Assembly: GCF_001857965.1 (NCBI RefSeq)
Contig: NZ_CP017774.1
Span: 186,001-250,000, forward strand
DNA: 64,000 nucleotides
Source of the DNA: Flavobacterium commune
GTDB lineage: Bacteria > Bacteroidota > Bacteroidia > Flavobacteriales > Flavobacteriaceae
Direction: 5' to 3'
In this document: one piece after another, positions 1 to 64,000 of the stretch
How positions within the stretch are numbered: the stretch's first letter is position 1
Layout: each line of letters starts with the position of its first letter
Notes under the pieces: generated by a model
What the model was told of the DNA's origin: nothing
Database searches by the model: none
What the model saw: the letters and a program-made list of their open reading frames with translations, nothing else
Made by a program: the position numbers and the translations under genes

Positions 1-345
1 TTAACACTTTTTTTTATATTAAAAAAAATATAATTTACCTACAAATACCACGCGGTTCAATAATTCCTGCAAAGTGACAAGACAGGAATTGAACCACTAA
101 TAATTATCCCTCTTAAAAGTACTAAATAACAGAATTACATCTACATTCTTAAACATCTCAAGAAACCTCTTAAAGGTAAATTAACATCAAAAAAGATTAT
201 GGTTTTGAAAAACACACCCTTTCATTATCCCCTAATACAAGACCTTATATTTTTTCTATCAGTTCCGTTAGTTATCTTCCTAATCCAATTTGTAGAGACC
301 TATTATTAACTTAAATTTGCAGTTATTCAATTAGTAAAAAAGACC
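1..345. other. Intergenic region upstream of the nitroreductase gene
   Basis: No convincing gene lies here. Positions 54-95 form an imperfect hairpin: GGTTCAA-taa-TTCCTG pairs with CAGGAATTGAACC apart from a three-base bulge. A frame at 199-309 encodes 36 residues with a hydrophobic stretch but has no other support. The right end carries the promoter listed separately at 289-319. Confidence 0.5.
289..319 (+). promoter_or_regulatory. Bacteroidota-type promoter of the nitroreductase gene
   Basis: TTTG at 289-292, a 19-base spacer, then TAAATTTG at 312-319. This matches the Bacteroidota primary sigma consensus (TTTG, about 19 bases, TAnnTTTG). The start codon at 346 leaves a leader of roughly 20 bases. 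Confidence 0.7.
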
Positions 346-945
346 ATGGATATTTTAGATTTAATTCAACGAAGATATACTGCCAAGCAATACAACGCTA
401 CTAAATCCATTCCGCAGGAAAAAATCGAGGATTTAAAAGAAATTTTACGCCTTACCCCTTCTTCCATCAACATCCAGCCCTGGAAATTTACTTTTGTACA
501 AAATACCGAAATAAAAGCTAAATTAGCTGCTGTTTCGATGCACAATACCGAGAAAATCAACCAGGCGCAATTGTTAGTCGTTTTTTCGGTGGCAGATGAT
601 TTGGACGTTTTTCAAAAAGTAGTGGATAATGAATTGCCAGCATTTAGGAGAGACTGGTACAACCAAATGAAAGCAAGCATGCCGGAAGCCGATTTAAAAA
701 CCTGGCTGGCCAAACAAGTCTATATTGCTCTGGGGGTAGGTTTAACTGCCAGTGCTGCATTAGGACTGGATTCGACTGCTATGGAAGGTATTGAAGCAGA
801 TAAATATAAGGACATTCTCAATATGAACAGCCACCAGCCTCTTTTTGCTATGGCCGTAGGTTACGGTGCTGAAGAGGATTTCAACCGATTAGAAACAACA
901 CCAAAATCGAGAAGATTGCTGGAAAGTGTAATTGAATCAATCTAA
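346..945 (+). CDS. NAD(P)H-dependent nitroreductase family protein (NfsB-like)
   Basis: A 199-residue soluble flavoenzyme of the nitroreductase fold, expected to bind FMN as a dimer and reduce nitroaromatics or quinones with NAD(P)H. Family marks seen are the N-terminal RRYTAKQY (about residues 9-16), which contacts the FMN phosphate, PSSINIQPW near residues 38-46, and GLDSTAMEGIE near 145-155. Length fits the oxygen-insensitive NfsB group. It stands alone behind a strong promoter (289-319) and is followed by a separate pirin gene in the same direction. The natural substrate cannot be read from sequence. Confidence 0.88.
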   Translation: MDILDLIQRRYTAKQYNATKSIPQEKIEDLKEILRLTPSSINIQPWKFTFVQNTEIKAKLAAVSMHNTEKINQAQLLVVFSVADDLDVFQKVVDNELPAFRRDWYNQMKASMPEADLKTWLAKQVYIALGVGLTASAALGLDSTAMEGIEADKYKDILNMNSHQPLFAMAVGYGAEEDFNRLETTPKSRRLLESVIESI

Positions 946-1118
946 ACCGTTATCTGTACCAAAAATACTAAGAGCTTTTTAATTTAGTTTTGTCAGCATG
1001 TGCCGAATTTTCGGAATGTCGAGGACTCCGCTTAGTGAATAAACAAGCACTTCGACAAGCTCAGTGTAACAAAAAATAGAATACAAAAATTATAAAAAAC
1101 GATTTAAACCCAAATGTC

Positions 1119-2000
1119 ATGTCTAATATCAACCTCATTATCGAAGAACGTGCTGCCGATATAGGCAACTTTCTGGTAGGCCGATTGCTGCCTTTTCGCC
1201 AAAAACGCATGGTGGGGCCTTTTATTTATATCGATCACATGGGTCCTGTAAAAATGAATGAACGCCAGAATTTTGATGTTTTGCCACATCCGCATATTGG
1301 TCTTTCTACACTTACCTTTTTATTCGAAGGCAGTATCATGCACCGCGACACTCTGGGGAATGAAGTCGAAATAAAACCGGGCGAAGTCAACTGGATGACC
1401 GCAGGAAAAGGCATTGTACACTCCGAACGCACTCCTGAGTATTTACGCCATTCCGAAAAAAACATGCACGGCTTACAAATTTGGGTTGCCTTACCCAAAC
1501 ATTTGGAGCAAATGGAACCAGAGTTTTTTCATATTGACAGCAGCGAAATTCCTTCGTGGAAAGAAGATGATGTCGAATTCAAATTGGTTGCAGGAGAAGC
1601 TTTTGGTAGAAAATCCAATGTACCGGTCTATAGCCCGATGTACATGCTGGAGATAAAATCGGTTACAGAGAAAAAATTAAATATTGGGCAACATCTGTAT
1701 GGTGAAGCCGGTCTTTATATTCTGGAAGGCGGAATTGAAAACGACGGTAGCGAATACGGTCCTAAACAAATATTAGTGGCAAAAAACAGTAGCCTTTGTG
1801 GATTTACCATAAAACCCAATTCGACTATCTATATTTTTGGTGGTGAAGCCTATCCCGAAGAACGATTTATCGACTGGAACTTTGTTGCAACAGACAAAGC
1901 ATTAATTGAGCAAGCCAAACAAAACTGGACGGAACAAAAATTTGACAAAATAAAAGGCGAAACCGAATTTGTTCCTCTTCCTGCGTATCCTAAAAAGTAA
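1119..2000 (+). CDS. Pirin family protein
   Basis: A 293-residue bicupin of the pirin family. The N-terminal cupin has the metal ligands expected of pirin: H57 and H59 in PHPHIG, and H101 and E103 in GIVHSE. Such proteins bind Fe(II); some are quercetinases and others act as redox-sensing cofactors, so the exact role is open. No signal peptide is present, so it should be cytoplasmic. The next gene begins 8 bases after the stop, suggesting co-transcription. Confidence 0.88.
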   Translation: MSNINLIIEERAADIGNFLVGRLLPFRQKRMVGPFIYIDHMGPVKMNERQNFDVLPHPHIGLSTLTFLFEGSIMHRDTLGNEVEIKPGEVNWMTAGKGIVHSERTPEYLRHSEKNMHGLQIWVALPKHLEQMEPEFFHIDSSEIPSWKEDDVEFKLVAGEAFGRKSNVPVYSPMYMLEIKSVTEKKLNIGQHLYGEAGLYILEGGIENDGSEYGPKQILVAKNSSLCGFTIKPNSTIYIFGGEAYPEERFIDWNFVATDKALIEQAKQNWTEQKFDKIKGETEFVPLPAYPKK

Positions 2001-2007
2001 AAAGCGA

Positions 2008-2505
2008 ATGTCGAAACGAGATGAATTAGAACAATTTCCTTTGTATCAAAAAGCAGAGCAAATTTATAAAATTACCCGAGGATTAATAGAAATTGTTCCT
2101 GCTGACAATGAATATCTTCAGGAAACCACGGTTCGATTTATGATGGAAAACGCCATGATAATCCCCGCTAAGATTGCTGGAGCTCAAGCAGTGGAGTTGT
2201 ATGATTTGAAAATGGAAAACGCAACTATCATTCGGAAAGCTGCACGGGAACTTTATGTTCAGGCAGGAAGTTTGCGCTTTGAAGAAGCTATTTCAGACCA
2301 GGATTACATTCATTTATTAAGAAATGAGATCGATGAATTCCGACTCTTGTTTATTGACTGGGTTGCCGGTTTTGATGTTTGGAATTACATCAAAGACGAT
2401 TGGGGTTTATTCAATCCGCCGGGAGTAAGTGCTCATGACAAAGATCCGGATGACGACATTTCTTTTAATCCCGATGATTTTCTAAATTTTGATGACGAAG
2501 AGTAA
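2008..2505 (+). CDS. Hypothetical helical protein with acidic C-terminus
   Basis: A 165-residue protein, taking the ATG at 2008, which lies just after the pirin stop; an upstream in-frame ATG at 1969 would overlap pirin. The first 135 residues look like an amphipathic helical bundle resembling the four-helix-bundle proteins common in Bacteroidota. The last 25 residues are very acidic (DKDPDDDISFNPDD, then FDDEE). I do not recognise a function. Its tight spacing suggests translation from the pirin transcript. Confidence 0.6.
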   Translation: MSKRDELEQFPLYQKAEQIYKITRGLIEIVPADNEYLQETTVRFMMENAMIIPAKIAGAQAVELYDLKMENATIIRKAARELYVQAGSLRFEEAISDQDYIHLLRNEIDEFRLLFIDWVAGFDVWNYIKDDWGLFNPPGVSAHDKDPDDDISFNPDDFLNFDDEE

Positions 2506-2569
2506 TTTTACATTAAAATTCAATCAAAAAGTAGTAATTTCGCTCTAATAAATAAACAAAAAAAATTTT

Positions 2570-3442
2570 ATGGCATCAGGTTTTTTCGCACTATTAGATG
2601 ATATCGCAGCAATTATGGATGATGTTGCGGTGATGAGTAAGGTGGCAGCTAAAAAAACAGCCGGTATTTTAGGCGATGATTTAGCAGTAAATGCCGAAAA
2701 AGCTTCGGGATTTGTTTCGTCAAGAGAACTTCCTGTTTTATGGGCTATTGGTAAAGGTTCCTTTATCAACAAATTAATTATTTTGCCCATAGCCTTTCTG
2801 TTAAGTGCTTTTTCACCAATGGCTATCATTATCATTTTAGTAATTGGAGGACTTTATCTGGCTTACGAAGGTGCCGAAAAAATATATGAATTTCTATTTC
2901 ATCGCCACCACAGCACAGCGGCCATTACGGACGAAACCCTGAGCGAAGAAGAAATTTTAAATCTTGAAAAAGGAAAAATAAAATCGGCTATTGTAACTGA
3001 TTTTATTTTGTCGGTCGAAATTATCATCATTGCACTAGGTACTGTAATTGGAGAACCTTTGAGCAAACAAATAATTGTGGTTTCTATAATTGCAATAGTT
3101 GCAACCATTGGGGTTTATGGTATTGTAGCGTTAATTGTCAGAATGGATGAAGCGGGTTTAAAACTAATTCAACTGAGTTCAAAAGAACAAAGTTTTACAA
3201 AATCCTTAGGTACTGTTCTGGTACAGGCTTTACCAAAAGTTATCAAAAGTTTATCGGTTATAGGGACAATTGCTTTACTTCTAGTTGCTGGCGGTATTTT
3301 TGTACACAATATTGATTTTTTACATCATTTTGCTCCACAATTACCAGCAATAATCAAAGAATTCACTGTTGGATTAGTCTTTGGATTTGTAGTATTAGGA
3401 ATTGTAAATCTGTTGAAAAAAATCTTTGGCAAAAAACAATAA
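2570..3442 (+). CDS. DUF808 family inner-membrane protein (YedI-like)
   Basis: A 290-residue multi-pass membrane protein. The start MASGFFALLDDIAAIMDDVA and the following AAKKTAGILGDDLAVNA are hallmarks of the DUF808/YedI family. Hydrophobic segments lie near residues 65-100, 140-160, 165-190, 220-245 and 260-280. The family is widespread but has no established function. The gene stands alone between a 64-base spacer and the convergent sprF-like gene. Confidence 0.85.
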   Translation: MASGFFALLDDIAAIMDDVAVMSKVAAKKTAGILGDDLAVNAEKASGFVSSRELPVLWAIGKGSFINKLIILPIAFLLSAFSPMAIIIILVIGGLYLAYEGAEKIYEFLFHRHHSTAAITDETLSEEEILNLEKGKIKSAIVTDFILSVEIIIIALGTVIGEPLSKQIIVVSIIAIVATIGVYGIVALIVRMDEAGLKLIQLSSKEQSFTKSLGTVLVQALPKVIKSLSVIGTIALLLVAGGIFVHNIDFLHHFAPQLPAIIKEFTVGLVFGFVVLGIVNLLKKIFGKKQ

Positions 3443-3596
3443 GTAACTGGAATGAAATAATGTCGTTTTTTTTAAACCACATAAGTCATATAAGTTTTTT
3501 ACTTTATTCTAGTATCTCATTTAATAACAAATAAGACCATATAAGGTATGGCAGTATTTTTATGACAATAAATTATTCTTATTACTTACTTCTTTA

Positions 3597-4598
3597 TTAT
3601 CTTCCAATATAATTAGGGCAACCAAAACACTTTTTGTCCAAATTAAACTGATAAGTCAAAGACAATTCATAAACACCACCTGTTTTTCCTATTTTGGTAG
3701 TATTCATATCATACGAAAGTCCAAATCGTAAGTGATCGTACTGCAATCCTGTAAAGAAATTCATGGAAGTTAACAAATGACCGTCTATACCATTTTTAGC
3801 AGGATTAGTAACCGCAGTAGCACCAAAAAACATCTTTTCGAATAGTATGGAAGCACCAATATCTAAACGATTGTAACGACCTTGCTGCATATAGTTAGCC
3901 GTTGCAAACATCTTAGTAGCATAAGGAAAAAATTGGACGTCGATATAATCTGCCAAAAGAAATTCGTATCCTGTACTCAATGAGAAAAAGGTATTCAAAG
4001 GTACGTTTCCATCTTTATTAAAAGCAATGTTGGGTTTATTGAGGTGTTTCATAGAAAGACCAATCCATAAATCTTCGGTGTTAAAAACCATAGCTGCTCC
4101 AATATCAAAAAAACCTACCTTATCATTTCTTAATGCCGGATCTATTGAAGTTGAATTGTTAATCCCGGTTCGAATATTAATTTGGTCTTCTAAAAGTAAA
4201 TTCTGAAAAGCAAAAGATTTGGATCCAAACCCTACTTCGATTGCAGGTCTAAAATCCCATTCGTCACTTACTCGAACTGTGTAAGCATAGTTAGCATTCA
4301 ACTGCGAGAAATTATAATTGGTAGCACTCTCCCTTTGGTTTAAAAAACTAACTCCCAGTCCGCTGTTCATTTCGTCGCTCCAGGTATTGATAAACGCATA
4401 ATCGGTATCAATTTTTAAATTCAAATCAGGCCATTGTTCTCTGTGAATAATTCCCATGTAAGTAGTTTCCATATAGCCGGTAAAAGCCGGATTTAAGGTT
4501 TCAGGAACTAAAAAATATTGAGTAAAAACAGGATCCTGTGCTTTAACATTCGAATAAAAGAAACACGAAATCAAGATAATAACTAATTTAATTTTCAT
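3597..4598 (-). CDS. PorP/SprF family outer-membrane protein of type IX secretion
   Basis: A 333-residue protein with a signal peptide (residues 1-20, ending NVKA before QDP) followed by the PorP/SprF signature QDPVFTQYFLVPETLNPAFTG (about 21-41), then alternating beta-strand sequence of an outer-membrane barrel. In Flavobacterium, SprF-like proteins pair with a large type IX-secreted adhesin and are needed for its secretion or surface attachment. The gene lies 16 bases downstream of exactly such an adhesin on the same strand, so the two probably form one operon. Confidence 0.88.
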   Translation of the reverse strand: MKIKLVIILISCFFYSNVKAQDPVFTQYFLVPETLNPAFTGYMETTYMGIIHREQWPDLNLKIDTDYAFINTWSDEMNSGLGVSFLNQRESATNYNFSQLNANYAYTVRVSDEWDFRPAIEVGFGSKSFAFQNLLLEDQINIRTGINNSTSIDPALRNDKVGFFDIGAAMVFNTEDLWIGLSMKHLNKPNIAFNKDGNVPLNTFFSLSTGYEFLLADYIDVQFFPYATKMFATANYMQQGRYNRLDIGASILFEKMFFGATAVTNPAKNGIDGHLLTSMNFFTGLQYDHLRFGLSYDMNTTKIGKTGGVYELSLTYQFNLDKKCFGCPNYIGR

Positions 4599-4614
4599 TT
4601 GTAATTGTACTCTT

Positions 4615-7600
4615 TTATTTGATTAATGTAACTGTACCTTCCTGAGTAATGGTATGATTGTAGAATGTTTTTCCCATCATTTTGAAATAATAATTCCCAT
4701 TTTCGGCATCTAAATCTTTTACTTTTCCATTCCATCCTTTGATGGTTTCTCCTGTTTCGCTGTAAATCATACTTCCCCAGGTGTCATAAATATGCAAAGT
4801 CACCTCAACAAAACCTAAGAATACAGGTGCAAAACTATCATTAGTTCCATCATTATTAGGAGTAAAAGCTGTTGGCATTTCGACACTATAGCCTTTTTCT
4901 ACCTTTATAGTTGAATTATATTCATATTTGCACCCAAAAGGATAAGTCACTATTTGTTTGACTGTATAAGTCCCTACTCGGGTATAAATATGGGACGGAT
5001 TTTCTTCGTCAGAAAAATTACCATCACCAAAATCCCAAGAGATATTGGTATAATCTCCTGTTGCTAAATTGGTAAACAAAATAGCATCAAAAATAGAATA
5101 CAAGTTGTAAACATCATGTCCATAAGAAGCAAAAGAAAAATTAGGATTCCCTAAAACAGGTGTATTAACACTAAAAGAGAAATCTTCTTTACAGCCAAAA
5201 CTATCTTCAACACTAAAAACAATCAATCCGTTGTTATTCGTATTCATAATTTGGTTATTGCTTCCGCTAACCACACCGTCAGACCAACTGAGTGTATAAG
5301 GCGGAATTCCTCCTTTTACACGACCTACAAAAGTTTGCTTTACAAATTTAGTATCACAATCATAATCGGTTATCGTTTCCACGGTAGGTGTTAATTGTTC
5401 AAATCGGGTGATTTTCCATGAATTGGTAGCTTTACAACCATTGGCATCTGTAACATTAACAATATAATTATCGGGTGGCAAATTGATTAAATCTTTGGTT
5501 GTAGCTCCATTAGACCAAGCATAAGTAAATGGTGGAGTTCCTCCTGTAACAATTAAATTTATTGCTCCGGTATTTGCATTATTACAACTCAACGGATTGG
5601 AAACATCAGCCCTTAACTCAATAGGCAAAGGTTCATTTATAATAAAGCTTTGTTCAATCTTACATAATTTTTTATCTGTAATAACTACGGAATATCTTCC
5701 TGGAGGTAGATTGTTTCGTTCTACACCGGCAGTTGAATTATCACTCCAAACTAATTTTATAGGAGCCACTCCTCCTACTAAGTTCAATCGGATGTGACCG
5801 TCTTTAGCTCCAAAACAGCTAATTTGTTTCACATCGGGTGTAATCGAAAATTCAGGAACATTGTCAATAATAACGGGAAATACTTTTGGACAACCTAAAG
5901 CATCTTCTACAGTAATAATATAAGTTCCTGCCGATAAATTATTTTGTACTCTTCCTGTCCCTAAATTACTCCATTTAATAATATAAGGCTCCCCTGTTGT
6001 AAACGGAACACCTCCTGTGATATTAGTAATGGTGATAGATGCATTGGCATCATTATAACAGGCGATTTCGGTTTTAGTATATGTTAATTTTATTTCACTA
6101 TTTTGAGTCAAAACAACCACTAAATCATCAGTACAGCGCGAATTATCAGTAACTCTTAATCGATAAGTTCCTGCGGGTACATTGCGTAAATTCTTAGCCG
6201 TACTGGTAAATCCGTTAGGTCCCGTCCAGAAATAGCTATAATTAAAAACTCCCGGACTCGTTTCTACCGCTCTTCCTCCTGCTACATTGACATCAATTTC
6301 TCCTGTAGCATAACCATAACACAGAATATCCTGCTGTCTGGCCAAAGTAACATCCAATAAAGGCGGATTAACAATGGTATAAGTATCTTCAATAACATTG
6401 CAATTTCGAACCTCAGTAATTTTTACGTGATAAACACCTTCTGCCAAATTTCTAAGATTGTTTGTTCCCGGAAATGGATTTCCGTCTTTAGTCCAGACAT
6501 AGGTATAAGGTGCTGTGCCTCCGCTTACATTCAAATTAATTTGTCCGTCATTCATATTATGACAAGAAATATCTGTTTTAGAAGCTGTAAAAGCAAATTG
6601 GTTTGGCTGATTGACTACATAAGTTGTTGAAAACGGACAACTTCCATTATCAGTAATAGTCAAATTATAAGTTCCGGCTACTAAATTTGAAATATCCTCA
6701 TCAGTACTTCTAAATCCACTAGGACCAGTCCAAGAAAACTGATAGGGATCTCCTGTAGTAAATGGAATTCCTCCTCTTACTGTTAAATTAATGGCACCAT
6801 CAGTAGCACCAAAACAAGTTGCATTTCTAATAACAGGATTGGAATTAATCAAAGGATCTACAATTATGGTTACTGTAAAATTTGGTCCTGGACAACTTCC
6901 TGCTGTAGGTGAAACAGTATAAGTAACAGTAGCCCGATTACTGGTATTGTTCGTTAATGCCTGACTTATATTGGTTCTGGGACTTGACTGCGCCGATGCA
7001 CCACTAATTGCACCTAGAGGTGAAACTGTAGGTGTTGACCAAGTATAAGTTGTTCCAGCGGGTACATTATCGCCTCCTCCGCTTCTTGGAGTAATTGTAA
7101 AAGAACTACCACTACAGATTTTATCTGATTTAGCAGCAATGATAGGCGACAAAACGGTATTTACAGAAAAAGTCCTCGATTTTGTATCTGAACCACAGCT
7201 ATTGCTTACTGTTAAAGTAGCGGTATAATTTCCACTGCTTGCATAATTAATTGGTCCCGGATCTAAAGAAGTAGAACTCGATGGCGTTCCTCCCTGAAAA
7301 CTCCATAAATAAGTCAGTTCTGAGCTTGGCGCACAATTTTCAACTACTTTTGCCACAGGTCGTATCGTAGCCGAATTACAAAAATCAGAAATAGGATCTA
7401 AAGTAATGATTGGTGGTTTCTTGACCTCAATGATTTTTCTCATTTCCCTTTCAATACCACATGAATTTACCGTTGTTAATCGCAGGGTGTAAGTTCCTGA
7501 AACAGTAAAATTAATTACCGGATCTTTTGACCTTGAACCTGTCCCTGCAGTAAAATACCAACCCGGATTTTCATTTTTACAATAAGGATCATAATAATTT

Positions 7601-8979
7601 ATTATATCCCAATAATAACTCTGAGGCCCACAAGCCTGACTTGTATCAGTAGTATTGGTTATTTGCGTATTCGAATTAACACAGGCACTCCCAAAGGTAA
7701 AATTAGGTTGTAAAACAGGTTCTACACAAACAGTTCTAGTAAATCTTTGTCCTACTCCACAAGGTGTTACGGCGTCTAAAGTCACAGTATAAGTACCGGG
7801 ACGAGTGTAAACATGAGCAGGACTAACTTCTCTTGAAACAGCTGTTCCATCACCAAAATTCCAGGTGTAAACATTTTGAGTACTACAACCATTGGTGTAA
7901 CCTGCAACGGTAGTATTACTAAAAAAAACAGCTGAATTAACACAGGCAATATTGGTTGTACTAAAACTTACTACAGGTTTGTCTAAAATAATAATAGGCC
8001 CTGCGGTTAAATTAGTGCTTCCACAAGAATTAGAGATTGTCAAAATAACGGTATTTCCGCCAGGACAATTAAAACGGCTAAAAGTATGCGGAATGGGAAA
8101 ATTTCTTGAAGCAGTAGGATTTGCAGCATTATAATATACTGAACTTTCTAAATCCGATTGAGTAAAGTTCTTTGCTGTTCCGTCTCCATAACTTATCTGA
8201 TATCTTGTGTCGGAAGGATTCAATGCCCAGGATCCAATAGCAAAATCCATCGGAGCATCTAAAGGCACACAAAAATTGGTTGTATTTCCGGGAGAAATCA
8301 AAGCTCCCACAGGATTATTGGAATTCTTTACAATATACGAAATTCGATTGTTACATCCGCTTGCTCCCACAGCTGTAATCACCATATTAAATGAACCTAA
8401 TTTAGTGTAAGTATGTTGCTTAGGAAAACCAACATTAGTTTCTGTACTTCCATCGCCCCAATCAATATTATAAGAAGTAATACAAGCCGTGGAAGCTGAC
8501 CTGTTATCTACATCAATTGTGTAATTGGGATTCGAATTATTATCTCCACATCGCTCAAAATTTGACGAATTTAAGTTAACAAACCTTAAATCGGGCTTTT
8601 GCTGTACTGAAACAGATTTAGTAACTGAATTATCAAGTCCGTTTCTATCCCTAACCGTTAGTTTGACACTAAAATTTTGAATTCCACAACCTAAAGCAGT
8701 AAAACTATGCGTGGGATTACTATCAACAGACGTGGTTCCATCTCCAAAATCCCATAAATAAGTATAGGGCGCATCGCCAGTTACGATAGGATTAAAAGTG
8801 ATTGGCGTATCTGAACAGCTGTTATTATTAGTAAAACTAAAATCGACTGTAGGAGGTGCTAAAACCGTAGTTTCCACAACAGTACTTAGATTACTGGCCA
8901 TTAAAGAATTAACTCCCGGCATTGTAATTAACACTACTAAAACAGCTGCAATTCGATATATTTTGAGCATAAAAAACAA
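4615..8979 (-). CDS. Large PKD/SprB-repeat surface protein with gliding-type type IX C-terminal domain
   Basis: A 1454-residue secreted protein (a start at 8970, MLKIYRIAAVLV, is equally plausible). After the signal peptide come PKD-like domains with WDFGDG motifs (first near residues 45-130), then six SprB-type repeats at about 715-1170, each with C-x3-DGxI/L and a GGxxPYxxxW-like core, and another PKD-like domain near 1310. The C-terminus (about 1366-1454, starting MPTAFTPNNDGTND) is the gliding-motility-associated CHU_C domain used as a type B sorting signal of the type IX system. It is probably a cell-surface adhesin secreted with the help of the neighbouring SprF-like protein. SprB itself is several times longer, so this is a paralogue, not SprB. 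Confidence 0.88.
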   Translation of the reverse strand: MFFMLKIYRIAAVLVVLITMPGVNSLMASNLSTVVETTVLAPPTVDFSFTNNNSCSDTPITFNPIVTGDAPYTYLWDFGDGTTSVDSNPTHSFTALGCGIQNFSVKLTVRDRNGLDNSVTKSVSVQQKPDLRFVNLNSSNFERCGDNNSNPNYTIDVDNRSASTACITSYNIDWGDGSTETNVGFPKQHTYTKLGSFNMVITAVGASGCNNRISYIVKNSNNPVGALISPGNTTNFCVPLDAPMDFAIGSWALNPSDTRYQISYGDGTAKNFTQSDLESSVYYNAANPTASRNFPIPHTFSRFNCPGGNTVILTISNSCGSTNLTAGPIIILDKPVVSFSTTNIACVNSAVFFSNTTVAGYTNGCSTQNVYTWNFGDGTAVSREVSPAHVYTRPGTYTVTLDAVTPCGVGQRFTRTVCVEPVLQPNFTFGSACVNSNTQITNTTDTSQACGPQSYYWDIINYYDPYCKNENPGWYFTAGTGSRSKDPVINFTVSGTYTLRLTTVNSCGIEREMRKIIEVKKPPIITLDPISDFCNSATIRPVAKVVENCAPSSELTYLWSFQGGTPSSSTSLDPGPINYASSGNYTATLTVSNSCGSDTKSRTFSVNTVLSPIIAAKSDKICSGSSFTITPRSGGGDNVPAGTTYTWSTPTVSPLGAISGASAQSSPRTNISQALTNNTSNRATVTYTVSPTAGSCPGPNFTVTIIVDPLINSNPVIRNATCFGATDGAINLTVRGGIPFTTGDPYQFSWTGPSGFRSTDEDISNLVAGTYNLTITDNGSCPFSTTYVVNQPNQFAFTASKTDISCHNMNDGQINLNVSGGTAPYTYVWTKDGNPFPGTNNLRNLAEGVYHVKITEVRNCNVIEDTYTIVNPPLLDVTLARQQDILCYGYATGEIDVNVAGGRAVETSPGVFNYSYFWTGPNGFTSTAKNLRNVPAGTYRLRVTDNSRCTDDLVVVLTQNSEIKLTYTKTEIACYNDANASITITNITGGVPFTTGEPYIIKWSNLGTGRVQNNLSAGTYIITVEDALGCPKVFPVIIDNVPEFSITPDVKQISCFGAKDGHIRLNLVGGVAPIKLVWSDNSTAGVERNNLPPGRYSVVITDKKLCKIEQSFIINEPLPIELRADVSNPLSCNNANTGAINLIVTGGTPPFTYAWSNGATTKDLINLPPDNYIVNVTDANGCKATNSWKITRFEQLTPTVETITDYDCDTKFVKQTFVGRVKGGIPPYTLSWSDGVVSGSNNQIMNTNNNGLIVFSVEDSFGCKEDFSFSVNTPVLGNPNFSFASYGHDVYNLYSIFDAILFTNLATGDYTNISWDFGDGNFSDEENPSHIYTRVGTYTVKQIVTYPFGCKYEYNSTIKVEKGYSVEMPTAFTPNNDGTNDSFAPVFLGFVEVTLHIYDTWGSMIYSETGETIKGWNGKVKDLDAENGNYYFKMMGKTFYNHTITQEGTVTLIK

Positions 8980-9131
8980 AATCTATAATTTTCTGACAAA
9001 ATTATATATAATTTTGAATAACTACACATTTTTAAAAAATAAATGTAAAATCCACTTTTTATTGAAATTCAAATCTCGCAATCCTTAGCAATAGGAACTA
9101 AATTTTCATTTCTACTCTTCATAAAAATCCC

Positions 9132-9139
9132 TACTTTTG
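9132..9139 (+). promoter_or_regulatory. -7 promoter box of aguB
   Basis: TACTTTTG matches TAnnTTTG 20 bases before the aguB start codon. The -33 region has only a weak TTTC near 9103-9106. Confidence 0.5.
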
Positions 9140-9158
9140 CAGTCTAAAATTTTTATCG

Positions 9159-10046
9159 ATGCCAAATAAAAAATACAAAATAGCCGTTATTCAGTTGAAT
9201 TTGAATGATATTGCCGAAAATAACCTAAAAAAATGTATCAGCTGGGTTAGAGACGCAGCCGCACAAGGTGCCGAAGTCATTTCTTTACCTGAATTATATA
9301 GCAGTCATTATTTCTGTCAAAGTGAGGATGTTGACAATTTTGCATTAGCAGAACCATTGTACAGCACTTCTTTCATTGCTTTTAGCGAATTAGCAAAAGA
9401 ATTAGGAGTGGTAATTATTGTTCCTTTCTTCGAAAAAAGAATGGCTGGAATTTACCACAACAGTGCCTACATCATCGATACCGATGGAACAGAAGCTGGT
9501 TTGTACCGCAAAATGCACATTCCGGACGATCCTGCTTTTTACGAAAAATTCTATTTCACTCCAGGTGATTTAGGTTTTAAAAACAATCCAACCCAAAAAG
9601 GAAATATTGGAACATTAATCTGTTGGGATCAATGGTATCCGGAAGCAGCTCGAATTACCGCCTTAAAAGGTGCCGAAGTATTGTTTTACCCAACAGCAAT
9701 TGGATGGCATCCACAGGAAAAAGAACAATATGGCGAAAACCAATATGGTGCCTGGATGAACGTTATGAAAGGACATGCCGTAGCCAATGGCGTTTATGTA
9801 GCTGCGGCTAACCGAATTGGTCTAGAACAATACTTACCCGATACTCCTGGAATTGAATTCTGGGGAGCTTCATTTATTGCTGGGCCACAAGGTGAAATTT
9901 TAGCACAAGCCTCACACGACAAAGAAGAAATTCTAATTGCCGAAGTCGATTTAGACTTACAAGAAAATGTGCGTCAAAACTGGCCTTTCTTTAGAGACCG
10001 AAGAATTGATGCTTTTGGAGATATTACTAAAAGAGCGATTGATTAA
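9159..10046 (+). CDS. aguB: N-carbamoylputrescine amidase
   Basis: A 295-residue carbon-nitrogen hydrolase (nitrilase superfamily). It hydrolyses N-carbamoylputrescine to putrescine, CO2 and ammonia in the agmatine route of polyamine synthesis. The catalytic triad is visible: E45 (LPELYSS), K118 (YRKMHIPDD) and C155 (LICWDQWYPE). The CWDQWYPEAAR context is typical of AguB rather than of other nitrilases. The partner enzyme, agmatine deiminase, is encoded 3.4 kb downstream in the same direction, beyond two minus-strand genes. A strong terminator follows immediately. Confidence 0.92.
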   Translation: MPNKKYKIAVIQLNLNDIAENNLKKCISWVRDAAAQGAEVISLPELYSSHYFCQSEDVDNFALAEPLYSTSFIAFSELAKELGVVIIVPFFEKRMAGIYHNSAYIIDTDGTEAGLYRKMHIPDDPAFYEKFYFTPGDLGFKNNPTQKGNIGTLICWDQWYPEAARITALKGAEVLFYPTAIGWHPQEKEQYGENQYGAWMNVMKGHAVANGVYVAAANRIGLEQYLPDTPGIEFWGASFIAGPQGEILAQASHDKEEILIAEVDLDLQENVRQNWPFFRDRRIDAFGDITKRAID

Positions 10047-10063
10047 TTTCTTTTATAACAAAC

Positions 10064-10110
10064 AAAAAAATCTACCAATTGTAATTACTTACTTTTGGTA
10101 GATTTTTTTT
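10064..10110 (+). terminator. Intrinsic terminator after aguB
   Basis: Fifteen-base perfect arms: seven A then TCTACCAA at 10064-10078 pairs with TTGGTAGA and a T-run at 10095-10109. The A-run and U-run make it bidirectional. Confidence 0.85.
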
Positions 10111-10198
10111 ACGAAGCTAAGATACTAAGGCTCTAAGTTTAAACTAAAGCCAAATATAATCTTAGCAACTTAGCATCTCAGACTCTTAGCAACTTTCT
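10111..10198. repeat. Imperfect intergenic palindrome (CTTAG/CTAAG words)
   Basis: AAGCTAAGATACTAAGG near 10113 is roughly complementary to the CTTAGCATCTCAG region near 10168, with repeated CTTAGCAACTT. It sits between the convergent aguB and lipoprotein genes and belongs to the palindromic filler seen elsewhere in the window. Confidence 0.4.
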
Positions 10199-11716
10199 TT
10201 AATTCAAATCAGGTTGAAAAAACTTAACTGCTCCATCACCTTCACTACTTACCACTAACAAACTTCTTTTGTTTGGACTTTTAGAAGCAGGAATAAACAG
10301 CAAACCTTCTGGAGCATCACCTGTTTTTATACTTTGTAAATATTGTGGTGCCGATGGATTAGTAATATCATACACCATTACCGTATCGGTTCTTTCCAAA
10401 CCTACAAACAAAATATTTTTGTTTCCCATTTTGGCTACTACCACAGCTTCAGGTTCTGAACCTTTATCATCACTACGAGCGTCATCATAAGTACCAAAAT
10501 CATTTGAACGTTTATCCAAATCATTTTTACTATCAAAAACCAAACTTCCGAAATTTCCGTTCCAAATAGTAAATGAACGTGCTCCAAAACTAATTAACTC
10601 GTCTAAATCTCCATCATTATCTGTATCACCTTCTGTGGAAACTAAATTCAAACGTCCCATTTTAGCATCGGTTTTCAAAGTGGCTGCATCAGGAAAAACA
10701 GTTGGATCTAAAGTCAATGATTTTAATCTGGCAACATCCGAATAACCATTATATTCTCTGGCATCACCTTCGTTGGCAGTAATAAAATATGGCGTTCCAT
10801 TTACTATGTAACTTGCAACAGCATCAGGCATGAACAATCCTTTTAGTTTCCATGGTGTAAATGCAACAGCTAAATCTTTATCACTAACATCAATTCCGTT
10901 TTCGACAGTGTTGAAATCTTTGTAACCTAATCCAAAAACAGAACTTATCGTTTTGCTTGCCAAATCAACTTTAGCCACTCCGTTATTTTCTTGTAATGTA
11001 ACCCAAGCCGTTTTAGAATCATCTGAAATCGTAATGTATTCCGGCTCAATATCGGCAGCAAAACTTTTAGTTGTTTTCGAAACTCTAAATCCTTTGGTTT
11101 TCAAAGTAGCTAACTGACTTTCGAAAGCAGCAAAATTTAAAGTTGTTACCGCATAATTATTAGTAACATCAATAATCGAAATTGTCCCATCAGGATCTAC
11201 CGAATAATCAGCATTAGGTTCACCTTCGTTAGCAGTCATAATATATTTCCCGTCAGGCGAAAAAGTAACCATATCAGGCAACGCTCCCACAGTAATTTCT
11301 TTAATTAAAGTATAATCAGAAGTATTAAAGACCAGAACTTTTCCATTTGCTTGCTTATTAGTTGTCGATTCTAAGGCTACAGCCAGCTTACCACCGTAAA
11401 CAGCCACACTATTAGAAGCTCCGTTGTAATCAGACAAATAAATCGATGCAATTTTTTTAGGACTCGTAGCATCCGATAAATCTATAATGTCAATTTGATT
11501 CGTTGCGCTGTTGTTTACTGTAAAAAGTCTTTTAGTTGTTTCGTCATAAGCACTAATTTCAGCCGCTGCTTCACCACCTATTTTTAATGAACCTACTTCT
11601 TTAAAACTTGCCACATCTTCGTTAACTTCAATTTCCTTGTTGTTGTCAGCTTTATCATTTTCGCAACTACAGAAAATAAAAAGAGTAGCCAATAATGAAA
11701 TTCCAAAATTTTTCAT
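10199..11716 (-). CDS. Choice-of-anchor I family lipoprotein (beta-propeller-like)
   Basis: A 505-residue exported protein. The N-terminus MKNFGISLLATLFIFCSCEN is a lipoprotein signal with the acylated Cys at 16 or 18, followed by an acidic stretch (ENDKADNN) of the kind that directs flavobacterial lipoproteins to the surface. The body has repeated strands of the LVIVD/propeller type (for example GALPDMVTFSPDGKYIMTANEGEPN, split here as VTFSPDGKYIMTANEGEP) and resembles the choice-of-anchor I domain, often compared to alkaline-phosphatase-like proteins. No catalytic residues could be assigned. It lies next to an OmpA-family gene on the same strand, separated by a terminator. Confidence 0.75.
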   Translation of the reverse strand: MKNFGISLLATLFIFCSCENDKADNNKEIEVNEDVASFKEVGSLKIGGEAAAEISAYDETTKRLFTVNNSATNQIDIIDLSDATSPKKIASIYLSDYNGASNSVAVYGGKLAVALESTTNKQANGKVLVFNTSDYTLIKEITVGALPDMVTFSPDGKYIMTANEGEPNADYSVDPDGTISIIDVTNNYAVTTLNFAAFESQLATLKTKGFRVSKTTKSFAADIEPEYITISDDSKTAWVTLQENNGVAKVDLASKTISSVFGLGYKDFNTVENGIDVSDKDLAVAFTPWKLKGLFMPDAVASYIVNGTPYFITANEGDAREYNGYSDVARLKSLTLDPTVFPDAATLKTDAKMGRLNLVSTEGDTDNDGDLDELISFGARSFTIWNGNFGSLVFDSKNDLDKRSNDFGTYDDARSDDKGSEPEAVVVAKMGNKNILFVGLERTDTVMVYDITNPSAPQYLQSIKTGDAPEGLLFIPASKSPNKRSLLVVSSEGDGAVKFFQPDLN

Positions 11717-11871
11717 GTTTTATAATTTATTTGTTTGGAGCAAAAATATATTTCGAACAAAGCTTTTGAATTAAGCCATCATTATGAAATCTTTAATTTA
11801 AACAGGAAAAACAGCAGCTAAAACCTGCTTTAATGTTAAGATATCAGAAACTAATGAAAAAATAAGGTGCA

Positions 11872-11914
11872 AAAAAAAGGCTGTTTCAACTTTACAGTCA
11901 AAACAGCCTTTTTA
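11872..11914 (-). terminator. Terminator downstream of the OmpA-family gene
   Basis: An A-run plus GGCTGTTT pairs with AAACAGCC plus a T-run across a 14-base loop. It lies just beyond the 3' end of the minus-strand OmpA-family gene. Confidence 0.85.
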
Positions 11915-11931
11915 TTATTTAGTTGTAAAAA

Positions 11932-13188
11932 TTAATTCACTTTAAAAGTAACTCTTCTTACGATTTGACGTGCTTCAGCAGAATTTTTATTCACTGATGT
12001 ATCTTCTCCATTCCCTTTCACAGTTAATCTTGAAGCGTCAATTCCAGCATTAGTTACAATATTTTTAACCGCTTCAGCTCTTTTTTGAGATAATTGTTGG
12101 TTATAACTTGTATTACCTACCTCATCTGCATATCCTATGATATCCGCTCTTTTAGATGGGTTATTTTTCAAATATTTAACTAAAAAGTCAACTCCTGATA
12201 ATGAAGCGTTTGTTGGTTTAGCTGAATTAAAATCAAAATATACATTTACGTATCCTCCATTAATTAATTCTTCAACAGTACTGTTAGTAAGATTACTATT
12301 CTTTTGTGCGTATCTGCCATCTAAATAACTTTCCATTTCATCCGGAACTCCATTTTTATTATTATCAATAGATTGTCCTTTTGTATTAACAGCTACACCT
12401 GCAATAGAATTTGGTTCCAAATCATATAAATCAGCTACACCGTCTTTATCAGAATCAATAAGAGCTGTTTCGATTAAAGATACTCTATTTTCTAAAGCAT
12501 CAAATCTGTCAGCTTCACCAATCCAGTCAGCATGTCTTTTATTTTTACCTAAGTAAAAAGTAAGACCTAACGATGCGTTAAAAATACTTCCGTTAAATGC
12601 TTTTGCGGTTGTTTGTGACATCCCGTCAAAATTATACGTTTGATTACCATTGATAATTCCTGTGAAATCTGCTGTTAAAGCAACTGAATTAGATAAACGA
12701 ACTTGAGTAGTTAATCCCGCAATTCCATTTGCCATATAATCTTCACCATTAAATCCATCTGATGTAAGCATTGAAACTCCAAAACCTCCATGCCCTAATA
12801 ATCCTATTCTATTAGTCCATGTTTCAAAATTCAAAACTCTTCCTAAATTGATTACCCCTTGTAAATCAGTTCTGAAATAATTAGAATCAAAAGCAAAAGA
12901 CTCTTTTCCTTCTTTTAATTTATCGTATCCAAAATCTAACTTCAAACCAAATTTTGGGTTAAACATATACCTTACTCCTAAATCTGCATGAAATAAATTA
13001 GGTGTATCTGTATAAAAACCTGCTGTCATTGCACCAGTTGTTTTATTAATACCACCATTTAATTCGATAGACCATTTGTTATAGGCACTTACATCAACAG
13101 TTTTTTCAGTAGAAGCTGTTCCCATATTTTGTGCACTAGCAGCAAATGAAAGTACGAATAAGGATAAGGTTGCAATTTTCTTTTTCAT
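11932..13188 (-). CDS. OmpA family outer-membrane protein
   Basis: A 418-residue protein with a signal peptide (residues 1-19, ending ASA before QNMG). Residues about 30-215 are a predicted N-terminal beta-barrel. A calcium-binding thrombospondin-3-like segment (DSDKDGVADLYDLEPNS) follows near 245-262. Residues 310-418 form an OmpA peptidoglycan-binding domain (VYFDFNSAKP, ADIIGYADEVG, NxxLSxxRAxxV). It probably links outer membrane and cell wall. A -7 box (TATATTTG read on the minus strand, 13226-13233) lies 38 bases upstream of the start. Confidence 0.92.
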   Translation of the reverse strand: MKKKIATLSLFVLSFAASAQNMGTASTEKTVDVSAYNKWSIELNGGINKTTGAMTAGFYTDTPNLFHADLGVRYMFNPKFGLKLDFGYDKLKEGKESFAFDSNYFRTDLQGVINLGRVLNFETWTNRIGLLGHGGFGVSMLTSDGFNGEDYMANGIAGLTTQVRLSNSVALTADFTGIINGNQTYNFDGMSQTTAKAFNGSIFNASLGLTFYLGKNKRHADWIGEADRFDALENRVSLIETALIDSDKDGVADLYDLEPNSIAGVAVNTKGQSIDNNKNGVPDEMESYLDGRYAQKNSNLTNSTVEELINGGYVNVYFDFNSAKPTNASLSGVDFLVKYLKNNPSKRADIIGYADEVGNTSYNQQLSQKRAEAVKNIVTNAGIDASRLTVKGNGEDTSVNKNSAEARQIVRRVTFKVN

Positions 13189-13491
13189 GATTATTTAATT
13201 TATATTCTGTTTTTAAAATTTAGCACAAATATAAATCATATTATTCTTATAGTTGTTATTTTAAAGTTATATAATCCCAATATTTTCTGGATTCTTCTTC
13301 ATCTCTTGACCTAATTGGATACATAAAAAAGTAGCACCAATCTGACTACCAAAAAGTTAAAACCCAAAACAACATAAGCTTACAATTTCTTAAAATAATG
13401 TTATTTTTTTATTTTGTAAGCTAAATTAGCCTCATCATTTTAAATTCCCATTGAATGTTTATATTTGCGGTCATTAAATTTTAGCTTTTTT
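13189..13491. promoter_or_regulatory. Divergent promoter region between the OmpA-family gene and aguA
   Basis: No gene is seen. It holds the minus-strand -7 box at 13226-13233 (TATATTTG) and the plus-strand box TATATTTG at 13460-13467 for aguA. A nine-base inverted repeat AGCTTACAA (13377-13385) / TTGTAAGCT (13414-13422) lies between them; its role is unknown. Confidence 0.5.
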
Positions 13492-14532
13492 ATGACAACT
13501 ACAAACAGAAGATTTCCCGCCGAATGGGAAAAACAAGAGGGAATTTTACTTTGTTTTCCGCACAATGGAAATGATTGGCCTGGAAAATACGAAGCTATCC
13601 AATGGGCATTTGTAGAATTCATCAAAAAAGTGGCTACTTATGAAAAAGTGTTTTTGGTTGTTATTGATGAAAAACTAAAAGCCAAAGTAACCGATATGCT
13701 CGATAGAGCAAGAGTAAATCTGGAACAAGTTTCATTTATCATCCAAAAAACAAATAGAAGCTGGATGCGTGATTCAGGTCCTATCATAGTGTATAATAAC
13801 GGAAAAAGAGAGGGATTAAACTTTAACTTCAACGGCTGGGCAAAATACAAAAACTTCCAACTGGACAAGCATGTTCCTGCTACTGTTTCAGATTTCTTAA
13901 AAATACCATTAACACAAGTAACCTATAAAGGAAAACCAGTAATTGTAGAAGGTGGTGCCATTGATGTAAACGGTCGTGGAACGCTATTAACTTCGGAAGA
14001 ATGCCTGATGCACCCGAGTATCCAGGTGCGTAACGCCGGTTTTACTAAACAAGATTACGAAGCTGTTTTTAAAGAATACTTGGGTGTCACTAATGTAATT
14101 TGGTTAGGCGATGGAATTGCAGGAGACGACACTCATGGACATATTGACGATTTAGCTCGATTTGTAAACGAAGACACCATTGTAACCATCGTAGAAACTG
14201 ATCCTAATGATCCTAACTACAAACCTTTACAGGACAATTTGAAGCGTTTACAAAATACCAAGTTGGAAAACGGAAAACCACCTGTTATTGTAGCTCTACC
14301 CATGCCAAAACGCCTGGATTTCGAAGACTTAAGATTACCGGCTAGTTATGCTAATTTCTTAATTTTAAACAATTGTGTTTTAGTACCAACTTTTAATGAC
14401 CCAAATGATAGAAAGGCTTTAAATATTCTGGCGGAATGTTTCCCGGACAGAGAAATCATAGGCATAAGCGCAATTGATTTAATTTGGGGATTCGGAACCT
14501 TACATTGTCTAAGTCAACAAATTCCAGAATAA
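13492..14532 (+). CDS. aguA: Agmatine deiminase
   Basis: A 346-residue agmatine deiminase of the peptidyl-arginine-deiminase-like fold, converting agmatine to N-carbamoylputrescine, the substrate of AguB encoded upstream. Visible signatures are WMRDSGPI, VEGGAIDVNG, DTHGHIDDLARF (catalytic His) and the C-terminal GTLHCLSQQ, with the nucleophile C339. The ATG at 13492 is preferred to an in-frame start at 13465 because the -7 box TATATTTG (13460-13467) overlaps the latter. Confidence 0.92.
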   Translation: MTTTNRRFPAEWEKQEGILLCFPHNGNDWPGKYEAIQWAFVEFIKKVATYEKVFLVVIDEKLKAKVTDMLDRARVNLEQVSFIIQKTNRSWMRDSGPIIVYNNGKREGLNFNFNGWAKYKNFQLDKHVPATVSDFLKIPLTQVTYKGKPVIVEGGAIDVNGRGTLLTSEECLMHPSIQVRNAGFTKQDYEAVFKEYLGVTNVIWLGDGIAGDDTHGHIDDLARFVNEDTIVTIVETDPNDPNYKPLQDNLKRLQNTKLENGKPPVIVALPMPKRLDFEDLRLPASYANFLILNNCVLVPTFNDPNDRKALNILAECFPDREIIGISAIDLIWGFGTLHCLSQQIPE

Positions 14533-14591
14533 TTTTATTTTAGCCCACAAATTTTAATCTAATCAATATTTACAATTTGTCAGAATCTGCT

Positions 14592-14625
14592 AAATCTGCG
14601 TGAAAATACATAAGCACGCAGATTT
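14592..14625. repeat. AATCTGCG-type intergenic palindrome
   Basis: AAATCTGCGTG (14592-14602) and CACGCAGATTT (14615-14625) are perfect 11-base arms. The same word family recurs at 57618-57661 and 59562-59780. Confidence 0.6.
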
Positions 14626-14690
14626 TCACAGATCAAAAAAAACTTTGCAAAACTTCTATAAATCTTAGCGTAACTTTGCGGTAAAATTTA

Positions 14691-15401
14691 CTATATCTGT
14701 AAAAGTCCCTTATAAAGCATCGCAAATAAAATTCCGAATCCAAAACTCAACAAAGTTCCTATCAAAATATATTCGGTCAAACGAACATCTTTGGATTCTT
14801 TTAAATCACCAAACCTGAAAATAGATTTCGCAGCCAATAAAAAACCGATTCCTTCCCAAAAATTCATCACCACAAAAAAGAAAATAAAAAGTCGTTCCAG
14901 AATTCCAATGTATTTCCCTGCATTATTGGTATCATCGGTTTTAATAAGTTGGTCACTCCATTTAGACAACAGTACTTTTAAAACAATCGCACTCACATAA
15001 GTTACCGAAACTAAGGCCGTAATCAAAGCTAAATTTTGCTGTGAGTACAAACTTGTTATAGAAATTTCAACTGGAAAATAATAAACTACTACTACTGCAA
15101 TCACCACCAAATGCAACAGCTGATCGACAAAAAACCAAAGTTTTTCCGTTTTCTTTTTTTCGAAATACAATTTGGCACAATCAATTCCAAGGTGACTCAA
15201 AGTCACAAAAGCAACTCCTAATAAATAATTGCTGTTAAACTGAGTTGTAATCAACAATAATATAAAATGTAATCCTACATGAAAATACAAATACTTCGAT
15301 TTGATTTTTTTCTTCTTCTTGTCTTTTACCCAGACAGTTGGCTGCAACAAAAAATCACCTAACAAATGAGCCAAAAGCAAACTTAAAAATAATGCTACCA
15401 T
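14691..15401 (-). CDS. DUF3307 family membrane protein
   Basis: A 236-residue integral membrane protein. The N-terminus MVALFLSLLLAHLLGDFLLQ is the DUF3307 signature (HLLGDFxLQ). Further hydrophobic helices lie near residues 40-60, 60-75, 90-115, 125-145, 165-190 and 210-235. Function is unknown. The start overlaps the end of the upstream SatD-family gene by 7 bases, so the two are translationally coupled. The SatD + DUF3307 pairing is recurrent, which suggests that the regulator controls or partners with the membrane protein. Confidence 0.82.
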   Translation of the reverse strand: MVALFLSLLLAHLLGDFLLQPTVWVKDKKKKKIKSKYLYFHVGLHFILLLITTQFNSNYLLGVAFVTLSHLGIDCAKLYFEKKKTEKLWFFVDQLLHLVVIAVVVVYYFPVEISITSLYSQQNLALITALVSVTYVSAIVLKVLLSKWSDQLIKTDDTNNAGKYIGILERLFIFFFVVMNFWEGIGFLLAAKSIFRFGDLKESKDVRLTEYILIGTLLSFGFGILFAMLYKGLLQI

Positions 15402-16000
15402 TGTTTTTTGATTTCTTGTTTATAAAATGCAATCATATTTTTCAATTCTTCATGAGCTGCTCTTTTTAACGAAGCACTTATCGAACTTTGGCTTTTTTTA
15501 TTCAGCACCGTAGCCAATTGATTTTGATTTATTTCAGGATTTTCAAATGCTTTTTTAATAACCTCCGCAGATGTACTTGTCCAGTTATCAACAATCATCA
15601 GCATAAAAGAAAGAATAACTTCAAAAATTGAATTAAATTCTATCCAAGGCGTTTGTATTCCTAATGTTTCTTTTTTCAAACCTTCAAAACATTCCCCTGA
15701 ATTGATAAAAGCAGTACCATTCGATTCGGTTATCTTATCAGCACTATAATCAACATTACCCACACCTATTGCCATTCGAACATCAAGCTCTTTGTGTTGT
15801 TTGATTGTAGCTTTAATCAATAATGCTATTTCGAGGGCATCTTCGGCGGGTACAAGCAACTGAAAACTATCTCCTCGATAAATTTCCCAATCTTTAGGTT
15901 CATTGCCATAATTCTTCAAAACAGCCTTCAAATCGGTCAGCCATACTGACGAAAGGACTTTTCTGGAGTGCATAATATCCCCTGTAATTACTGCTTTCAT
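15395..16000 (-). CDS. SatD family protein with C-terminal helix-turn-helix
   Basis: A 201-residue protein. Residues 1-125 resemble SatD (start MKAVITGDIMHSRKV, then YRGDSFQLLV and MAIGVGNVDY), a domain that looks like a nucleotide-cyclase-like fold. Residues about 135-190 look like a DNA-binding winged helix (NQNQLATVLNKKSQSSISAS, recognition helix near 170-185). It probably regulates its own operon, because three 28-base operator-like repeats lie directly upstream (16027-16110). It overlaps the DUF3307 gene by 7 bases. Confidence 0.78.
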   Translation of the reverse strand: MKAVITGDIMHSRKVLSSVWLTDLKAVLKNYGNEPKDWEIYRGDSFQLLVPAEDALEIALLIKATIKQHKELDVRMAIGVGNVDYSADKITESNGTAFINSGECFEGLKKETLGIQTPWIEFNSIFEVILSFMLMIVDNWTSTSAEVIKKAFENPEINQNQLATVLNKKSQSSISASLKRAAHEELKNMIAFYKQEIKKQW

Positions 16001-16026
16001 ATTTTAAAATTTGATGCAAGATACAA

Positions 16027-16110
16027 AATTATCGCCAAATAAAACGATATTTTAAATTATCATCAAATAACACGATAATTAAAATTATCATCAAATAAAG
16101 CGATAATAAA
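16027..16110 (-). promoter_or_regulatory. Three 28-base operator-like tandem repeats upstream of satD
   Basis: Units begin at 16027, 16055 and 16083, exactly 28 bases apart. Each has AATTATC, then CAAATAA, then CGATA, so TTATC and GATAA form a dyad in each unit. The array begins 27 bases before the satD start and spans its promoter region. It is a likely autoregulatory operator. Confidence 0.65.
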
Positions 16111-16246
16111 ACCAAAATTTGCATTTTCAGAATTCCCAATTATAAACTATCTTCGTCTTAAAATTGAAAGATGCGACTTTGACGAATTGAAGATTTCTAA
16201 GAAATCTAAAATCTAAAATCAGCAATCTAAAATCTAAAATCAATTC

Positions 16247-18358
16247 ATGTCCTCTAACAATCTCCTGCTCACTCCTATCGAATACTTAAAAGGCGTTGGT
16301 CCTAGTCGGGGCGAATTGCTTCGAAAGGAATTGGGGATTCATAAATATGCAGATTTACTCAATTTTTACCCCAACCGCTACATCGACCGAACCCGTTATT
16401 ACAAAATTAACGAATTACAAAACAATGTAGCCGAAGTACAAATCATCGGGAAGATTATCAATATAAAAACCGTAGAATTTGCCAAAGGCAGAAAACGTCT
16501 CGTGGCGACTTTTATCGATGACACCGGTCAGATGGAATTAGTATGGTTTCAAGGGCACAAATGGATTAGAGAATCCTTGAAATTAAATCAAATCATAGTG
16601 ATTTTTGGAAAATGTACTTCGTTTAACGGCATGTACAACATGGCGCATCCCGAAATCGAATTGTGGAGCGAACACGAAAAAAGTTTGCGTTCGGCGATGC
16701 AACCCGTTTATCCTTCGACCGAAACCCTGACTAATCGGGGGATTTCAAACCGGGTAATCAACAAAATGATGCAACAATTGTTTTTGGAAACACAAGCCTT
16801 GTTTACAGAAACCCTGCCTGATTACTTAACGCAAGAGTTGAAGTTAATTCCGAAGAATGCCGCCTTATTTAATATCCATTTTCCTAAAAGTGCCGATGCC
16901 TTGGCGAAAGCTCAATTTCGATTAAAATTTGAAGAATTGTTTTTCATCCAAATCCAACTGATTATGAAAAACCTGATTCAAAAACACAAAATAAAAGGAC
17001 ATTCATTTACCAAAGTAGGCGAATTTTTCAACGAATTTTACCAAAATCATCTGCCTTTTGAACTGACTAACGCTCAAAAAAGAGTGATTAAAGAAATCCG
17101 AACCGATATGGGAACCAATGCCCAGATGAATCGTTTATTACAAGGTGATGTAGGTTCGGGAAAAACCATTGTGGCTTTTATGAGTATGTTGCTGGCGATG
17201 GATAACGGTTTTCAGGCTTGCCTAATGGCACCAACAGAAATCTTAGCCAATCAACATTTTATCGGACTTTCTGAGTTAGCTAAAAAACTAAATTTAAATA
17301 TAAAAATACTTACTGGTTCAACTAAAACTTCAGATAGAAAAATCATTCATGAAGAACTGGAAAATGGTAGTTTACAAATCCTTATTGGCACACACGCTCT
17401 GCTGGAGGACAAAGTAAAATTCCATAGTTTGGGCTTAGCCATTATTGACGAACAACACCGTTTTGGAGTAGAACAACGTTCCCGATTGTGGAAAAAAAAC
17501 GATATTCCGCCACATATTTTGGTAATGACCGCCACTCCTATTCCGCGAACTTTAGCGATGAGTTTGTATGGCGATTTAGATATTTCGGTTATTGACGAAT
17601 TGCCTCCGGGTCGAAAACCCATTCAAACCGTGCATCGTTATGACAGCAACCGCTTGAAAATTTGGAAATTTATCAGAGACGAAATTGCTTTAGGCCGCCA
17701 AATCTATATTGTGTATCCATTGATTCAGGAATCGGAAAAAATGGATTACAAAGATTTAATGGACGGTTACGAAAGTATTTCCAGAGATTTTCCACTACCA
17801 ACTTATGCTATTTCTATTGTTCATGGCAAAATGAAACCAGCGGATAAAGATGCCGAAATGAAACGCTTTGCCGAAGGAAAAACCAATATTATGGTGGCTA
17901 CAACTGTAATTGAAGTGGGCGTAAATGTTCCTAATGCTTCGGTTATGATTATTGAAAGTGCCGAACGTTTTGGACTTTCGCAACTGCACCAATTGCGGGG
18001 TCGCGTAGGACGTGGTGCAGAACAAAGTTATTGCATCCTAATTACAGATCATAAACTGAGTTCCGACAGCAAAACCCGAATGGAAACTATGGTTCGCACT
18101 AATGATGGTTTTGAAATTGCCGAAGTCGATTTAAAACTTCGTGGGCCAGGAAACCTTATGGGAACCCAACAAAGTGGCGTACTCAACCTTCAAATTGCCG
18201 ACATTGTTAAAGACAGAGAAATATTATCGCTCGCCAGAGCACATGCTATAAAAATTCTATCAGACGACGCACCTTTACAAAAACCGGAACATGCTGTTTT
18301 GAGAGCAGTCTATATGGAATTGACTAAGAAAAAAAATATCTGGAATTATATTAGTTAA
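16247..18358 (+). CDS. recG: ATP-dependent DNA helicase RecG
   Basis: A 703-residue superfamily 2 helicase that remodels stalled replication forks and Holliday junctions. It has the N-terminal wedge/OB region (LTPIEYLKGVGPSRGELL, then the YIDRTRYY region), Walker A GDVGSGKT, DEQHRFG (motif II), MTATPIPRT (motif III), and the C-terminal helicase lobe ending in QLRGRVGRG. Length is typical. The start at 16247 follows a short AATCTAAAATC-type repeat and gives the usual N-terminus. Confidence 0.96.
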   Translation: MSSNNLLLTPIEYLKGVGPSRGELLRKELGIHKYADLLNFYPNRYIDRTRYYKINELQNNVAEVQIIGKIINIKTVEFAKGRKRLVATFIDDTGQMELVWFQGHKWIRESLKLNQIIVIFGKCTSFNGMYNMAHPEIELWSEHEKSLRSAMQPVYPSTETLTNRGISNRVINKMMQQLFLETQALFTETLPDYLTQELKLIPKNAALFNIHFPKSADALAKAQFRLKFEELFFIQIQLIMKNLIQKHKIKGHSFTKVGEFFNEFYQNHLPFELTNAQKRVIKEIRTDMGTNAQMNRLLQGDVGSGKTIVAFMSMLLAMDNGFQACLMAPTEILANQHFIGLSELAKKLNLNIKILTGSTKTSDRKIIHEELENGSLQILIGTHALLEDKVKFHSLGLAIIDEQHRFGVEQRSRLWKKNDIPPHILVMTATPIPRTLAMSLYGDLDISVIDELPPGRKPIQTVHRYDSNRLKIWKFIRDEIALGRQIYIVYPLIQESEKMDYKDLMDGYESISRDFPLPTYAISIVHGKMKPADKDAEMKRFAEGKTNIMVATTVIEVGVNVPNASVMIIESAERFGLSQLHQLRGRVGRGAEQSYCILITDHKLSSDSKTRMETMVRTNDGFEIAEVDLKLRGPGNLMGTQQSGVLNLQIADIVKDREILSLARAHAIKILSDDAPLQKPEHAVLRAVYMELTKKKNIWNYIS

Positions 18359-18614
18359 AAAACTGATAGAATACAACTTAACAGCAATAATACAAAACAA
18401 CAGCACTTTTTTTTAGTAATTTTAAAAAAAGGAAATAAACCTTTCTTTAAAACAAATGTCATATTAAGATGCGACAATTAAAAAACACACTTTCTACTTG
18501 TTAAATTTTGTTTAAAATAAAATTGTTGTACCTACAAATATCAAATTTACTTTTAACTTGCAAAGTCTAAAGATTCCCATTAAGAAAGTCTTTTTTACCA
18601 CAAAATCTACTTTT

Positions 18615-19676
18615 ATGAAAATTAAAAACATAGTTTACGCTTTATTAATCATCGGATTAGGTTCCTTCATTACTTATAGGGTCATCGAAAACAAAAGCGA
18701 CTCTGAAAACGGTAAAGACAAATCAGATAAAAAAAGTCCAATTGCAGTAAATGGAATTGTAGTAAAACCACAAACTTTTGAGAACAATCTTTCGTTATCA
18801 GGTTCTATTGAAGCCAATGAACAAGTAGAAATTCGCTCAGAAGTTTCAGGAATTGTAGAAAGTATTAACTTCAAAGAAGGGAGTAATATCAGTAAAGGAC
18901 AACTGCTTTTTAAAGTTAATGATTCTGAACTAAGAGCGCAATTAAGTCAAACAACTACTAAAGAAAAACTGGCAGCCGAAAATGAAAGAAGAGCTAAGCT
19001 TTTGCTACAAAAAGAAGCAATAAGTCAGGAAGAATACGATATTGCCCGAGCAGAATATGCTTCGGCTAAAGCACAAAGTCAATTAATCAAGGCTCAAATT
19101 GCTAAAACTGCAGTAAGAGCACCATTTTCGGGAAAAATCGGATTGCGTTCCATTTCACCGGGAACTTACATCACTCCTACCGTTTTAGTTGCCAAATTAG
19201 TCAATGTCGAAAAAGTAAAAATCAGTTTTTCGATTCCTGAAAAATATGCGGCACAAGTAAAAATGGGTGCTGTAATCGATATTAATGTTTCAGGTTCTAC
19301 AAATAAATATACCGCAAAAATATACGCTATTGAACCCGAAGTAGAGATTACAACTCGAACGTTGAAAATTCGTGCTATTGCTGATAATACTGATGGGAAA
19401 CTATTCCCTGGAACTTTTGCTGATGTAAATTTACCATTAAGCACCATTAAGGATGCTATTGTTATCCCAACAGAAGCTATTGTACCGGTACAGAATGGTA
19501 AAAAAGTTTTTATTTCAAATATGGGCAAAGCCAAAGAAGTCATGGTTGAAGCTACTACCAGGACCGATTCTTCAATTTTAATACTTTCAGGATTAAATGC
19601 AGGAGATACTTTAATAACCAGCGGTGTAATGTCATTAAAAGATGAGGCTCCAATAAAAGTAAAAGTAAGAAAATAG
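18615..19676 (+). CDS. RND efflux membrane-fusion protein
   Basis: A 353-residue periplasmic adaptor of the HlyD/AcrA type. It has an N-terminal anchor (residues about 5-22), a biotinyl-lipoyl half motif near 60-95 (VEIRSEVSGIVESINFKEGS), a helical hairpin at about 95-150, and the second half motif RAPFSGKIGLRSISPGTYI. The ATG at 18615 is chosen because it begins the hydrophobic anchor; a longer TTG start at 18558 would place charged residues in front. It opens a three-gene efflux operon. Confidence 0.92.
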   Translation: MKIKNIVYALLIIGLGSFITYRVIENKSDSENGKDKSDKKSPIAVNGIVVKPQTFENNLSLSGSIEANEQVEIRSEVSGIVESINFKEGSNISKGQLLFKVNDSELRAQLSQTTTKEKLAAENERRAKLLLQKEAISQEEYDIARAEYASAKAQSQLIKAQIAKTAVRAPFSGKIGLRSISPGTYITPTVLVAKLVNVEKVKISFSIPEKYAAQVKMGAVIDINVSGSTNKYTAKIYAIEPEVEITTRTLKIRAIADNTDGKLFPGTFADVNLPLSTIKDAIVIPTEAIVPVQNGKKVFISNMGKAKEVMVEATTRTDSSILILSGLNAGDTLITSGVMSLKDEAPIKVKVRK

Positions 19677-19767
19677 AAATTTCATTTATGTGTTGGGGTT
19701 ATGATTTATATATCTAAACTCTAAAATCATAAATCATAATTCTAAAATCATAAATCTACAATCTCAC

Positions 19768-22700
19768 ATGAGTTTATCCACCACAAGCATAAGAAGACCT
19801 GTTTTGACAATAGTTTTGAACCTTTTAATCATATTATTTGGTTTAATAGGATACAGTTTTTTGGGAGTTCGCGAATTCCCTTCGATTGATCCTGCACAGG
19901 TTTCTATTCGCACGAATTATACAGGAGCCAATTCGGATATTATTGAATCCCAAATTACCGAACCACTCGAAAAAGCGGTCAATTCCATCGATGGTATCCG
20001 AAACATTACTTCGTCCAGTAATCAGGGAAGCAGTATTATTACCATCGAATTTAATTTGGACAAAGACCTTGAAAGTGCTGCCAATGACGTGCGTGACAAA
20101 GTATCTCAGGCTGTTCGAAATTTACCCAAAGACATTGATGCTCCACCAGTAGTTTCTAAAGCAGATGCTGATAGTGAGTCCATTATTTCGATGACCCTTC
20201 AAAGTGACCGCAGAAACTCATTAGAATTGAGCGATTATGCCGAAAATGTCATTTCGCAACGATTAGAAACCATCCCGGGAGTTAGCGGCGTTCAAATTTG
20301 GGGACAAAAACGCTATGCCATGCGTTTGTGGATTGATCCCGTAAAATTAGCCGCTTATGGCTGTACTGTTGCCGAAGTTCGCGATGCCTTAAATGCACAA
20401 AATGTAGAATTACCATCAGGAAAACTAACCGGAAGCAATACCGAATTAGCCGTAAAAACCATTGGAAACTTATCCAGTGCCGAAGAATTCAACAACATCA
20501 TTATTAAAACCGAAGGAGACAAAATTGTTCGTTTTAGTGATATAGGAACAGCCAGTCTGGGAGCCGAAAACATCGAAACACAACTAACATCATCAGGACT
20601 TCCAATGATTGGTATGGCTATTGTGCCTATGCCGGGAGCCAACTATTTAGATATTTCAACAGAGTTTTATAAAAAATATGAAGCCTTAAAAAAAGATTTA
20701 CCCGAAGACATCAAACTCAATATTGCACTGGATAACACTGCTTTTGTAAAAAAATCAGTGCTGGAAGTTGCCGAAACTTTAGGAATTTCTATCATTCTGG
20801 TAATCATTATTATCTACTTGTTTTTTAGAGATTGGGCCATTGCTTTCCGACCTTTGATTGATATTCCAGTTTCGTTGATTGCTACCTTTTTTATTATGTG
20901 GCTTTTTGGTTTTTCAATAAATGTCCTAACGCTTTTAGCAATTGTTTTAGCAACCGGACTTGTAGTTGACGACGGAATTGTAGTTACCGAAAATATCTTT
21001 AAGAAAGTCGAAGAAGGTATGTCGCCGATTGAAGCAGCTATAAAAGGTTCTAACGAAATTTTCTATGCCGTAATTTCGATTTCGGTAACTTTAGCAGCGG
21101 TATTTTTACCTGTTATCTTCTTAGAAGGTTTTGTTGGGAGACTGTTCAGGGAATTTGGGGTTGTCATTGGTGCAGCAGTACTCATTTCGGCATTTGTAGC
21201 CTTGACTTTAACCCCTATGCTAAATGCTTATTTGATGAAAGGAGGCGAACAGAAAAAATCCGATTTTTATGTTAGAACCGAACCTTTTTTCGAAAAATTA
21301 AATAGCGGTTATGCTAATTCGTTAAAGGCCTTTATGGATAAAAAATGGATTAGTTTTCCAATTTTGATTGCTTGTTTTGGAATTATTTATTTATTCTACA
21401 CTTTGTTGCCTAAAGAAACAGCGCCTTATGACGACCGAAGTTCGATTACCATGCGTATGACCACACCTGAAGGTTCTACATACGAATATACCGATCGTTT
21501 TATGCAGGAAATTTCAAAATTAGTAGATGATTCCATTCCTGAAAAAAAAGTAAGCTTAGTGATATCATCTCCCGGATTTAGTTCGGCTTCTATTAATAGT
21601 GGCTTTGTCAGACTCACCTTGAAAGATGTTACCGAAAGAGAAGCTTCGCAAAAAGATATTGCCGATAAATTATCCAAATGGACTAAACAATATCCAAACG
21701 CTAAAACATCGGTTATCCAACAGCCTACAATTGCCGTAAACCGACGTGGTGGTTTGCCAATTCAATATATTATTCAGGCTCCAACATTTGAAAAATTGCG
21801 TGAAAAAATTCCCGTTTTCATGGAAGAAGTGGGCAAAAGTGATGTTTTTTCGATTACTGATGTCAATTTAAAATTCAATAAACCCGAAATCAATGTAACT
21901 ATCGACCGCGACAAAGCCGAAAGTTTAGGCATTTCGATACTTGATATTGCCCAAACCTTACAACTATCCTTAAGCGGACAGCGTTTTGGTTATTTTATTA
22001 AAAACGGCAAACAATATCAGGTTATTGGTCAATTTGACCAAAAAGACCGCTCAAAACCGCTTGATTTAACTTCGATATTTGTTAAAAACAACAAAGGCGA
22101 ATTGATTCAGATGGACAATGTGGTAAGTGTTGAAGAACAAAGTAACCCTCCACAATTGTATCACAATAACCGCTATATGTCGGCAACAATTTCAGCCGGT
22201 TTGGCTCCCGGCAAAAGCATCAGCGACGGAATTGATGCTATGAACGAAATAAAAGCAAAAGTTCTTGATGATAGTTTCACCACCGATTTAGGAGGAGAAT
22301 CCAGAGATTTTGTCGAAAGTAGTTCCAATACATCTTTCGCTTTCGGACTGGCTTTATTATTAATCTTCTTGATTTTAGCAGCTCAATTTGAGAGTTTTGT
22401 AGATCCGTTAATTATTATTCTTACTGTACCAATGGCGGTAGCCGGAGCCTTATTTTCATTATGGTTATTTGACCAGACCTGGAATATTTTTAGCCAAATT
22501 GGAACAGTAATGCTCATTGGTTTAGTAACTAAAAACGGAATTTTAATTGTCGAATTTGCTAATCAATTGCGGGAACAGGGAAAATCCAAATACGAGGCCA
22601 TTATGGAAGCTTCGGAAGCTCGTTTAAGACCTATTTTAATGACGAGTTTAGCCATTGCGCTGGGAGCTTTGCCTATCGCAATGTCGCTTGGAGCAGCTTC

Positions 22701-22863
22701 TACCAGTAGAATTGGGATGGGAGTAGTTATTGTAGGAGGAACTATATTTTCACTAATATTGACCTTATTTATTATTCCGGCACTTTATTATATGTGGTCC
22801 CGAGCTAAGAAACATTATCCTGAATTTGACCGTATTGACGAATACGAAAAAGCTAGTAAATAA
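19768..22863 (+). CDS. RND family multidrug efflux permease (AcrB-like)
   Basis: A 1031-residue inner-membrane proton-driven pump. It starts with the family signature SIRRPVLTIVLNLLIILFG and contains GLVVDDGIVVTENI, the TM4 region with the proton-relay aspartates, plus the duplicated half (QIGTVMLIGLVTKNGILIVE). Two large periplasmic loops and twelve membrane helices are expected. It works with the adaptor 91 bases upstream and the TolC-like channel 47 bases downstream. Substrates cannot be inferred. Confidence 0.95.
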   Translation: MSLSTTSIRRPVLTIVLNLLIILFGLIGYSFLGVREFPSIDPAQVSIRTNYTGANSDIIESQITEPLEKAVNSIDGIRNITSSSNQGSSIITIEFNLDKDLESAANDVRDKVSQAVRNLPKDIDAPPVVSKADADSESIISMTLQSDRRNSLELSDYAENVISQRLETIPGVSGVQIWGQKRYAMRLWIDPVKLAAYGCTVAEVRDALNAQNVELPSGKLTGSNTELAVKTIGNLSSAEEFNNIIIKTEGDKIVRFSDIGTASLGAENIETQLTSSGLPMIGMAIVPMPGANYLDISTEFYKKYEALKKDLPEDIKLNIALDNTAFVKKSVLEVAETLGISIILVIIIIYLFFRDWAIAFRPLIDIPVSLIATFFIMWLFGFSINVLTLLAIVLATGLVVDDGIVVTENIFKKVEEGMSPIEAAIKGSNEIFYAVISISVTLAAVFLPVIFLEGFVGRLFREFGVVIGAAVLISAFVALTLTPMLNAYLMKGGEQKKSDFYVRTEPFFEKLNSGYANSLKAFMDKKWISFPILIACFGIIYLFYTLLPKETAPYDDRSSITMRMTTPEGSTYEYTDRFMQEISKLVDDSIPEKKVSLVISSPGFSSASINSGFVRLTLKDVTEREASQKDIADKLSKWTKQYPNAKTSVIQQPTIAVNRRGGLPIQYIIQAPTFEKLREKIPVFMEEVGKSDVFSITDVNLKFNKPEINVTIDRDKAESLGISILDIAQTLQLSLSGQRFGYFIKNGKQYQVIGQFDQKDRSKPLDLTSIFVKNNKGELIQMDNVVSVEEQSNPPQLYHNNRYMSATISAGLAPGKSISDGIDAMNEIKAKVLDDSFTTDLGGESRDFVESSSNTSFAFGLALLLIFLILAAQFESFVDPLIIILTVPMAVAGALFSLWLFDQTWNIFSQIGTVMLIGLVTKNGILIVEFANQLREQGKSKYEAIMEASEARLRPILMTSLAIALGALPIAMSLGAASTSRIGMGVVIVGGTIFSLILTLFIIPALYYMWSRAKKHYPEFDRIDEYEKASK

Positions 22864-22910
22864 TTTATTGGTCACAAAATCCTGAAATTGTGGCAAAAGG
22901 AAAACATAAT

Positions 22911-24221
22911 ATGAATACAAAAATAGTAATCCGTAGTCTCATTTTATTCTTGATTTGCATTGTAAAAACAAATGCTCAGGGAGTATTAACTATTGAAGAT
23001 GCTCTAAAAACAGCATTAGAAAACAATTACGACATTAAAATTGCGGCTAACAATTTGAAAGTAAACCAAACCAATAATACTATTGGAAATGCAGGAATGC
23101 TTCCTACTCTAACCGCAAATGTAGTTGACAACAACAACATTCAAAACCTGTCCCAAATTCGTCTTGACGGAACAGAAAATAGTTTAAACAATGCTAAAAA
23201 TAACAGTCTGAATTATGGTGTAAGTCTAGGCTGGACTATTTTTGACGGTATGAGTATGTTTGCCAAAAGAGAGCAATTTCAGGAACTTCAAAAACTCGGA
23301 GAATCGCAATTAAAACTAAGCATTTTAACTAAAATTGCCGATGTTTATGCCACTTATTTTGATTTAGTACAACAACAACAGCAATTAGCTGCATTAGACT
23401 CAACACTGGTTATTTCTAATCAACGATTAACTTTAGCACAAAACCGATTTAGCATAGGTAAGGCTTCAAAACTAGAGGTCTTAAACGCTCAGGTTGATTT
23501 GAATACCGACAAAGTAACGCTGTTAAAACAAAAAGAATTATTTGCCAATACTAAAATTCTTTTGAATCAAATACTAGCCAGAGATACTAAAATAGATTTT
23601 CAGGTAAGCACTATTTTTAATGTGGATGCTCATTTAAAACTGGATGAATTAAGTAATTTGGCACAAAAACAAAATCCGCAATTGCAGGCACAAATTATCA
23701 ACAAAAGAGTAGCCGAATTACAATTAAAGCAAGTAAAAGCTACCCGATATCCTACAATAAGAGTCAATACAGCTTACAACTTTAGTGAAACCGAATCCAG
23801 TTTAGGTTTTGTCACTCAGTCTTCTTCAAGAGGATTTAATTATGGGTTAAGCGCTTCCTTAAATTTGTTTGATGGTTTTGCCCAACATCGTAATGAAAAA
23901 ATAGCCAATCTGGCAATTGAAAATGCCAAATTACAAATTGAACAACAAAACCTAAATTTGGAAACCCAATTAGCAACTGCCTACCAAACCTATTTAACCA
24001 ATTTAGAACTTATTAAATTAGAAGAAACCAATCAAGCAATTGCCAAGCAAAATCTGGCAATTACACTGGATAAATTTCATATTGGCACCATAACCACATT
24101 AGAATTCAGAACCGCTCAATTAAATTTTGTAAATGCTACTGTGCGTTATACTAATGCACAATTTCAAGCCAAATTATCCGAAATTGCACTAAAAGAATTA
24201 GCCGGAAATATGAGTTTTTAA
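22911..24221 (+). CDS. TolC family outer-membrane efflux protein
   Basis: A 436-residue outer-membrane channel with a signal peptide (MNTKIVIRSLILFLICIVKT then NAQG) and the duplicated long-helix pattern of the family (LTIEDALKTALENNYDIKIA; LAQNRFSIGKASKLEVLNAQ; LAITLDKFHIGTITTLEFRT). The ATG at 22911 is preferred to a GTG at 22890 because it gives a clean signal peptide and has the purine run AAAGGAAAA upstream. It completes the RND operon. Confidence 0.92.
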   Translation: MNTKIVIRSLILFLICIVKTNAQGVLTIEDALKTALENNYDIKIAANNLKVNQTNNTIGNAGMLPTLTANVVDNNNIQNLSQIRLDGTENSLNNAKNNSLNYGVSLGWTIFDGMSMFAKREQFQELQKLGESQLKLSILTKIADVYATYFDLVQQQQQLAALDSTLVISNQRLTLAQNRFSIGKASKLEVLNAQVDLNTDKVTLLKQKELFANTKILLNQILARDTKIDFQVSTIFNVDAHLKLDELSNLAQKQNPQLQAQIINKRVAELQLKQVKATRYPTIRVNTAYNFSETESSLGFVTQSSSRGFNYGLSASLNLFDGFAQHRNEKIANLAIENAKLQIEQQNLNLETQLATAYQTYLTNLELIKLEETNQAIAKQNLAITLDKFHIGTITTLEFRTAQLNFVNATVRYTNAQFQAKLSEIALKELAGNMSF

Positions 24222-24248
24222 TTTATTTTTGTCAAAAAAAATACATCA

Positions 24249-25112
24249 ATGACTTCATACAACCCAAAAGATTGGATTCGTTTTATCTTTTTTATCAGTA
24301 AGGCAGATACCATTCGAAAATTATTCCCAATAATGATCCTTATCGGAATATACTCTGGAATTATTGGCTATTTAGAACTCGTATATTGGCATTTACCCGA
24401 AAACAGTTATGTAAAAAACATTTCTGTGATGCACAGTATGCTAGGTTTTGTCATTTCATTATTGCTGGCTTATCGAACCAATACAGCTTATGACCGCTGG
24501 TGGGAAGGACGAAAAATGTGGGGGGCTCTGGTAAATAGTAGTCGAAATTTAGCCTTAAAACTATCGGCAATTTTAACCACCGAAAGTGACCGTAGTTTTT
24601 TTAGAAAAATAATTCCCGGCTATGCTTCTATTTTGCAGAAACATTTAGACGATAGTGATACCGCAAAACAATTGTTTGATGATGTTGATTTAGAAATTGA
24701 CCATCACAAACACAAACCTAATCAACTGGCTAAAATGTTGTTCCAAAAAGTCAATGATTTATATGTTACCAAAAAAATTACCGGCGACCAGTTAATCATT
24801 ATCAATAACGAACTGCAATCTTTCACCGATATCTGTGGGGCTTGTGAGCGAATTAAAAACACCCCCATTCCCTACTCTTACAGTGCATTTATAAAAAAAT
24901 TCATTTTTATTTATGTACTTACCCTGCCTTTTGCTTATGTTTTTATTTTGGGATATTATGTTATTCCTGTAGTGGTTTTTATATTTTATGTCTTGGCAAG
25001 TTTAGAATTAATTGCCGAAGAAATTGAAGATCCATTTGGAACGGATGCTAATGATCTACCTACCAAAAAAATTGCAGAAAACATTAAAAAACATGTAGAA
25101 GAAATCATTTAG
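24249..25112 (+). CDS. Bestrophin-like family membrane protein
   Basis: A 287-residue protein of the bacterial bestrophin (RFP-TM, formerly UPF0187) family of pentameric anion or cation channels. The pattern YRTNTAYDRWWEGRKMWGAL near residues 78-97 is the family signature. Hydrophobic helices lie near 25-45, 60-78, 215-235 and 235-255. A second conserved region is GACERIKNTPIPYSYSAF. It begins 27 bases after the TolC-like gene and may be read from the same transcript, but its function is unlikely to be efflux-related. Confidence 0.88.
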   Translation: MTSYNPKDWIRFIFFISKADTIRKLFPIMILIGIYSGIIGYLELVYWHLPENSYVKNISVMHSMLGFVISLLLAYRTNTAYDRWWEGRKMWGALVNSSRNLALKLSAILTTESDRSFFRKIIPGYASILQKHLDDSDTAKQLFDDVDLEIDHHKHKPNQLAKMLFQKVNDLYVTKKITGDQLIIINNELQSFTDICGACERIKNTPIPYSYSAFIKKFIFIYVLTLPFAYVFILGYYVIPVVVFIFYVLASLELIAEEIEDPFGTDANDLPTKKIAENIKKHVEEII

Positions 25113-25183
25113 ATTTTCTGAAAATTAATTTTAAAATTTCGAAAATACATTGATTTTAAATAACAAAAACTCGGTTTAATAAC

Positions 25184-25214
25184 TTTGAAGCTCGGTTGAC
25201 AATGTTTATATTTG
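25184..25214 (+). promoter_or_regulatory. Promoter of pheT
   Basis: TTTG at 25184-25187, 19-base spacer, TATATTTG at 25207-25214: an ideal Bacteroidota promoter 21 bases before the pheT start codon. Confidence 0.8.
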
Positions 25215-25235
25215 CAGCCTTATTAAAATTTACAA

Positions 25236-27656
25236 ATGAAAATATCATACAACTGGTTAAAACAATTCATTAAAACCGATTGGAATTCAGAACAAACAGC
25301 AGCATTACTGACTGATTTAGGTCTTGAGGTAGAAGTTGTTGAAAAATATCAATCTGTAAAAGGAGGATTAGAAGGTATTGTAGTAGGTCATGTACTTACT
25401 TGTGTACCACATCCTGATGCCGACAGACTAAAAGTTACAACTGTTGACATAGGAAATGGTACTCCAATACAGGTTGTATGTGGAGCTTCGAATGTGGCAG
25501 CGGGACAAAAAGTACCTGTAGCCACTATTGGTACTGTATTATATGATAAAGAAGGAAGTTCATTTACCATAAAAAAAGGAAAAATCCGCGGACAGGAAAG
25601 CCACGGAATGATTTGTGCCGAAGACGAATTAGGTCTTGGAACTGGTCATGACGGAATTATGGTTTTGGATGATGCCTTAGTTCCTGGAACTCCGGCAGCC
25701 AAAGTTTTCAAAATAGAAAATGACGAAGTTTTCGAAATAGGCTTAACGCCAAATCGCGCCGATGCCATGAGTCATTTAGGTACAGCGAGAGATTTGAGAG
25801 CCGGATTATTACAAAACGGGGTTAGTGTCGAATTAATTACGCCATCTGTAAGTAATTTTAGAGTAGACATGCGTACTTTAAAGATTGACGTTAAGGTTGA
25901 TTCACCTGCATTAGCACCTCGTTATTGTGGAGTTACCATTTCGGGTATTACGGTAAAACCTTCACCAGCCTGGTTACAAGATCGTTTAAAAGCTATTGGG
26001 ATCAATCCAAAAAACAATATTGTCGATGTAACCAATTATGTTTTACATGATTTAGGACAACCTTTACACGCTTTTGATGCAGCAAAAATCAACGGAAAAA
26101 TTCATGTAAAAACGGTCGAAGCTGGAACAAAATTCACCACTTTAGACGATGTTGAAAGAACCTTACACGAAGAAGATTTGATGATTTGTGACGAAAAAGG
26201 TCCAATGTGTATTGCAGGGGTTTTTGGTGGTCAAAAATCGGGAGTGACTGATAATACGACTTCTATCTTCTTAGAAAGTGCTTATTTTAATCCTGTAAGC
26301 GTTAGAAAAACAGCCAAAAGACATCAATTAAATACCGATGCCTCTTTTAGATTTGAAAGAGGAATCGATCCTAGTATTACAGCTTATGCCTTAAAACGTG
26401 CGGCTTTGTTAATCCAGGAAGTTGCCGGAGGTCAAATCACTTCTGATCTTATCGATATCTACACTAAAAAAGTGGAAGATTTCTCAGTATTTGTAAATTT
26501 TGATAAAGTCAATAAAATTATTGGACAACAAATCCCAAAAGACATTATCAAAAAAATATTAGCATCATTAGATATTAAAATAAATAGTGTTTCGGATGCC
26601 GGTTTAGGTTTGACTATTCCTGCTTACCGCGTTGATGTTCAAAGGGAAATTGATGTTATTGAAGAAATCCTAAGAGTTTACGGTTACAATAAAATTGATT
26701 TTTCGAATAAAGTAAACGCTACTGTTTTTAACGCGCCAAGGAACGAAGATTATAAGTTGCAAAATATCGTTGGAAATCAATTGAATTCACAAGGATTCCA
26801 CGAAATAATGGCTAATTCATTGACTACGTCTGCTTATGTTCAACTTTCAGAAATGCTAAAAGAAGAACACAATGTAACGATGTTAAATCCATTGAGTAAT
26901 GATTTGGCAACTATGCGTCAATCTTTATTATTCTCGGGATTAGAAGCTATTGCTTACAACATTAACCGTAAAAATGCCGATTTAAGATTGTTTGAATTTG
27001 GAAAATCATACCATAAATTCCTTTCCGGCTATGAAGAACACAAACATCTTACTTTGTTTTTAACCGGAAACAGAAACCAGGAAAACTGGACTAATCCACA
27101 AAAACCTTCTGATTTCTTTTTATTCAAAGGTTATGTAGAAGGAATTTTTTCGAGATTAGGAATTCAAAAAATACAAAACAGCCCTGTAAAATCGGATGTT
27201 TTCTCTGAAGGAATTGCCATTGGAACAACTCAAAATACGTTGGTAGAATTTGGTGTAGTAAAAAAATCAATCCTAAAACACTTCGGAATCAAACAAGAGG
27301 TTTTTTATGCTGATTTTAATTGGGAAGCTATTTTAAAAACTATTCCTAACAAAATTAAATATACTGAAATCACTAAATATCCTGAGGTAAGAAGAGATTT
27401 AGCCTTACTGATTGATGAAAATGTAAACTACGACAGTATTTACGCAATTGCCAGACAAACAGAGAAAAGCCTATTGAAAGACATCAACCTTTTTGATGTT
27501 TACGAAGGTAAAAACCTTCCTGAAGGTAAAAAATCCTACGCTTTAAGCTTCATTCTTCAAGACGATTCAAAAACACTTACCGATGCTCAAATTGACAAAA
27601 TCATGGGCAAATTGCAAAAGAATTTTGAAACAGAACTTGGAGCAAGTTTGAGATAA
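25236..27656 (+). CDS. pheT: Phenylalanyl-tRNA synthetase beta subunit
   Basis: An 806-residue subunit that, with PheS, charges tRNA-Phe. Domains in order: N-terminal domain and EMAP-type tRNA-binding domain (about 40-150, VGHVLTCVPHPDADRLKVTT), B3/B4 editing domain (about 210-385, with SFRFERGIDP near its end), B5 (about 405-475), the catalytic-like core, and the C-terminal anticodon-binding FDX-ACB domain (about 713-806). Full length and intact. pheS is not adjacent, as is common in this phylum. Confidence 0.96.
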   Translation: MKISYNWLKQFIKTDWNSEQTAALLTDLGLEVEVVEKYQSVKGGLEGIVVGHVLTCVPHPDADRLKVTTVDIGNGTPIQVVCGASNVAAGQKVPVATIGTVLYDKEGSSFTIKKGKIRGQESHGMICAEDELGLGTGHDGIMVLDDALVPGTPAAKVFKIENDEVFEIGLTPNRADAMSHLGTARDLRAGLLQNGVSVELITPSVSNFRVDMRTLKIDVKVDSPALAPRYCGVTISGITVKPSPAWLQDRLKAIGINPKNNIVDVTNYVLHDLGQPLHAFDAAKINGKIHVKTVEAGTKFTTLDDVERTLHEEDLMICDEKGPMCIAGVFGGQKSGVTDNTTSIFLESAYFNPVSVRKTAKRHQLNTDASFRFERGIDPSITAYALKRAALLIQEVAGGQITSDLIDIYTKKVEDFSVFVNFDKVNKIIGQQIPKDIIKKILASLDIKINSVSDAGLGLTIPAYRVDVQREIDVIEEILRVYGYNKIDFSNKVNATVFNAPRNEDYKLQNIVGNQLNSQGFHEIMANSLTTSAYVQLSEMLKEEHNVTMLNPLSNDLATMRQSLLFSGLEAIAYNINRKNADLRLFEFGKSYHKFLSGYEEHKHLTLFLTGNRNQENWTNPQKPSDFFLFKGYVEGIFSRLGIQKIQNSPVKSDVFSEGIAIGTTQNTLVEFGVVKKSILKHFGIKQEVFYADFNWEAILKTIPNKIKYTEITKYPEVRRDLALLIDENVNYDSIYAIARQTEKSLLKDINLFDVYEGKNLPEGKKSYALSFILQDDSKTLTDAQIDKIMGKLQKNFETELGASLR

Positions 27657-27677
27657 AAGACTAAAAAACATCAATAG

Positions 27678-27717
27678 AAAAAAGCTAACTTAAGAAATTT
27701 AAGTTAGCTTTTTTTTA
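27678..27717 (+). terminator. Terminator after pheT
   Basis: AAAAAAGCTAACTTAA pairs with TTAAGTTAGCTTTTTT across a five-base loop, followed by a T-run. Confidence 0.85.
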
Positions 27718-27813
27718 TATAATGTTGTCCCGTCCTGAAACAGCCCAAAACCAAACAAGTCTCTTTTAGCTTATAAAACACTTACAATTAGCACACTAAA
27801 ATCACACTAAACA

Positions 27814-27854
27814 AAAAAAAGCTTAGTCAAACTATATGTTTAACTAAGCTTTTT
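27814..27854 (-). terminator. Terminator downstream of amt
   Basis: AAAAAGCTTAGTCAAAC and GTTTAACTAAGCTTTTT pair with one mismatch around a five-base loop; it serves the minus-strand amt gene. Confidence 0.8.
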
Positions 27855-27909
27855 CTATTTTATATTATTGTATTTATTATTATATACAATAAATTATCAA
27901 TGTAGTTGA

Positions 27910-29214
27910 CTACAAAAATTCTCCGTGTTGAGAGATGTCTAATCCTAACTCTTCTTTATCCTCACTAACTCTTAATGGAGTAATTTTGTTCACAATAAAG
28001 AATAAAGCATAAGAAGCACAGAATGCAAAAACAGATACAATTACTAACGCTGTTAATTGGTTGATGAATAATGTTGATTCACCAAAGATAAGACCTTGGT
28101 CAACAACAGCTGGGTTAACGTCTTTAGAAGCAAAAACTCCTGTTAACAACATACCTACCATACCTCCAACACCGTGACAAGCAAATACGTCTAAAGCATC
28201 ATCAATTTTTCCTTTAGGGAATTTACTCACCAAAATATTACTTACAATACTACTAAACAATCCAATGAAAATTGCATGAGGAATACTAACAAAACCAGCC
28301 GCTGGAGTTATCGCTACTAAACCTACAACAGATCCAATACAAGCTCCCATAGCAGATAATTTATGACCTAATATTTTATCCAAAAATACCCAAGCCATAC
28401 CTGCAGCAGCAGCAGCAACTGTAGTTGTTCCTAAAGCCTGAACTGCTAATCCATTAGAACCTAAAGCTGAACCTGCATTGAATCCAAACCATCCAAACCA
28501 TAATAAAGCTGTACCTAATAATACGTAAGTGATACGAGCAGGATTCACTTTTTGTACTTTTCTTTTTCCTAAAAAGATTGCACCTGCAAGAGCAGCCCAT
28601 CCTGCACTCATATGTACTACTGTACCACCTGCAAAATCCAATACTCCCATTTTAAAGAAATATCCATCAGAATGCCAAGTCATGTGACATAATGGAGTAT
28701 AAATAAATAGAACAAATAAAACCATAAATAACATATACGCCCAAAAACGAACTCTTTCAGCAAAAGCTCCTGTAATCAAAGCTGGCGTAATAATAGCAAA
28801 TTTAGCCTGAAACAATGCAAACAACATAAAAGGAATTGTTCCCCAGGCTGTTGAAACACCTACATTTTGAAACATTAAAAACTCTGATGGATCTCCAATA
28901 ACTCCTCCTATAGAAGTTCCAAAAGATAAACTGAATCCAATAACAACCCATAAAATTGTTACAATAAGCATAGCAACAAAACTTTGTAGCATTGTACTGA
29001 TTACATTTTTTTTACCTACCATACCTCCGTAGAAAAATCCTAATCCAGGAGTCATGATTAATACTAAAGCTGTTGCAACAATCATCCAGGCTGTATCTCC
29101 TGTATCAAATTTTGCTGCCTCTGCAGGAACTGTAACTCCAGTTAAAATAGAACTTGAAAATAGTGTAACGACTAATAACGCAATCATTATCACACTTAAA
29201 CTAATTTTTCTCAT
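27910..29214 (-). CDS. amt: Ammonium transporter
   Basis: A 434-residue Amt/Mep/Rh channel with eleven expected membrane helices after a signal-like N-terminal segment. Family motifs seen are DTAWMIVATALVLIMTPGLG, DFAGGTVVHMSAG (first pore His) and FACHGVGGMVG (second pore His). The ATG at 29214 is preferred over one at 29253, which would add 13 non-conserved residues. No PII gene is adjacent. The possible -7 box TATTTTTG lies just upstream on the minus strand. Confidence 0.94.
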   Translation of the reverse strand: MRKISLSVIMIALLVVTLFSSSILTGVTVPAEAAKFDTGDTAWMIVATALVLIMTPGLGFFYGGMVGKKNVISTMLQSFVAMLIVTILWVVIGFSLSFGTSIGGVIGDPSEFLMFQNVGVSTAWGTIPFMLFALFQAKFAIITPALITGAFAERVRFWAYMLFMVLFVLFIYTPLCHMTWHSDGYFFKMGVLDFAGGTVVHMSAGWAALAGAIFLGKRKVQKVNPARITYVLLGTALLWFGWFGFNAGSALGSNGLAVQALGTTTVAAAAAGMAWVFLDKILGHKLSAMGACIGSVVGLVAITPAAGFVSIPHAIFIGLFSSIVSNILVSKFPKGKIDDALDVFACHGVGGMVGMLLTGVFASKDVNPAVVDQGLIFGESTLFINQLTALVIVSVFAFCASYALFFIVNKITPLRVSEDKEELGLDISQHGEFL

Positions 29215-29684
29215 ATTGTTTTGGTTTAAATTTTTACCAAAAATATAAAACAACTAACATACCCCCTAAAAAACAACAGTAAATGTTTTTACTTTTATTA
29301 TTAATTCATTTTAGACCCCATAATTTTATGGGTACTACCTCCAAAATATGCAAAAAATAACGATTTGTTAAATTCCGACACTTACTTTTTTAAGATTTTC
29401 TCAGCAAAATTAAATTTTACTCGATATTTTTTAGCGTAAATTCTTATTGTTTTTTATTTTTCGCAAAATAAAATCCGTTTAACCAATTATTACATTGCCA
29501 AAATCGAAATTTCAGAAACAAATTGCATCAAATATTTAAACCTCTTAATAATAATTAAATTATAGTCTCAAAATAAAACCAACAAAGCACATTAATAAGC
29601 ATTTACATTTTTTTTTAATTAAAATCTAAGACCACAGTATTCTTGTATTTTAAAATTTATTATTTTTAATAAAAAATATCCTAT
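29215..29684. promoter_or_regulatory. Divergent intergenic region between amt and the ComM-like gene
   Basis: 470 very AT-rich bases with no gene. The clearest feature is the dyad CCCATAA-TT-TTATGGG at 29317-29332, about 100 bases upstream of amt, a candidate operator. Other stretches are homopolymer-rich and unremarkable. Confidence 0.45.
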
Positions 29685-31220
29685 ATGCTAGTAAAAGTCT
29701 ATGGAAGTGCCGTTTTTGGTGTAGAAGCCACAACTATAACAGTTGAAGTAAATATAGATAAAGGAGTGGGCTACCATTTAGTTGGTTTACCTGACAATGC
29801 GATAAAAGAAAGTAGTTACCGAATTGCCGCTGCATTAAAAAACAATTCTTATATGCTACCCGGTAAAAAAATTACCATTAATATGGCTCCAGCCGATTTA
29901 CGCAAAGAAGGTTCAGCTTACGACCTTACTCTTGCTCTGGGTATTCTTGTTGCTTCAGGACAAATTAAAGGAGAAGAAATTGACCAATACATTATTATGG
30001 GCGAATTATCACTTGATGGAAGTTTACAACCCATAAAAGGAGCTTTACCCATAGCTATTAAAGCAAAAGAAGAAGGTTTTAAAGGTTTCTTTCTCCCGAA
30101 ACAAAATGTAAAAGAAGCCGCCATAGTAAAAGGACTAGATGTTTATGGTATTGAAAATGTACAGGAAATCATTGATTTCTTTGAAGGAAAAGGCAATTTG
30201 GAACCCACAAAAATCGATACCAGAGCCGAATTCTATAAAGATTTAGATTTCCCGGAATTTGATTTTTCTGATGTTAAAGGACAAGAAAGCATTAAAAGAT
30301 GTATGGAAATTGCCGCTGCCGGCGGACATAATATCATATTAATTGGCCCTCCGGGAGCAGGAAAAACAATGCTCGCAAAGCGTTTACCAAGTATTCTTCC
30401 ACCAATGACTTTGCACGAAGCACTGGAAACCACTAAAATTCATAGTGTAGCCGGAAAACTCAAAGAAGTTGGATTAATGAATCAAAGACCTTTCCGCAGC
30501 CCGCACCACACGATTTCAAACGTAGCGCTAGTTGGCGGAGGCAGTTATCCGCAACCGGGAGAAATATCGATGGCACATAACGGCGTTTTATTTTTAGATG
30601 AATTACCCGAATTCAAACGCGATGTTCTTGAAGTTATGCGCCAACCTCTAGAAGACAGGGAAGTAACTATTTCGAGAGCCAAATTTACAGTAACTTATCC
30701 TTCTTCATTTATGTTAGTAGCCAGCATGAATCCGAGTCCTAGTGGATTTTTCAATGATCCAAACGCCGCTCAAACCGCTTCTCCTTATGAAATGCAACGT
30801 TATTTAAGTAAAATCTCCGGACCATTATTAGACCGAATTGACATTCATATTGAAGTAACGCCGGTTCCTTTCGAAAAATTATCGGATAATCAAAAAACCG
30901 AAAACAGCATGAGTATTCGAAAAAGAGTAACAGCAGCGCGCGAAATTCAATCTACCCGATTTGAAACAATGGACAATATCCATTACAATGCACAAATGAG
31001 TACCAAACACATCAGAGAATATTGTGTACTGGACGAAGATTCAAAATCATTATTGAAAAATGCTATGGAACGATTGAATCTTTCGGCCCGGGCCTACGAT
31101 CGAATTTTAAAAGTAGCACGCACCATCGCCGACTTAGAAGCCTCTGAAGATGTAATTTCTAATCACATTGCCGAAGCCATTCAATACCGAAGTTTGGATA
31201 GAGATGGGTGGTTGGGGTAA
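29685..31220 (+). CDS. YifB/ComM family Mg-chelatase-like AAA ATPase
   Basis: A 511-residue protein with an N-terminal Lon-protease-like domain (about 20-145), a central Mg-chelatase AAA+ domain with Walker [11 protein letters not shown] and Walker [10 protein letters not shown], and a C-terminal ComM-type domain ([17 protein letters not shown]). In naturally transformable bacteria ComM is a branch-migration helicase that promotes recombination of incoming DNA. This role is plausible but unproven here. The gene is monocistronic. Confidence 0.9.
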
Positions 31221-31241
31221 TTAGATTTTTGAATGCGGATT

Positions 31242-31325
31242 AACGATTCTTGATTTCAGATTCTGTGTTAGTTATAAAAATAATTTGTTTTCAATGACTA
31301 TAAAAATCTGAAATCAAGAATCGTT
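31242..31325. repeat. Long inverted repeat between convergent genes
   Basis: A perfect 19-base repeat, arms at 31242-31260 and 31307-31325 (core ATTCTTGATTTCAGA), extends outward with gaps through TAGATTTTTGA. It lies between the converging ComM-like and dsbD-like genes and could end transcription both ways. Confidence 0.6.
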
Positions 31326-31347
31326 TAATCAAAAATCTACAATCATT

Positions 31348-33393
31348 TTATTTAAACTTAGCTATTCCAGCTTTCAACCAATTGTAATATTCTTCGACAC
31401 CAACATAACTAATCGTTGGATTTTCAGTATTTAAACTATTACCTTCTAAATCGGTTAATACATACAAAGGCTGCGTATTGGTTTTGTATTTAGAAATCAT
31501 AAAATCAGTCCACTTCTCTCCTATTGTTTTTATTTCTTCACCAGTACTTGGCGAAATAAACTGCTGCTCTTTAGGTAAATCCCTTTTATCATCTACATAT
31601 AATGATATGAGAACAATTTTATCTTTTAAAATTGGTAAAACTTTGGCATCTGACCAAACATTGTTTTCCATTTTTCGACAATTCACACAAGCAAACCCTG
31701 TAAAATCAAGCATAATTGGTTTGTTTACTTTTTTGGCGTAAGCCAATCCATATTGGTAATTATCAAAAACAAGCAACCCATGAGGACCTATTTTTCCACC
31801 TTCAGGCAAATCAATTTTAGCCGAATTTCCACCCGAAACACTTAATCCCATTGGACTTTCGCTGTATTGCATTGGTGGTGGAAATGCGCTGATTATTTTC
31901 AAAGGTGCTCCCCAAAGTCCCGGAATTAAATAAATAGTAAAAGTTAACACCAACAATCCCATGCCTAATCGTCCAACCGAAATGTGCGTAATCGGGCTAT
32001 CATGCGGTAAACTTATCTTTCCAAATAAATACAAGGCTAAAGCTCCAAAAATAGCTATCCAAATAGCTAAAAATACTTCTCTTTCCAATATATGCAATTG
32101 CAAAACCAAATCGGCATTCGATAAAAATTTAAAAGCCAAAGCCAATTCTAAGAATCCTAAAAATACTTTTACCGTATTCAACCAGCCTCCCGATTTAGGT
32201 AACGAATTCAACCAACCCGGAAACATAGCAAATAACATAAATGGCAAGGCCAAAGCCAATGAAAAACCAAGCATTCCTATTATAGGTGCAATTCCTCCAT
32301 TGGAAGCAGCTTCAACCAACAATGTTCCTACAATAGGTCCTGTACAGGAAAAAGAAACAACCGCCAAGGCTAATGCCATAAATACAATTCCAATAACTCC
32401 TCCTTTATCAGCCTGACTATCCACTTTATTGGCCCAGGAATTAGGTAACATAATTTCGAAAGCTCCTAAAAATGAAACCGCAAAAACTACTAATAACACA
32501 AAAAATAACAGATTAAACCAAACATTAGTTGACAAAGCATTTAAGGCATCGGCACCAAAAATCCATGTGATTAAAATTCCTAATAACACATAAATTACAA
32601 TAATCGAAATTCCGTAAATAATAGCATTTCGAATTCCTTTGGCTCGTGTTTTACTTTGTTTGGTAAAAAAACTAACCGTCATAGGAATCATCGGAAATAC
32701 ACAAGGTGTCAATAAAGCTGCAAATCCGGATAAAAAAGCAATGATAAAAATGGACCAAATACTTCTTGGAGTATTTTCGGGAGCTGTTGCTACAACTTCT
32801 TTTTCAGATTTTTCAATAATATTGCTCTCGCCGAGACCAGGAGTTATCGAGTCTGTTTTTATAGTATCAACTGCTTTTTTATTCAGAACTACTTTATCCA
32901 AAACCTTCTCTTCTTGTCCCGGAGTTACAGCAACAATTGCATTATTAGCGGGAATTTGGAAAGTAAATTTCTTAGATTGATTAATACATACTTCTTTACA
33001 TACCTGATAATTCAATTCCGCTTCAATCTTGTTTAATTTTGGATTGGTTAGTTTAATTTCTTGTTGAATTTGGGCTTTTCCTTCAAAAAAAGTTTCGTTT
33101 ACTTCAAAAACATCGTTATAAGCCGTTCGGGTTTTACTTTCTTTGGCTTTGCCAATTAAACTAAAATTTCCCGATTGATTTTTAAAAACAACCTCCATAG
33201 CCAGCGGCCCTCCATCGGGAGTAAACTGCGAATACATGTGCCATTCTTTCTCAATTACCGCATTAAAAGTCAATACAAAAACACCTTCTGATTTTTGTTC
33301 TATTTTAGTTGTCCACTTTACAGGATCTAAAATTTGTGAATTGACATTGGTAAAAACCAAAAAAGCGATAAGTAGAAATAATAGTTTTTTCAT
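31348..33393 (-). CDS. DsbD family thiol:disulfide interchange protein
   Basis: A 681-residue protein of three parts: an exported N-terminal immunoglobulin-like DsbD-alpha-type domain after the signal peptide (residues 1-19), a central block of about eight membrane helices (roughly 210-480, with CVFPMIPMT and FSCTGPIVG carrying the electron-relay cysteines), and a C-terminal thioredoxin-like domain with FACVNCRKME near residue 568. It moves reducing power from cytoplasmic thioredoxin to periplasmic thiols. Its start codon overlaps the tilS stop by one base (TAATG), indicating translational coupling. Confidence 0.9.
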   Translation of the reverse strand: MKKLLFLLIAFLVFTNVNSQILDPVKWTTKIEQKSEGVFVLTFNAVIEKEWHMYSQFTPDGGPLAMEVVFKNQSGNFSLIGKAKESKTRTAYNDVFEVNETFFEGKAQIQQEIKLTNPKLNKIEAELNYQVCKEVCINQSKKFTFQIPANNAIVAVTPGQEEKVLDKVVLNKKAVDTIKTDSITPGLGESNIIEKSEKEVVATAPENTPRSIWSIFIIAFLSGFAALLTPCVFPMIPMTVSFFTKQSKTRAKGIRNAIIYGISIIVIYVLLGILITWIFGADALNALSTNVWFNLLFFVLLVVFAVSFLGAFEIMLPNSWANKVDSQADKGGVIGIVFMALALAVVSFSCTGPIVGTLLVEAASNGGIAPIIGMLGFSLALALPFMLFAMFPGWLNSLPKSGGWLNTVKVFLGFLELALAFKFLSNADLVLQLHILEREVFLAIWIAIFGALALYLFGKISLPHDSPITHISVGRLGMGLLVLTFTIYLIPGLWGAPLKIISAFPPPMQYSESPMGLSVSGGNSAKIDLPEGGKIGPHGLLVFDNYQYGLAYAKKVNKPIMLDFTGFACVNCRKMENNVWSDAKVLPILKDKIVLISLYVDDKRDLPKEQQFISPSTGEEIKTIGEKWTDFMISKYKTNTQPLYVLTDLEGNSLNTENPTISYVGVEEYYNWLKAGIAKFK

Positions 33394-34703
33394 TATTGCA
33401 ATGCTATTTTTAATATATTTTTTGTAGAATTATCAATTTTAAATCGTTCATCTTGTCGAATACCAAGCACCCAGACAATTTGATCTGCCGACCATAAAAC
33501 CCAACAATTTTCTTTTTCTAATAAAGATAATTTTTCGTCTTTAAAAAGTTTGCTCAGTTTTTTAGACTTTCCATTCATTCCAAAAGGCTGAAAAGAATCC
33601 CCTTCTTCCCATCGTTTCAAAATCAATGGATAAACCAATTTATCCTGGTCAACAAATATAATTGAATTTGAAGCTCCTGAAATGTCGTCTGCTCTAGAAA
33701 AAGTAAGATTTAAGGGAAAATTAACTTCTCTAACATTTTTTTCTATAAAATACACCTCAACTTCCTTTTCCTGAAGAATCGGACTCAACATCAATACTTC
33801 TCTATCTTTCAACAAACGATAATTTGGAGCATAAACCTGCTTCCCGGATTGACTTTCGACCAAAGCATAAATATCTTCCCAAGCAGTAAAGCCAAATTCA
33901 TGCAACCATTGGTACAAATAGGATCTATAATTGGGTAATCTTAGCAACTGATTCAAATCAAAAACTATGGTTTCACCTTCTTCTCTTGCTACTTGCTGGT
34001 ACACCATAATAGCAGCATCTTCAACTAATTCCTGAGATTCTTTTAAATGCGATTGCGTTTTTTGAAAAGATTCCATAAACTGCGGATTCAATTCTTTCAA
34101 CAAGGGAACTAAATGATGTCTGATTTTATTTCGTAAATATTTATCCGAAGCATTGCTGCTGTCTTCTCGCCATTGAATGTTATTTTCTTTGGCATAAACC
34201 AAAATTTCTGCTCTTGTAAAAGGCAAAATCGGACGTACAATTTTATCGTTTTGAGCCGGAATTCCAAGCAAACCTTCTAATCCGGTTCCGCGACTCAAAT
34301 TGATTAAAAAAGTTTCTATAGTATCATCGGCATGATGTGCCGTTAAAATGTAATCGTAATTTTCGGTTTCTAACAATTCGTAAAACCAATTGTAACGCAA
34401 TTCCCGGGCTGCAATTTGTGTTGAAAGTTTGTAATCTTGAGCAAAAGTTTCGGTATCAAACTGAGTCAAAAAAAGCGGAATTTCATTTTCATTAGCATAT
34501 TCCTGAATAAAATTCTGATCACCAAAACTCTCTAATCCTCTTAACTGAAAATTACAATGTGCTAAAGCAATAGAATAGTGTAATTCTCTAAACAAATGAA
34601 CCATAACCATACTGTCAATTCCCCCGCTGGTAGCCATAAGTAGTTTGCTCTTTTCTAAAAAAGGAAAATTTTGACTGATATGTTTTTTGAGTTTGTCGAG
34701 CAT
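33393..34703 (-). CDS. tilS: tRNA(Ile)-lysidine synthase
   Basis: A 436-residue enzyme that converts the wobble cytidine of tRNA-Ile(CAU) to lysidine, letting it read AUA codons. The N-terminal PP-loop ATSGGIDSMVMVHLF and the motifs CNFQLRG and HHADDTIETFLINL are diagnostic; a C-terminal TilS domain follows. It is the middle gene of pabB-tilS-dsbD, starting 5 bases after pabB ends and overlapping dsbD by one base. Confidence 0.94.
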   Translation of the reverse strand: MLDKLKKHISQNFPFLEKSKLLMATSGGIDSMVMVHLFRELHYSIALAHCNFQLRGLESFGDQNFIQEYANENEIPLFLTQFDTETFAQDYKLSTQIAARELRYNWFYELLETENYDYILTAHHADDTIETFLINLSRGTGLEGLLGIPAQNDKIVRPILPFTRAEILVYAKENNIQWREDSSNASDKYLRNKIRHHLVPLLKELNPQFMESFQKTQSHLKESQELVEDAAIMVYQQVAREEGETIVFDLNQLLRLPNYRSYLYQWLHEFGFTAWEDIYALVESQSGKQVYAPNYRLLKDREVLMLSPILQEKEVEVYFIEKNVREVNFPLNLTFSRADDISGASNSIIFVDQDKLVYPLILKRWEEGDSFQPFGMNGKSKKLSKLFKDEKLSLLEKENCWVLWSADQIVWVLGIRQDERFKIDNSTKNILKIALQ

Positions 34704-34708
34704 AGTAT

Positions 34709-35995
34709 TTATTTTAAGACTTCAAACATGGCCTTGGCTTTGAGTAAACATTCTTCATATTCTTTCTCAGGAACAGAAAGCGAAGTAATGGCACTTCCTA
34801 CCGAAAAAGACAAATACTGATTGTGCTGATTGTACAAAATACTTCGAATAACCACATTAAAATCAAAATTGCCTTCGGGAGTAAAATAACCCACTGCTCC
34901 ACTGTACAAACCTCTTTTAGTTTCTTCCAGTTCTTCGATAATTTTCATCACCGAAATCTTGGGTGCTCCTGTCATACTACCCATTGGAAAAGTATGTCTT
35001 AAAGCATCTACAGCAGCGTATTGTGCATCTAATTTTGAAGTAATGGTAGAAATCATTTGGTGCACTTGCAAGAAAGAGTAAATACCACACAATTCAGTTA
35101 CTTGCACCGAACCTTTTTGTGCCGTATGAGATAAATCATTTCGAACCAAATCGGTTATCATAATATTTTCGGCACGTTCTTTAGCATCAGCCGCTAATTT
35201 ATTTTTAGATTCTTCGTCTTTAATTGGGTCTAAAAATCGTTTGGCTGTTCCTTTTATCGGCTGAGAAATCAACAAATCCCCGTCTTTTTTTAAATAACGC
35301 TCCGGCGAAGCAGATAACAAAAATTGTTTGTGATTTTTAAAAAATACGGCAAAAGGCGGTTTCGAAATTTCATTCAACTTTAAAAAAGTATCCAAAGGAT
35401 CAATTCGGGCATTTTCGGCATAAAACTCCATGCAAAAATTAGCTTCATACAAATCGCCATGATGAATGTGTTCCAGCATTTTAGACACTTTTTCGCGATA
35501 TGCCTCTGCGGAAATTCGTTGTTGAATTGTGATATTGGTTTCTAAAGTCTCAAAATTAACCGCAATACCTCTAATTTCTTCCCAATCGGATTCAAATTCA
35601 TCATCACAAAAATGCAAATAACGAATTTCAAGTTGTTTTCCTTTGGCTAAAAATAGTTTTTGGGGCTGAAAGAAAAACAAATCAGGAAATTCTAATCCAT
35701 CAAAATTTTTCGAAACTAAGTTCTCTGTATCATTTTTTAAATCATAAGACAAATAACCAAATAACCAATCTTTGCTGGTTTGTTGGTACTGCTTTAAATC
35801 TTCAAAAGCATTAAAATAGTCTGTTTTGATCGAAGTAAAAGCATCAACAGCCAGAATCCAATCGTAGCTGGAATAGTCTTGCTGATACTGGTTGCTATCC
35901 ATAAAAGTCACTTCCCTAAACTGTTGTGACCACAATAAAAGCTGTTTTTTTATATCGACGAGATGCGTTATGTCTTGTAAAAAGGATGTTCTCAA
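34709..35995 (-). CDS. pabB: Aminodeoxychorismate synthase component I
   Basis: A 428-residue chorismate-binding enzyme that forms 4-amino-4-deoxychorismate for folate synthesis. The C-terminal half carries the family blocks LLSASPERYLKK, QPIKGTAKR, LVRNDLSHTA and TFPMGSMTGAPKI. The PIKGT motif fits PabB rather than TrpE. It heads the minus-strand operon pabB-tilS-dsbD, an arrangement seen in flavobacteria. The amidotransferase subunit PabA is not in the window. Confidence 0.88.
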   Translation of the reverse strand: MRTSFLQDITHLVDIKKQLLLWSQQFREVTFMDSNQYQQDYSSYDWILAVDAFTSIKTDYFNAFEDLKQYQQTSKDWLFGYLSYDLKNDTENLVSKNFDGLEFPDLFFFQPQKLFLAKGKQLEIRYLHFCDDEFESDWEEIRGIAVNFETLETNITIQQRISAEAYREKVSKMLEHIHHGDLYEANFCMEFYAENARIDPLDTFLKLNEISKPPFAVFFKNHKQFLLSASPERYLKKDGDLLISQPIKGTAKRFLDPIKDEESKNKLAADAKERAENIMITDLVRNDLSHTAQKGSVQVTELCGIYSFLQVHQMISTITSKLDAQYAAVDALRHTFPMGSMTGAPKISVMKIIEELEETKRGLYSGAVGYFTPEGNFDFNVVIRSILYNQHNQYLSFSVGSAITSLSVPEKEYEECLLKAKAMFEVLK

Positions 35996-36113
35996 AGCAA
36001 AATTTTAAAAAGTAAAATTACAATAAAAAAAAATAGTTTCTCCGGAAGAAATTACACAAAACTTTTGCTTAGTTAAACAAATATTAAAAAAGATTTTTCT
36101 TACTCAAAAACCT

Positions 36114-36121
36114 TATATTTG
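36114..36121 (+). promoter_or_regulatory. -7 box of the DUF4349 lipoprotein gene
   Basis: TATATTTG matches TAnnTTTG; the start codon lies 71 bases on. The -33 region is weak. Confidence 0.45.
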
Positions 36122-36191
36122 ATATGAAATTCAGTACAAAAATTTCAAGAAAAACCAATCAAAAAAACATCCACTTTAAAAGTATAAATCT

Positions 36192-37082
36192 ATGAACCAA
36201 ATTGTAAAAAGTAGCTTGCTATTATTCACTTTTACGACATTATTGATTAGCTGCAAAAAAGCTGAAGCACCAGAAGAACTCTCAACAAACCATGTTACTC
36301 CAGAAGCAGCAATTTCTTCTTCTGCCGCAGTAGAAAAAAAAGACAGTACCCGAAAATTTGTGCGTACTGCCGACTTAAAATTCAGAGTAAAAAATGTTCC
36401 TCAAACTACTTACGCAATTGAAAACATTATCAATAAATTTGATGGCTTTGTAACCTATACCAACTTACAAAGTAACATTATTGATGAATTTGAAACTAAA
36501 ATAAGCCAGGACAGTACCCTTGAAACCACCCGCTATAATGTGGAAAACAACATCACTATCAGAGTACCTAACAAACGTCTGGATACAGTAATCAAGTGCA
36601 TTGCTAAGCAAATTGATTTTCTGGATTATCGCATTATTAAAGCAGATGATGTTTCTCTAAAAATGCTTTCAAACCAACTCGCTCAACAGCGAAGTACTGC
36701 TAAAGAAAAAAGAGTTGAAAAAGCCATTGACAGCAAAGGCAAAAAAATCAATGATGTTATGGAAGCCGAAAATAATTTGGCAAACCAAAAAGAACAAAAA
36801 GATGCTGCTAAACTGGAAAACCTTTCGATACAGGATCAAATTAATTTCAGCACCTTATCGATTCAAATATACCAACGCGAATCGGTAAAACAGGAAATGG
36901 TTGCCAATACCAAAGATTACAACTATTACAAACCTAATATTGGAATTCGCCTACTCGATTCACTAAAAACGGGATGGAATGTTTTGCTTGATATTATTGT
37001 ATTTCTGTTTCAAATTTGGTGGTTGTTATTGATAGGTTTTGGAGGATACTTTACTTATAAAAAATACTTTATGAAAGAGTAA
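36192..37082 (+). CDS. DUF4349 domain lipoprotein
   Basis: A 296-residue lipoprotein: signal peptide with lipobox LLISC (Cys about residue 21), a spacer, then a DUF4349 domain (about 55-265) that starts KFVRTADLKFRVKNV and includes a long coiled coil (about 155-205), and a C-terminal membrane helix (about 268-288) with a positive tail. The topology suggests a protein anchored at both ends in the envelope. Function is unknown. A strong terminator follows. Confidence 0.85.
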   Translation: MNQIVKSSLLLFTFTTLLISCKKAEAPEELSTNHVTPEAAISSSAAVEKKDSTRKFVRTADLKFRVKNVPQTTYAIENIINKFDGFVTYTNLQSNIIDEFETKISQDSTLETTRYNVENNITIRVPNKRLDTVIKCIAKQIDFLDYRIIKADDVSLKMLSNQLAQQRSTAKEKRVEKAIDSKGKKINDVMEAENNLANQKEQKDAAKLENLSIQDQINFSTLSIQIYQRESVKQEMVANTKDYNYYKPNIGIRLLDSLKTGWNVLLDIIVFLFQIWWLLLIGFGGYFTYKKYFMKE

Positions 37083-37144
37083 TGTAAAAACGGTGATTGC
37101 AAGACAAAAAAATTGAATTACAAAATAACCAATCAAACAAGCAT

Positions 37145-37185
37145 AAAAAACGGCGCAAACTCTATAGAGACCTGCGCCGTTTTTT
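37145..37185 (+). terminator. Terminator after the DUF4349 gene
   Basis: AAAAAACGGCGCA pairs with TGCGCCGTTTTT across a 15-base loop; A- and T-tracts on both sides make it bidirectional. Confidence 0.88.
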
Positions 37186-37222
37186 ATCCCAAAATACCAA
37201 AGGAATCATCAATTCTAAACAA

Positions 37223-37504
37223 CTAAAACAACTTGTATATCCTGTGAATAGGAATCATTACTCCTTGTTTTAAAATAACATTTTTGTCCGTAACCGCCCA
37301 AACAGTAGTATCTACTATCTTTTTGGATTCGTTGTCCTCAAAAAAGATTTTAATTTTTGAATGTTCTAAATTGCCCAGAGACAAAGCCCGATTAATATCG
37401 CTTATTCTTGTTTTTATTTCATTATCATCGTCAAGAACATCGGTTGTTGGAAACTTAAGAGAAGCTATATCTTCTTTCTCAATGATTGCAAATTCTTCTG
37501 TCAT
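37223..37504 (-). CDS. Small hypothetical protein
   Basis: A 93-residue soluble protein without a signal peptide. It reads MTEEFAIIEKEDIASLKFPT at the start and ends in a basic-hydrophobic segment (IPIHRIYKLF). I do not recognise the family; the predicted strand-rich C-terminal half suggests a small beta domain. It lies alone on the minus strand downstream of the terminator at 37145-37185, which may also end its transcription. Confidence 0.6.
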   Translation of the reverse strand: MTEEFAIIEKEDIASLKFPTTDVLDDDNEIKTRISDINRALSLGNLEHSKIKIFFEDNESKKIVDTTVWAVTDKNVILKQGVMIPIHRIYKLF

Positions 37505-37861
37505 AATCTTAAAATTTAATTAATTACTAAGCCTAATTATTGAGTAAAACAAAATGCTTTAAAACTATTTGCTACAACAATAATCATTACTTAAAAATAA
37601 AACCTAATCTTTACTTTAAATGCCAATTTTTTATTAATTTTTTCACTATCCAATAAAAAATAATGTAACAACTTATTTCTCTTGCCTTTAGAGTAAAAGG
37701 AACATTTATTACAACAAATCCTAAATCTTGAAAATTTAGAATTAACTTTCTTTCATTAACTAAAAAACCTACTTTTGAAACTTTCTAATATTAATTCAAA
37801 GTAGCTGATTACCAATTATCAATTGAGTTCTCTTTGTTTCAACTATTGATTTTTCTAAACA
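37505..37861. promoter_or_regulatory. Divergent intergenic region with the S41 peptidase promoter
   Basis: No gene is seen. TACTTTTG at 37770-37777 is a good -7 box for the S41 gene, with a weak TTTC about 19 bases upstream, implying a leader of roughly 80 bases. The rest is AT-rich filler. Confidence 0.5.
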
Positions 37862-39430
37862 ATGAAGAAAATATTCGCACTCCTTTTTATTATATTTTTC
37901 TTTGTGCAATGCAGCAGCATAAAAAAGAACAATACTCATTTGCAACAACAAATCGGAGTAAACCAACTTAAAAAAGACGTTGATTTTGCTCAAAAAAAAA
38001 TTCAAAAACTCCATCCTAAACTGGATTATTACATCAGTAAAGAACGTTTGAATCATCATTTTGACAGTTTGAAATCTACTATTGATAAAGCAATGACTCC
38101 ACTTGAGTTTTATAAAAAAATCAGTCCTGTAGTTGCTTACATAAAACAAGGTCATAGTTATGTATTAGCTCCCGAAAAAGCATTTTCGAAAAAAGAAACC
38201 AAAGCAATTCAAAAAAAAGGAATTGGTCCCTTTTCACAATTTGATTTTTCTTTTTACAATAATAAATTATATGTTATCAAAAACAAATCGTACAACAAAT
38301 CAATAACAGCGGGAACTGAAGTCTTTTCGGTCAACGGCATAAAACCAAAAGAACTTATTGAGGAATACAATCAGTTTTACAGTTCGGATGGTTTTAATAC
38401 AACTTATAAAAAACAAATTGCCGCCAAACGATTTATTTCGGCTTTTACCACCGAATACGGAATAAAAGACAGTCTGAAATACGTTTTTAAATTAAATGAT
38501 AGTATTCAATCCTTTACCATTAAAAGATTTAAACTCGATAGTATTGAAAAAAAAGTTCAAAAACTAACTCAAAAAACTGCTGTTAAAACTCCTGCAATCA
38601 GCAGAGAGAAAAAACAGGCTTTGAGAAGAAAAAAACGAATTAACGGATACGATAAACTAAGCAATACTTTTATTAGAACACTTGATTTTTTTCAAAAAGA
38701 CAGTAGCGTAGCTATTCTAAAAATTAAAGGCTTCAAAAAAGGGAATTTCAGAAAATTTTACAAAGAAAGTTTTAGCGAAATACAAAAACAAAATACGCAA
38801 ACCCTAGTTATCGATTTAAGAAACAACGGTGGCGGTCGATTAAGCGAAATCATTAATCTTTATAGCTACCTCTCAGACTCTACTTTTGTATTCTTAAAAA
38901 AATCAGAAGTCGTTTCCAGAGCCAGTATGTTTGAAGGTGCTTATTTCAACAAAGGTTCTTTTCCTGTAAAAGCTGTAAAAGCCATTTTCTCGCCATTTGT
39001 TTACGGTTATTTGCTGTTTTCTGTTCATAAAGACAAAGACGGCAAGAATTATATTTCCTCCGAAACCCAACCTCAAAAAATCGATAAAAAAGCCTTTAAA
39101 GGAAAAATTTATGTATTGATAAACGGAGCTAGTTTTTCGGCTTCAAGTATTTTATCTTCCAATTTAAAAGGCAGTGAAAGAGCCACATTTCTAGGTGAAG
39201 AAACGGGTGGCGATTATAACGGTACAGTAGCCGGATTTATGCCAATTGTAACATTACCGCATTCAAAACTAAAAGTTAGAATTGGAATAATGAACATAGC
39301 TCCCTATTATCAAACTGAAATCTTTGGACATGGTATTTACCCTGATGTACCTATAATTCCTTCATTAGAAGACCAAATTCAGGGAAAAGATCCTGAACTG
39401 AACTGGATTTTAAACCAAAAACAACAATAA
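37862..39430 (+). CDS. S41 family peptidase, lipoprotein
   Basis: A 522-residue exported protein with a lipoprotein signal (FFFVQCSS, Cys about residue 18). The C-terminal half is a tail-specific-protease (S41) domain: VIDLRNNGGGRLSEIINLYS, then VLINGASFSASSILSSNLKG containing the likely nucleophile Ser, and GEETGGDYNGT. A central basic insertion (about 235-270, rich in Lys and Arg) is unusual. No clear PDZ domain is visible, although residues 110-160 occupy its usual place. It is probably an envelope protease. Confidence 0.85.
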   Translation: MKKIFALLFIIFFFVQCSSIKKNNTHLQQQIGVNQLKKDVDFAQKKIQKLHPKLDYYISKERLNHHFDSLKSTIDKAMTPLEFYKKISPVVAYIKQGHSYVLAPEKAFSKKETKAIQKKGIGPFSQFDFSFYNNKLYVIKNKSYNKSITAGTEVFSVNGIKPKELIEEYNQFYSSDGFNTTYKKQIAAKRFISAFTTEYGIKDSLKYVFKLNDSIQSFTIKRFKLDSIEKKVQKLTQKTAVKTPAISREKKQALRRKKRINGYDKLSNTFIRTLDFFQKDSSVAILKIKGFKKGNFRKFYKESFSEIQKQNTQTLVIDLRNNGGGRLSEIINLYSYLSDSTFVFLKKSEVVSRASMFEGAYFNKGSFPVKAVKAIFSPFVYGYLLFSVHKDKDGKNYISSETQPQKIDKKAFKGKIYVLINGASFSASSILSSNLKGSERATFLGEETGGDYNGTVAGFMPIVTLPHSKLKVRIGIMNIAPYYQTEIFGHGIYPDVPIIPSLEDQIQGKDPELNWILNQKQQ

Positions 39431-39610
39431 TTTTTTTTCAATAACCAAAATGGAATTTGAATTGTCTGTAGTTTAGACTAGTATAATTGATTTTTGAAAT
39501 TATCATTACTACTTATTTTTGTAATTGCAATTGATTTTTAACGCAAGCAAACATCGCTATTTCTTTAAAAATCATTAACTTAGTAGAACCAATTTTAAAC
39601 ATACAGCAAT

Positions 39611-40033
39611 ATGAACAACGTAAAAGAATTAAATAAATGGGCCAATGCGCACACTTATTTCAGCTTAGATTTAGTACGAATTGCACTTGGAGTGTTTTTA
39701 TTCGTAAAAGGAGTCCATTTTATCACTAATATTCAATATTTAGTCGATTTGATTTCTCCTATTGACAAAATTGGAGGGGGAATGTTTATGGTTCACTACA
39801 TTACTCCTGCCCACATGATTGGAGGAATAATGATTGCTTTTGGGTTACTGACCCGTTGGGCTATCATAGCACAATTACCTATTTTAATAGGTGCTGTTTT
39901 AGTAAATTTTATGGGGCAAATGCAATCTGAGAGTTTATTTCTTGCCTTAGGTACTTTGATGGTTTGTTTGTTTTTCTTAGTGTATGGAAGCGGGAAAAAC
40001 TCAGCCGATTATTATTTTAAAATGTATCAATAA
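39611..40033 (+). CDS. DoxX family membrane protein
   Basis: A 140-residue protein with four membrane helices (about 20-40, 60-80, 85-105, 112-130). The pattern DLVRIALGVFLFVKGVHF is typical of DoxX-like proteins, whose members range from quinol oxidase subunits to redox-stress proteins. The specific role cannot be assigned. It is followed by an intrinsic terminator. Confidence 0.82.
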   Translation: MNNVKELNKWANAHTYFSLDLVRIALGVFLFVKGVHFITNIQYLVDLISPIDKIGGGMFMVHYITPAHMIGGIMIAFGLLTRWAIIAQLPILIGAVLVNFMGQMQSESLFLALGTLMVCLFFLVYGSGKNSADYYFKMYQ

Positions 40034-40084
40034 AATTCAATTATAAAACTGATTTGCACAATACAGCAAATCTTTATACTACTT

Positions 40085-40112
40085 AAAGCCCGATTTTATC
40101 GGGCTTTTTTTT
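40085..40112 (+). terminator. Terminator after the DoxX gene
   Basis: AAAGCCCGAT-TT-ATCGGGCTTT followed by a T-run. Confidence 0.88.
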
Positions 40113-40523
40113 GTTGTTCTATAAGCCGTTGGGTGAAATTATTAAAAACGTTAGTTTGAATGTTTTTGCTTAATCATGAAGCTTCGGAAGAAATAAAAAA
40201 TACCTGATGCCACAGGCAGCTATCGAGAACAGTTTTTAATGATAACTTTTATATACCTTAATTCATCCCTTTTCTACGTATAATTTAAACATTTTTAACA
40301 ATGTAAAATTTTACTTAGTACGTATGCGTGTTTTTAAAAACATAAAAAACAATACATTAATTCAATTTTATGTTTTTACACCTGTTTTTTATTGTTTTAA
40401 AACATAAACAAAGTCGGTTTAAAAAGCTGGTTTTTACTGCGCAAGACGTTAAGCGTAAGTAGAATTACGTAAGTATATTTGCAATGTAAAACAATTTAAT
40501 ATAAAACTTTAAAATCAACGATT
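40113..40523 (+). promoter_or_regulatory. Long leader/promoter region of the porin gene with TACGTA motifs
   Basis: No gene is seen. It contains three TACGTA words (40275-40280, 40319-40324, 40466-40471). The last lies two bases before the -7 box TATATTTG (40474-40481). CGTAAGTA occurs twice, 14 bases apart (40454 and 40468). No TTTG -33 box stands at the usual distance, which suggests activator-dependent transcription. Confidence 0.6.
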
Positions 40524-41801
40524 ATGAAATTACTTAAAACACTTTCTTTATCAATAATTGGATTAGTAGGTACCGGGGCAATGGCTCAGGAGTTCAGTTC
40601 TGATATTCAAATCAGACCCCGATATGAATACACAAACGGTTTTGGAACATTATTAACCCCTACTACTGAACATACTTCATTTGTTGGAAATCGTGCAAGA
40701 TTAAACTTAAATTACAAAGATGAAAAATTAGCTGTAAAATTGGCTTTACAAAATGTACGTACCTGGGGTGCTGTAAACCATCTTACAGGAGGTGTTTCAA
40801 ATGCAACGAACAGTTTTGTGCTGTTTGAAGGATGGGCACAATACAGTTTTACTGATAAATGGAGTACTAAAGTAGGTCGTCAAGTAATATCTTATGATAA
40901 CCAAAGAATCTTTGGAGGATTAGATTGGGCAAATCAGGGACGTAGCTTTGATGCAGCTTTATTCAAATATAAAGGAGCTAAAAGCCAATTGGATTTAGGA
41001 TTTGCATTAAATGCAAAAGACGAAACTAAAACGACTCCAAGCTTCCCTACTTCAGTTTCATTTGGAAGTGATTTAGATTTTAAAGATTTTCAATATGCCT
41101 GGTACCACACTTCTATCAAAAAATTAGGAGTAAGCTTTTTAGCCTTGAATATAGGAAGAGAATACATGAAAACGCTAACAGAAGCAGAAACAAATTACTA
41201 CCAAACATTTGGTACTTATGCTAATTATGCTGGTAAAAAATTAAGTCTTGACTTTAGTTTCTACGGACAAACCGGAAAAATTGAAACAAACAAAGTTTCG
41301 GCTTGGCAAACAGCAGCTAATTTAGGATATGCTTTTTCGCCTAAATTCAAAGCTACTTTAGGATATGAGTTCTTATCAGGAAAAGACCTAGGTACCTCTC
41401 CTACAATGGTTAAATCATTCAATCCTGTTTTTGGTACAAACCACGCTTTTAATGGTTTTATGGATTATTTCTACGTAGGAAACCACGCTAACTCAGTAGG
41501 TTTACAAGATCTTACTTTAAAATTAGACTTCCCCATCAAAAAAGTGAACTTGTCTGTTGCTCCTCATTTATTTTATACTGCAAATGAATTGAATGCAACT
41601 GATGATAAATACCTGGGAACTGAGGTTGATGTAACAGCAGTTTACAAAGCAAGTAAAGACATTACACTTATTGCAGGATATTCTCAAATGTTTGGTTCTG
41701 ATTCTATGGTAGCCTTAAAAGGTGGCTTGAACGACACCACTAACAACTGGGCTTATTTAATGGTGAACATCAACCCACAAATATTCTCCAGCAAAAAATA
41801 A
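40524..41801 (+). CDS. Alginate-export-like outer-membrane porin
   Basis: A 425-residue beta-barrel protein with a signal peptide (MKLLKTLSLSIIGLVGTGAM then AQEF). The sequence resembles the alginate_exp family of 16-18-stranded porins (IRPRYEYTNGF, GRQVISYDNQRIFGGLDW, SFDAALFKYKG). The substrate is unknown. Its promoter shares the TACGTA word next to the -7 box with nirB and narK, so it may be a porin for nitrate/nitrite or one induced under the same conditions; this is inference. Confidence 0.75.
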   Translation: MKLLKTLSLSIIGLVGTGAMAQEFSSDIQIRPRYEYTNGFGTLLTPTTEHTSFVGNRARLNLNYKDEKLAVKLALQNVRTWGAVNHLTGGVSNATNSFVLFEGWAQYSFTDKWSTKVGRQVISYDNQRIFGGLDWANQGRSFDAALFKYKGAKSQLDLGFALNAKDETKTTPSFPTSVSFGSDLDFKDFQYAWYHTSIKKLGVSFLALNIGREYMKTLTEAETNYYQTFGTYANYAGKKLSLDFSFYGQTGKIETNKVSAWQTAANLGYAFSPKFKATLGYEFLSGKDLGTSPTMVKSFNPVFGTNHAFNGFMDYFYVGNHANSVGLQDLTLKLDFPIKKVNLSVAPHLFYTANELNATDDKYLGTEVDVTAVYKASKDITLIAGYSQMFGSDSMVALKGGLNDTTNNWAYLMVNINPQIFSSKK

Positions 41802-41839
41802 TTAAAGTAATTAGCTTTATAAAATTTCAAATAAAATAG

Positions 41840-42340
<501 letters not shown>

Positions 42341-42415
42341 GTTAAAAGTCCGAAGTTGAAACTAAGAACTAGGGACTAATTACTAAGAACTAAGGACTCG
42401 TTACTGAAAACAAAA

Positions 42416-42447
42416 CTTGCAGAAAGCACTCAATAAGTGTACTTTCG
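42416..42447 (+). promoter_or_regulatory. Promoter of phnA
   Basis: CTTG at 42416-42419 and TACTTTCG at 42440-42447 with a 20-base spacer: one mismatch to TAnnTTTG. Confidence 0.5.
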
Positions 42448-42463
42448 CCAAAAAAAATAAACA

Positions 42464-43042
42464 ATGAGCATAGATAGAGAATTAAATAAACGCAGCGGAG
42501 GAAAATGTGAACTTTGCGGAGCTACCGAAAACCTAAAAGTGTACGAAGTACTTCCTACAAAAAAAGGCGGAATTGACGAAGCCGTCCAGGCATGCGCTAC
42601 TTGTGTTGACCAAATTGAAAATCCTGGTAACGAAGATTTAAACCACTGGAGATGCTTAAACGACAGTATGTGGAGTGAACACACTCCTGTACAAGTTGTA
42701 GCCTGGAGAATGTTGAGTCGTTTGCGTGCTGCGGGTTGGCCACAGGAATTACTGGACATGATGTATCTTGACGAAGATGTTTTAGAATGGGCAAAAGCAA
42801 CCGGAGAAGGAGAAGACGACGAAAATAAAATCATCCACAGAGACAGTAACGGTGTAATTTTAGAACACGGAGATTCAGTAGTTTTGATAAAAGACTTAAA
42901 AGTAAAAGGTTCTAGTATGGTAGCCAAACAAGGGACTGCGGTAAGAAACATCCGTTTAGACCATGAAAATGCCGAATACATTGAAGGAAAAGTGGATGGT
43001 CAACAAATTGTAATTATCACTCAGTACGTGAAGAAAATCTAG
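42464..43042 (+). CDS. PhnA domain protein
   Basis: A 192-residue protein with an N-terminal zinc ribbon (CELCG near residues 14-18 and CATC near 43-46) and a C-terminal PhnA domain (about 120-190, DSNGVILEHGDSVVLIKDLK and KQGTAVRNIRL). Despite the name, PhnA proteins are not shown to be phosphonoacetate hydrolases in general. The middle segment (about 50-115) is longer than in the short PhnA of enterobacteria. Monocistronic. Confidence 0.85.
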   Translation: MSIDRELNKRSGGKCELCGATENLKVYEVLPTKKGGIDEAVQACATCVDQIENPGNEDLNHWRCLNDSMWSEHTPVQVVAWRMLSRLRAAGWPQELLDMMYLDEDVLEWAKATGEGEDDENKIIHRDSNGVILEHGDSVVLIKDLKVKGSSMVAKQGTAVRNIRLDHENAEYIEGKVDGQQIVIITQYVKKI

Positions 43043-43185
43043 AAAGCAGTCGGCAGAATACAGAACGCAATTTGTAAAAAAAGTAGATTTCAGATTAAGA
43101 ATATTAAAATTCTAATTTGAAATCTGCTTTCTTGTTTTGCGGTCTGCCAACTGCATTCTGAAATCTGCCTTCTGCTAACTAAGAA
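43043..43185. repeat. Imperfect palindrome between phnA and the helicase gene
   Basis: AGATTTCAGATTAAGAAT and ATTCTAATTTGAAATCT form nearly complementary arms; outer words GGCAGAATACAGAACGCA and TGCATTCTGAAATCTGCC are also partly complementary. It separates two converging genes. Confidence 0.45.
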
Positions 43186-44535
43186 CTACTCTTCTACTTT
43201 CTTAATTACATTTCGGGCAACCTGAATTTTATATTTCTTGCCTTTCATTTTTTCGTCCTTAATATGATGAAGCAAATCTTTTACTTTAGAGTATTTTACA
43301 GCTGCAAACGAAATAAAATCCTTCACTTCTATCAATCCTAAATCGCCTTTTTCCAGTTTTCCTTTTTGGGAAAAGAAACCTACAATATCAATTTTATTCA
43401 GCTTATTTTTTTTCCCACCACTAATATAAATGGTTTGAAATTGTGGCGGTTTAGGCAAAGATTTTCCGTTTTCTACCGAAAAAACTTCGGTATTTTCATA
43501 ATCCACATAATCCATTTTTTTCTCGGATTCATGTGCAATAATATAAGCCGTTCCAGTAGCAGTCATACGCGCTGTACGTCCGTTTCTGTGGGTAAATTCA
43601 TCTTCTTTTAATGGCAAATGATAATGAATTACGTGATTCATTTCGGGAATATCCAGTCCGCGGGCAGCTAAATCAGTAGTAACCAAATAACTGACACTAC
43701 CATTTCTAAACTGAATCAAAGCGCGTTCACGTTCTTCCTGATCCATTCCTCCATGATAATAGGTAGAATAAATTCCTTTTTCGTTCAAAGTATCACTAAT
43801 TCGTTCAGCAGCATCACGGTGATTACAAAAAATAATCGCCGATTCAGATTTTAATGAACAAATCAACTGGAACAGGGAATTCAGCTTATCTTTTTCCTTA
43901 GAAATAACCAATTTCGTAGAAAGATTTGATTCTTCTTCAGTTTCCGGTATAAAATCTAAAACCGCCGGATTTACCACTCTGGTAAATTTTGGAATCTCAA
44001 TATCAGAAGTTGCCGAAACCAAAACGCGTTTGTTGACTTTAGCCAATTTTCCAATGATAAAAGACATTTGCTCATGGAAACCCAATTGCAAAGACTTATC
44101 AAATTCGTCCAAAATTAAAGTCTGGATTTTATCCAATCTAAAACTTCCTCGCTCAATATGATCGGCAATTCTACCCGGTGTTCCTATTAAAACAGCTGGC
44201 GGATTGCTTAAATTTTTAATTTCAGTATCGATTGAATGTCCGCCATAGCAAACATTTACCTTATATGCCGTACCCATTTTTTTCCAAACCTGCTCAATTT
44301 GTAAACCTAATTCGCGCGATGGAACTAAAATTAAACATTGTACCGAAAGGATTTCAGGTTGCAACATTTCTAAAACTGGCAGTAAAAAAGCCAGAGTTTT
44401 TCCGGAACCTGTGGGTGAAAGCAACAAAACATTGTTTTCATTCAGGATGATTTCCTGAGCTGCTTCCTGCATTTCATTTAGGCTGTCGATACCTAAATTT
44501 AATAGTATATTATTGGAATGGTGTTTCTTATTCAT
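43186..44535 (-). CDS. DEAD-box RNA helicase with DbpA-type C-terminal domain
   Basis: A 449-residue helicase: Q motif region (LGIDSLNEMQEAA), Walker A SPTGSGKT, motif II in the form DEFD rather than DEAD, motif III SATSD (normally SAT), and the C-terminal lobe with ARGLDIPEMNHVIHYHLP and HRNGRTAR. Residues about 375-449 resemble the DbpA RNA-binding domain, which recognises 23S rRNA hairpin 92, suggesting a ribosome-assembly role. The ATG at 44535 begins the conserved part; an extended frame up to 44622 is not supported. An IS256-family element sits 74 bases upstream and may affect its promoter. Confidence 0.85.
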   Translation of the reverse strand: MNKKHHSNNILLNLGIDSLNEMQEAAQEIILNENNVLLLSPTGSGKTLAFLLPVLEMLQPEILSVQCLILVPSRELGLQIEQVWKKMGTAYKVNVCYGGHSIDTEIKNLSNPPAVLIGTPGRIADHIERGSFRLDKIQTLILDEFDKSLQLGFHEQMSFIIGKLAKVNKRVLVSATSDIEIPKFTRVVNPAVLDFIPETEEESNLSTKLVISKEKDKLNSLFQLICSLKSESAIIFCNHRDAAERISDTLNEKGIYSTYYHGGMDQEERERALIQFRNGSVSYLVTTDLAARGLDIPEMNHVIHYHLPLKEDEFTHRNGRTARMTATGTAYIIAHESEKKMDYVDYENTEVFSVENGKSLPKPPQFQTIYISGGKKNKLNKIDIVGFFSQKGKLEKGDLGLIEVKDFISFAAVKYSKVKDLLHHIKDEKMKGKKYKIQVARNVIKKVEE

Positions 44536-44601
44536 GCCGCAAAGGTACTTAAAAAAAAGAAGTGGGAAGTCAGAAGTTAGAAGTGGGAAGTGAAACACTA
44601 C

Positions 44602-45987
44602 AAAAAAAAGGTAGTGTCTCACTAACTGTGTAAGTTGAAAAGTTATTCTGAAAAATATTTGAGCTCCTTTAAAAAGCTCAAAAATATTTTTCGGAAATAA
44701 CTTTTTGTTATTTTTAACCTTACATAATTATGATTGACAAAGACGACTTATTAAACAACAAGGATTTCTATAAATCCTTCAAGAATGCAGAAGATTTAAC
44801 CTCATTCTTTCAAACGATGCACAAACGAGCTGTTGAACATATGCTCGAAGCCGAACTTGATGCTCATTTAGACAATGAAAAACACGATAAAACCACTAAG
44901 GGTAATTATCGCAACGGACACGGAACTAAAAAAATAAAGACCTCTTTTGGTCAACAAGAAATCAAAGTTCCTCGTGACAGAGATTCTTCCTTTAATCCCC
45001 TGCTTGTTCCTAAAAGAGAAAATATAGCCCAAGGTATTGAAAATGTCATCATCTCACTTTATGCTAAAGGCATGAGTGTTAGTGATATTGAAGAACAGAT
45101 CAAGGAGGTATATAATTTTGAAGTGTCTTCTTCGACTATATCACGTATTACCAACACAATTACAAATGAAGTAGTTACTTGGCAAAACAGGCCACTAGAA
45201 GAGCTTTATTTAATTGTTTGGATGGATGGTATTGTTTTTAAGGTTAGAGAAGGTTCGAAAGTTATCAATAAAACTATTTATTTAGCTGTAGGGCTTAACA
45301 GAGATGGTAAAAAAGATGTTTTAGGAATGTGGCTTGGTAAGAATGAAAGCAGTAGCTTTTGGATGAGTGTCTTGACTGATTTAAAAGCCCGTGGCGTTGA
45401 AGATATACTTATTACAGCTACCGATAATTTAAATGGATTTACTCAAACAATCCGAAGTGTTTTCCCTGAATCTCAAACACAAATCTGCGTGGTTCATCAA
45501 ATTAGAAATGCTTGTAAATATGTCGTTTGGAAGGACCGAAAACAATTTACTGCCGATATGAAACATATTTATAACGCTCCAACAAAACAAGCAGCAGAGT
45601 TGGCTTTAAACGATTTTGCAGACAAATGGGAATCCAAATATTCTTATGCAATTAAATCCTGGCGAGATAACTGGGATGAATTGACCGTATTTTTTGATTT
45701 TCCAATTGAAATTAGAAAAATCATTTATACAACAAATTTAATCGAGAACTTAAACGGAAAAATTAGAAAATACACTAAAAATAAAATGTCGTTCCCAACA
45801 GATGATGCTGTATTAAAATCGGTATTTTTGGCTTTAAGAGAAGCGACCAAAAAATGGTCAATGCCTATTCAAAATTGGGGAATTGTTTTAAACCAATTTA
45901 CCCTTATATTTGAAAAAAGGCTCCGATTATAAAAACGAAGCCTTAACTTTTCAACTTACACACTTTTTGGGATAGTGTCAAAAAAAA
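44602..45987. mobile_element. IS256-family insertion sequence with flanking A8 repeats
   Basis: The element runs from 44610 to 45979 (1370 bases). The terminal repeats are imperfect: 44610-44645 and 45944-45979, sharing an inner 18-base block GTGTAAGTTGAAAAGTTA and matching at about 10 of the outer 18 bases. Eight A residues flank it on the left (44602-44609) and nine on the right, consistent with the 8-bp target duplication of this family. A subterminal inverted repeat (44651-44691) may block outside transcription. The intact transposase suggests a recent insertion. Confidence 0.9.
44730..45932 (+). CDS. IS256-family transposase
   Basis: A 400-residue DDE transposase of the Mutator-like IS256 family. 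Signatures are the N-terminal [17 protein letters not shown], the zinc-free core with D in [10 protein letters not shown] in [21 protein letters not shown], and E in [19 protein letters not shown]. Length and reading frame are intact. It moves the flanking element by a copy-out circle mechanism, as known for the family. Confidence 0.95.
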
Positions 45988-46032
45988 ACAGATTTTAGAT
46001 TAGAAGTTTACGTTCTTAATCTAAAATCTGTT
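45980..46032 (-). terminator. NUDIX-gene terminator, interrupted in its U-tract by the IS
   Basis: Perfect 16-base arms AACAGATTTTAGATTA (45987-46002) and TAATCTAAAATCTGTT (46017-46032). On the minus strand the hairpin is followed by a T-run (45980-45988), which is also the target duplication of the insertion sequence. Confidence 0.8.
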
Positions 46033-46070
46033 TTTCTAACTCATTACTTCTAACTTCCTACTTCTAACTT

Positions 46071-46676
46071 CTAACTTCGAATAATATTTTCTTCTTCAAA
46101 TAATAATTTGATGTTCTCGTAGGAGTTTTTTAGTACTTCCGGAATATCATTTGGATGAATCCAGGCTACTTTTTCAATTCCTTCTTCCAATTGTCCTTGT
46201 GGCGTTCCTTCAAAGTCAGAATACATTTCGAACCAATGCGTAATTTTCAACTTATAAACCCCATTACGCTTAAAAACATGGTAGGTTTTTTGCAACTTAT
46301 TGGTGATTTTCAATTGCCCCACACCTGTTTCCTCTTCTACTTCACGCATGGCAGTTTGCTCGATTTCCTCTTTTTTTTCGACACCGCCTTTTGGCAAATC
46401 CCACTTCCCATTTCTAAAAATAAATAAAACCTCCCCTTTTTTATTATAAACTAATCCACCACCTGCTTTATTTACTGGAATTTTAGCTTTTAGAGTTTTC
46501 ATAATCTCCTTTTCATCGGGATGATAGAGATACGCTTTTTGAATTTTATTTTGAAAAATTTTGATAATAATCTGCTCAATATCAATACTTTCCAACAAAA
46601 AAAGCTTAAAATCTGTTTCTTTTGAGATTTTATTTGTCAAAAAAAGTGGTTTGTCGTTCACAAAAACTTTATACAT
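46071..46676 (-). CDS. NUDIX hydrolase
   Basis: A 201-residue protein. The N-terminal 70 residues (MYKVFVNDKPLFLTNKIS) resemble a small domain found in Bacteroidota NUDIX proteins. The NUDIX box is GGVEKKEEIEQTAMREVEEETGVG, i.e. GX5EX7REUXEEXGU with the required E and R residues (quoted here as GGVEKKEE then REVEEETGV). It should hydrolyse a nucleoside diphosphate linked to another moiety; substrate unknown. The ATG at 46676 is chosen because the longer frame would run into pyrE, which is transcribed divergently from 46684. Confidence 0.85.
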   Translation of the reverse strand: MYKVFVNDKPLFLTNKISKETDFKLFLLESIDIEQIIIKIFQNKIQKAYLYHPDEKEIMKTLKAKIPVNKAGGGLVYNKKGEVLFIFRNGKWDLPKGGVEKKEEIEQTAMREVEEETGVGQLKITNKLQKTYHVFKRNGVYKLKITHWFEMYSDFEGTPQGQLEEGIEKVAWIHPNDIPEVLKNSYENIKLLFEEENIIRS

Positions 46677-46679
46677 TTG
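46650..46679 (+). promoter_or_regulatory. Promoter of pyrE, overlapping the NUDIX start
   Basis: TTTG at 46650-46653, 18-base spacer, TACATTTG at 46672-46679. The -7 box ends only four bases before the pyrE ATG and covers the start codon of the divergent NUDIX gene. Confidence 0.65.
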
Positions 46680-46683
46680 TACT

Positions 46684-47337
46684 ATGATTTTTAATAAAGA
46701 TACAGCCGAAAAAACAGCCGAATTGCTTTTACAAATAAATGCAATTAAATTGAATCCTGAAAATTCTTTTACATGGGCTTCAGGATGGAAATCACCTATA
46801 TATTGTGATAACCGTCTAATACTTTCATTTCCAGCCATAAGAAATTATGTGAGAGATGAATTTGCAAAACACATTGAAAAACAATTTGGAAAACCAGACG
46901 TTATTGCCGGAGTAGCTACCGGAGCTATCGGAATCGGTATGCTGGTTGCCGAAAGCATGGGACTACCTTTTGTTTATGTACGTCCGGAACCTAAAAAACA
47001 CGGTCGCCAAAACCAAGTGGAAGGTTTCCTTCAAAAAGGACAAAATGTAGTTGTAGTAGAAGATTTAATCAGTACAGGAAACAGTAGTTTACTAGCTGTT
47101 GAAGCCTTGCGTGCTGCTGGTGCTAACATTAAAGGAATGGCTGCTATTTTTACTTATGGATTTGATGTTGCCGAAGAAAATTTCAAAAACGCAAAACTGG
47201 ATTTATATACTTTAAGTAATTACCAAAACCTACTGAATTTAGCTGTAGCCAAAAAATATATTACTGAAAAAGAAGAAAGTACTTTAAGAGAATGGAGCGT
47301 TACTCCTTCAACTTGGGGACAAGTAGAAAGCAAATAA
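46684..47337 (+). CDS. pyrE: Orotate phosphoribosyltransferase
   Basis: A 217-residue enzyme of pyrimidine synthesis that joins orotate and PRPP to give OMP. Motifs are SGWKSPIYCDNRL (orotate and phosphate binding), ATGAIGIG, RPEPKKHG (lysine-rich loop) and the PRPP loop VVVEDLISTGNS. The start at 46684 matches the usual N-terminus; an upstream in-frame start would place 41 foreign residues in front. The following SRPBCC-like gene begins 10 bases later. Confidence 0.94.
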   Translation: MIFNKDTAEKTAELLLQINAIKLNPENSFTWASGWKSPIYCDNRLILSFPAIRNYVRDEFAKHIEKQFGKPDVIAGVATGAIGIGMLVAESMGLPFVYVRPEPKKHGRQNQVEGFLQKGQNVVVVEDLISTGNSSLLAVEALRAAGANIKGMAAIFTYGFDVAEENFKNAKLDLYTLSNYQNLLNLAVAKKYITEKEESTLREWSVTPSTWGQVESK

Positions 47338-47347
47338 AAGCAATATT

Positions 47348-47740
47348 ATGAACTTAGAAAGTCCAAAAGTTAAGGTTGAAAAATCGGCAGAGGAATTATT
47401 TAGTTTACTGACCGATATGAAAAATTTCGAAAAATTAATGCCTGAAAACATTGCTAAGTTTGAAGTTATTGGAGGTGATTCTTTTCTTTTTGGTCTAAAA
47501 GGAATGCCTGAAATCCAGCTAAAAGTAACCAAAAAAACAGCTCCAAACAAAATTATTTTTGGTGCAGCAAATGATAAAGTTCCTTTTACATTGATTACCA
47601 ATATTGATTCGGTTTCAGCAACTTCAAGCACTGTAAAACTTGATTTTGAAGGTAGTTTTAATCCTATGATGGCAATGATGGTAAAAGGTCCAATTGGGAA
47701 ATTTATAGAAACCCTTGCCAACAATATCCCAAAGTTATAA
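47348..47740 (+). CDS. SRPBCC (START-like) family protein
   Basis: A 130-residue protein with a START/Bet-v1-like ligand-binding fold: ESPKVKVEKSAEELFSLLTD at the N-terminus, a beta-sheet core, and a long C-terminal helix (MVKGPIGKFIETLANNI). Members resemble the CoxG/polyketide cyclase group. The ligand is unknown. It sits 10 bases after pyrE, followed by a terminator, so the two form an operon; this pairing recurs in flavobacteria. Confidence 0.75.
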   Translation: MNLESPKVKVEKSAEELFSLLTDMKNFEKLMPENIAKFEVIGGDSFLFGLKGMPEIQLKVTKKTAPNKIIFGAANDKVPFTLITNIDSVSATSSTVKLDFEGSFNPMMAMMVKGPIGKFIETLANNIPKL

Positions 47741-47762
47741 ACCATTTTTTAAAACAAATACT

Positions 47763-47804
47763 TAAACCCTTTTAGTTTTTCAAACTAAGAGGGTTTACTT
47801 TTTT
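47763..47804 (+). terminator. Terminator after the pyrE operon
   Basis: TAAACCCTTTTAGTTT pairs with AAACTAAGAGGGTTTA apart from a TT/AG mismatch region, then a T-run. Confidence 0.75.
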
Positions 47805-48006
47805 ATAAAATACTTCTCAAAACAAATCAAATGAAATCATACTATTGATACTTAAACTTAACCATCAGTAATAAATAAATCTTCCATTGTCTTGATACTG
47901 TGATTGAATTACAGCTATTAGTATTGCTATTGTAGAGATAAATGCTTAAATTTAATGTACAAAACTATTAAACACTAACAGCAATATTCATTTAAACACA
48001 TCTATC

Positions 48007-48261
48007 ATGAGCCTATTGACAGACAATATTATCCCGGGAGAACACGGTAAAGTTTTTGGCACAAATGCTAATGACGAAACTGAACTTATTGAAATAAAAA
48101 ATAGTCTCTTAAAAGTCGATGGCATTACAAAAGTCAGTATCAACAACTCTATTTTCCCAAAAGAATTTACCGTATTTACAAACAAAGTAATTCGTGTTGA
48201 AGATATTGAAACAATGGTAAAATCTATTGGCTTTCACGCAATTCCAAAAGAACTAATCTAG
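48007..48261 (+). CDS. Small HMA-like (ferredoxin-fold) protein lacking CxxC
   Basis: An 84-residue protein. Residues 25-80 (ELIEIKNSLLKVDGITKVSI, then FTVFTNKVIRVEDIETMVKS) have the beta-alpha-beta layout of heavy-metal-associated domains, but the metal-binding CxxC is absent, so metal transfer is unlikely. It precedes the arsenic operon but has its own terminator. Confidence 0.6.
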   Translation: MSLLTDNIIPGEHGKVFGTNANDETELIEIKNSLLKVDGITKVSINNSIFPKEFTVFTNKVIRVEDIETMVKSIGFHAIPKELI

Positions 48262-48276
48262 GCTTTAAAACCTCAC

Positions 48277-48320
48277 AAAAACTCCTCTTAGAAATTAATT
48301 TCTAAGAGGAGTTTTTTTTT
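48277..48320 (+). terminator. Terminator after the HMA-like gene
   Basis: AAAACTCCTCTTAGAAA and TTTCTAAGAGGAGTTTT around a TTAA loop, then a T-run. Confidence 0.9.
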
Positions 48321-48350
48321 AACGTTATTTTATCCAAAAAACAAAAACAA

Positions 48351-48370
48351 TATCGTAATATTGCAATATA
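48351..48370 (+). promoter_or_regulatory. Putative ArsR operator upstream of arsR
   Basis: ATATTGCAATAT at 48358-48369 is a perfect 12-base palindrome 12 bases upstream of the arsR start. TAATATTG (48356-48363) resembles a -7 box and overlaps it, as expected for a repressor site. Confidence 0.6.
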
Positions 48371-48381
48371 AATATATAACA

Positions 48382-48714
48382 ATGGGAGCAACTAAAACAG
48401 AACATTTTACCATTCAACAAAACGAACTTGCAATGCTAGCAAAAGCCATCGGTCATCCGGCACGAATTGCTATTATAGAATATCTTATAAAAGTTGACAG
48501 CTGCATTTGTGGCGATATTGTAAATGAGTTACCACTCTCACAGCCTACCATTTCGCAACACCTCAAGGAACTTAAAAATGCCGGACTCATAAAAGGTAAT
48601 TTTGAAGGTAACACCATTTGCTATTGCCTTGACGAAAACGGATTCGAAAAAATAAAACTCTTTTTTAATCATGTCAACACCTATTTAGAAAACAAAAAAA
48701 ATCAATGTTGCTAA
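48382..48714 (+). CDS. arsR: ArsR/SmtB family transcriptional repressor
   Basis: A 110-residue winged-helix repressor. The helix-turn-helix is at about 40-75 (DIVNELPLSQPTISQHLKEL). Cysteines C41 and C43 (SCICGD) lie in the helix where ArsR binds As(III)/Sb(III), and the C-terminus ends NQCC with two more potential ligands. The ATG at 48382 (MGATKTEH) is preferred over one at 48361, which lies inside the operator. It leads the arsenic operon and probably autoregulates it. Confidence 0.9.
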   Translation: MGATKTEHFTIQQNELAMLAKAIGHPARIAIIEYLIKVDSCICGDIVNELPLSQPTISQHLKELKNAGLIKGNFEGNTICYCLDENGFEKIKLFFNHVNTYLENKKNQCC

Positions 48715-48732
48715 TTTTAAAATTACAAAATC

Positions 48733-49206
48733 ATGAAACTATCAGAAATCAAAAATCAATTAAACACAGCACAAACCGTTGCGTTTATACTACCAAACGG
48801 AACTTATGTTCCTGAACATTTTCATGTAACTGAAGTAGGTCTTATCACAAAAAACTTTATTGACTGCGGAGGTACTGTGCGAAATGAAACGGTAATCAAT
48901 TTTCAATTATGGAACGCCAACGATTTTGAACACCGCTTAAAACCTAAAAAATTATTGGATATCATTACGCTATCCGAAAAAGTATTAGGCATTGGGGATT
49001 TCGAAATAGAAGTAGAATACCAAACCGAAGAAACCATCGGTAAATACGATTTAGGTTTTAATGGAAAAGATTTTATGCTTTTGCATAAACAAACCGCTTG
49101 CCTGGCACAAGATCAATGCGGAATACCTCCTGAAAAACAAAAAATAAAATTATCTCAAATCAATACCGAATCAAGCTGTTGTACTCCTAGAGGAAGCTGT
49201 TGTTAA
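48733..49206 (+). CDS. DUF6428 family protein, arsenic-operon associated
   Basis: A 157-residue protein that resembles DUF6428, found mostly within Bacteroidota arsenic operons. Residues 1-115 are a predicted beta-rich domain (LPNGTYVPEHFHVTEVGLIT). The C-terminus carries seven cysteines in a short span, ending SSCCTPRGSCC, and could bind As(III), although no biochemical role is known. It lies 18 bases after arsR. Confidence 0.7.
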   Translation: MKLSEIKNQLNTAQTVAFILPNGTYVPEHFHVTEVGLITKNFIDCGGTVRNETVINFQLWNANDFEHRLKPKKLLDIITLSEKVLGIGDFEIEVEYQTEETIGKYDLGFNGKDFMLLHKQTACLAQDQCGIPPEKQKIKLSQINTESSCCTPRGSCC

Positions 49207-49324
49207 CAACAAAAATCACCTTAGATATAACGGATTTCTTCAAAATTTGATAAAATCCGTTATATCTATTATAAAAAAGCTACACTTCTACCAAATACTC
49301 ATAAAAATTAAAAAAATATAAAAA

Positions 49325-49957
49325 ATGACATCAATTCAAATTAACTTATTTCCGGAAATCGAAAAAACAATTAACCATTTTAATTTACAAAATATATCCG
49401 AAGAGCGCAAAACCACTCTACAACCCTTAATTGATTTTATTCAAAACAAAGTAAACAACCAACAGGAAATAAGACTCAATCTGATTTGTACCCATAATTC
49501 CCGAAGAAGTCATTTATCACAAGTATGGTCTCAAACCGCAGCCGCATATTATGACATCAAAAATGTATTTTGCTATTCAGGAGGAACAGAAGCAACAGCC
49601 TTATTCCCAATAGCAGCTCAAACATTAGCAAAACAAGGATTTCAAATCAAAACCATTGCCGAAGGCAACAATCCTGTTTACGCCATAAAATATAACGAAA
49701 ACGCACATCCAATCATTGGATTCTCCAAAACCTTTGATAACGAATTCAACCCTCAGTCTGAATTTGCAGCCATATTAACCTGCTCAAGTGCCGACCAAGG
49801 CTGCCCATTTATTCCAGGAGCCGAAAAACGCATACCAATTACTTTTGAAGACCCTAAAGCTTTTGACAACACTCCACAACAAGCTGAAAAATACGAAGAA
49901 AGAAGTAACCAAATTGGAGCCGAAATGTTTTATGTTTTTTCACAAATAAAAAAATAA
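49325..49957 (+). CDS. arsC: Arsenate reductase, low-molecular-weight phosphatase type
   Basis: A 210-residue enzyme. The phosphatase loop [14 protein letters not shown] gives C55-x5-R61, and [11 protein letters not shown] gives the C-x6-C pair equivalent to C82/C89 of thioredoxin-coupled ArsC. These features indicate reduction of arsenate to arsenite with electrons from thioredoxin. It is longer than typical ArsC because of an N-terminal segment of about 45 residues. It starts 118 bases after the DUF6428 gene and ends two bases before acr3. Confidence 0.85.
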
Positions 49958-49959
49958 CT

Positions 49960-51030
49960 ATGTCAGCAAATAATTGCACACCGGCTGTAGCCCGAAAAAA
50001 ATTAAGTTTTCTGGACAGTTATTTAACACTTTGGATATTCTTAGCAATGGCTTTAGGAGTTGCTATTGGAAATTTCATCCCGTCCAGCATGAACTTTATT
50101 AATTCATTTTCAAGCGGAACTACCAATATTCCACTAGCTATTGGATTAATTTTAATGATGTATCCGCCATTAGCCAAAGTAAAGTATGAACAAATGGGCG
50201 AAGTATTCAAAAACGTCAAAGTTTTAAGTGCTTCACTAATTTTAAACTGGATCATTGGTCCCATCTTAATGTTTTTTCTGGCACTTATTTTTCTAAACGG
50301 CTATCCCGAATACATGATTGGGGTTATCTTAATCGGTCTGGCAAGATGTATCGCCATGGTTGTTGTTTGGAACGATCTTGCTAATGGAAACAGAGAATAT
50401 GCTGCCGGACTTATTGCCTTAAACAGTATTTTTCAGGTATTGCTTTATAGTGTGTATGCCTATATTTTTATTACCATACTTCCTCCCTATTTTGGTTACA
50501 ACGGATTTGAAGTAAACATTAGCATCGGCCAAATAGCCGAAAGTGTAGGTGTTTATCTCGGAATTCCCTTTGCTCTGGGAATAATGAGCAGATATACTTT
50601 AATTTACCTAAAAGGAGAAGAATGGTTTCAAAACAAATACATTCCTGTTATTTCGCCAATTACACTAATTGCATTACTTTTTACTATCATACTTATGTTT
50701 AGTTTAAAAGGAGAAATGATTGTTCAAATCCCGATGGACGTGATACGCATTGCAATTCCTTTGGTCATCTATTTTACAATAATGTTCATAGTGAGTTTCT
50801 TTACCGGGAAATATTTTGGCGCCGACTATTCTAAAAGTACCGCAATTGCTTTTACAGCTACAGGAAACAACTTCGAACTGGCCATTGCTGTTGCTATTGG
50901 CGTTTTTGGCATCAACAGCGGTCAGGCTTTTGCAGGTGTAATTGGTCCATTGGTAGAAGTTCCCGCTTTAATAGCATTAGTCAATGTTGCTTTTTGGTTC
51001 CAAAAGAAATATTTCACATCACTTAAGTAA
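49960..51030 (+). CDS. acr3: Arsenite efflux transporter ACR3
   Basis: A 356-residue inner-membrane permease of the ACR3/BART family with ten expected helices. The signature [18 protein letters not shown] holds the catalytic Cys essential for As(OH)3 export, and [15 protein letters not shown] is the second family block. It begins two bases after arsC, so the operon arsR-DUF6428-arsC-acr3 reduces arsenate and exports the arsenite formed. Confidence 0.93.
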
Positions 51031-51362
51031 TCCTACTTAAAAACAGTTTCACACATATACTAAAAACAACAAAATAAGTATCAAAACGCATGTTTTTTTG
51101 ATACTTAGTTTGTTGTTTTAGTTACAAAAATCCATTTCTATAACACTTTTTTATACAATACCCCTAAAAAAAACACCCCTAAAAACAAAAACCGAGAAAG
51201 AATTGATTCGGAATTAAAAAAAACAAACCTCTTTTTTTACATTTTTAAAATTTTAGCCCTTCACTATTCATAATATCTCAATTAACAACCAAAAACGATA
51301 ATTAAGTATTTAAATTAAGTATTAATACGTATATTTGCTTCGTAATACTTAATAATGATATT
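51031..51362 (+). promoter_or_regulatory. Regulatory region of nirB
   Basis: Besides the terminator at 51062-51120, it carries a TACGTA word (51326-51331) overlapping the -7 box TATATTTG (51330-51337). TTAAGTATT occurs twice (51302 and 51315), and AAGTATTA (51317-51324) is inverted at 51343-51350 (TAATACTT), bracketing the -7 box. This looks like a regulator-binding site. Confidence 0.6.
51062..51120 (+). terminator. Terminator after the arsenic operon
   Basis: Long inverted repeat: AACAACAAAATAAGTATC pairs with GATACTTAGTTTGTTGTT with one mismatch, with T-rich flanks. Confidence 0.8.
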
Positions 51363-53870
51363 ATGATTAAAATAATTGTAGTCGGAAACGGCATGGTGGG
51401 CTTCAAATTTTGCGAAAAATTCGTTTCAAAATCTGGACAAGAAAAATATCAAATTACCGTATTTGGTGAAGAACCGAGACGTGCTTATGACCGTGTTCAC
51501 CTTAGTGAATACTTTGCAGGTAAAACAGCTGATGATTTATCAATGTCAACTGCAACCTGGTACGAAGAGAATAATATCATATTAAACACTTCTGAATTAG
51601 TTACTGATATTCATAAAGAAAATAAAACAATTACAACTCATTTAGAGAAAACTCATTCTTATGATTATTTGGTTTTAGCAACTGGATCGGCTGCTTTTGT
51701 TCCGCCAATTGAAGGAGTTGAAAAAGAAGGAGTTTTTGTTTACAGAACCATCGAAGATCTTGACGCAATTATGGCTTACGCCAAAAAAATAAAACAAAAC
51801 GGTTCAACTGAAGCTGCTGTACTAGGTGGAGGATTACTTGGACTTGAAGCTGCAAAAGCAGTTCGCGATTTAGGTCTAAATCCTCATGTAGTTGAATTTG
51901 CCCCACGTTTAATGCCTAGACAATTAGACAAAGGAGCCAGCAACATGTTGCGTTCAAAAATTGAAGAATTAAACATCAAAATACACCTAAGTAAATCTAC
52001 TCAATTCATTGATGGTGAAAATGCTATCACCGGAATGATGTTTGAAGAGGAAGAACTTTTAAAAGTGGATATGCTGGTAATCTCAGCAGGTATCAAGCCT
52101 AGAGACGAACTGGGAAGAGGCGCAGGTCTTGAAGTTGGTGTTCGAGGTGGTGTTGTGGTGAACAACAAAATGCAAACTTCTGATCCAAACATCTTTGCTA
52201 TTGGTGAAGTTGCTTTATATAACCACATGATTTACGGATTAGTAGCTCCTGGTTATGAAATGGCCGATGTTGCTGCCGAGCAAATCATGCAAGGTGAAAA
52301 AACCATGAGAGAAAGCATCGATATGTCAACTCAATTAAAGCTGATTGGTGTTGAAGTAGCTAGTTTTGGTGACCCTTTCATCGAACACCAAGAAGGAACT
52401 CCTATTGTTTACGAAAATAAACTAAGCGGAATTTACAAAAGAGTTAACATCTCTAAGGACGGAACAAAACTTTTAGGAGGAATCCTAGTAGGTGATTCTA
52501 GCGATTACAATACTTTATTCCAAATTTACAGCAACGGAATGGCTATCCCTAAAAACCCGGAAGACTTAATTCTAGGTGCCAGAGGCGGAGAATCTTCATC
52601 AATGGGAAGCGCAATGGATTTACCTGATACAGCTGTAATCTGTTCTTGCGAAAACGTAACTAAAGGAAGTATCTGCTGCTCAATTACTGACGGTACTGCT
52701 GAAACCTTAGGCGATGTTGTAAAACTTACCAAAGCAACTTCAGGTTGTGGTGGTTGTAAACCAATGGTGGTTGATCTGGTAAAAGAAGCTCAAAAATCAT
52801 TAGGAAAAGAAGTTAAAGATGTGGTATGTGAGCATTTTGCTTACACTCGCCAAGAATTATATGATATTGTAAAAATCAACAAATTCACCAACCATAACGA
52901 AGTATTAGGAACAATAGGTAAAGGTGATGGTTGCGAAGTTTGTCGCCCGGTTTTATCTTCTATCTTCTCTAGTATTTATAATGACACAGCTAATAAGCAC
53001 GTAACATCTCAGGATTCTAACGATAGATTCTTAGCCAATATTCAACGTAACGGAACTTATTCAGTAGTTCCTAGAATGGCCGGTGGTGAAGTTACTGCCG
53101 AGAAATTAATCGCTATTGGTGAAGTTGCTAAAGAATACAATTTATACACTAAAATTACAGGTGCACAACGTGTGGATTTATTTGGTGCTGAACTAAACGA
53201 CTTACCTGCAATTTGGAAAAAATTAATCGACAGTGGTTTTGAAAGCGGTCATGCTTATGGAAAATCATTAAGAGCAGTAAAAAGTTGTGTTGGTAATGCT
53301 TGGTGCCGTTACGGAATGGACGACAGTACCACATTAGCAATCGAATTAGAAAACCGTTACAGAGGAATCCGTTCTCCGCACAAATTAAAAGGAGGAGTTT
53401 CAGCTTGTATTAGAGAATGTGCTGAAGCTAGAGGAAAAGATTTTGGTGTAATTGCTGTTGAAGGCGGATGGAACTTATACATCTGTGGAAATGGTGGAGC
53501 TAATCCTAAACATGCTGTTCTTTTAGCAGAGCAAATTGACAAAGAAACTGTTTTCAAATACATGGATCGTTTCTTAATGTACTACATCCGTACTGCCGGA
53601 CCATTAGTTCGAACTTCAACCTGGTTAGAAAAACTGGAAGGCGGAATCGATTATTTGAAAAATGTAGTAATCAACGATAGTTTAGGAATCAACGCTACTC
53701 TTGAAGCTGAAATGCAAGGTTTAGTAGACACTTTTGAATGCGAATGGAAACAAGCTATCGAAGATCCTGAAATGATGAAACGTTTCAGACATTTTACCAA
53801 CTCTGATGATCGTGATGACAACATAGAATACATACCGCTTAGAGATCAAAAAATGCCTAAAGCTTGGTAA
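51363..53870 (+). CDS. nirB: NAD(P)H-dependent nitrite reductase large subunit
   Basis: An 835-residue assimilatory-type siroheme enzyme that reduces nitrite to ammonium. Parts in order: FAD/NAD(P)H domains (1-400; GNGMVGFKF and GGGLLGLEAAKA), a BFD-type [2Fe-2S] domain (about 420-475; CSCENVTKGS and SGCGGCKP), a second cysteine pair (CEVCRP), ferredoxin-like half domain and the siroheme/[4Fe-4S] site (SCVGNAWCRYG with GGVSACIRECAEARG, giving the four cluster cysteines). Full length. The module continues with nirD 96 bases downstream. Confidence 0.94.
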   Translation: MIKIIVVGNGMVGFKFCEKFVSKSGQEKYQITVFGEEPRRAYDRVHLSEYFAGKTADDLSMSTATWYEENNIILNTSELVTDIHKENKTITTHLEKTHSYDYLVLATGSAAFVPPIEGVEKEGVFVYRTIEDLDAIMAYAKKIKQNGSTEAAVLGGGLLGLEAAKAVRDLGLNPHVVEFAPRLMPRQLDKGASNMLRSKIEELNIKIHLSKSTQFIDGENAITGMMFEEEELLKVDMLVISAGIKPRDELGRGAGLEVGVRGGVVVNNKMQTSDPNIFAIGEVALYNHMIYGLVAPGYEMADVAAEQIMQGEKTMRESIDMSTQLKLIGVEVASFGDPFIEHQEGTPIVYENKLSGIYKRVNISKDGTKLLGGILVGDSSDYNTLFQIYSNGMAIPKNPEDLILGARGGESSSMGSAMDLPDTAVICSCENVTKGSICCSITDGTAETLGDVVKLTKATSGCGGCKPMVVDLVKEAQKSLGKEVKDVVCEHFAYTRQELYDIVKINKFTNHNEVLGTIGKGDGCEVCRPVLSSIFSSIYNDTANKHVTSQDSNDRFLANIQRNGTYSVVPRMAGGEVTAEKLIAIGEVAKEYNLYTKITGAQRVDLFGAELNDLPAIWKKLIDSGFESGHAYGKSLRAVKSCVGNAWCRYGMDDSTTLAIELENRYRGIRSPHKLKGGVSACIRECAEARGKDFGVIAVEGGWNLYICGNGGANPKHAVLLAEQIDKETVFKYMDRFLMYYIRTAGPLVRTSTWLEKLEGGIDYLKNVVINDSLGINATLEAEMQGLVDTFECEWKQAIEDPEMMKRFRHFTNSDDRDDNIEYIPLRDQKMPKAW

Positions 53871-53966
53871 TTTTTTCAATAAAGTAGTTTAAAATTTATG
53901 AATCTTTTTTTGTTTTCCTGACTCAATTGAAAGTCAGGAAAATAAAAAAACCAAAAACAAAAAAAC

Positions 53967-54344
53967 ATGGAAAACGTACTAGACCAATATGAAACAGTTG
54001 CCCTAAATGATGTAAAAGTATGGTTCAATGCAGGAAAAACTGCTGATTTCCCAGCTGATGGTGGCGGATGCGTAAAATACAAAGGCAAACAAATTGCAGT
54101 AATCAATTTCGAAAGAAGAAACGAATGGTATGCCTGTCAAAATGTATGTCCTCATAAAATGGAAATGGTACTTTCAAGAGGTATGATCGGTTCTGTAGAA
54201 GACACTCCAAAAATTGCCTGTCCTATCCACAAAAAAACCTTCTCTTTGAAAGACGGAAGCAACTTAAGCGGTGACGATTTAAAAATTGCAACTTATCCGG
54301 TAAAAATTGTTGAAGGCGAAGTATTGATTGGGTTTATCGATTAA
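53967..54344 (+). CDS. nirD: Nitrite reductase small subunit with intact Rieske ligands
   Basis: A 125-residue Rieske-fold protein that accompanies NirB. Unlike Escherichia coli NirD, which lacks the cluster ligands, this one keeps C61-P-H63 and C85-P-I-H88, the CxH...CxxH set for a [2Fe-2S] Rieske cluster, with a spacing of 21 residues. It may carry electrons to the siroheme subunit. The start at 53967 is the first ATG after an inverted repeat (TCCTGACTC / AAGTCAGGA). Confidence 0.9.
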   Translation: MENVLDQYETVALNDVKVWFNAGKTADFPADGGGCVKYKGKQIAVINFERRNEWYACQNVCPHKMEMVLSRGMIGSVEDTPKIACPIHKKTFSLKDGSNLSGDDLKIATYPVKIVEGEVLIGFID

Positions 54345-54378
54345 ATATGTATCTTTGAAGTATTAAAAAATACTCCAA

Positions 54379-54966
54379 ATGACTACAACTCCATTCCAAC
54401 AAGCAAGCCAATGGATTGATGCTGAAAATGCACAAGATCCTAATATAGAAATACACGAATCCATAAGTTTCCCTAAAGAACTATTATACTCTAATAGAAT
54501 GTATGAGAAACTTATGGATTTTTTTCCTAGTGCTTCTGAAGAAGTACAAATTGCTGCTAAAGCACAGCATATCTGTCGCTGGAAAATCGCCCGTGAATCT
54601 TACCCAATGGATCGTGTGGGGTATTTAAAATGGCGAGAAGACCTGAAAAAATTTCACGCTAAACTTACTGCCGAAATCTTAGAAAAAGCAGGATACAACC
54701 CTGAATTTATTGCCAGAGTTTCTTTTTTAATCGAAAAAAAACTACTTAAAAAAGACCAGGAAACCCAATTACTGGAAGATGTAATCTGTTTGGTATTTTT
54801 AGAACATTATTTAGAACCTTTCGTCGAAAAACACGATACCGAAAAACTTAAAAACATCATTCTGAAAACTTGGAATAAAATGTCTGACAAAGGACATCAG
54901 GCGGCTTTAAAAATCAATTACAGCCCTGCTAATCTCCAACTAATTAAAGACGCTATCGGATTGTAA
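54379..54966 (+). CDS. DUF4202 family protein
   Basis: A 195-residue soluble protein. It opens TTTPFQQASQWIDAENAQDP and contains QHICRWKIARESYPMDRVGYLKWR, the signature of DUF4202. The family is commonly linked to nitrite reductase genes and may be a helical HD-like protein, but no activity is established. It starts 34 bases after nirD and ends 11 bases before the sensor kinase gene. Confidence 0.8.
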   Translation: MTTTPFQQASQWIDAENAQDPNIEIHESISFPKELLYSNRMYEKLMDFFPSASEEVQIAAKAQHICRWKIARESYPMDRVGYLKWREDLKKFHAKLTAEILEKAGYNPEFIARVSFLIEKKLLKKDQETQLLEDVICLVFLEHYLEPFVEKHDTEKLKNIILKTWNKMSDKGHQAALKINYSPANLQLIKDAIGL

Positions 54967-54977
54967 TTTAACTTACT

Positions 54978-56789
54978 ATGGCAAGAGAAACCAAGGCGTT
55001 ATCTGAAAAACTCAACTTCAAAAAATTAAAGCGACTGTACATTTTCGCCTTAATTACTATTGCTATTACGGTTCTTTTAAGCCAGCTACTCATTCAGCAC
55101 AACATCAAAAGTCAGCTTAATGATTCGCGATTGATTAATATTTCCGGAAAACAACGAATGCTGAGTCAAAAATTAGCCAAAGAAATATTGATTTTAAATT
55201 CTTCTTCGAACAAATTAAATTTTAATCAGGAGATTGCTGCGGTAAAAAAAACATTAGCACTTTGGAAATTCACACATCATGCTTTAGAAAAAGGAAATGA
55301 CAGCCTGAAATTCCCTAAAGAAAAAAGTCCCGAAATGATTGCGCTGTATAAAGACATGCAGCCTAATGTTGCAATCATAATTAAATCAACTAAAAAATAT
55401 CTTGAGAACAGTCAAATTCTTTTAAAATCTCCTAAGGATCAGCAAGAAGTACAAACCATACTTGACAATATTGCTATCTTTCTTTCGAAGATGAACCGCA
55501 TTGTAGAGCAATACGAACACGAGGCCTTAGAAAAAGTTACCCGACAACAAAATATAGAATACCTTATTTTAAGCTTTACACTACTGGTTTTATTTTTAGA
55601 ATTTCTCTTTATTTTTAAACCTACTAATAAAAAAATCGAGCTTCTAATTTCTAAACTCCTAACTTCTGAGAAAAGAGCCATAAAACTGGCACGTGACACC
55701 GAAATTATTAGTGCTATCAAAGAAAATTCAGTGAAAGAATTAAAATCACTGAATTATGCCATGGAAAACACCTTGTTGTATTGCCGAATAAGTCCTCATG
55801 GAAAAATTATCCACATGGGAGATAAATTTGCTAAATTATTGCAATACAATCCCTCTTTTGATGCCGATAAAAGTTTCTCTAAAGCCTTAACAGCAGTAGA
55901 AAAAGAACAACTGGACATCGACCGGATTATTGCCGACAAACAACGAAGCGGCTGGCAAGGAGAATTAAAAACCACGAATCGAAACGGCGAACCACTTTGG
56001 CTGGATATGTCCATGATTCCTGTTCGAATTAAAAAAGAAGAATTAGAATTACTTGTCATTTGTTTTAATATCAGTATTCGAAAAAAAGCAGAAATCGAAA
56101 TCGAACGATTGAATCGGGAAAATACGCTTGAAAAAATCAATCAGCATAAAATTATTTCGAGTCGAATAGTTGAAAATCAGGAAAACGAACAAAACCGAAT
56201 TGCCAGGGAGATCCACGATGGTATCGGTCAAATGCTTACCGGTTTGAAATTTAGTCTGGAAAGTATCAATTTAGAAGACAAAGAAAAATCGGCTCAAAAA
56301 ATCGAATACCTCAAAAAATTATCATTAGATATTATCAAAGGGGTTCGCACGGCAACTTTTAACCTGATGCCGCCGGAATTGAGCGATCATGGAATTGTTT
56401 CTTCGATTGCCAAACTGACTCTGGAACTCACAAAACTAACCGGGAAAAACATTCAGTTTTACAACAAAACCGAATTTGATCAACGTTTGGATTCCTTAAT
56501 CGAAATCAATATTTACCGACTGACTCAGGAAGCCATCAACAATGCCATAAAATATGCTGAGTCTTCGCATATTATTGTCCAACTTTCGCACAGTAATAAA
56601 ATACTAAGTATTACCGTGGATGATAACGGTAAGGGTTTTGATGTATCGTCTGTGGAAAAAAAGAGAAACAGCGAATCCGGAATGGGATTATTATTTATGA
56701 AAGAAAGAGTCCGATATATTAACGGAAGAGCTTTTATCAATTCGATTCCGGGAGAAGGAACCCGAATTACTTTTAATATTCCGATATAA
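54978..56789 (+). CDS. NarX/PilJ-type sensor histidine kinase
   Basis: A 603-residue membrane sensor. TM1 lies at about 18-38, then a periplasmic four-helix domain begins with ISGKQRMLSQKLAKEILIL, the PilJ/NarX-type nitrate-sensor motif; TM2 is near 194-214. A PAS domain (about 262-375), HisKA_3 (REIHDGIGQM, phospho-acceptor H413) and HATPase (DDNGKGFDV, GMGLLFMKERV) follow. It probably senses nitrate or nitrite and phosphorylates the regulator encoded 86 bases downstream. Confidence 0.88.
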   Translation: MARETKALSEKLNFKKLKRLYIFALITIAITVLLSQLLIQHNIKSQLNDSRLINISGKQRMLSQKLAKEILILNSSSNKLNFNQEIAAVKKTLALWKFTHHALEKGNDSLKFPKEKSPEMIALYKDMQPNVAIIIKSTKKYLENSQILLKSPKDQQEVQTILDNIAIFLSKMNRIVEQYEHEALEKVTRQQNIEYLILSFTLLVLFLEFLFIFKPTNKKIELLISKLLTSEKRAIKLARDTEIISAIKENSVKELKSLNYAMENTLLYCRISPHGKIIHMGDKFAKLLQYNPSFDADKSFSKALTAVEKEQLDIDRIIADKQRSGWQGELKTTNRNGEPLWLDMSMIPVRIKKEELELLVICFNISIRKKAEIEIERLNRENTLEKINQHKIISSRIVENQENEQNRIAREIHDGIGQMLTGLKFSLESINLEDKEKSAQKIEYLKKLSLDIIKGVRTATFNLMPPELSDHGIVSSIAKLTLELTKLTGKNIQFYNKTEFDQRLDSLIEINIYRLTQEAINNAIKYAESSHIIVQLSHSNKILSITVDDNGKGFDVSSVEKKRNSESGMGLLFMKERVRYINGRAFINSIPGEGTRITFNIPI

Positions 56790-56802
56790 TTTTGAAAAAA
56801 AA

Positions 56803-56847
56803 TACGTAAAAAATACGTAAATTGCGCAGAATTAGATTAAATACGTA
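56803..56847 (+). promoter_or_regulatory. Three TACGTAA boxes upstream of the response regulator
   Basis: TACGTAA at 56803, 56814 and 56842. The first two are 11 bases apart, one helical turn; the third is 28 bases after the second. They fit binding by the regulator itself, although NarL heptamers have a different consensus (TACYYMT). Confidence 0.55.
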
Positions 56848-56875
56848 AATTTTAGACTCTAAAAATAAGTAAGTT

Positions 56876-57538
56876 ATGAACCAAACAATTCGAGTTGTTT
56901 TAGCAGATGATCATTTTTTTGTAAGAGATGGTATCAAATCGCTTTTAGAAAGTGAAAAAAACATAGTTGTTGTGGGAGAAGCAACCGACGGTCTGGAAGC
57001 ATTAGAAGTTGTAACTACAACCAACCCTGACTTATTAATTGTAGATATTAGAATGCCTCATCATACCGGTATTGAAGTGGTTGAAAAACTGCGTAATCAA
57101 AATAATCCGGTAAAAATCATTGTGCTTTCTATGCACGAATCAGAAGAATATGTTTTAAAATCAATCAAAGCCGGTGCCGATGGTTATTTACTAAAAGGTT
57201 CTAGCAAAGAAGAATTTTTAAAAGCATTACACTCTGTAGCTAATGGTGGTAAATATTTCACCGGTGATATTTCATCAATACTTATCAATCAATTAACCAG
57301 TAACACTACTACAACCTTAGAACCAAAACCGGCTCTTACCGAAGATTTAACTATCACCAAAAGAGAAAAAGAAATTCTTACTCTTTTATTATCCGGAAAA
57401 GGAAATAAAGAAATTGCCGAAGCACTTGAAATTAGTAAACGTACTGCCGAAGTGCATCGTTTTAATCTAATGAAGAAACTAAAAGTAAAAAACCTTATGG
57501 AGCTTTCTAACAAGGCTACCGAATATTCGTTAATATAA
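56876..57538 (+). CDS. NarL/LuxR-type response regulator
   Basis: A 220-residue regulator: receiver domain (1-120; acidic DD at 11-12, phospho-acceptor D57 in LLIVDIRMPH) and a LuxR-type helix-turn-helix (about 150-215; LTKREKEILTLLLSGKGNKE as split TKREKEILTLLLSG, then ISKRTAEVHRFNLMKKL). Co-located with the NarX-like kinase, it is the probable nitrate/nitrite regulator. Three TACGTAA words lie in its own promoter region. Confidence 0.9.
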   Translation: MNQTIRVVLADDHFFVRDGIKSLLESEKNIVVVGEATDGLEALEVVTTTNPDLLIVDIRMPHHTGIEVVEKLRNQNNPVKIIVLSMHESEEYVLKSIKAGADGYLLKGSSKEEFLKALHSVANGGKYFTGDISSILINQLTSNTTTTLEPKPALTEDLTITKREKEILTLLLSGKGNKEIAEALEISKRTAEVHRFNLMKKLKVKNLMELSNKATEYSLI

Positions 57539-57923
57539 CGACAATCTATTATAAAGAAGTATTTATCCTTTTAATAAACTGCATCGGGGCAGAGCCCACG
57601 AGGTATTAGAAAAACAACCGCAGATTCGCAGATTTTCATATTATAATCTGCGAATCTGCGGTAAAAAACGAAGCAGAACTTCGAGGAATTAAACCTAAAG
57701 AAATTCAAAATCCTATTTTATGGTACTTACTGTAAAATAGGATTTTTTTATACAGAAATACCAAGTCGAAAGCAGAATTCATCTCTAATACTTCAGCCGC
57801 ATACCAATAGAACAAAATACTTATAAAAAATACGTACAAATACTTAATTATTTTTAAAAACCTGCGTTTTCGCAACTTTTAAACCGATTTAACCACGTAA
57901 ATTTGTTGAAAAATATAAGTATT
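57539..57923 (+). promoter_or_regulatory. Intergenic region upstream of narK
   Basis: Besides the repeat at 57573-57701 it carries TACGTA at 57831-57836 and ACGTAA at 57895-57900, the latter overlapping the -7 box TAAATTTG (57898-57905). The start codon of narK is 18 bases after that box. Confidence 0.6.
57573..57701. repeat. Intergenic repeat, copy 1 (upstream of narK)
   Basis: About 129 bases nearly identical to 59562-59682. It contains GGGGCAGAGCCC, perfect 17-base arms CCGCAGATTCGCAGATT (57618-57634) and AATCTGCGAATCTGCGG (57645-57661), and the tail TTCGAGGAATTAAACCTAAA. Confidence 0.85.
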
Positions 57924-59408
57924 ATGGAAAGCACAAACTCATTATCAAAATCGCACCGAATGTTATTTCTCAATACATTAGCCTTTACAGTATGCTTTGC
58001 CTGCTGGACATTGAATGGTGTATTAGTTACTTATTTAGTGGATAAAGGAATCTACAACTGGAGCGTGGTACAAGTAGGATGGTTATTAGGAATTCCTATT
58101 TTAACCGGATCTGTAATGCGTTTACCTATTGGAATATTAACTGATAAATATGGTGGTAAATACGTATTTGCCTCTTTATTATTACTATGTTCAATCCCTT
58201 TATTTCTTCTTCCATTTGCTGATAGTTTTGCAATGTTTGCTTTCTTAAGCTTTCTATTTGGAATGATTGGAACAGGTTTTGCCGTAGGTATCGGATACAC
58301 ATCGATATTTTATCCTAAAGAATGGCAAGGTAGAGCCTTGGGGATTTTTGGTATGGGAAATGCCGGAGCCGCAGTTACCACTTTTATTGCTCCTACTCTA
58401 TTGAATCAATTTTCTGTTGACGATCCTGAAAACGGATGGAAATTATTACCTGTTATCTACGGAATTGCGTTATTAATCATTGGACTTATCTTCTTATTAT
58501 TTGCTGAAAACAAAAAATTAGAACAATCGACCAAAACAATTCCGCAAATGCTTTCTACTCTAAAAAATGTTCGTGTATGGCGTTTTGGAACTTATTATTT
58601 TTTAGTATTTGGTTGTTTTGTGGCATATTCCCAATGGTTGTTACCTAACTTTATGAATGTATATCAAACAAGCTTAGTTATGGGCGGAATGTTTGCCACT
58701 ATGTTCAGCCTGCCTTCAGGAGTGATACGTGCCTTTGGAGGTTATTTATCTGATAAATATGGTGCCAGACTGGTTATGTACTGGGTACTGGGAACTTCAG
58801 TATTTTTTAGTGCCTTATTAATGGTGCCAAAAATGGAAATTACAACAGCCGGATCCGGAATTATGGCAAAAAAAGCAGGAGTTGTTACTGAAATTTCAGC
58901 AACCAACATCAAAATAGGTGATACCGACATTCCTGTAATTGCAAAAAAAGAAATCACTACCGATGGTTCTAATATTTTCCCAACCAAAACATCCTGGCAA
59001 GAAGTAATAGTAAGCGAAAACCAAGATGTAGCAAAAAAAGAATTATTAGCTAAAGGGATTACCAAAATTAATTTTGATGCCAATATGTGGGTTTATCTGG
59101 TTTTAGTAATCTTAATTGGAATTTCATGGGGAATTGGAAAAGCTGCCGTTTACAAACACATTCCTGAATATTTTCCTAACGAAGTAGGTATTGTAGGCGG
59201 GATGGTAGGATTACTGGGAGGTTTAGGAGGATTCTTTGGTCCTATTATCTTCAGTTACCTGCTTACATCTACCGGTTTATGGTCTAGTTCATGGATATTT
59301 ATCCTGATTTTCTCTATTATCTGTTTGGTTTGGATGCACATCACCATTACCAATATGATGAACAAAAACCAACCTGAACTAGCTAAAGAAATAGATACTA
59401 AAAACTAA
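57924..59408 (+). CDS. narK: NarK-type nitrate/nitrite transporter (MFS)
   Basis: A 494-residue major-facilitator transporter of the nitrate/nitrite porter family. NarK marks include LNGVLVTYLVDKGIYNWS near the start and GFAVGIGYTSIFYPKEWQG, GIFGMGNAGAAVTTF in the first half, and GISWGIGKAAVYKHIPEYFP plus GGLGGFFGP in the second. Residues about 305-381 form a hydrophilic insertion between helices 8 and 9. The start at 57924 is preferred to a TTG at 57903, which lies inside the -7 box. Confidence 0.88.
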   Translation: MESTNSLSKSHRMLFLNTLAFTVCFACWTLNGVLVTYLVDKGIYNWSVVQVGWLLGIPILTGSVMRLPIGILTDKYGGKYVFASLLLLCSIPLFLLPFADSFAMFAFLSFLFGMIGTGFAVGIGYTSIFYPKEWQGRALGIFGMGNAGAAVTTFIAPTLLNQFSVDDPENGWKLLPVIYGIALLIIGLIFLLFAENKKLEQSTKTIPQMLSTLKNVRVWRFGTYYFLVFGCFVAYSQWLLPNFMNVYQTSLVMGGMFATMFSLPSGVIRAFGGYLSDKYGARLVMYWVLGTSVFFSALLMVPKMEITTAGSGIMAKKAGVVTEISATNIKIGDTDIPVIAKKEITTDGSNIFPTKTSWQEVIVSENQDVAKKELLAKGITKINFDANMWVYLVLVILIGISWGIGKAAVYKHIPEYFPNEVGIVGGMVGLLGGLGGFFGPIIFSYLLTSTGLWSSSWIFILIFSIICLVWMHITITNMMNKNQPELAKEIDTKN

Positions 59409-59561
59409 ATTGAGCAACTCAATACTTAAAACCTCCCTTTCGTTTGGATTTCAAATGGAAGGGAGATTTTTCTTTTTGGAGCTATTCCAATAGCTATCGC
59501 AACCTATCACATCCGCACTATCTTTGTCTTGTTTAAATCTGGACTACGCATTGGAACACAG

Positions 59562-59682
59562 AATAAACTGCCTCGGGGCAGAGCCCAAGAGGTATTAGAA
59601 AAACAACCGCAGATTCGCAGATTTTCATATTATAATCTGCGGTAAAAAACGAAGCAGAGCTTCGAGGAATTAAACCTAAAGA
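59562..59682. repeat. Intergenic repeat, copy 2 (downstream of narK)
   Basis: Copy of 57573-57701 with a 9-base deletion that removes part of the right hairpin arm, and a few substitutions (CCTCGGGGC for CATCGGGGC, AGAGCTTCG for AGAACTTCG). Confidence 0.85.
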
Positions 59683-59730
59683 GATTAAACGGATTCAAAC
59701 GGATTTTTTTAATTATTTTTTAAGCATAAA

Positions 59731-59775
59731 ATCTGTGATAATCTGTGATAATCTGTGATAATCTGTGATAATCTG
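59731..59775. repeat. 10-bp tandem repeat
   Basis: Four perfect copies of ATCTGTGATA followed by a partial ATCTG that continues into ATCTGCGGA. Confidence 0.9.
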
Positions 59776-59945
59776 CGGAACCAAAAAACAAAAAAATCCT
59801 AATGCGGATTCTGGACTAAATAACGAGACAAGCTACTACCCGGGCTAGAGTAACTGCTAACAATTTAACTTATTTCCTAACAGAAAAAATTGATAAACCT
59901 ACAACAACTAGGAGTAATTAGCTACTTTAGTATAATCAAAGCCAG

Positions 59946-60134
59946 GGCAAACGTATCAGTTTCAGAGTTAAAAAAATCAGCTACGAATTACACGAAATAA
60001 CACAAATTGAGATGTCATTAATTACACGAATCTGGCAAAGGCGGATAAAATAAATTAGTGTAATTTTTTTTGAGTTATTAAAATTGGTGTTATTTCGTGT
60101 AATTCGTGGCAAAAATAAAACTCATGCGTTTGCC
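59946..60134. repeat. Large nested palindrome upstream of the integrase
   Basis: Outer arms GGCAAACG (59946-59953) / CGTTTGCC (60127-60134); inner perfect 21-base arms at 59983-60003 and 60087-60107 (core GAATTACACGAAATAACAC). Inside the loop, ATTACAC and GTGTAAT repeat the inversion. It could extrude as a cruciform. Confidence 0.75.
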
Positions 60135-60154
60135 TTGCAATCAAAGCAGTAGTT

Positions 60155-61207
60155 ATGAAATGGGAAGCCAAAATAATCACGCACCGAGGCATCAAAAGAA
60201 TAGCTGTTTATTTCGAAAAAAATACCGAATTAATAGCTCGAATCAAACTAGTCGAAGGCTCTCGCTGGAGTCAAACCATGGGGGTTTGGCATCTACCGGA
60301 TACAGAAGAAAACAGAATTCGATTTAAAATACCTATTTCCGAAGGAAAATCGGCATTATCACAAATCCAAGAGAACAATCAATTGGTTTTGAAACGGTTT
60401 ATTGAAGAAATACAATTAAAAGGTTACAGCCATTCAACGCTAAAAACCTATCGCAATGAATTTGGTATTTATTTAAATTATCTAAAAGGAATTCCTGCCG
60501 AAAATTCTTCTGTAGAAGATATTCGCAACTACATCTTGTATTGCATCAATGAACTACAACTATCCGAAGCCACCATTCACAGCCGTATTAATGCCATCAA
60601 ATTTTACTATGAGCAGGTTTTAAGAAGAGAACGATTTTTACTCGAAATTCCACGACCAAAAAAACCATTAAAATTACCCAAAGCTATTGCTCCTCCCGAT
60701 ATAAAAAAAATATTTCAAGTCACTCCAAATCTAAAACACAACACCATGCTGAAGCTTTGTTATGGTTTAGGATTGAGAGTTTCTGAAATTGTAAATCTTA
60801 AAATCAAGGACATCGACAGTAAATCGATGCAAGTTTTTATTGAACGTGCCAAGGGTAAAAAAGACCGCTATGTTAATTTACCGGAAAGTATATTACCACA
60901 ACTTCGCAATTATTTTATTGAATACAAACCTAAAATCTATTTGTTTGAAGGACAAAATGGCGGTCAGTACAGTTGCCGAAGTGCACAACAAGTATTTAGA
61001 AACGCCCTATTGAAAGCAAAAATCAATAAATCAGTAAGCATTCATAGTTTGCGACACAGTTTTGCAACCCATTTGTTAGAACAAGGAACCGATATTCGTT
61101 TCATACAAGAACTCCTGGGGCATAACGACATTAAAACCACTTTAATTTACACCGAAGTAACTGACAAAAATATTCGCAAGATAATTAGTCCACTGGATAA
61201 TTTGTAA
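60155..61207 (+). CDS. Tyrosine recombinase of the array (XerD/IntI-like)
   Basis: A 350-residue tyrosine recombinase. Residues 1-65 are a Bacteroidota-type N-terminal extension (ARIKLVEGSRWSQTMGVWHL), 70-160 the SAM-like core-binding domain, 175-350 the catalytic domain. The catalytic set is complete: R208 (LGLRVSEI), K233 (RAKGKKDRY), H297 and R300 (HSLRH), H323 (LLGHND) and Y332 (LIYTEV). Its end, ISPLDNL, resembles the SPLD near the IntI1 C-terminus. The extra segment of IntI between the catalytic K and HxxR boxes seems absent: only 58 residues separate Y239 and the HSLRH box. The same-direction cassette array begins 154 bases after the stop. Confidence 0.9.
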   Translation: MKWEAKIITHRGIKRIAVYFEKNTELIARIKLVEGSRWSQTMGVWHLPDTEENRIRFKIPISEGKSALSQIQENNQLVLKRFIEEIQLKGYSHSTLKTYRNEFGIYLNYLKGIPAENSSVEDIRNYILYCINELQLSEATIHSRINAIKFYYEQVLRRERFLLEIPRPKKPLKLPKAIAPPDIKKIFQVTPNLKHNTMLKLCYGLGLRVSEIVNLKIKDIDSKSMQVFIERAKGKKDRYVNLPESILPQLRNYFIEYKPKIYLFEGQNGGQYSCRSAQQVFRNALLKAKINKSVSIHSLRHSFATHLLEQGTDIRFIQELLGHNDIKTTLIYTEVTDKNIRKIISPLDNL

Positions 61208-61252
61208 TATTATTTTTCTTATTTTTGGAATGCTTTAAAAAAACAAGTAGCG

Positions 61253-61290
61253 ACAACACAAAAAAACGCAATACGTTTTTTTGTGTTGTT
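61253..61290 (+). terminator. Terminator-like hairpin after the integrase
   Basis: Perfect 16-base arms ACAACACAAAAAAACG (61253-61268) and CGTTTTTTTGTGTTGT (61274-61289) around a five-base loop, 45 bases after the stop codon. Such a structure would uncouple integrase and cassette transcription. Confidence 0.75.
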
Positions 61291-61360
61291 AAAAACATAA
61301 AACACTAACAATAAGACTTTTAAATACAATCACAATCTTTAGAGTTGCGTATATTTATGA

Positions 61361-61370
61361 GTTAGCAGTT
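61361..61370 (+). other. Putative attI site (start of the cassette array)
   Basis: GTTAGCAGTT at 61361-61370 is the exact reverse complement of AACTGCTAAC (61897-61906), the left end of the first terminal palindrome. By analogy with other integrons, recombination would occur after G61361. Confidence 0.7.
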
Positions 61371-61395
61371 ATTTTACGTGAACGACAACCAAAAA

Positions 61396-61857
61396 ATGAA
61401 AAAATCAACCAAAATTTTCTTTTTAATACTTCTAATTTTAATAATTGGAATTTTCATTCATCCACAGAAAGTAATTTATGAAGCAAATATTGAAGGAAAA
61501 ATAGTTGACGAAAATAATAAGCCCGTTAACAATGCAACAGTTTACAGAATTGAAAAAGAATATTACATAAATGAGGAAATTGGCTCGAATGAATCAAGAG
61601 ATTTAAGAACTGAAAGTGTCGAAACAGACAAAAATGGAAACTTTAAGTTTTATGAAAAATCAAGAATCGATTGGTTTCATACTCCATTAGATTTGCCTAT
61701 TGCCTATTGTTATGCAGAATTTGAAATTGAGAAAAATGGATATGAATTTTACAAAACAAAGTTTGGCGAGTTTGAACAATACAGAATTGAAAATTGTTAC
61801 GCTTGTGAAAAAGTAATATTTAGGCCAATTATTACTTTGAAAAGTCTAAAAAAGTAA
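61396..61857 (+). CDS. Cassette 1: membrane-anchored protein with carboxypeptidase-regulatory-like domain
   Basis: A 153-residue protein. The ATG at 61396 is preferred to a GTG at 61378. A hydrophobic N-terminal helix (FFLILLILIIGIFI, residues about 8-21) serves as signal or anchor; no lipobox is visible. Residues 30-95 (YEANIEGKIVDENNKPVNNA) resemble a carboxypeptidase-regulatory-like beta domain. The C-terminal part has a pair of cysteines (NCYACEKV). Function unknown. The gene starts 35 bases after the recombination point and ends 39 bases before the terminal palindrome, filling the cassette. Confidence 0.7.
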   Translation: MKKSTKIFFLILLILIIGIFIHPQKVIYEANIEGKIVDENNKPVNNATVYRIEKEYYINEEIGSNESRDLRTESVETDKNGNFKFYEKSRIDWFHTPLDLPIAYCYAEFEIEKNGYEFYKTKFGEFEQYRIENCYACEKVIFRPIITLKSLKK

Positions 61858-61896
61858 CTAAAAATAAAATTTAAAACAGAACTGAAAAATAAAAAC

Positions 61897-62032
61897 AACT
61901 GCTAACAGCCGTTTGGCGAGATTGGGGTTTTAGGCTAAATGGAAAGTTAGTTTTGTATTTGGAAAATTTGTGTTTAACCGAAAAATCTCGCATCTTTATT
62001 CCCCAACCTCGCCAAGCGCCAGAACGTTATAG
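61897..62032 (+). other. attC-like site 1
   Basis: A 136-base imperfect palindrome: R'' AACTGCTAAC at 61897, inner arms GGCGAGATTGGGG (61915-61927) and CCCCAACCTCGCC (62001-62013, one mismatch), and R' GTTATAG at 62026-62032. The unpaired spacer has about 73 bases. Layout matches long attC sites such as Vibrio repeats. Confidence 0.8.
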
Positions 62033-62070
62033 GCTATGGTAGGACGACCCAACAAAATTGAGAACAAACA

Positions 62071-62745
62071 ATGAATAAAGACTTTTTCATAAAACAACTT
62101 GACGACATTTTGAGTGATTTTAATAAAATAAAATCAAAGGCTCAATATGACGACTTATCTGGAAATGTGACCATTGAGGAAATATCATCTGTATTGACAA
62201 AAGCCAAAGCTGCAATTGCTCGTATTGTAGGTGACAACTCAGAATATTATAAAGACACAGAAGCAACGTTGAAACGAACAAATATTCACGAAGGAAATAA
62301 ATTGAGACACATTGCAGGAACTGTTACTGCGTTAAAAAGTGACCTACAAAATGACTACCTCAAATCTTTCAGTAATATTGTTCAATCAGAGGTCTTTTCC
62401 GACTATTTAGAAATGGCAGACCATTTATTAACTGAGGGTTATAAAGACCCCGCAGCTGTTTTAATTGGTTCAACTTTAGAAGTTCATTTAAGGGAACTTT
62501 GTATTTCAAACAACATTGACGTTGAAGTAACAAATAATAAAGGAAATAAAAGCCCCAAAAAAGCTGACCTAATGAATGCTGATTTAGCCAAAGCAGGTAT
62601 TTATTCGTCTGCTTACCAAAAACAAATTGTTGCTTGGCTAGACCTACGAAATAAAGCTGCTCACGGAAAATATCATGAATATAAGACAGAAGAAGTGTCA
62701 TTAATGCTACAAGGCATTAGACAATTTATACTAACGACAAAGTAA
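62071..62745 (+). CDS. Cassette 2: HEPN-like domain protein
   Basis: A 224-residue helical protein. The C-terminal region (about 110-224) resembles the HEPN superfamily (DUF4145-like): AAVLIGSTLEVHLRELC, then DLRNKAAHGKYHEY, where R193-x4-H198 is the HEPN ribonuclease motif Rx4-6H. The N-terminal half is a separate helical domain. HEPN proteins often act as RNases in toxin-antitoxin or phage-defence systems, so a defensive role is possible but inferred. The stop codon is immediately followed by the R'' box of its cassette. Confidence 0.7.
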   Translation: MNKDFFIKQLDDILSDFNKIKSKAQYDDLSGNVTIEEISSVLTKAKAAIARIVGDNSEYYKDTEATLKRTNIHEGNKLRHIAGTVTALKSDLQNDYLKSFSNIVQSEVFSDYLEMADHLLTEGYKDPAAVLIGSTLEVHLRELCISNNIDVEVTNNKGNKSPKKADLMNADLAKAGIYSSAYQKQIVAWLDLRNKAAHGKYHEYKTEEVSLMLQGIRQFILTTK

Positions 62746-62885
62746 CCACAGCCTATAACACGGGTTTTGCGTCAGGCGGGCTGATGTGCAAACTTGAAGC
62801 TTTGTGCTTTTAATGAACTTTAGTAATAAATTTAAACTTTGTGCTTCGTAAACCCGCCCGAACGCAAAGCCCGAAAACGTTATGC
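62746..62885 (+). other. attC-like site 2
   Basis: A 140-base imperfect palindrome: R'' CCACAGCCTATAAC (62746-62759), left arm CGGGTTTTGCGTCAGGCGGG (62761-62780), right arm with CCCGCCCG and CGCAAAGCCCG (62853-62873) containing one extra base, and R' GTTATGC (62879-62885). The single unpaired base is like the extrahelical bases that set strand choice in attC. Confidence 0.82.
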
Positions 62886-62906
62886 CTCAGTTTAAAAGAA
62901 CCGAAA

Positions 62907-63389
62907 ATGGAAAACATACACGAATTAATTGAGTACAATCTTAAATTTATAAAAAACAAAACTAACTTTAGAATAAGACGACTTGAGTTAAAAAATTTAG
63001 AAGGAAATACGTTGCCCACAAACGATTGTATCTCTTTACATAGAATATTAATAGAAAAGAATCTTTTGTTTGAAAATGAACATAAAGATTTATTTTTAAC
63101 TGGACTTGCAGAAGAAATAATATTAAACGGAGGTTGGATAAAACATTTAGAATTAGAAAAACTGAAATCAGAAAAAGCAGAATTTAAAGATGTTTTAGAA
63201 ATCGAAAATCTAAAACTACAAAAAGAAAATTCTGAATACACTAAAACTTTACGCCAAAAAGAAGCTGAAATCCGAAACCTAACTAGGGATAATTTGAGGC
63301 TTAATAATTGGGATATTAGATTTAGATGGGTAATTGCTATAATAACATTTTTAATTGGATTCATAACTAAATATTTTATTGACAACTAA
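62907..63389 (+). CDS. Cassette 3: coiled-coil protein with C-terminal membrane helix
   Basis: A 160-residue protein. The ATG at 62907 is used because an upstream in-frame start (62841) lies in the previous attC-like site, outside this cassette. Residues about 80-135 form a coiled coil rich in E, K and L (LELEKLKSEKAEFKDVLEIE), and the C-terminus is a single hydrophobic helix (WVIAIITFLIGFITKYF, about 140-156), so it is probably tail-anchored. I do not recognise a family. The stop lies about 200 bases before the R'' box, leaving room for a possible antisense small gene. Confidence 0.65.
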   Translation: MENIHELIEYNLKFIKNKTNFRIRRLELKNLEGNTLPTNDCISLHRILIEKNLLFENEHKDLFLTGLAEEIILNGGWIKHLELEKLKSEKAEFKDVLEIENLKLQKENSEYTKTLRQKEAEIRNLTRDNLRLNNWDIRFRWVIAIITFLIGFITKYFIDN

Positions 63390-63519
63390 CAAGGTATTTT
63401 ATCAAAGCTAATGTTCCGACTATCAAAAAGGAATAGACTAGGAATTGAGCAACTTTACTTAAAATATATTCTATCAAATAAAACGTATCAGAACTAAAAA
63501 AAGCTTTTATTTTAGACAT
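63376..63519 (-). CDS. Possible small membrane protein, antisense in cassette 3
   Basis: A 47-residue frame on the minus strand: MSKIKAFFSSDTFYLIEYIL, then a hydrophobic segment (FLVYSFLIVGTLALIKYLV) and stop. Its 3' end overlaps the end of the cassette 3 gene by 14 bases. The composition is that of a real small membrane protein, filling an otherwise empty part of the cassette. No convincing promoter or binding site is visible, so it may be fortuitous. Small membrane toxins are known in integron cassettes. Confidence 0.35.
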   Translation of the reverse strand: MSKIKAFFSSDTFYLIEYILSKVAQFLVYSFLIVGTLALIKYLVSCQ

Positions 63520-63595
63520 AATAAAAAATAATTAACTACTTCCGACTTAAACGGTGCGGAAGTTTGACCGAAAATTGGAATAAATAAAAAACCGA

Positions 63596-63724
63596 AGGCA
63601 TAACAGCTGTCTGTGGCTATTGTGGAGTTTAGTGGAATTACCGTTTCGCAATCATATTTCTGCAAAGCAGAAACTACTCAGGTTACGAACTTCCACAACA
63701 GCCACAGGCAGCGGGACGTTATGT
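63596..63724 (+). other. attC-like site 3
   Basis: A 129-base imperfect palindrome: R'' AGGCATAAC (63596-63604), inner arms CTGTGGCTATTGTGG (63611-63625) and CCACAACAGCCACAG (63693-63707, one mismatch), small internal hairpin TTTCTGC-AAA-GCAGAAA (63657-63673), and R' GTTATGT (63718-63724). Confidence 0.8.
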
Positions 63725-63746
63725 GTAAGCTTAAAAAGACAGACCA

Positions 63747-64000
63747 ATGAATTGTTACGTATGCGACATAGAAATTACAGCCGACAATGAAACGGACGAA
63801 CATATCCTTATCAATGCAGCTGGTGGACGACTTAAATCGAAAGAGTTAATTTGCAGTAAATGCAATTCTGACTTCGGAGAAAGCATTGACGGAATTTTAG
63901 CCAAACAACTTAATAATTTGGCAAATATGCTTATGGTAAAAAGACACCGAGGTGAACCGCAGCCAATTATTGGCAACAAGAAATCTACAGGTGAAAAATA
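63747..64000 (+). CDS. Cassette 4: HNH-endonuclease-like protein (3' end outside window)
   Basis: At least 84 residues, running off the right edge. It reads MNCYVCDIEITADNETDEHI, then LINAAGGRLKSKELICSKCNSDFG. The two CxxC pairs (C3/C6 and C36/C39), together with EHI and the GGRL...LICSKCN layout, match a subgroup of zinc-containing HNH endonucleases. It begins 28 bases after the recombination point of cassette 4. HNH proteins may be nucleases in defence or restriction, but catalytic residues beyond the window cannot be checked. Confidence 0.75.
   Translation, partial: MNCYVCDIEITADNETDEHILINAAGGRLKSKELICSKCNSDFGESIDGILAKQLNNLANMLMVKRHRGEPQPIIGNKKSTGEK

Follow-up and report, generated by a model that had tools for sequence, protein, structure and literature searches.

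We describe a locus of Flavobacterium commune that, with a probability of about 0.88 on sequence comparison, is an integron-type platform, in which a recombinase gene and an attI-like junction precede five cassettes, every one of them ending in a predicted hairpin site of about 120 bases. The window, the whole stretch analysed, comprises 64,000 nt (NZ_CP017774.1, 186,001-250,000, forward strand), and its features are listed in Table 1. Because the recombinase is without the IntI stretch and its relatives adjoin similar arrays in many genera of the class, we regard the locus as a likely second type of integron, able to capture genes, which a search built around IntI would overlook. The system appears integron-like by every comparison made, yet it fails the IntI test that defines integrons. 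The original prediction of an integron-like cassette array beside a tyrosine recombinase is supported by sites past the window edge, by recurring cassettes and by a recombinase other than IntI.

Table 1. Features of the platform in window numbering; a slash marks the crossover point.
Feature	Position	Strand	Details
Tyrosine recombinase gene	60155..61207	+	350 aa
attI-like leader	61208..61361	+	crossover after G61361, GCGTATATTTATGAG/TTAGCAG
Promoter-like TAnnTTTG motif, TATTTTTG	61220..61227	+	faces cassettes
Cassette 1	61362..62026	+	665 bases; open frame 61378-61857
attC-like site 1	61895..62037	+	covariance model E 4.2e-31
Cassette 2	62027..62879	+	853 bases; gene 62071-62745
attC-like site 2	62748..62890	+	covariance model E 4.3e-19
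Cassette 3	62880..63718	+	839 bases; gene 62907-63389
attC-like site 3	63593..63729	+	covariance model E 4.2e-19
Cassette 4	63719..65510 (in window to 64000)	+	1792 bases; HNH endonuclease-like gene from 63747
Cassette 5	ends 66502	+	992 bases; outside window
attC-like sites 4 and 5	beyond window	+	covariance model E 1.5e-17 and 1.9e-16

The five cassettes lie behind the tyrosine recombinase, and the array ends at 66502, past the window edge, with ordinary chromosomal genes directly after it; the first of these is, by its look, presumably MazG-like. Crossover points had been placed after 61361, 62026, 62879 and 63718, and all four proved correct to the base, with G/TT at exactly each; a fifth boundary lies at 65510, outside the window. 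The three complete cassettes and the start of a fourth that had been recognized are indeed what the window holds, and the further sites and cassettes to be looked for downstream of 64000 are present up to the array end, bringing the array to five cassettes. The description of one or two genes per cassette holds for cassette 4, which has two, but by open frames cassettes 1-3 have only one each. The palindrome length, given as 129-140 bases, is corrected to 116-122 bases from R'' to R', or 137-143 with the outer boxes, for the five sites. The cassette 1 frame has weak carboxypeptidase-regulatory-like matches and the cassette 2 product a HEPN-like C-terminus, both under Pfam cut-offs, while the cassette 3 product has no Pfam match and shows by eye a coiled coil and a single membrane stretch; the second gene of cassette 4 is an open frame of 168 aa after the HNH endonuclease-like gene. 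Among the wider set of cassettes, the longest open frame runs forward in 194 of 208 (18 of 226 without an open frame of 50 codons were left out of this strand count), and 14 of 20 sampled cassette proteins have no Pfam match, their function being mostly unassigned.

A covariance model (R1) of 69 sites, including window sites 1-3 and excluding sites 4 and 5, recovered the five array sites from the 3.85-Mb genome at E values of 4.2e-31 to 1.9e-16, together with five more sites elsewhere in this genome. The attC covariance-model check proposed with the original prediction was thus borne out: the model used here, built from such sites, detects them throughout this genome and across the class. An Rfam search of the array gave no matches. 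At a score of 24, a stem finder detected all five sites on the + strand of a 19-kb stretch, one other + strand hit (24.1) that overlaps the 3' end of the recombinase gene and no hits on the - strand. Four shuffled copies gave 0, 0, 0 and 1 hits at this score, and only sites 1-3 were found at 28. This finder replaced an earlier palindrome scan, whose too strict arm missed the array and selected three unrelated places.

Each cassette ends in a palindrome that is variable in sequence and conserved in structure, as in integrons. Across the 69 aligned sites, each of the 17 inner pairs has rows in which both partners have changed. Pairing holds in 93.5% of the inner-pair cells and in 84.4% of the whole structure, versus 28-41% in slid controls, although these pairing figures are partly built in because the sites were chosen by stem score. 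Unlike the attC sites of classical integrons, with their extrahelical bases, 57 of these 69 sites have no base inserted in their arms, and 67 of the 69 have an A-C mismatch at a fixed place. Despite arms mostly without inserted bases, predictions give the bottom strand the higher stability in 198 of the 225 circular sites. Comparison of the core site with GTTRRRY showed GTT in 233/233 sites, as demanded by the finder, a purine next to it in 225 and a purine as the following base in 123.

Cassette starts are the reverse complement of their own end box and not of their neighbour's, matching at 7.07 of 9 positions (n=200), where boxes of the same site agree at 3.74 of 9 (n=233) and randomly paired ones at 3.35; for the window's five cassettes the own end-box match is 9-11 of 12, versus 4-8 for the next cassette. 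This own-end match is a signature of a circular cassette and, with the G/TT boundaries, is a property of integrons. At the other end of the array, AG precedes the crossover in 27 of 29 leaders and TATAWACNAG occurs in 18 of 29, the window's leader having a variant of it; comparison across these 29 loci points to an attI beside the recombinase. Of the 29 leaders, 23 carry the TAnnTTTG motif, where shuffled sequences predict 2.6 and the opposite strand has 5. The motif faces the array as a Pc-type promoter would, and at the motif level TATTTTTG is predicted to be the common cassette promoter.

Evidence for mobility came from comparisons using one genome per species. Two species share a 594-base cassette at 100% identity, which breaks off at G/TT at either end, and three within-genome cassette pairs have 100% identity and the same end points. 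Relatives of window cassettes 1, 3 and 5 were found in other genomes by a search in which two candidates were scored per genome: a cassette in genome G025 is 95% identical to cassette 3, up to G/TT on both sides, and those of cassette 1 lie at attI-like junctions or within an array. Cassettes found in other genomes have different neighbours. Such exchange of cassettes between genomes is again a feature of integrons.

The recombinase comprises an extra N-terminal part of ~75 residues, which may hold the attI repeats, a SAM-like core-binding domain (residues 79-159) and a catalytic domain, in which we take R208, K233/K235, H297, R300, H323 and Y332 to be the known catalytic set of tyrosine recombinases. 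Between two catalytic motifs there are 58-59 residues in 22/22 measurable window-type loci, versus 100 in 25/25 measurable IntI loci and in IntI1 (the exact motif was absent from 5 of 30 IntI loci and from the remaining window-type loci, which are left out of these counts). The window recombinase is thus ~41 residues short of every measurable IntI, and is without the IntI-specific additional (I2) domain. Scores were 201.2 bits for the curated integron integrase family TIGR02249 (cut-off 265) and 178, 179 and 203 bits for XerC, XerD and XerA (cut-offs 335, 330 and 220), all below threshold; XerA was the best match by both family (203 bits) and fold (Foldseek 9.1e-16). The predicted structure (mean pLDDT 82.3, pTM 0.52) backs a recombinase fold only. 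Trees of 60 and 52 rows placed the IntI rows in one group (100/99 and 100/100) with the window type outside, the deeper groups having no firm order and the tree programs issuing long-branch warnings for both; the genome's own XerC/XerD-type proteins branch apart from the window recombinase in the 52-row tree. The earlier suspicion that this enzyme is not a standard IntI is upheld by the missing insertion, the sub-cut-off score and the position outside the IntI clade.

Recombinase and sites are linked across genomes. At least one site was detected by the covariance model in 211 of 295 class genomes and at least one cassette-type site in 124 of 155 sampled genera of the class, the site numbers being lower bounds because only 10 candidates were scored per genome. 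With kinship between genomes ignored and a recombinase match set at E 1e-50, the 295 genomes divide into 137 with recombinase and site, 7 with recombinase only, 74 with site only and 77 with neither. Of 80 named recombinase loci, 43 contain sites, 118 in total, and for 117 of these, spread over 42 loci, the array runs away from the recombinase; the covariance model found no site in the other 37, some of which are on short contigs. The stem finder identified a downstream same-strand site in 29 of 40 same-genus loci (233 sites in total), with seven opposite-strand hits downstream and five upstream; L055, whose best hit is a second recombinase family, was excluded from these counts. Zero upstream same-strand sites were seen, a weak result because the upstream stretches are short (0.2-3 kb, versus up to ~17 kb downstream), and the orientation count over 80 loci is fairer. 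Seven of the 40 loci had >16 kb downstream and zero stem-finder hits. With model R1, L064 and L066 showed sites on the opposite side and L040 a site far off; L062 is apparently the record behind L240, whose sites are on the other side, and L057, L058 and L063 had zero sites with R1 too.

Long and 280-aa members of the recombinase clade also adjoin sites. The notion that 280-aa recombinases are without arrays was dropped, as all three loci examined (L120, L121 and L123) have sites upstream on the opposite strand, a divergent layout. The genes flanking the window's platform, which we take to be MFS-like and MazG-like, were not found beside the other fetched recombinase loci, mostly under 20 kb, and the platform would therefore have no one fixed chromosomal place.

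It is improbable that this is a site cluster without its own integrase, in which a classical IntI, elsewhere or since lost, moved the cassettes and the adjoining recombinase is a bystander. A passage of PMC9024848 recognizes attC clusters that have no IntI, and the 74 of 295 genomes with sites and no close recombinase match are in keeping with this; together with the 37 empty loci of 80 and the stray sites in the genome, they count against the integron-type platform. Genomes G510, G240 and G244 likewise hold a classical IntI and sites with only distant recombinase relatives (about 31%); in G510 one weak site (E 3e-6) has a broken IntI piece at a distance of 3 kb. Against a bystander role, the window's genome has no IntI above the family cut-off, and among 98 genomes of its class (counted by hand) only G233 has one. 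No site was found in 30 loci with a classical IntI and a length of at most ~4 kb, whereas a site is present in 8 of 29 comparably sized window-type loci. The single polarity of 117/118 sites relative to the window-type recombinase also speaks against a bystander, as do G494 and G293, two genomes with both recombinases in which the sites adjoin a close relative of the window enzyme. Seven of 20 genomes with a classical IntI carry sites, however, and these two are the only ones of the seven with that arrangement, which counts against the integron-type platform.

Recombination of the folded sites by host XerC/XerD, with the adjoining enzyme helping or doing other work, is still less probable. This genome has two XerC/XerD-like proteins (named from size and tree place), and part of PMC4792948 describes how, in CTX-phi type phages, host Xer acts on a stem of the phage although no I2-like domain is present, as the window system may do. 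Such phages have no recombinase of their own and no cassette array. Host Xer sits poorly with the polar linkage to one recombinase clade across many genera. Least probable of all is a reading of the palindromes as ordinary repeats, such as terminators or REP-like or MITE-like elements, that flank genes in an unstable region beside an unrelated recombinase: single copies elsewhere in the genome would fit, but this reading is already contradicted by own-end complementarity, G/TT identity breakpoints, recombinase polarity and the absence of Rfam matches.

For the integron-type platform we propose that two attC-like sites recombine at G/TT and the cassette leaves as a circle, which we infer because cassettes recur elsewhere with G/TT ends. 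Within the circle the cassette's own two end boxes, whose complementarity is observed, would meet and pair as the outer stem, completing a single attC whose folding is predicted. Since predictions favour the fold of the bottom strand over that of the top, the bottom strand of this hairpin is the likely substrate. The recombinase likely joins the hairpin to the attI-like junction, so that the newest cassette would lie next to the predicted promoter reading into the array, and it likely excises and inserts cassettes one by one at G/TT, acting without the IntI-specific additional domain. Counting against this, that domain is tied to IntI activity in a passage of PMC4792948, and by the title of Messier and Roy 2001 as it stands in the reference list of PMC2426708.

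The resemblance to classical integrons (IntI, attI, attC, Pc) extends to a one-orientation array, G/TT crossover, sequence-variable foldable sites, own-end complementarity, an attI-like junction, a promoter motif directed towards the array, a folding bias in favour of the bottom strand and cassette exchange between species; unlike them, the window recombinase has no additional domain, has an extra N-terminal part and is encoded by a gene pointing into the array. With XerC/XerD and archaeal XerA it shares the catalytic fold and spacing without insertion, but it scores below every Xer cut-off and is bound to cassette arrays. We incline slightly towards a second integron lineage apart from IntI, with a Xer-like recombinase, folded sites and no I2, in which polarity would come from fixed mismatch or wobble pairs and not from extrahelical bases; it would be convergent or pre-I2, and present across Bacteroidia and on a plasmid.

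A full-text literature search found no report of such a system. The part of PMC8138268 that treats an 'Integron-like' tyrosine recombinase subgroup ties the insertion to integron function and describes no arrays for members of that kind. According to passages of the respective papers, one genome survey chose integrons by the IntI additional domain (PMC2426708) and a 2022 survey named one complete integron in a Bacteroidetes-placed bacterium, Salinibacter (PMC9024848). If our reading is true, sites in 124/155 sampled genera would be passed over by IntI-domain definitions, and the cassettes form a large unread gene pool with functions mostly unassigned. It would also open an old question to experiment: whether cassettes can recombine as folded strands only with an I2 domain and extrahelical bases, and by what route Xer-like enzymes gave rise to integrons.

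The window spans C1:186001-250000 of a genome assembled as a single contig of 3.85 Mb, and the sequence and boundaries of the array can be read directly. Four crossover points had been placed downstream of the recombinase gene by the original prediction, and the sequence read-out showed each to be exact to the base. It had also suggested looking beyond position 64,000, where two further points are present, and past the last of these chromosomal genes resume. A purpose-written stem finder recovered all five sites on the + strand at a score of 24, with one extra + strand match overlapping the recombinase end and no match on the - strand of the array stretch; four shuffled copies gave 0, 0, 0 and 1 matches. 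Upstream of the recombinase gene, aatctgtgat occurs in short tandem copies.

Features of the recombinase locus and cassette array (window numbering; the vertical bar marks the crossover point)
Feature	Position	Detail
Tandem copies of aatctgtgat	59739-59775	upstream of recombinase gene
Tyrosine recombinase gene	60155-61207	
TAnnTTTG motif	61220-61227	facing cassettes
Crossover point	61361	G61361|TTAGCAG
Crossover point	62026	G62026|TTATAGG
Crossover point	62879	G62879|TTATGCC
Crossover point	63718	G63718|TTATGTG
Crossover point	65510	beyond 64,000
Crossover point	66502	beyond 64,000
Cassettes 1-5 (array total five)		665, 853, 839, 1792, 992 bases

Complementarity between the two ends of a cassette was observed directly. 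The first bases of each of the five cassettes are reverse-complementary to that cassette's end box at 9-11 of 12 positions, whereas an end box matches the start of the next cassette at only 4-8 of 12. Across the genus, 29 of 40 loci yielded 233 sites, and here the own-end match averaged 7.07 of 9 positions (200 cassettes), as against 3.74 inside one integrated site and 3.35 in random pairs, and this complementarity was not a selection criterion of the stem finder. The site would therefore be complete only in the circular cassette, as in integrons, and cassettes are presumably excised as circles. In a structural alignment of 69 of 73 listed sites, each of the 17 inner pairs varied on both sides, with 93.5% of inner-pair cells paired; over the whole structure 84.4% paired versus 28-41% with slid partners, a high value partly built in by the picking of these sites on stem score. 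The R''-to-R' spacing has a mode of 122 bases, and the outer stem is separated from the inner by a single base at 5' and by five bases at 3'. The arms lack an inserted base in 57 of the 69 rows, and 67 sites carry an A-C mismatch at one fixed position, which in the bottom strand becomes a T-G wobble. When a cassette's own end and start were joined, the bottom strand was predicted to fold more stably in 198 of 225 cases and may do so in the cell. Strand choice in classical integrons is attributed to extrahelical bases (PMC4792948); fixed mismatches could serve this purpose instead in the attC-like sites.

The leader between the recombinase stop and the first crossover point resembles attI, measuring 89-155 bases in 27 of 29 cases and 204 and 222 in the remaining two. 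AG immediately precedes the first point in 27 leaders and TATAWACNAG in 18 (in the window, TATATTTATGAG), while many contain, by eye, a short arm, repeated or inverted, that varies between species and matches within one leader. TAnnTTTG is a promoter element of Bacteroidota, and as a predicted promoter it would be active in the leaders. It faces the cassettes in 23 of 29 leaders, compared with 2.6 expected from shuffles and 5 on the other strand. The longest open frame is in forward orientation in 194 of 208 cassettes.

Recurrence of cassettes was likewise seen directly. A 594-base cassette is identical in two genomes (G198 and G118), with identity stopping 3 bases past the predicted points on each side (common ACG and TTA); this was the sole near-identical between-genome pair among 226 cassettes compared. 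Three within-genome pairs (715, 447 and 481 bases) are 100% identical and end at G|TT points, one also having 28 bases of the preceding site in common. Using the window's array as a query against 199 genomes of the genus, we found a 95% copy of cassette 3 from point to point (G025), a 95% copy of cassette 5 from the left point into the site (G150), and relatives of cassette 1 (82-89%), which occupy the attI-like junction of other platforms in G017, G052 and G198 and also occur within an array in G067. The neighbours are different at every place. The window's own genome also has five sites off the platform, at C1:1753911-1754735 (L136), 3076086 (L137), 1227409 (L138) and 1170835 (L139); those at 1753911 and 1754594 enclose one cassette with own-end complementarity.

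A separate observation concerns an element of ~2.4 kb that carries a second tyrosine recombinase (34-35% identical) in reverse orientation to the array. The element interrupts the R'' box of attC-like sites in loci L055 and L054 (both G138), L116, L117, L118, L119, L114 and L040. Its 5' junction is ...[TC]AACA|G[AC]TAGAGTTTCG; its 3' junction, ...GTGCTACCGAAGGTTTAGTT|CAACA, occurs in all its loci with small variations. G138 holds six copies (~95% identical), placed beside different sites, and in addition two ends belonging to a variant. The element looks like one that takes attC-like sites as its target.

Linkage of sites to the recombinase clade is directly apparent. A covariance model of the 69 aligned sites (R1) found 118 sites in 43 of 80 named recombinase loci. 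Of these, 77 (in 22 loci) lay downstream of the gene on its own strand and 40 (in 20 loci) lay upstream of it on the other strand; the last was a weak partial match in a further locus. No locus mixed the layouts, and in both the array is directed away from the recombinase. The layouts, in which the recombinase gene either faces the array or points the other way, were noted for L230-L268 versus L190-L223, and also for L120, L121, L123, L064 and L066. Because five divergent loci group in the tree with G128 (taken as the genome of L240) and the 280-aa forms share the divergent layout, the recombinase gene seems to have been turned around more than once. Sites lie downstream of ~580-aa clade members with an N-terminal extension of ~300 residues (L111, L112, L113), and upstream on the opposite strand in 280-aa members (L120, L121, L123).

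Across 295 genomes of the class, which we take to be Bacteroidia from the names of the 80 loci and general taxonomy, R1 sites occurred in 211 (124 of 155 genera) and recombinase matches at E 1e-50 in 144 (88 genera); the two occurred together in 137, while 7 had a recombinase match without a site, 74 a site without a recombinase match, and 77 neither. One genome (G782) has 27 sites across 57 kb in a single orientation. R1 found zero sites in 5 other recombinase loci of the window's genome and in 30 classical IntI loci, all short loci, and 8 of 29 window-type loci of like length had one. Seven of 20 genomes with classical IntI contain R1 sites. In G494 and G293 these are directly downstream of a recombinase relative on contigs other than that of IntI (G494 having two additional sites elsewhere); G510, G240 and G244 have only distant recombinases, with one weak site near a broken IntI piece in G510; and in G287 and G536 a link of sites to a recombinase relative was not evident. 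A Chryseobacterium plasmid (NZ_CP041688.1, L124) carries a relative of 46.8% identity that is followed by six sites on its own strand; an IS110 transposase and a reverse transcriptase of a group II intron lie in that region as well. Outside the class, relatives with sites occur in records whose titles name Kapaibacterium, Ignavibacteria and Phycisphaerales (L220, L221, L254), which may reflect either transfer or mis-binned MAGs.

The suspicion that the recombinase is not a standard IntI was borne out. It scores 201 bits against the integron integrase family (cut-off 265) and 203 against the XerA-type family (cut-off 220), and its AlphaFold model best matches XerA (5hxy) and IntI4 (2a3v). The alignment to IntI4 is interrupted at a stretch of 65 residues in IntI4 that stands opposite 22 in the recombinase. 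Two catalytic motifs lie 58-59 residues apart in each of the 22 relatives that could be measured, in contrast to 100 residues in IntI1 and in every one of 25 measurable IntI loci. In trees, IntI forms one clade with the recombinase outside, in a clade of its own (support 94/95, including long and 280-aa forms); the order of deeper groups is unsettled. The recombinase's N-terminal part may have a role in the system. Of 395 genomes of the phylum, 105 have a classical IntI that scores over the cut-off; among the 98 (hand count) that belong to the window's class, G233 is the only one. The pipeline annotation of the plasmid relative is already double, 'site-specific tyrosine recombinase/integron integrase'.

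Published work lists Bacteroidota (PMC8618304, PMC9668308) and the Bacteroidetes/Chlorobi group (PMC2426708) among integron bearers, and PMC9024848 describes a complete integron in Salinibacter, Bacteroidetes being previously known only for integrases without cassettes. In the titles, abstracts and text covered, with most subscription journals and all of bioRxiv outside the search, we found neither an integron whose integrase lacks the additional domain nor such arrays in Flavobacterium. That domain is treated as the mark of IntI and is absent from Xer (PMC2426708), and by this defining feature the recombinase falls outside the IntI family. On all comparative tests that could be made, the system nevertheless appears to work like an integron.
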